From positions 1-10,608 of the forward strand of contig CALPYQ020000025.1 of NCBI GenBank assembly GCA_943327965.2: a DNA stretch of 10,608 bases. Reading direction: 5' to 3'. A model generated the notes under the pieces. It was not told the origin of the DNA and made no database searches. It worked only from the letters and a program-made list of their open reading frames with translations. A program made the position numbers and the translations under genes. This DNA is from Singulisphaera sp. GP187 (GTDB lineage: Bacteria > Pseudomonadota > Gammaproteobacteria > Burkholderiales > Burkholderiaceae_C). This document shows positions 1 to 10,608 of the stretch, piece after piece (the first letter of the stretch is position 1; each line of letters begins with the position of its first letter).

Positions 1-390
1 AATTTTCATGGCTTCAATGATGCACAGGGTGTCGCCTTCTTTGACGGTGTCGCCCACCTGAACAAAAGGTGCTGCACCTGGGCTGGACGAGCGGTAGAAA
101 GTGCCCACCATGGGTGACTTGACGGCATGACCCGCTGCGGCGGCCTCTGCGGCAACGGCAGCTGCAGTTACCGCTGCTGCGTCTGCAATTTCGCTGGCAG
201 TAGGCGCAACGGGTGCGGCAGCCGCTTGCGCAACGGCAGGGACCATGACTTGTTGGGTTAAAACGGGTGCGGCCGATCCTGTTGGACCTTTGACAATTCG
301 AACCTTACCTTCTGCCTCGGTGATTTCTAGTTCAGTGACGTTGGAATCAGAAACCAAGTCGATCAAGGTTTTAAGTTTGCGCAAATCCAT
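1..390 (-). CDS. accB: Biotin carboxyl carrier protein of acetyl-CoA carboxylase (partial, C-terminus off window)
   Basis: AccB carries the covalently bound biotin that shuttles carboxyl groups from biotin carboxylase (AccC) to the carboxyltransferase (AccA/AccD), making malonyl-CoA for fatty-acid synthesis in the cytoplasm. The translation starts [13 protein letters not shown], typical of the family N-terminus, followed by an Ala/Pro/Val-rich flexible linker (about residues 46-85). The biotinyl domain then begins ([12 protein letters not shown]) and ends in the biotinylation motif EAMK at residues 126-129. The target Lys129 is encoded at bases 4-6, so the window cuts the gene one codon after it; about 20 more residues are expected. 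The start is the ATG at 390, preceded by a strong AGGGGG Shine-Dalgarno sequence at 395-400. accC would be expected next, beyond base 1, as is usual for the family; this cannot be seen here. Confidence 0.96.
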
Positions 391-537
391 GTTGCCCCCT
401 GTGTTTGCTGTCGAAAACGGTGAATTTACACTAAAAACACATTTAAATAGCTACAAATGCTCTCATTTCTCATAATAAGAAGCAATCTAATCATCAGAGG
501 GCACTGGCAAAGTGGGCTACAGCGGCGATAAAGTTCT
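391..537. other. Intergenic region between the TlpA-like gene and accB
   Basis: This 147-bp gap is AT-rich in its accB-proximal half and probably holds the accB promoter on the minus strand. I could not pick a convincing -35/-10 pair. TATTAT at 472-477 and TATTTA near 450 are possible -10 boxes without good -35 partners. No intrinsic terminator with a U-tract is visible after the TlpA-like gene, so read-through into accB is possible. Confidence 0.5.
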
Positions 538-1122
538 TTAGGTGACTTTTTTCAACCAAGCCTCAAGATCTGACTGATCCAATTTTCCGGCTTTTTGCGC
601 TAAAAGCCTTCCTTTTGCATCGAAAATGACACTAAAAGGCAAAACACTTTGTGCATTCCCCAAGGTTCGACCCAGTTCGGTGCCATTAAATCCAGCCAAA
701 CCCACAGGAAAGCTCAATGGCTTTTGAGTCAAGTAACGCCTGACCATGCTGGGTTGATCGACAGCCAAACCAATGACTTGCAGAGATTTAGACTTATTTT
801 GATTGTAAAAGGCGTCAATTAACGGCAGTTCTTCAATGCACGGTGGACACCAGGTGGCCCAGAAATTGATCAGCAAGGGCTTTCCTTGAAACGCTTGCAT
901 GGACAAATTGCCACCCTCCGGTTTTTCGAAGGATTGCGTCCAGAAATTCTGGACGGCCTCGTCCATCACCGCATGGGGTTCAAACTTTTGCCAGGCCACC
1001 AATGCGCCAGCCAATCCGGCAGCCATACCCAAGCCACCAATGATCCAATTTCGACGGTTGGCGGTCACGGCAGGCACAGAGGCCGCTTCTGTGTGACTTT
1101 TTTCAATATCTTCGTTCTTCAT
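538..1122 (-). CDS. TlpA-family membrane-anchored thiol-disulfide oxidoreductase
   Basis: The product is a periplasmic thioredoxin-fold protein of the TlpA/ResA/CcmG group. These proteins usually reduce disulfides, for example in cytochrome c maturation; the partner cannot be told here. It has a short cytoplasmic N-terminus, one hydrophobic anchor (about residues 25-44), a WCPPC active site at 91-95 inside the typical INFWATWCPPC context, and the cis-proline of SVLPF at 162. Length is 194 aa, normal for a membrane-tethered TlpA. I prefer the ATG at 1122. An in-frame GTG at 1128 has a GAGG 6 nt upstream, and a TTG at 1140 is also open. The 5' end overlaps or abuts the TGA (1130-1132) of the upstream hypothetical gene, so the two are very likely co-transcribed and translationally coupled. 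accB follows 147 bp downstream on the same strand. Confidence 0.9.
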   Translation of the reverse strand: MKNEDIEKSHTEAASVPAVTANRRNWIIGGLGMAAGLAGALVAWQKFEPHAVMDEAVQNFWTQSFEKPEGGNLSMQAFQGKPLLINFWATWCPPCIEELPLIDAFYNQNKSKSLQVIGLAVDQPSMVRRYLTQKPLSFPVGLAGFNGTELGRTLGNAQSVLPFSVIFDAKGRLLAQKAGKLDQSDLEAWLKKVT

Positions 1123-1129
1123 ATGCACA

Positions 1130-1714
1130 TCATGCCTCAATTAAGCGTTTAACGGCCTCTGCATCACCCCTAGGAGAGCGACCCTGAGCGTCCAATTTCA
1201 ATGCCCCTCGCACATCGTCAAAGTCATTGATCAACAAATGGACGCCGATTTCTTCGTTCAACGCTTTGCAAAAACTGTGGATGCTCAAGGCCTCCACGGG
1301 CTCGCCATGGAGTCCATTGACGGTCCGTGCCTCAAAATCAACACCTTGGTTGATCAACTCAATTTCAGTTGATTTGGCATCGTCACAAAACAACTGCAAA
1401 TAAATGTCTGACAAACGAGTGGCTGTCCCATGCCACACCGCACCCCCTAAATAGGGCCGGTAGGCTGCCAAGCGGTTCATCCACATCAAGGCATGCTGAC
1501 GCAGTGCCAACAATTCAAGAGGCTGCGTGTCGGCACAAAATATTTCAATGTACTCACGCACTTGAGCCTCAACTTGATCGTTGTTGGGCAAAGGGGTTTT
1601 AGGGGGCAGGCCTAAAACTTTCAGTGCGCGTCTTTTGGCGGGCCCGTATTCCAAGCCCTCCTCCACCACACACTGCGCTGCTGAAGCTGCAATTTCGTCG
1701 GTCAGATCTGTCAT
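1130..1714 (-). CDS. Conserved hypothetical protein with nucleotidyltransferase-like motif
   Basis: I do not recognise a named family with certainty. From the ATG at 1714 the protein has 194 aa, is soluble, and has no signal peptide or membrane segment. Residues 89-106 contain a stretch resembling the nucleotidyltransferase-superfamily signature hG[GS]-x(9-13)-Dh[DE]h: LGG, 11 residues, then DIYL. The second acidic residue is Tyr, so the motif is degenerate and a classical two-metal catalytic site is not evident. A later acidic stretch (INDFDD) could supply further acidic residues. The N-terminal third is helical (Ala/Leu/Glu-rich). A GTG at 1729 would add five residues; I prefer the ATG because a -10-like CACAAT lies exactly 6 nt before it. 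The gene is divergent from mpl and overlaps the TlpA-like gene downstream. Coding status looks secure; function is open. Confidence 0.8.
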   Translation of the reverse strand: MTDLTDEIAASAAQCVVEEGLEYGPAKRRALKVLGLPPKTPLPNNDQVEAQVREYIEIFCADTQPLELLALRQHALMWMNRLAAYRPYLGGAVWHGTATRLSDIYLQLFCDDAKSTEIELINQGVDFEARTVNGLHGEPVEALSIHSFCKALNEEIGVHLLINDFDDVRGALKLDAQGRSPRGDAEAVKRLIEA

Positions 1715-1720
1715 AACTGC

Positions 1721-1726
1721 ATTGTG
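1721..1726 (-). promoter_or_regulatory. Candidate -10 box (CACAAT) for the hypothetical gene
   Basis: CACAAT matches TATAAT at four of six positions and sits six bases before the ATG at 1714, which would place the transcription start on or beside the A of the start codon. No Shine-Dalgarno sequence precedes this ATG. No clear -35 is visible. It belongs to a recurrent pattern in this window. Confidence 0.35.
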
Positions 1727-1733
1727 CACCGCC

Positions 1734-1739
1734 TAAAAT
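1734..1739 (+). promoter_or_regulatory. Candidate -10 box (TAAAAT) for mpl
   Basis: TAAAAT matches TATAAT at five of six positions and is followed by CCCCTT and then the mpl ATG, so transcription would start at the start codon. There is no Shine-Dalgarno sequence. A good -35 is not visible; the expected position (about 1711-1716) lies inside the 5' end of the divergent hypothetical gene. Confidence 0.42.
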
Positions 1740-1745
1740 CCCCTT

Positions 1746-3137
1746 ATGCATATACATATTTTGGGCATTTGCGGAACATTCATGGGCGGCTTGGCCGCGT
1801 TGGCCAGAGAGGCCGGGCACCGGGTCACTGGCTGTGATGCGGGCGTTTACCCGCCCATGAGTCACCAACTAGAAGCTTTGGGCATTGAGTTGATTGAGGG
1901 CTTTGGCATCGATCAGATGAAACTCAAACCTGACTTGTATGTCATCGGCAATGTGGTCAGTCGCAGCCGATTGCCGTCGGGCGAGCCAAAATTTCCTCTG
2001 ATGGAAGCCATTCTCGAATCGGGCGCGCCCTACACCAGCGGCCCCCAATGGTTGTCCGAGCACGTGCTGCAAGGTCGGCATGTGTTGGCGGTTGCTGGCA
2101 CTCACGGCAAAACGTCCACAAGTTCCATGCTGACCTGGATTCTGGAAGCAGCCGGCCTGAAGCCGGGTTTCTTGGTGGGCGGCGTGCCCCTCAACTTTGG
2201 TGTGTCTGCGCGATTGGGCGAGGTCGTGACTGGCCACGAGCGAAACTACTTCGTGATTGAAGCCGATGAGTACGACACGGCCTTTTTTGACAAGCGCAGT
2301 AAGTTTGTTCATTACAGGCCGCGCACGGCTATTTTGAACAACCTAGAGTTCGATCATGCCGATATTTTTGAAGACCTGAAAGCCATCGAAAAACAATTCC
2401 ACCACCTGGTTCGAACTGTGCCAGGTCAAGGGCGTTTGATCGTGAATGGGCTCGAGGAGAGTTTGACCCGGGTCTTGAACCAAGGTTGCTGGAGCGAAGT
2501 CAGAACATTCGGTGCCGCAGTCAGTGACTTCATCGCTGAAGGCAGTCCGCATGATTTCGAGGTCATTCAACACGGACAAAAAGTCGCCCATGTGAATTGG
2601 GCGCTAGGCGGTGTTCACAATCAACTCAATGCATTGGCGGCAATGGCAGCCGCCGAGCATGTGGGCGTTTCACCTCAAGTTGCGGCACAGGCGCTGTCCA
2701 GTTTTCAAAATGTGAAGCGGCGCATGGAAGTGCGCGGAACGCTTGCGGGCGTGACGGTCTATGACGACTTTGCCCACCACCCGACAGCCATTCGAACCAC
2801 GATCGATGGCCTGCGTCGACAAATTGGATCTGAACAGCGTATCTTGGCCATCTTCGAGCCGCGCAGTAACACCATGAAATTGGGCACCATGAAGTCACAA
2901 CTTCCTTGGAGTCTTGAACAAGCCAACTTGTCTTTCTGCCATAGCGGCGGCCTAGACTGGAACGCCCAGGAAGCCTTGGCTCCCATGGGCACAAAGGCCC
3001 AAGTGGCTGCCAACATCGATGAATTGGTGAAACAAGTGATGTCACACGCCAAAGCGGGTGATCACTTGTTGTGCATGAGCAATGGCGGCTTCGGAGGCGT
3101 TCACGACAAATTGTTGAATGCCTTGAAGCAGTCCTGA
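1746..3137 (+). CDS. mpl: UDP-N-acetylmuramate:L-alanyl-gamma-D-glutamyl-meso-diaminopimelate ligase
   Basis: Mpl attaches the tripeptide L-Ala-gamma-D-Glu-meso-DAP, released by murein turnover, directly to UDP-MurNAc using ATP, and so recycles peptidoglycan in the cytoplasm. The 463-aa protein has the Mur-ligase layout. An N-terminal Rossmann-like domain carries GICGTFMGG (8-15), the Mpl variant of the MurC glycine loop. The ATP-binding P-loop is AGTHGKTST (117-125). Central-domain motifs include EADEYD (172-177), LNNLEFDHADIF (199-210) and GVHNQLNA (289-296). The C-terminal domain carries YDDFAHHPTA (339-348) and EPRSNTMK (371-378). The HHPTA and EPRSN motifs and the GTF loop fit Mpl rather than MurC. 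The start is the ATG at 1746; no Shine-Dalgarno sequence is present. The gene is divergent from the hypothetical gene and converges on aroG with one base between stops. Confidence 0.96.
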   Translation: MHIHILGICGTFMGGLAALAREAGHRVTGCDAGVYPPMSHQLEALGIELIEGFGIDQMKLKPDLYVIGNVVSRSRLPSGEPKFPLMEAILESGAPYTSGPQWLSEHVLQGRHVLAVAGTHGKTSTSSMLTWILEAAGLKPGFLVGGVPLNFGVSARLGEVVTGHERNYFVIEADEYDTAFFDKRSKFVHYRPRTAILNNLEFDHADIFEDLKAIEKQFHHLVRTVPGQGRLIVNGLEESLTRVLNQGCWSEVRTFGAAVSDFIAEGSPHDFEVIQHGQKVAHVNWALGGVHNQLNALAAMAAAEHVGVSPQVAAQALSSFQNVKRRMEVRGTLAGVTVYDDFAHHPTAIRTTIDGLRRQIGSEQRILAIFEPRSNTMKLGTMKSQLPWSLEQANLSFCHSGGLDWNAQEALAPMGTKAQVAANIDELVKQVMSHAKAGDHLLCMSNGGFGGVHDKLLNALKQS

Positions 3138-3138
3138 G

Positions 3139-4263
3139 TTATTTTTGGCGGCGCGCCTCAACGGCTTGGGCCAAGATTTCCAAGACCTTCTCGCTGTCTG
3201 ACCAGCCAATACAGGCATCGGTAATGCTTTGGGCATACTTCAAAGTACTCACATCGTCTTTACCGGGCGTGAATTTTTGTGTGCCCGATTCGATGTGACT
3301 CTCCACCATCACACCAAAAATTTGACGTGAGCCCTTGCTAATTTGTGCGGCAATGTCTTGCGTCACATGAATTTGGCGCTCGTGTTGCTTGCTGCTGTTG
3401 GCGTGGCTGCAGTCCACCATCAAGCTTGGGGGCAGTTTGGCGCTGGACAGGTCTTTGCAGGCTTCGTTCACACTTTCTTCATCGTAGTTGGGCGCTTTGC
3501 CGCCACGCAAAATCACATGGCAATCGGGATTGCCTTGGGTTTGCACAATGGCCACTTGACCATTTTTGTGGACCGACAAAAAGTGATGGCCCCGAGCTGC
3601 AGCCTGTATGGCGTCGGTGGCAATTTTGATATTGCCATCGGTGCCATTTTTGAAGCCAATGGGCGCTGACAAACCAGAAGCCAGTTCTCGGTGAACTTGG
3701 CTTTCCGTGGTGCGCGCACCAATGGCACCCCAGCTGATGAGGTCACCAATGTATTGCGGTGAAATCACGTCCAAGAACTCACTGCCTGCAGGCAAACCTT
3801 GTCGATTGATTTCAATCAAGAGTTGGCGTGCAATGCGCAACCCCTCGTCGATTCGATAGCTCTCGTCCAAGTACGGGTCGTTGATCAAACCTTTCCAGCC
3901 AACGGTGGTTCGTGGTTTCTCAAAGTACACCCGCATGACAATTTCTAAAGTACCTTGGTATTTGTCACGCAAGGGTTTGAGGCGGCGTGCGTAATCTAGC
4001 GCGGCAGCAGGATCATGGATTGAACAGGGGCCAATGATCACCAGCAAGCGGTCGTCCTTGCCAGCCATGATGTTGTGAATTTTGCGACGCGTCTGAGAAA
4101 TCAGCGACTCCACAGCCGTTCCCGTGATGGGGAAAAAGCGCATCAAATGTTCGGGCGGCGGCAACACGGTGATGTCCTTGATGCGTTCGTCATCGGTCTG
4201 CCCCATGCGGTCCAATGGGTTGACATAGCGAGGCTCCGAATTGGCTTTGGCTTTGGTGTTCAT
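3139..4263 (-). CDS. aroG: 3-deoxy-7-phosphoheptulonate (DAHP) synthase, class I AroG/AroF/AroH type
   Basis: This enzyme condenses phosphoenolpyruvate and erythrose 4-phosphate to DAHP, the committed first step of the shikimate pathway. The 374-aa protein aligns by eye along its whole length with E. coli AroG. It shows GPCSIHDP (78-85), RVYFEKPRTTVGWKGLINDP (111-130), GARTTESQVHRELASGLSAP (182-201), GFKNGTDG (203-210) and VDCSHANSSKQ (283-293). The expected metal ligands are present: Cys80, His286, Glu321 and Asp349. An N-terminal extension of about 20 residues precedes the DDERIK segment common to the family. The start is the ATG at 4263, with AGGAG at 4270-4274 six nt before it. A Phe-rich leader peptide and terminator lie directly upstream, suggesting attenuation by charged Phe-tRNA. 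Which amino acid inhibits the enzyme allosterically cannot be read with confidence. The stop is one base from that of mpl. Confidence 0.96.
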   Translation of the reverse strand: MNTKAKANSEPRYVNPLDRMGQTDDERIKDITVLPPPEHLMRFFPITGTAVESLISQTRRKIHNIMAGKDDRLLVIIGPCSIHDPAAALDYARRLKPLRDKYQGTLEIVMRVYFEKPRTTVGWKGLINDPYLDESYRIDEGLRIARQLLIEINRQGLPAGSEFLDVISPQYIGDLISWGAIGARTTESQVHRELASGLSAPIGFKNGTDGNIKIATDAIQAAARGHHFLSVHKNGQVAIVQTQGNPDCHVILRGGKAPNYDEESVNEACKDLSSAKLPPSLMVDCSHANSSKQHERQIHVTQDIAAQISKGSRQIFGVMVESHIESGTQKFTPGKDDVSTLKYAQSITDACIGWSDSEKVLEILAQAVEARRQK

Positions 4264-4307
4264 CGTGGGCTCCTGTCTGAAAATTGAATATTGAAAATTT
4301 TTGGAAT

Positions 4308-4339
4308 AAAAAAACCGCCGGGTGTTGAGTCCGGCGGTT
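4308..4339 (-). terminator. Intrinsic terminator in the aroG leader (attenuator hairpin 3:4)
   Basis: On the minus strand the stem AACCGCCGG / CCGGCGGTT (4339-4331 and 4321-4313) is a perfect 9-bp GC-rich helix with a 9-nt loop, ending in a run of seven U (4314-4308, two of them paired). It points toward aroG and lies 44 bp before the aroG ATG, after tldD. Its position after a Phe-rich leader ORF makes it the terminator of an attenuator. It may also stop transcripts coming from tldD. Confidence 0.9.
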
Positions 4340-4358
4340 GGTAGAGGGGTTCAGTGAC

Positions 4359-4433
4359 TTATGCGCTGGCCTCTCGTCCGCCTAGGACTGAGAATGCAAA
4401 ATAAAAGCTAAAAAAGCTAAAGCGCTGGTTCAT
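4359..4433 (-). CDS. Phe-rich leader peptide of aroG (24 aa)
   Basis: This short ORF begins MNQRFSFFSFYFAF and ends TAA at 4361-4359. Within codons 5-14 there are six Phe codons (five TTT, one TTC) and one Tyr codon, a density expected of a pheL-type leader rather than a functional protein. It runs codirectionally with aroG; its stop codon is 19 bases before the terminator stem. The Phe run is followed by the 3' strand-forming codons (GGC GGA CGA GAG) that build the 1:2 and 2:3 hairpins. No clear Shine-Dalgarno sequence precedes the ATG. An extended -10-like TGCTACATT eight bases upstream raises the possibility of a leaderless leader-peptide mRNA. It is too short for standard gene calling and is likely to be unannotated. 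Confidence 0.85.
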   Translation of the reverse strand: MNQRFSFFSFYFAFSVLGGREASA

Positions 4434-4441
4434 AGGTTTGA

Positions 4442-4450
4442 AATGTAGCA
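4442..4450 (-). promoter_or_regulatory. Candidate extended -10 promoter of the aroG leader
   Basis: TGC-TACATT on the minus strand fits an extended -10 element (TGn plus TACATT, 4/6 to TATAAT). It lies 8 bases before the leader-peptide ATG, so transcription would start within a few bases of that ATG. No -35 with normal spacing is present; TTGTCA at 4470-4475 is 22 bp away. Confidence 0.4.
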
Positions 4451-4495
4451 CATGTTTTTGAAGGTTTTCTGACAAGCCCAAGCTTCAAGCCAGAC

Positions 4496-5956
4496 TTATG
4501 CCGTACCGCCCACTGTTAGGCCTTCTATGCGCAATGTCGGTTGTCCCACGCCAACCGGCACACTTTGACCCTCTTTGCCGCACACGCCTACGCCTGTGTC
4601 TAGGCGCATGTCGTTGCCAATCATGCTGACATGCTTTAAACACTCAGGGCCACTGCCCACCAAGGTGGCGCCCTTCACAGGGTATTGAATCTTGCCGTTT
4701 TCAACCCAATAGGCTTCGCTGGCGGAAAATACAAACTTGCCGCTGGTGATGTCCACTTGGCCACCCCCAAAATTGGTGGCGTACAAACCTTTTTTGATAC
4801 TGGCCACAATTTCTTCAGGTGTTTTGTCTCCGCCCAACATGTAAGTGTTGGTCATGCGCGGCATGGGAATGTGCGCGTAGCTTTCACGGCGGCCATTGCC
4901 CGTGGGTTTGACGCCCATTAAGCGAGCATTCATGGCGTCTTGAATGTAGCCCTTCAAAATGCCGTCTTCAATGAGCACATTGCGTTGGCTGGGGCAACCC
5001 TCGTCATCGACGTTCAAAGAACCGCGTCGATCCGAAAGGGTGCCATCGTCTAAGACAGTCACACCCTTGGCCGCCACACGTTTGCCGATCATGCCGCTGA
5101 AAGCGCTAGAGCCTTTGCGGTTGAAGTCGCCCTCCAAGCCATGACCGATGGCTTCATGCAACAGCACACCTGGCCAACCAGGGCCAAGTACCACAGTCAT
5201 GACACCGGCAGGTGCAGGCCGCGCCTCTAAATTGGTCAGGGCGGCATGCACCGCATCGTCCACATACGAGCTAATCATGGCATCGTCAAAATAGGCCAAG
5301 CCAAAGCGCCCACCGCCACCGCCGCTGCCTACTTCGCGTCGGCCATTTTGCTCGGCAATGACTGTGACAGACAGGCGCACCAATGGCCGGACATCTGCCG
5401 CCAAAGTGCCATCGGCTCTGGCCACCATGACCACATCGTATTCACTGGCCAAACCCGCCATGACTTGCACCACGCGGGGGTCTTTGGCACGCGCCAATTG
5501 TTCAACTTTTCCAAGCAACTGAACTTTGTCAGCGCTGTTCATGGTGCCCATGGGGTCCAGCGAAGGGTACAAAGAGCGAATACCCGCCACCTTGCGCGCT
5601 GGCACTTTGGCTTTGCCATTTTGGCTGGCTTGTCCAATGGCTCGAACCGTGAGGGCTGCATCCATCAGAGAGGCCTCAGAAATGTCGTCGCTGTAGGCAA
5701 AGGCTGTTTTTTCGCCCGCTACCGCACGGACGCCCACGCCCTGATCGATGCTGAAGCTGCCTGTTTTGACAATGCCCTCTTCAAGACTCCAACCTTCGGC
5801 ACGGGTGTACTGAAAATACAGATCGGCATCGTCCACTTTGTGGGCCTTGATGGCACCCAAAGCTTTGGCCAAATGTGTTTCGTCCAAACCAAACGGTTCG
5901 AGCAACAGGGATCTGGCAGTGGCCAGGCGTTCAATGGTGGGTTCGCGTGAAATCAT
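4496..5956 (-). CDS. tldD: Metalloprotease TldD
   Basis: TldD is the zinc-protease subunit of the cytoplasmic TldD/TldE (PmbA) heterodimer, known in E. coli to mature microcin B17 and degrade the antitoxin CcdA. The 486-aa protein (E. coli: about 481) carries the Zn motif HEAIGHGLEGD, with His267, Glu268 and His272. The third ligand is the Cys of VCGKEGQSVPVGVGQP (Cys459), 27 residues from the C-terminus as in E. coli. The N-terminal part has FSIDQGVGVRAVAG (78-91) and the chain ends LTVGGTA. I chose the ATG at 5956; an upstream TTG at 5995 would add 13 poorly supported residues. There is no Shine-Dalgarno sequence, but a TACAAT lies exactly 6 nt before the ATG. It follows rodA on the same strand after 71 bp. 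Its partner gene (pmbA/tldE) is not in the window. Confidence 0.95.
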   Translation of the reverse strand: MISREPTIERLATARSLLLEPFGLDETHLAKALGAIKAHKVDDADLYFQYTRAEGWSLEEGIVKTGSFSIDQGVGVRAVAGEKTAFAYSDDISEASLMDAALTVRAIGQASQNGKAKVPARKVAGIRSLYPSLDPMGTMNSADKVQLLGKVEQLARAKDPRVVQVMAGLASEYDVVMVARADGTLAADVRPLVRLSVTVIAEQNGRREVGSGGGGGRFGLAYFDDAMISSYVDDAVHAALTNLEARPAPAGVMTVVLGPGWPGVLLHEAIGHGLEGDFNRKGSSAFSGMIGKRVAAKGVTVLDDGTLSDRRGSLNVDDEGCPSQRNVLIEDGILKGYIQDAMNARLMGVKPTGNGRRESYAHIPMPRMTNTYMLGGDKTPEEIVASIKKGLYATNFGGGQVDITSGKFVFSASEAYWVENGKIQYPVKGATLVGSGPECLKHVSMIGNDMRLDTGVGVCGKEGQSVPVGVGQPTLRIEGLTVGGTA

Positions 5957-5962
5957 TTCGCC

Positions 5963-5968
5963 ATTGTA
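5963..5968 (-). promoter_or_regulatory. Candidate -10 box (TACAAT) for tldD
   Basis: TACAAT matches TATAAT at five of six positions and is followed by GGCGAA and then the tldD ATG, in a 71-bp gap after rodA. There is no Shine-Dalgarno sequence and no clear -35 at 16-18 bp. It suggests tldD may have its own leaderless start besides read-through from rodA. Confidence 0.42.
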
Positions 5969-6027
5969 GGCAAGCTGGGATGACCCTGCGGACAACAGGC
6001 TAGAAAGTCAAATTGATTTGCGCCCAA

Positions 6028-7182
6028 TCAGGTCTGGACCAAGCGCTTGGCTTTGGCGATGGACATCAAAATACCCAAGCCCAGACCCAAGGTCACCATG
6101 GCCGTGCCGCCATAGCTGATAAATGGCAGCGGCACACCGACCACTGGCAAGATGCCGCTGACCATGCCCATGTTGACAAAGGCATAGGTAAAGAAAATCA
6201 TGCTAATGCTACCGGCCAACAGGCGTGTAAAGAGGGTGGGTGCCTCTCGGGCAATGACCAAACCTCTGAAGACCAAGAAGAAAAAGCCAGCTATCAGTAG
6301 CAGGGTGCCGGCCAAACCAAATTCTTCTGAAAAAGCCGCAAAAATAAAGTCTGTTGTTCTTTCGGGGATGAATTCCAAATGGGTCTGCGTACCCTGCATG
6401 AAGCCTTTACCCCAGAAACCGCCAGAACCAATGGCAATCATGCCTTGAATGATGTGAAAGCCTTTGCCCAAAGGATCGCGGGCAGGGTCGAGCAAAGTAC
6501 AAACCCGTTGGCGCTGGTACTCGTGCAAGACCTTCCAATCCATGCCATCCACACAGAGTTTGGGCTCAAAAATGACCAGCAAGACGATGCCAACCAAGCC
6601 CAAAATGACAGGCGGCAAGATCAAGCGCCAACTCAAACCTGCAAAAAATAAAACGGCAAGGCCGGTGCTCAAGACAAGCAAGGCGGTTCCCAGGTCAGGC
6701 TGGCGCATGATGAGCCCCACGGGCACCAAGAGCAGCAGGCTGGCCACCCCAAAATCGAGGGGCCGCAATTGGCCTTCTCTTTTTTGAAACCACCAAGCCA
6801 GCATCAAGGGCATGGCTATTTTTAAAATTTCACTGGGCTGAATGACCACCCCCACATTGAGCCAACGGCGTGCACCTTTTTTGGTAATGCCAAAAATGGC
6901 CACCGCAATGAGCAACAAGACCCCTACGGTATAGATGGGGACCGCCAGGGTCATCAGCCTTTGGGGGGGAATTTGCGCCACGCCAAACATGATGACCCCC
7001 GCAATCAGCATGTTGCGGCCATGGTCAATAAAGCGGGTGCCATGGTCGTATCCTGACGAGTACATGATGAGCAATCCGGCGCAGGCCAGCATAAAAATCG
7101 CAAAAGCCAAAGGGCCATCAAAGCCTTCAAACAAACGAAGGACTCGAGATGACAAACTGGGTGTTTCGATCACGCGCGGCAT
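6028..7182 (-). CDS. rodA: Rod shape-determining protein RodA (SEDS peptidoglycan glycosyltransferase)
   Basis: RodA is a polytopic inner-membrane SEDS protein that polymerises lipid II into glycan strands for side-wall growth, working with PBP2 (MrdA) in the elongasome. The 384-aa protein has about ten hydrophobic segments. SEDS landmarks include KGARRWLNVGVVIQPSE (102-118), MRQPDLGTA (159-167), GKGFHIIQGMIAIGSGGFWG (239-258), PERTTDFIFAAFSEEFG (273-289) and PLPFISYGGTAM (near 351-362). Asp278 of PERTTDF is, from memory of E. coli RodA, the residue essential for polymerase activity. The long periplasmic loop (about 205-275) contains VDGMDWKVLHEYQRQR, closer to RodA than FtsW. The start is the ATG at 7182; no Shine-Dalgarno sequence is seen, but GATAAT is 6 nt upstream. 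tldD follows. The mrdA/mreBCD genes that often accompany rodA are not adjacent here. Confidence 0.95.
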   Translation of the reverse strand: MPRVIETPSLSSRVLRLFEGFDGPLAFAIFMLACAGLLIMYSSGYDHGTRFIDHGRNMLIAGVIMFGVAQIPPQRLMTLAVPIYTVGVLLLIAVAIFGITKKGARRWLNVGVVIQPSEILKIAMPLMLAWWFQKREGQLRPLDFGVASLLLLVPVGLIMRQPDLGTALLVLSTGLAVLFFAGLSWRLILPPVILGLVGIVLLVIFEPKLCVDGMDWKVLHEYQRQRVCTLLDPARDPLGKGFHIIQGMIAIGSGGFWGKGFMQGTQTHLEFIPERTTDFIFAAFSEEFGLAGTLLLIAGFFFLVFRGLVIAREAPTLFTRLLAGSISMIFFTYAFVNMGMVSGILPVVGVPLPFISYGGTAMVTLGLGLGILMSIAKAKRLVQT

Positions 7183-7188
7183 GGCTTG

Positions 7189-7194
7189 ATTATC
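7189..7194 (-). promoter_or_regulatory. Candidate -10 box (GATAAT) for rodA
   Basis: GATAAT matches TATAAT at five of six positions and is followed by CAAGCC and then the rodA ATG. There is no well-placed Shine-Dalgarno sequence: GGA ends too far from the ATG. No -35 is evident. It is one of five boxes in the window with this exact six-base spacing. Confidence 0.42.
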
Positions 7195-7266
7195 CGTCCC
7201 TTCCTAGTGTCGGTTTCTGAATTTCTGCATTTCCCACACGCCTTCAACGTAGATGCCGCCTCATGG

Positions 7267-7272
7267 GACAAT
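7267..7272 (+). promoter_or_regulatory. Candidate -10 box (GACAAT) for the RNase gene
   Basis: GACAAT matches TATAAT at four of six positions and is followed by CTGGGC and then the ATG at 7279. There is no Shine-Dalgarno sequence. It lies in the 96-bp gap between the divergent rodA and RNase starts. On its own it is weak; its support comes from the same spacing at other genes here. Confidence 0.33.
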
Positions 7273-7278
7273 CTGGGC

Positions 7279-9360
7279 ATGTATTTATTGTTTGAAGAAG
7301 CTGGCAAATTTTTAGCCGGACGCGTCCTGTCCGAGGGTGAAGCCTCGGTTCAGGTGGAATTGGACAGCGGCAAAAGAGTCAAAGTCAAAGGTGCCAATGT
7401 GCTTTTGAAATTTGACAAGCCTAGCCCTGCCCAGCTGTTGGCCGAGGCTGGCGTGATCAGCCAAAGCATTGAGCTCGATTTGGCGTGGGAATTTGCACCC
7501 GAAACTGAATTTGGATTTGCCGATGTCGCACGCGAATACTTCAGTGCCGATGCCAATACCATCCAGCAAGTGGCTGCGCTCATCCGGCTTTATGAGGCGC
7601 CCCACTATTTCAGACGCGCAGGAAAAGGTCGCTTCAAAAAGGCCTCCGCCGAGACGGTTCAATTGGCCTTGGCAGGCATTGAAAAGAAAAAGCAAATCTT
7701 GGCCCAAATAGAAAGCTGGTCTCAGACGCTGATGGCTGGCGAATGCCCCGCACCCATCAAAGATCAGCTGTACAAAATTTTATTCCGGCCCGACAAAAAT
7801 GCGCCTGAATACAAAGCGGTGGTTGAAGCCAGTCGCAGTAGCCAAACTGCGCCGCTTACGCTTTTGCAAAATGCCGGCGCTATTGCCAGTGCCTACGATT
7901 TCCATTGGCAACGTTTCTTGTTCGACAATTTTCCGAAGGGCACTGGCTTTCCTAAATTGGACGCACCCAAAATTCGCGACGAATTGCCCTTGGCCAATGT
8001 ACAGGCCTACTCGATCGACGATTCGCAAACCACAGAAATTGACGATGCCCTGTCTTTGCAAGGACTTGGCTCAGGCACCGTGGTAGTGGGCATTCACATT
8101 GCAGCGCCAGGTTTGGCCATTGAACCCAACAGCGCCATCGATCAATTGGGTCGCAATCGCTTGTCCACGGTGTACATGCCCGGCTACAAAATCACCATGT
8201 TGCCCGATGATGTGGTCCAACAATACACTTTGGCGGAAGGACAAGCTTGCCCTGCCGTCTCGCTGTATGTCACTTTCGATGAAGCCACGCTCAGCATTCA
8301 ACACAGCGAAACCAAACTAGAACGCGTGCCCATTGCCGCCAACTTACGGCACGATCAACTCGACACTTGGGTAACCCCAGATTGGCTGGAAGACAGTTCA
8401 CCTGCGCCCCGAAGTGGCGAGCCTCAGTTGCCCATCTCACACCCAAGCTTGGCATTTTTCTGGCGCCTGGCGCAGCATCTCAAAGCGGGCCGAGAGGTGG
8501 TTCGCGGCAAGCCTGAAAACTTCAATCGGCCCGACTACAACTTCCGCTTGGTCCGTGAAAGCAATGACGCGGCGCCGACAGGCAGTGAGTCCGTTCAAAT
8601 TAGCGTCCGTCAACGAGGTGCACCGCTCGACCTGATCGTTGCGGAGGCCATGATCTTGGCCAACAGCACTTGGGGACAGTGGCTGGCCAGTTTGGGGGTG
8701 CCTGCCATTTACAGAAGCCAAGCCAGCATGGCGCCAGGCGTCAAAGTTCGCATGGGCACCAAAGCTTTGCCACATGCCGGCATTGGTGTTCCCGCCTATG
8801 CATGGAGCACATCACCGCTCAGGCGCTACACCGATTTGGTCAATCAATGGCAAATCATTGCCTGCACCAAGCATGGTGCAACTGCGGCATTGGCTGCGCC
8901 CTTCAAACCCAAAGATGCGCAAATGTTTGCCATCATCAGCGCCTTTGATGCGGCCTACACGGCTTACAACAGTTACCAATCGGGCATGGAACGCTTTTGG
9001 ACGTTGCAATATTTGAAGCAAGAAAACATCAGCGAAGTGTTGGCCAGTTTGGTCAAGGAAATGACGGGCGGCAGTTGGCTAGTGCGTGCAGATGAATTGC
9101 CGCTGATGTTCAATGTGATGGGCGCATCCGGCATGCAACGTGGCGACAAAGTGCGTGTTCAATTGGGCAACATCGATGCCATGGCACTCGATGTCAACGG
9201 CACTGTGATCGAAAAAATAGACAACGACCGCACGTCGGCAGAATTCAATCCAGACAATTTGGAAGACAACTTGGACGAGCTTGAAGAGGCCGCCACAGGC
9301 CCTATTGCATTGGCCATGAATGTCGACGAAGCACCCCCAGACGAGCCCTCCTCACTTTGA
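7279..9360 (+). CDS. RNB-domain exoribonuclease (RNase II/VacB family)
   Basis: The product is a processive 3'-to-5' exoribonuclease of the RNase II/R superfamily acting on mRNA or structured RNA in the cytoplasm. It has 693 aa from the ATG at 7279. N-terminal RNA-binding regions span about 1-230. The RNB catalytic core includes YSIDDSQTTEIDDALS (244-259), RNRLSTVYMPGYKITMLPDD (292-311) and TSPLRRYTDLVNQWQ (511-525). An S1-like beta-rich segment follows near 585-640, then an acidic tail. Metal-binding acids are Asp247, Asp255 and Asp256; the position that is Asp in E. coli RNase II (Asp207) is Glu253. The start is uncertain: a TTG at 7186 would add 31 residues that do not look like family sequence. 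The TonB-like gene overlaps the stop by one base. It could be named rnb-like; RNase R is less likely given the missing basic C-terminal tail. Confidence 0.92.
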   Translation: MYLLFEEAGKFLAGRVLSEGEASVQVELDSGKRVKVKGANVLLKFDKPSPAQLLAEAGVISQSIELDLAWEFAPETEFGFADVAREYFSADANTIQQVAALIRLYEAPHYFRRAGKGRFKKASAETVQLALAGIEKKKQILAQIESWSQTLMAGECPAPIKDQLYKILFRPDKNAPEYKAVVEASRSSQTAPLTLLQNAGAIASAYDFHWQRFLFDNFPKGTGFPKLDAPKIRDELPLANVQAYSIDDSQTTEIDDALSLQGLGSGTVVVGIHIAAPGLAIEPNSAIDQLGRNRLSTVYMPGYKITMLPDDVVQQYTLAEGQACPAVSLYVTFDEATLSIQHSETKLERVPIAANLRHDQLDTWVTPDWLEDSSPAPRSGEPQLPISHPSLAFFWRLAQHLKAGREVVRGKPENFNRPDYNFRLVRESNDAAPTGSESVQISVRQRGAPLDLIVAEAMILANSTWGQWLASLGVPAIYRSQASMAPGVKVRMGTKALPHAGIGVPAYAWSTSPLRRYTDLVNQWQIIACTKHGATAALAAPFKPKDAQMFAIISAFDAAYTAYNSYQSGMERFWTLQYLKQENISEVLASLVKEMTGGSWLVRADELPLMFNVMGASGMQRGDKVRVQLGNIDAMALDVNGTVIEKIDNDRTSAEFNPDNLEDNLDELEEAATGPIALAMNVDEAPPDEPSSL

Positions 9361-10259
9361 TGCCCCATCCGCATGCGCCTCTGTCGATGCAGTCTGACTC
9401 ACATCGAAATTTGATGTGGGCTCTGGGTATTTCTGTCCTGCTTCATGCTGTTTTTTTAACCGTCAAATGGATTTCGCCCAGCAGCATTGACCGAATTTTT
9501 CAAAGCAACTCTTTGGAAGTGGTGTTGGTCAATTCCAGGAGCAGCCAAGCCCCTGACAAGCCACAAGCCTTAGCGCAAGTGAACTTAGCAGGTGGCGGAC
9601 AAGTTTCAGGCACTCAATTGCAAACTTCACCATTGAGCGCATCTGCGCAAATTCAAAATGGCGAGGACTTAGAACACGTTGAAAAGAGAATTGAAGCCCT
9701 CAAGACAGAACAAGTCCGGCTGATTCAACAATTGAAACGGCAATTGTTTGAATTGAGCAGTCAACCCCACAGCCCTTCCCAAGGCTCAGCTGAATCTGAG
9801 TCATTGATTGAGCGTCAAAAACAATTGTCCAACCAATTGGCGCAAATTGAAAAGCAGTCACAAGCCTTGCAAGGCGGCACCAAAAAACGTTACATCGGCC
9901 CTTCAACACAAGAGACCCTCTTTGCGCGCTACTATGACAAGATGCGCAGAACCATTGAAGTGACTGGCACTGAAAACTTTCCGCAATCGGGGGGTGAAAA
10001 ACTCTATGGCAGCCTGACCATGGTCATCACCTTGAATGCCAGTGGCAAGGTCATTCAAACTGAAATTGCCAAAGGTTCTGGGCGCGCAGTTCTAGACCAA
10101 CGTGCCATCGCCATCGTGCAAGGGGCATCACCTTTTGATAACTTTACCCCCGAGATGAAGCGCCAAGCAGACCAACTTGTCGTGGTCACGCGGTTTAATT
10201 TTGCCCGCGACGAAACACTCGAAACACGCATGCTTGCCCCAAGCTCTAGTGCACCATGA
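9360..10259 (+). CDS. TonB C-terminal-domain protein (energy transducer-like)
   Basis: The product is an inner-membrane-anchored periplasmic protein of the TonB family, which transmits proton-motive force to outer-membrane transporters when paired with ExbB/ExbD. The 299-aa protein has a short cytoplasmic N-terminus and one membrane segment (about 17-37) that includes a His (LLHAVF), as in TonB. A Gln/Glu-rich predicted coiled coil follows (about 103-165). The TonB C-terminal domain (about 180-285) contains YDKMRRTIEVTGTENFP, KLYGSLTMVITLNASGKVIQ and ARDETLETR. A proline-rich spanning region, usual in TonB, is replaced by the coiled coil. The ATG at 9360 overlaps the RNase stop (TGATG), and the gene's own stop overlaps the mtgA start (ATGA). 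No exbB/exbD is in the window, so a true energising role is unproven. Confidence 0.85.
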   Translation: MPHPHAPLSMQSDSHRNLMWALGISVLLHAVFLTVKWISPSSIDRIFQSNSLEVVLVNSRSSQAPDKPQALAQVNLAGGGQVSGTQLQTSPLSASAQIQNGEDLEHVEKRIEALKTEQVRLIQQLKRQLFELSSQPHSPSQGSAESESLIERQKQLSNQLAQIEKQSQALQGGTKKRYIGPSTQETLFARYYDKMRRTIEVTGTENFPQSGGEKLYGSLTMVITLNASGKVIQTEIAKGSGRAVLDQRAIAIVQGASPFDNFTPEMKRQADQLVVVTRFNFARDETLETRMLAPSSSAP

Positions 10260-10608
10260 AACAGGTTTTAAAAGCAATTCGCGAGTGGCTTCAATTGGTT
10301 TTGGTGGCCTTGGTATTGCTGCAAGTATTTTTCATTGGCAGGGTTGCATGGATGGCGGTGTCAGACCCAGCTTCAACGGCTTTTGAGCGTTCACAAGCGT
10401 GGCAAATTTTGTCTCAAAAGGGTCATTTGAAATGGCGGCAAGATTGGCGCCCAAGCGACCAAATTTCTGTCAATTTAAAACGTACCGTGTTGGCCTCTGA
10501 AGACAGTGGCTTTACGCAACACAAGGGCGTGTGGTGGGAGTCTATTGAAAAGGCATGGCGAAAAAATGCCAGCGCTCAAGCCAAGCTAGAAGCCCAAGCT
10601 GCCAAAGC
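10256..10608 (+). CDS. mtgA: Monofunctional biosynthetic peptidoglycan transglycosylase (partial, C-terminus off window)
   Basis: MtgA is a membrane-anchored family GT51 enzyme that polymerises lipid II into glycan chains without a transpeptidase domain. The visible 117 residues hold an N-terminal membrane anchor (about 11-33) and the start of the GT51 domain: LKRTVLASEDSGFTQHKGVWWESIEKA (residues 74-100, given here in part as key motif EDSGFTQHKG, 82-91). Glu82 is the catalytic base expected from the family. The window ends at a Lys/Ala/Gln-rich segment (AKLEAQAAK) just before the expected G-S-T-I-x-Q-Q motif. The ATG at 10256 overlaps the TonB-like stop by four bases (ATGA), so it is the third gene of a tightly coupled plus-strand operon. 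Confidence 0.9.
   Translation, partial: MKQVLKAIREWLQLVLVALVLLQVFFIGRVAWMAVSDPASTAFERSQAWQILSQKGHLKWRQDWRPSDQISVNLKRTVLASEDSGFTQHKGVWWESIEKAWRKNASAQAKLEAQAAK

Follow-up and report, generated by a model that had tools for sequence, protein, structure and literature searches.

An aromatic leader peptide and probable transcription attenuator in front of the DAHP synthase gene aroG in part of the Burkholderiales

The window, by which we mean the whole 10,608-nt stretch of DNA analyzed here, carries on its minus strand the gene aroG (3139..4263), which encodes a type I DAHP synthase. The gene product matches DAHP_synth_1 above the cut-off and aligns with solved AroG-type enzymes, including the Phe-sensitive AroG of E. 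coli, like which it is of the Ser type (HHFLSV). aroG and an mpl-like ORF on the plus strand are convergent, and one base separates their stop codons (window 3137–3139). Upstream of aroG and on the same strand lies a leader region that opens with an extended −10 element, TGC-TACATT (4442..4450), located 8 nt 5′ of an ATG; no −35 element was recognized by eye. The ATG starts a leader peptide ORF of 24 codons plus stop (4359..4433; MNQRFSFFSFYFAFSVLGGREASA). The initial annotation had described this ORF as holding six Phe codons and one Tyr codon within a run of ten, and the translation agrees, with F5, F7, F8, F10, F12, and F14 and a single Y11 as the control codons. The stop codon (4361–4359) is followed by a spacer, a terminator (4339–4308), and the sequence AGGAG (4270..4274), which reads as the likely ribosome-binding site of aroG.

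The leader contains four RNA strands that can pair in alternative ways. Strand 1 (4385..4394; UUCUC-A-GUCC, UUCUCAGUCC) begins at Phe codon 14, and strand 2 (4370..4382; GGCGGACGAGAGG), which can partner either strand 1 or strand 3, reads in frame as a conserved GGRE. Direct reading of the letters bears out both of the nonterminator structures proposed earlier, namely a 1:2 hairpin (4394–4371) with its onset at the last Phe codon (4394), and an alternative 2:3 helix in which GGCGG (4382–4378) pairs with CCGCC (4337–4333) and AGAGG pairs with CCUCU. Strand 3 (4331..4347; CCUCU...AACCGCCGG) is common to the antiterminator (2:3) and the terminator (3:4). Strand 4 (CCGGCGGUU, 4321–4313) and the U run (4314–4308) complete an intrinsic terminator (4308..4321) with a perfect 9-bp stem, AACCGCCGG...CCGGCGGUU, formed by 4339–4331 and 4321–4313. 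The stem thus stands as described, but the U7 tract ascribed to it does so only in part, since two of the seven U (4314–4308) pair with AA and five are unpaired.

Folding of the whole leader of the window gave −37.9 kcal/mol (z −3.3); relative to dinucleotide shuffles, the terminator alone had a z of −5.2 (−16.4 kcal/mol). With strand 4, the 3′ half of the terminator, removed, the 2:3 helix became the minimum free-energy structure, although the stretch forming it was not unusually stable (z −1.2; 26 of 200 shuffles were as good). At equilibrium, the terminator always won in the complete leader, with a probability of 0.999 to 1.0 at every ribosome position, and before strand 4 exists, 2:3 outcompeted 1:2 even with strand 1 free (probability about 0.99). 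Because equilibrium favors the terminator overall and 2:3 over 1:2, the antiterminator and the 1:2 hairpin can work only through folding kinetics, and the switch must be cotranscriptional. Equilibrium folding is therefore a limit of the attenuation argument, not support for it. In a model of the stalled ribosome, using an assumed value of 13 nt shielded from the A-site codon, strand 2 remained free for stalls up to codon 13; a stall at codon 14 hid one of its bases, and later stalls hid more. The six Phe codons and the Tyr codon of the window all lie at or before codon 14.

Conservation was assessed at 110 close loci (L003–L112), comprising the best 30 of 148 matching genomes of the family and the best 80 of 593 matching named places; some of the named records (e.g., Polynucleobacter and one Solimonas record) may fall outside the family. 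The window is Limnohabitans-like; its nearest named record was Limnohabitans sp. MMS-10A-178, with 91% identity in the best segment. These loci yielded 108 distinct regions with at least 200 nt upstream. A strict test, demanding at least six F/Y/W within 12 codons of a short ORF and a terminator 15 to 110 nt past its stop, was passed by 94 of the 108, and by none of 540 mononucleotide shuffles, 108 antisense strands, and 862 other 450-nt windows from the same loci. With the remainder read by eye, the leader was found in 105 of the 108 regions, two of them atypical (L027 and L091), and was absent from three Polynucleobacter loci (L106, L107, and L111). Two metagenome-assembled genomes titled Polynucleobacter (L080 and L087) do carry it, unlike those three. 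The record titled Solimonas sp. SE-A11 (L098) has an aroG leader, MSISRAYYFGYWSPASGGRRARA, upstream of the match at 1501, and horizontal transfer, contamination, or a mislabel could each account for its presence there.

So that similarity would not govern the choice, we also sampled the rest of the ranked family genomes at near-regular intervals, which gave 40 more (the even draw). An aromatic leader preceded aroG in all 40, 36 of which passed the strict test; the other four (L323, L331, L341, and L358) were recognized by eye, and L323 had no terminator that the script recognized. Within the genus, the model R1 matched 38 of 40 genomes, the own one among them, and all 24 of good quality. One family genome (L203) carries tandem, diverged DAHP synthase genes (G140:C27, 64% and 60% identical), the first of which is preceded by an aromatic leader (MLFRAYFFFWFYLCRPAVRG) with a terminator.

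Pairing was examined in an alignment (A1) of 98 sequences. Left out deliberately were L001, L024, L032 (start codon misassigned by the script), and L091; also omitted were L017, L023, L027, L051, L063, L106, L107, and L111, for which the script found no terminator, and L062, whose contig ends 4 nt upstream. The 1:2 and 3:4 helices pair in 89.8% of cells, compared with 41 to 56% when slid, and 31 cells are changed on both sides, compared with a shuffled mean of 12.8 (none of 500 shuffles as high) and 4 to 16 when slid. Six of the nine terminator pairs are invariant and hence uninformative. The inner 1:2 pairs form in just 70% of cells, a result of forcing two loop types into a single alignment; when the sequences were folded singly, the 1:2 region had a median of −10.8 kcal/mol among those listed. 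In 2:3, pairing occurs in 95.9% of cells for the core and in 59.6% for the outer part; folded singly, 96 of 97 sequences can form the core (GGCG with CGCC; median −18.2 kcal/mol). Covariation of 2:3 equals that of shuffles across the 98 aligned leaders, because the core is nearly invariant and the outer part aligns badly. RNAalifold on A1 recovered only the terminator; 1:2 and 2:3 were therefore specified from the window before testing, a procedure somewhat in their favor. Of what the initial annotation had proposed to test in related aroG upstream regions, the Phe-rich ORF, the terminator, and covariation of 1:2 and 3:4 were found, but 2:3 covariation above shuffles was not. The loss of Phe codons or of pairing in close relatives, which it had named as counting against attenuation, was not seen in the 98 aligned leaders.

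All 98 aligned leaders are in frame at strand 1. Their last four control codons are Tyr in 77, Phe in 97, Trp in 80, and Phe in 86, the last being Ile in 8, so that by alignment column the third-last codon is Phe in 97/98 and the last in 86/98. Synonymous variation occurs at these codons (TTT/TTC and TAC/TAT; for Tyr, TAC 56 and TAT 21). Aromatic residues make up 668 of 1542 positions before strand 2 and 11 of 628 after it; the control codons thus precede strand 2, with hardly any over or behind it, and the same holds in the window. The most conserved part behind the aromatic run is GGRE, the reading of strand 2. Two variants stood out: four leaders (L065, L075, L084, and L092) carry His amid the aromatics (e.g., YHFWHFHIQH and FYFWHFHLPPH) and have GGCGCAGGAG as strand 2 and not GGCGGACGAG, and eight (L069, L071, L073, L081, L102, L103, L105, and L110) have a TGA stop within strand 2 (GGCGGATGAGAGG or similar) that yields 18-codon peptides. 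Several of the latter are titled Acidovorax or Comamonas.

The sequence just before the ATG was compared as well. In 103 of the 105 close leaders, a TAnAnT hexamer (TACATT in 76) lies within 22 nt of the ATG, and in 103 the hexamer has the TGn extension (TGn-TAnAnT). It ends 6 to 9 nt before the ATG in 101 of the 105 and in 33 of the 40 even-draw leaders, and between −18 and −5, GGAG, GAGG, and AGGA are absent from all 105 close leaders. Transcription usually begins about 7 nt past a −10 hexamer. With this spacing, the 5′ end of the mRNA would therefore coincide with the ATG or fall within some 2 nt of it, and the message is probably leaderless, the start codon being translated without a 5′ UTR.

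To see how far the element extends, we searched beyond the family. R1 matched 44 of 200 genomes of the order (E ≤ 0.001), including the own genome and four of its family, and the 29 non-own loci obtained from the 43 non-own matching genomes all lie before aroG. A DAHP synthase at E ≤ 1e-60 was found in 43 of the 60 genomes that made up a protein-led sample of the order; after exclusion of two genomes of the own family, an aromatic leader with a terminator was present in 13 of 41 and absent from 28, among which we scored L155 and L234, with 6 aromatics and no fitting terminator, as lacking the element. Outside the order but within the class, 67 non-own genomes matched, and 1 of the 29 regions read has a leader (L191). 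On this sampled spread, the element therefore belongs to part of the order.

Across 216 distinct loci, the leader was linked to one kind of isoenzyme. A Ser/Gly position, which we take to distinguish Phe-type from Tyr-type enzymes (FLSV of AroG and FVGI of AroF are visible in the alignments), showed that strict leaders precede 124 Ser-type genes and 1 Ala-type gene. Of the 27 Gly-type genes, none follows such a leader; 47 Ser-type genes also have no strict leader, and 17 genes were left unclassed. This count is not one of independent events, because related genomes are counted separately and some upstream regions of second copies lie inside a neighboring gene. The own genome (69% complete) yielded one DAHP synthase; a further PF00793 match (L002) was rejected because it reads as KdsA. 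Two candidates for further copies of the element in this genome (L114, E 0.04; L115, E 0.48) show no aromatic leader.

Two other aromatic genes were inspected. In 10 of 24 trpE loci, with 6 at contig ends left out, the gene is preceded by a short ORF ending in RGAW(P/S)WRQP, which looks like a separate Trp leader peptide; these ORFs come from congeneric genomes (L267, L269, L273, L276, L277, L281, L282, L283, L286, and L290). At pheA, none of 25 loci had a leader with at least five aromatics, after exclusion of 2 loci at contig ends. This pattern fits a division of labor in which the Trp branch would be controlled by Trp and the entry step by Phe and Tyr, and possibly Trp.

We interpret the element as a classical ribosome-mediated transcription attenuator of aroG that acts cotranscriptionally, and put the probability of this reading at about 0.88. 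From the anatomy, conservation, pairing, and codon placement described above, we infer the start site, translation, stalling, and read-through in the following scheme. Transcription would begin at the leader ATG or no more than about 2 nt from it, and a ribosome would load on the 5′-terminal AUG. With charged tRNA-Phe and tRNA-Tyr at hand, the ribosome would reach the stop codon and cover strand 2, whereupon the 3:4 terminator would end transcription near 4308. If Phe (or Tyr) were short, the ribosome would stall on codons 5 to 14 and leave strand 2 free; 2:3 would then form ahead of strand 4 synthesis, allowing RNA polymerase to read into aroG. The leader would thus probably shut aroG down under an ample supply of charged aromatic tRNAs.

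The same hairpin could instead be nothing but the terminator of tldD, which lies codirectionally upstream with its stop at 4496, and the Phe-rich ORF a chance reading in front of it. A tldD match occurs somewhere in the fetched stretch at 81 of the 94 strict close loci, but in 36 of the 94 there is none within 450 nt upstream, 13 have none anywhere in that stretch (a few with short flanks), and 24 of 26 strict loci found with the model have no tldD in 450 nt. A chance ORF is also hard to square with the zero counts among the 540 shuffles and 862 other windows and with a frame kept by every aligned leader, and given this conservation at the codon level we reject the tldD reading as very unlikely. 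Somewhat less remote, though still improbable, is that the leader ORF specifies a small protein that functions in its own right, with a terminator downstream of it. The S. meliloti leader peptide peTrpL is reported to act in trans (PMC7298713). In the present element, conservation is confined to the aromatic run and the strand 2 nucleotides; the N terminus is variable, and 6 of 89 anchored leaders end at a stop codon within strand 2.

Within attenuation itself, the question is which amino acids are sensed. The leader may respond to Phe only, the Tyr and Trp codons being incidental or kept for the sake of the RNA sequence. Phe is indeed the most constant residue (at one codon, 97 of 98 leaders have it, and at least three Phe in 103 of 105 close and 40 of 40 drawn leaders), and Trp is missing from 11 of 105 close leaders, 4 of 40 drawn ones, and 10 of 30 congeneric leaders read, the window included. 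In addition, the FYF leader of aroF in C. glutamicum, as described in PMC11802643, answers to Phe and not to Tyr. Against this, Tyr is present in 104 of the 105 close leaders, in all 40 drawn leaders, and in all 31 strict leaders from outside the close set; Trp is present in 94, 36, and 21 of these, respectively, the 31 outside leaders leaning toward the family type because they were mostly found with R1; and the Tyr codon varies synonymously. A Phe-only sensor is quite possible, if on balance the less expected outcome. All three aromatics occur together in 94 of the 105 close leaders, and most leaders follow the family consensus YFWF and hold Phe, Tyr, and Trp codons. Tyr and, outside the clade of the window, Trp codons are part of the control run, which extends the Phe-only reading of the initial annotation. 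Among the best 30 of 38 congeneric leaders, the Trp position is Trp in 20, Gly in 4, and Ala in 6, the window being of the FYFAFS type with Ala in place of Trp. Judged by these codons, Trp looks ancestral and lost more than once, with Phe and Tyr retained; the clade of the window has lost it, and only Phe and Tyr could be sensed there. Tentatively, and at just under even odds, we suggest that one leaderless peptide integrates the charging of Phe, Tyr, and Trp tRNAs for the Ser-type DAHP synthase in part of the Burkholderiales, that the Trp branch has its own Trp leader, and that the clade of the window retains the Phe and Tyr inputs but has lost that for Trp.

Attenuators of this general design are familiar. 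The enteric pheA (pheL) and pheST leaders are Phe-rich, with a mutually exclusive antiterminator and terminator, and the present element shares these features while serving a different target gene. Leaders responding to several amino acids are known (ilv and thr), but we know of no description of one spanning all three aromatics. The leaderless start has a parallel in S. meliloti trpL, and E. coli aroG, like the other DAHP synthase genes of that organism, is under repressor control of the TyrR/TrpR type. The window gave five chance-level matches against Rfam (E up to 5), none to a leader family, and left the Phe_leader model (presumably accession RF01859) unmatched; 16 relatives likewise gave no leader family at the gathering score. 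Attenuation of enteric pheA and pheST is mentioned in PMC11802643, as is control of E. coli aroF and aroH by TyrR/TrpR, which acts on the same enzyme step in response to end products but through DNA-binding repressors and with no leader peptide. The closest counterpart, not named in the initial annotation, is aroR of C. glutamicum (Phe-Tyr-Phe), which raises aroF under limitation of Phe, not Tyr, through ribosome stalling (Neshat et al. 2014, as described in PMC11802643; also PMC4046766). Both are short aromatic leader ORFs before a DAHP synthase gene; by these descriptions, aroR is actinobacterial with FYF named, whereas the present element is proteobacterial, with longer runs that mostly include Trp. 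The leader ORF of C. glutamicum ilvBNC also has no ribosome-binding site (Morbach et al. 2000, cited in PMC4046766), and like trpL it concerns other amino acids and genes. By term counts, the main text of an attenuator survey (PMC2965389) contains no aroG, DAHP, or phenylalanine, and we found no description of a betaproteobacterial aroG leader in the open-access library searched. In view of these literature and Rfam negatives, we therefore file the element as a new family of a known kind of attenuator.

The finding provides a candidate RNA family for which we found no Rfam counterpart, and a naturally occurring set of sensors, some with Trp and some lacking it, that are set apart by single codons. 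It also ties a leader to one isoenzyme type of DAHP synthase and offers a compact explanation for the control of aroG in Comamonadaceae-like bacteria. At the first committed step of the aromatic pathway, a large betaproteobacterial family appears to use tRNA charging and not TyrR/TrpR.
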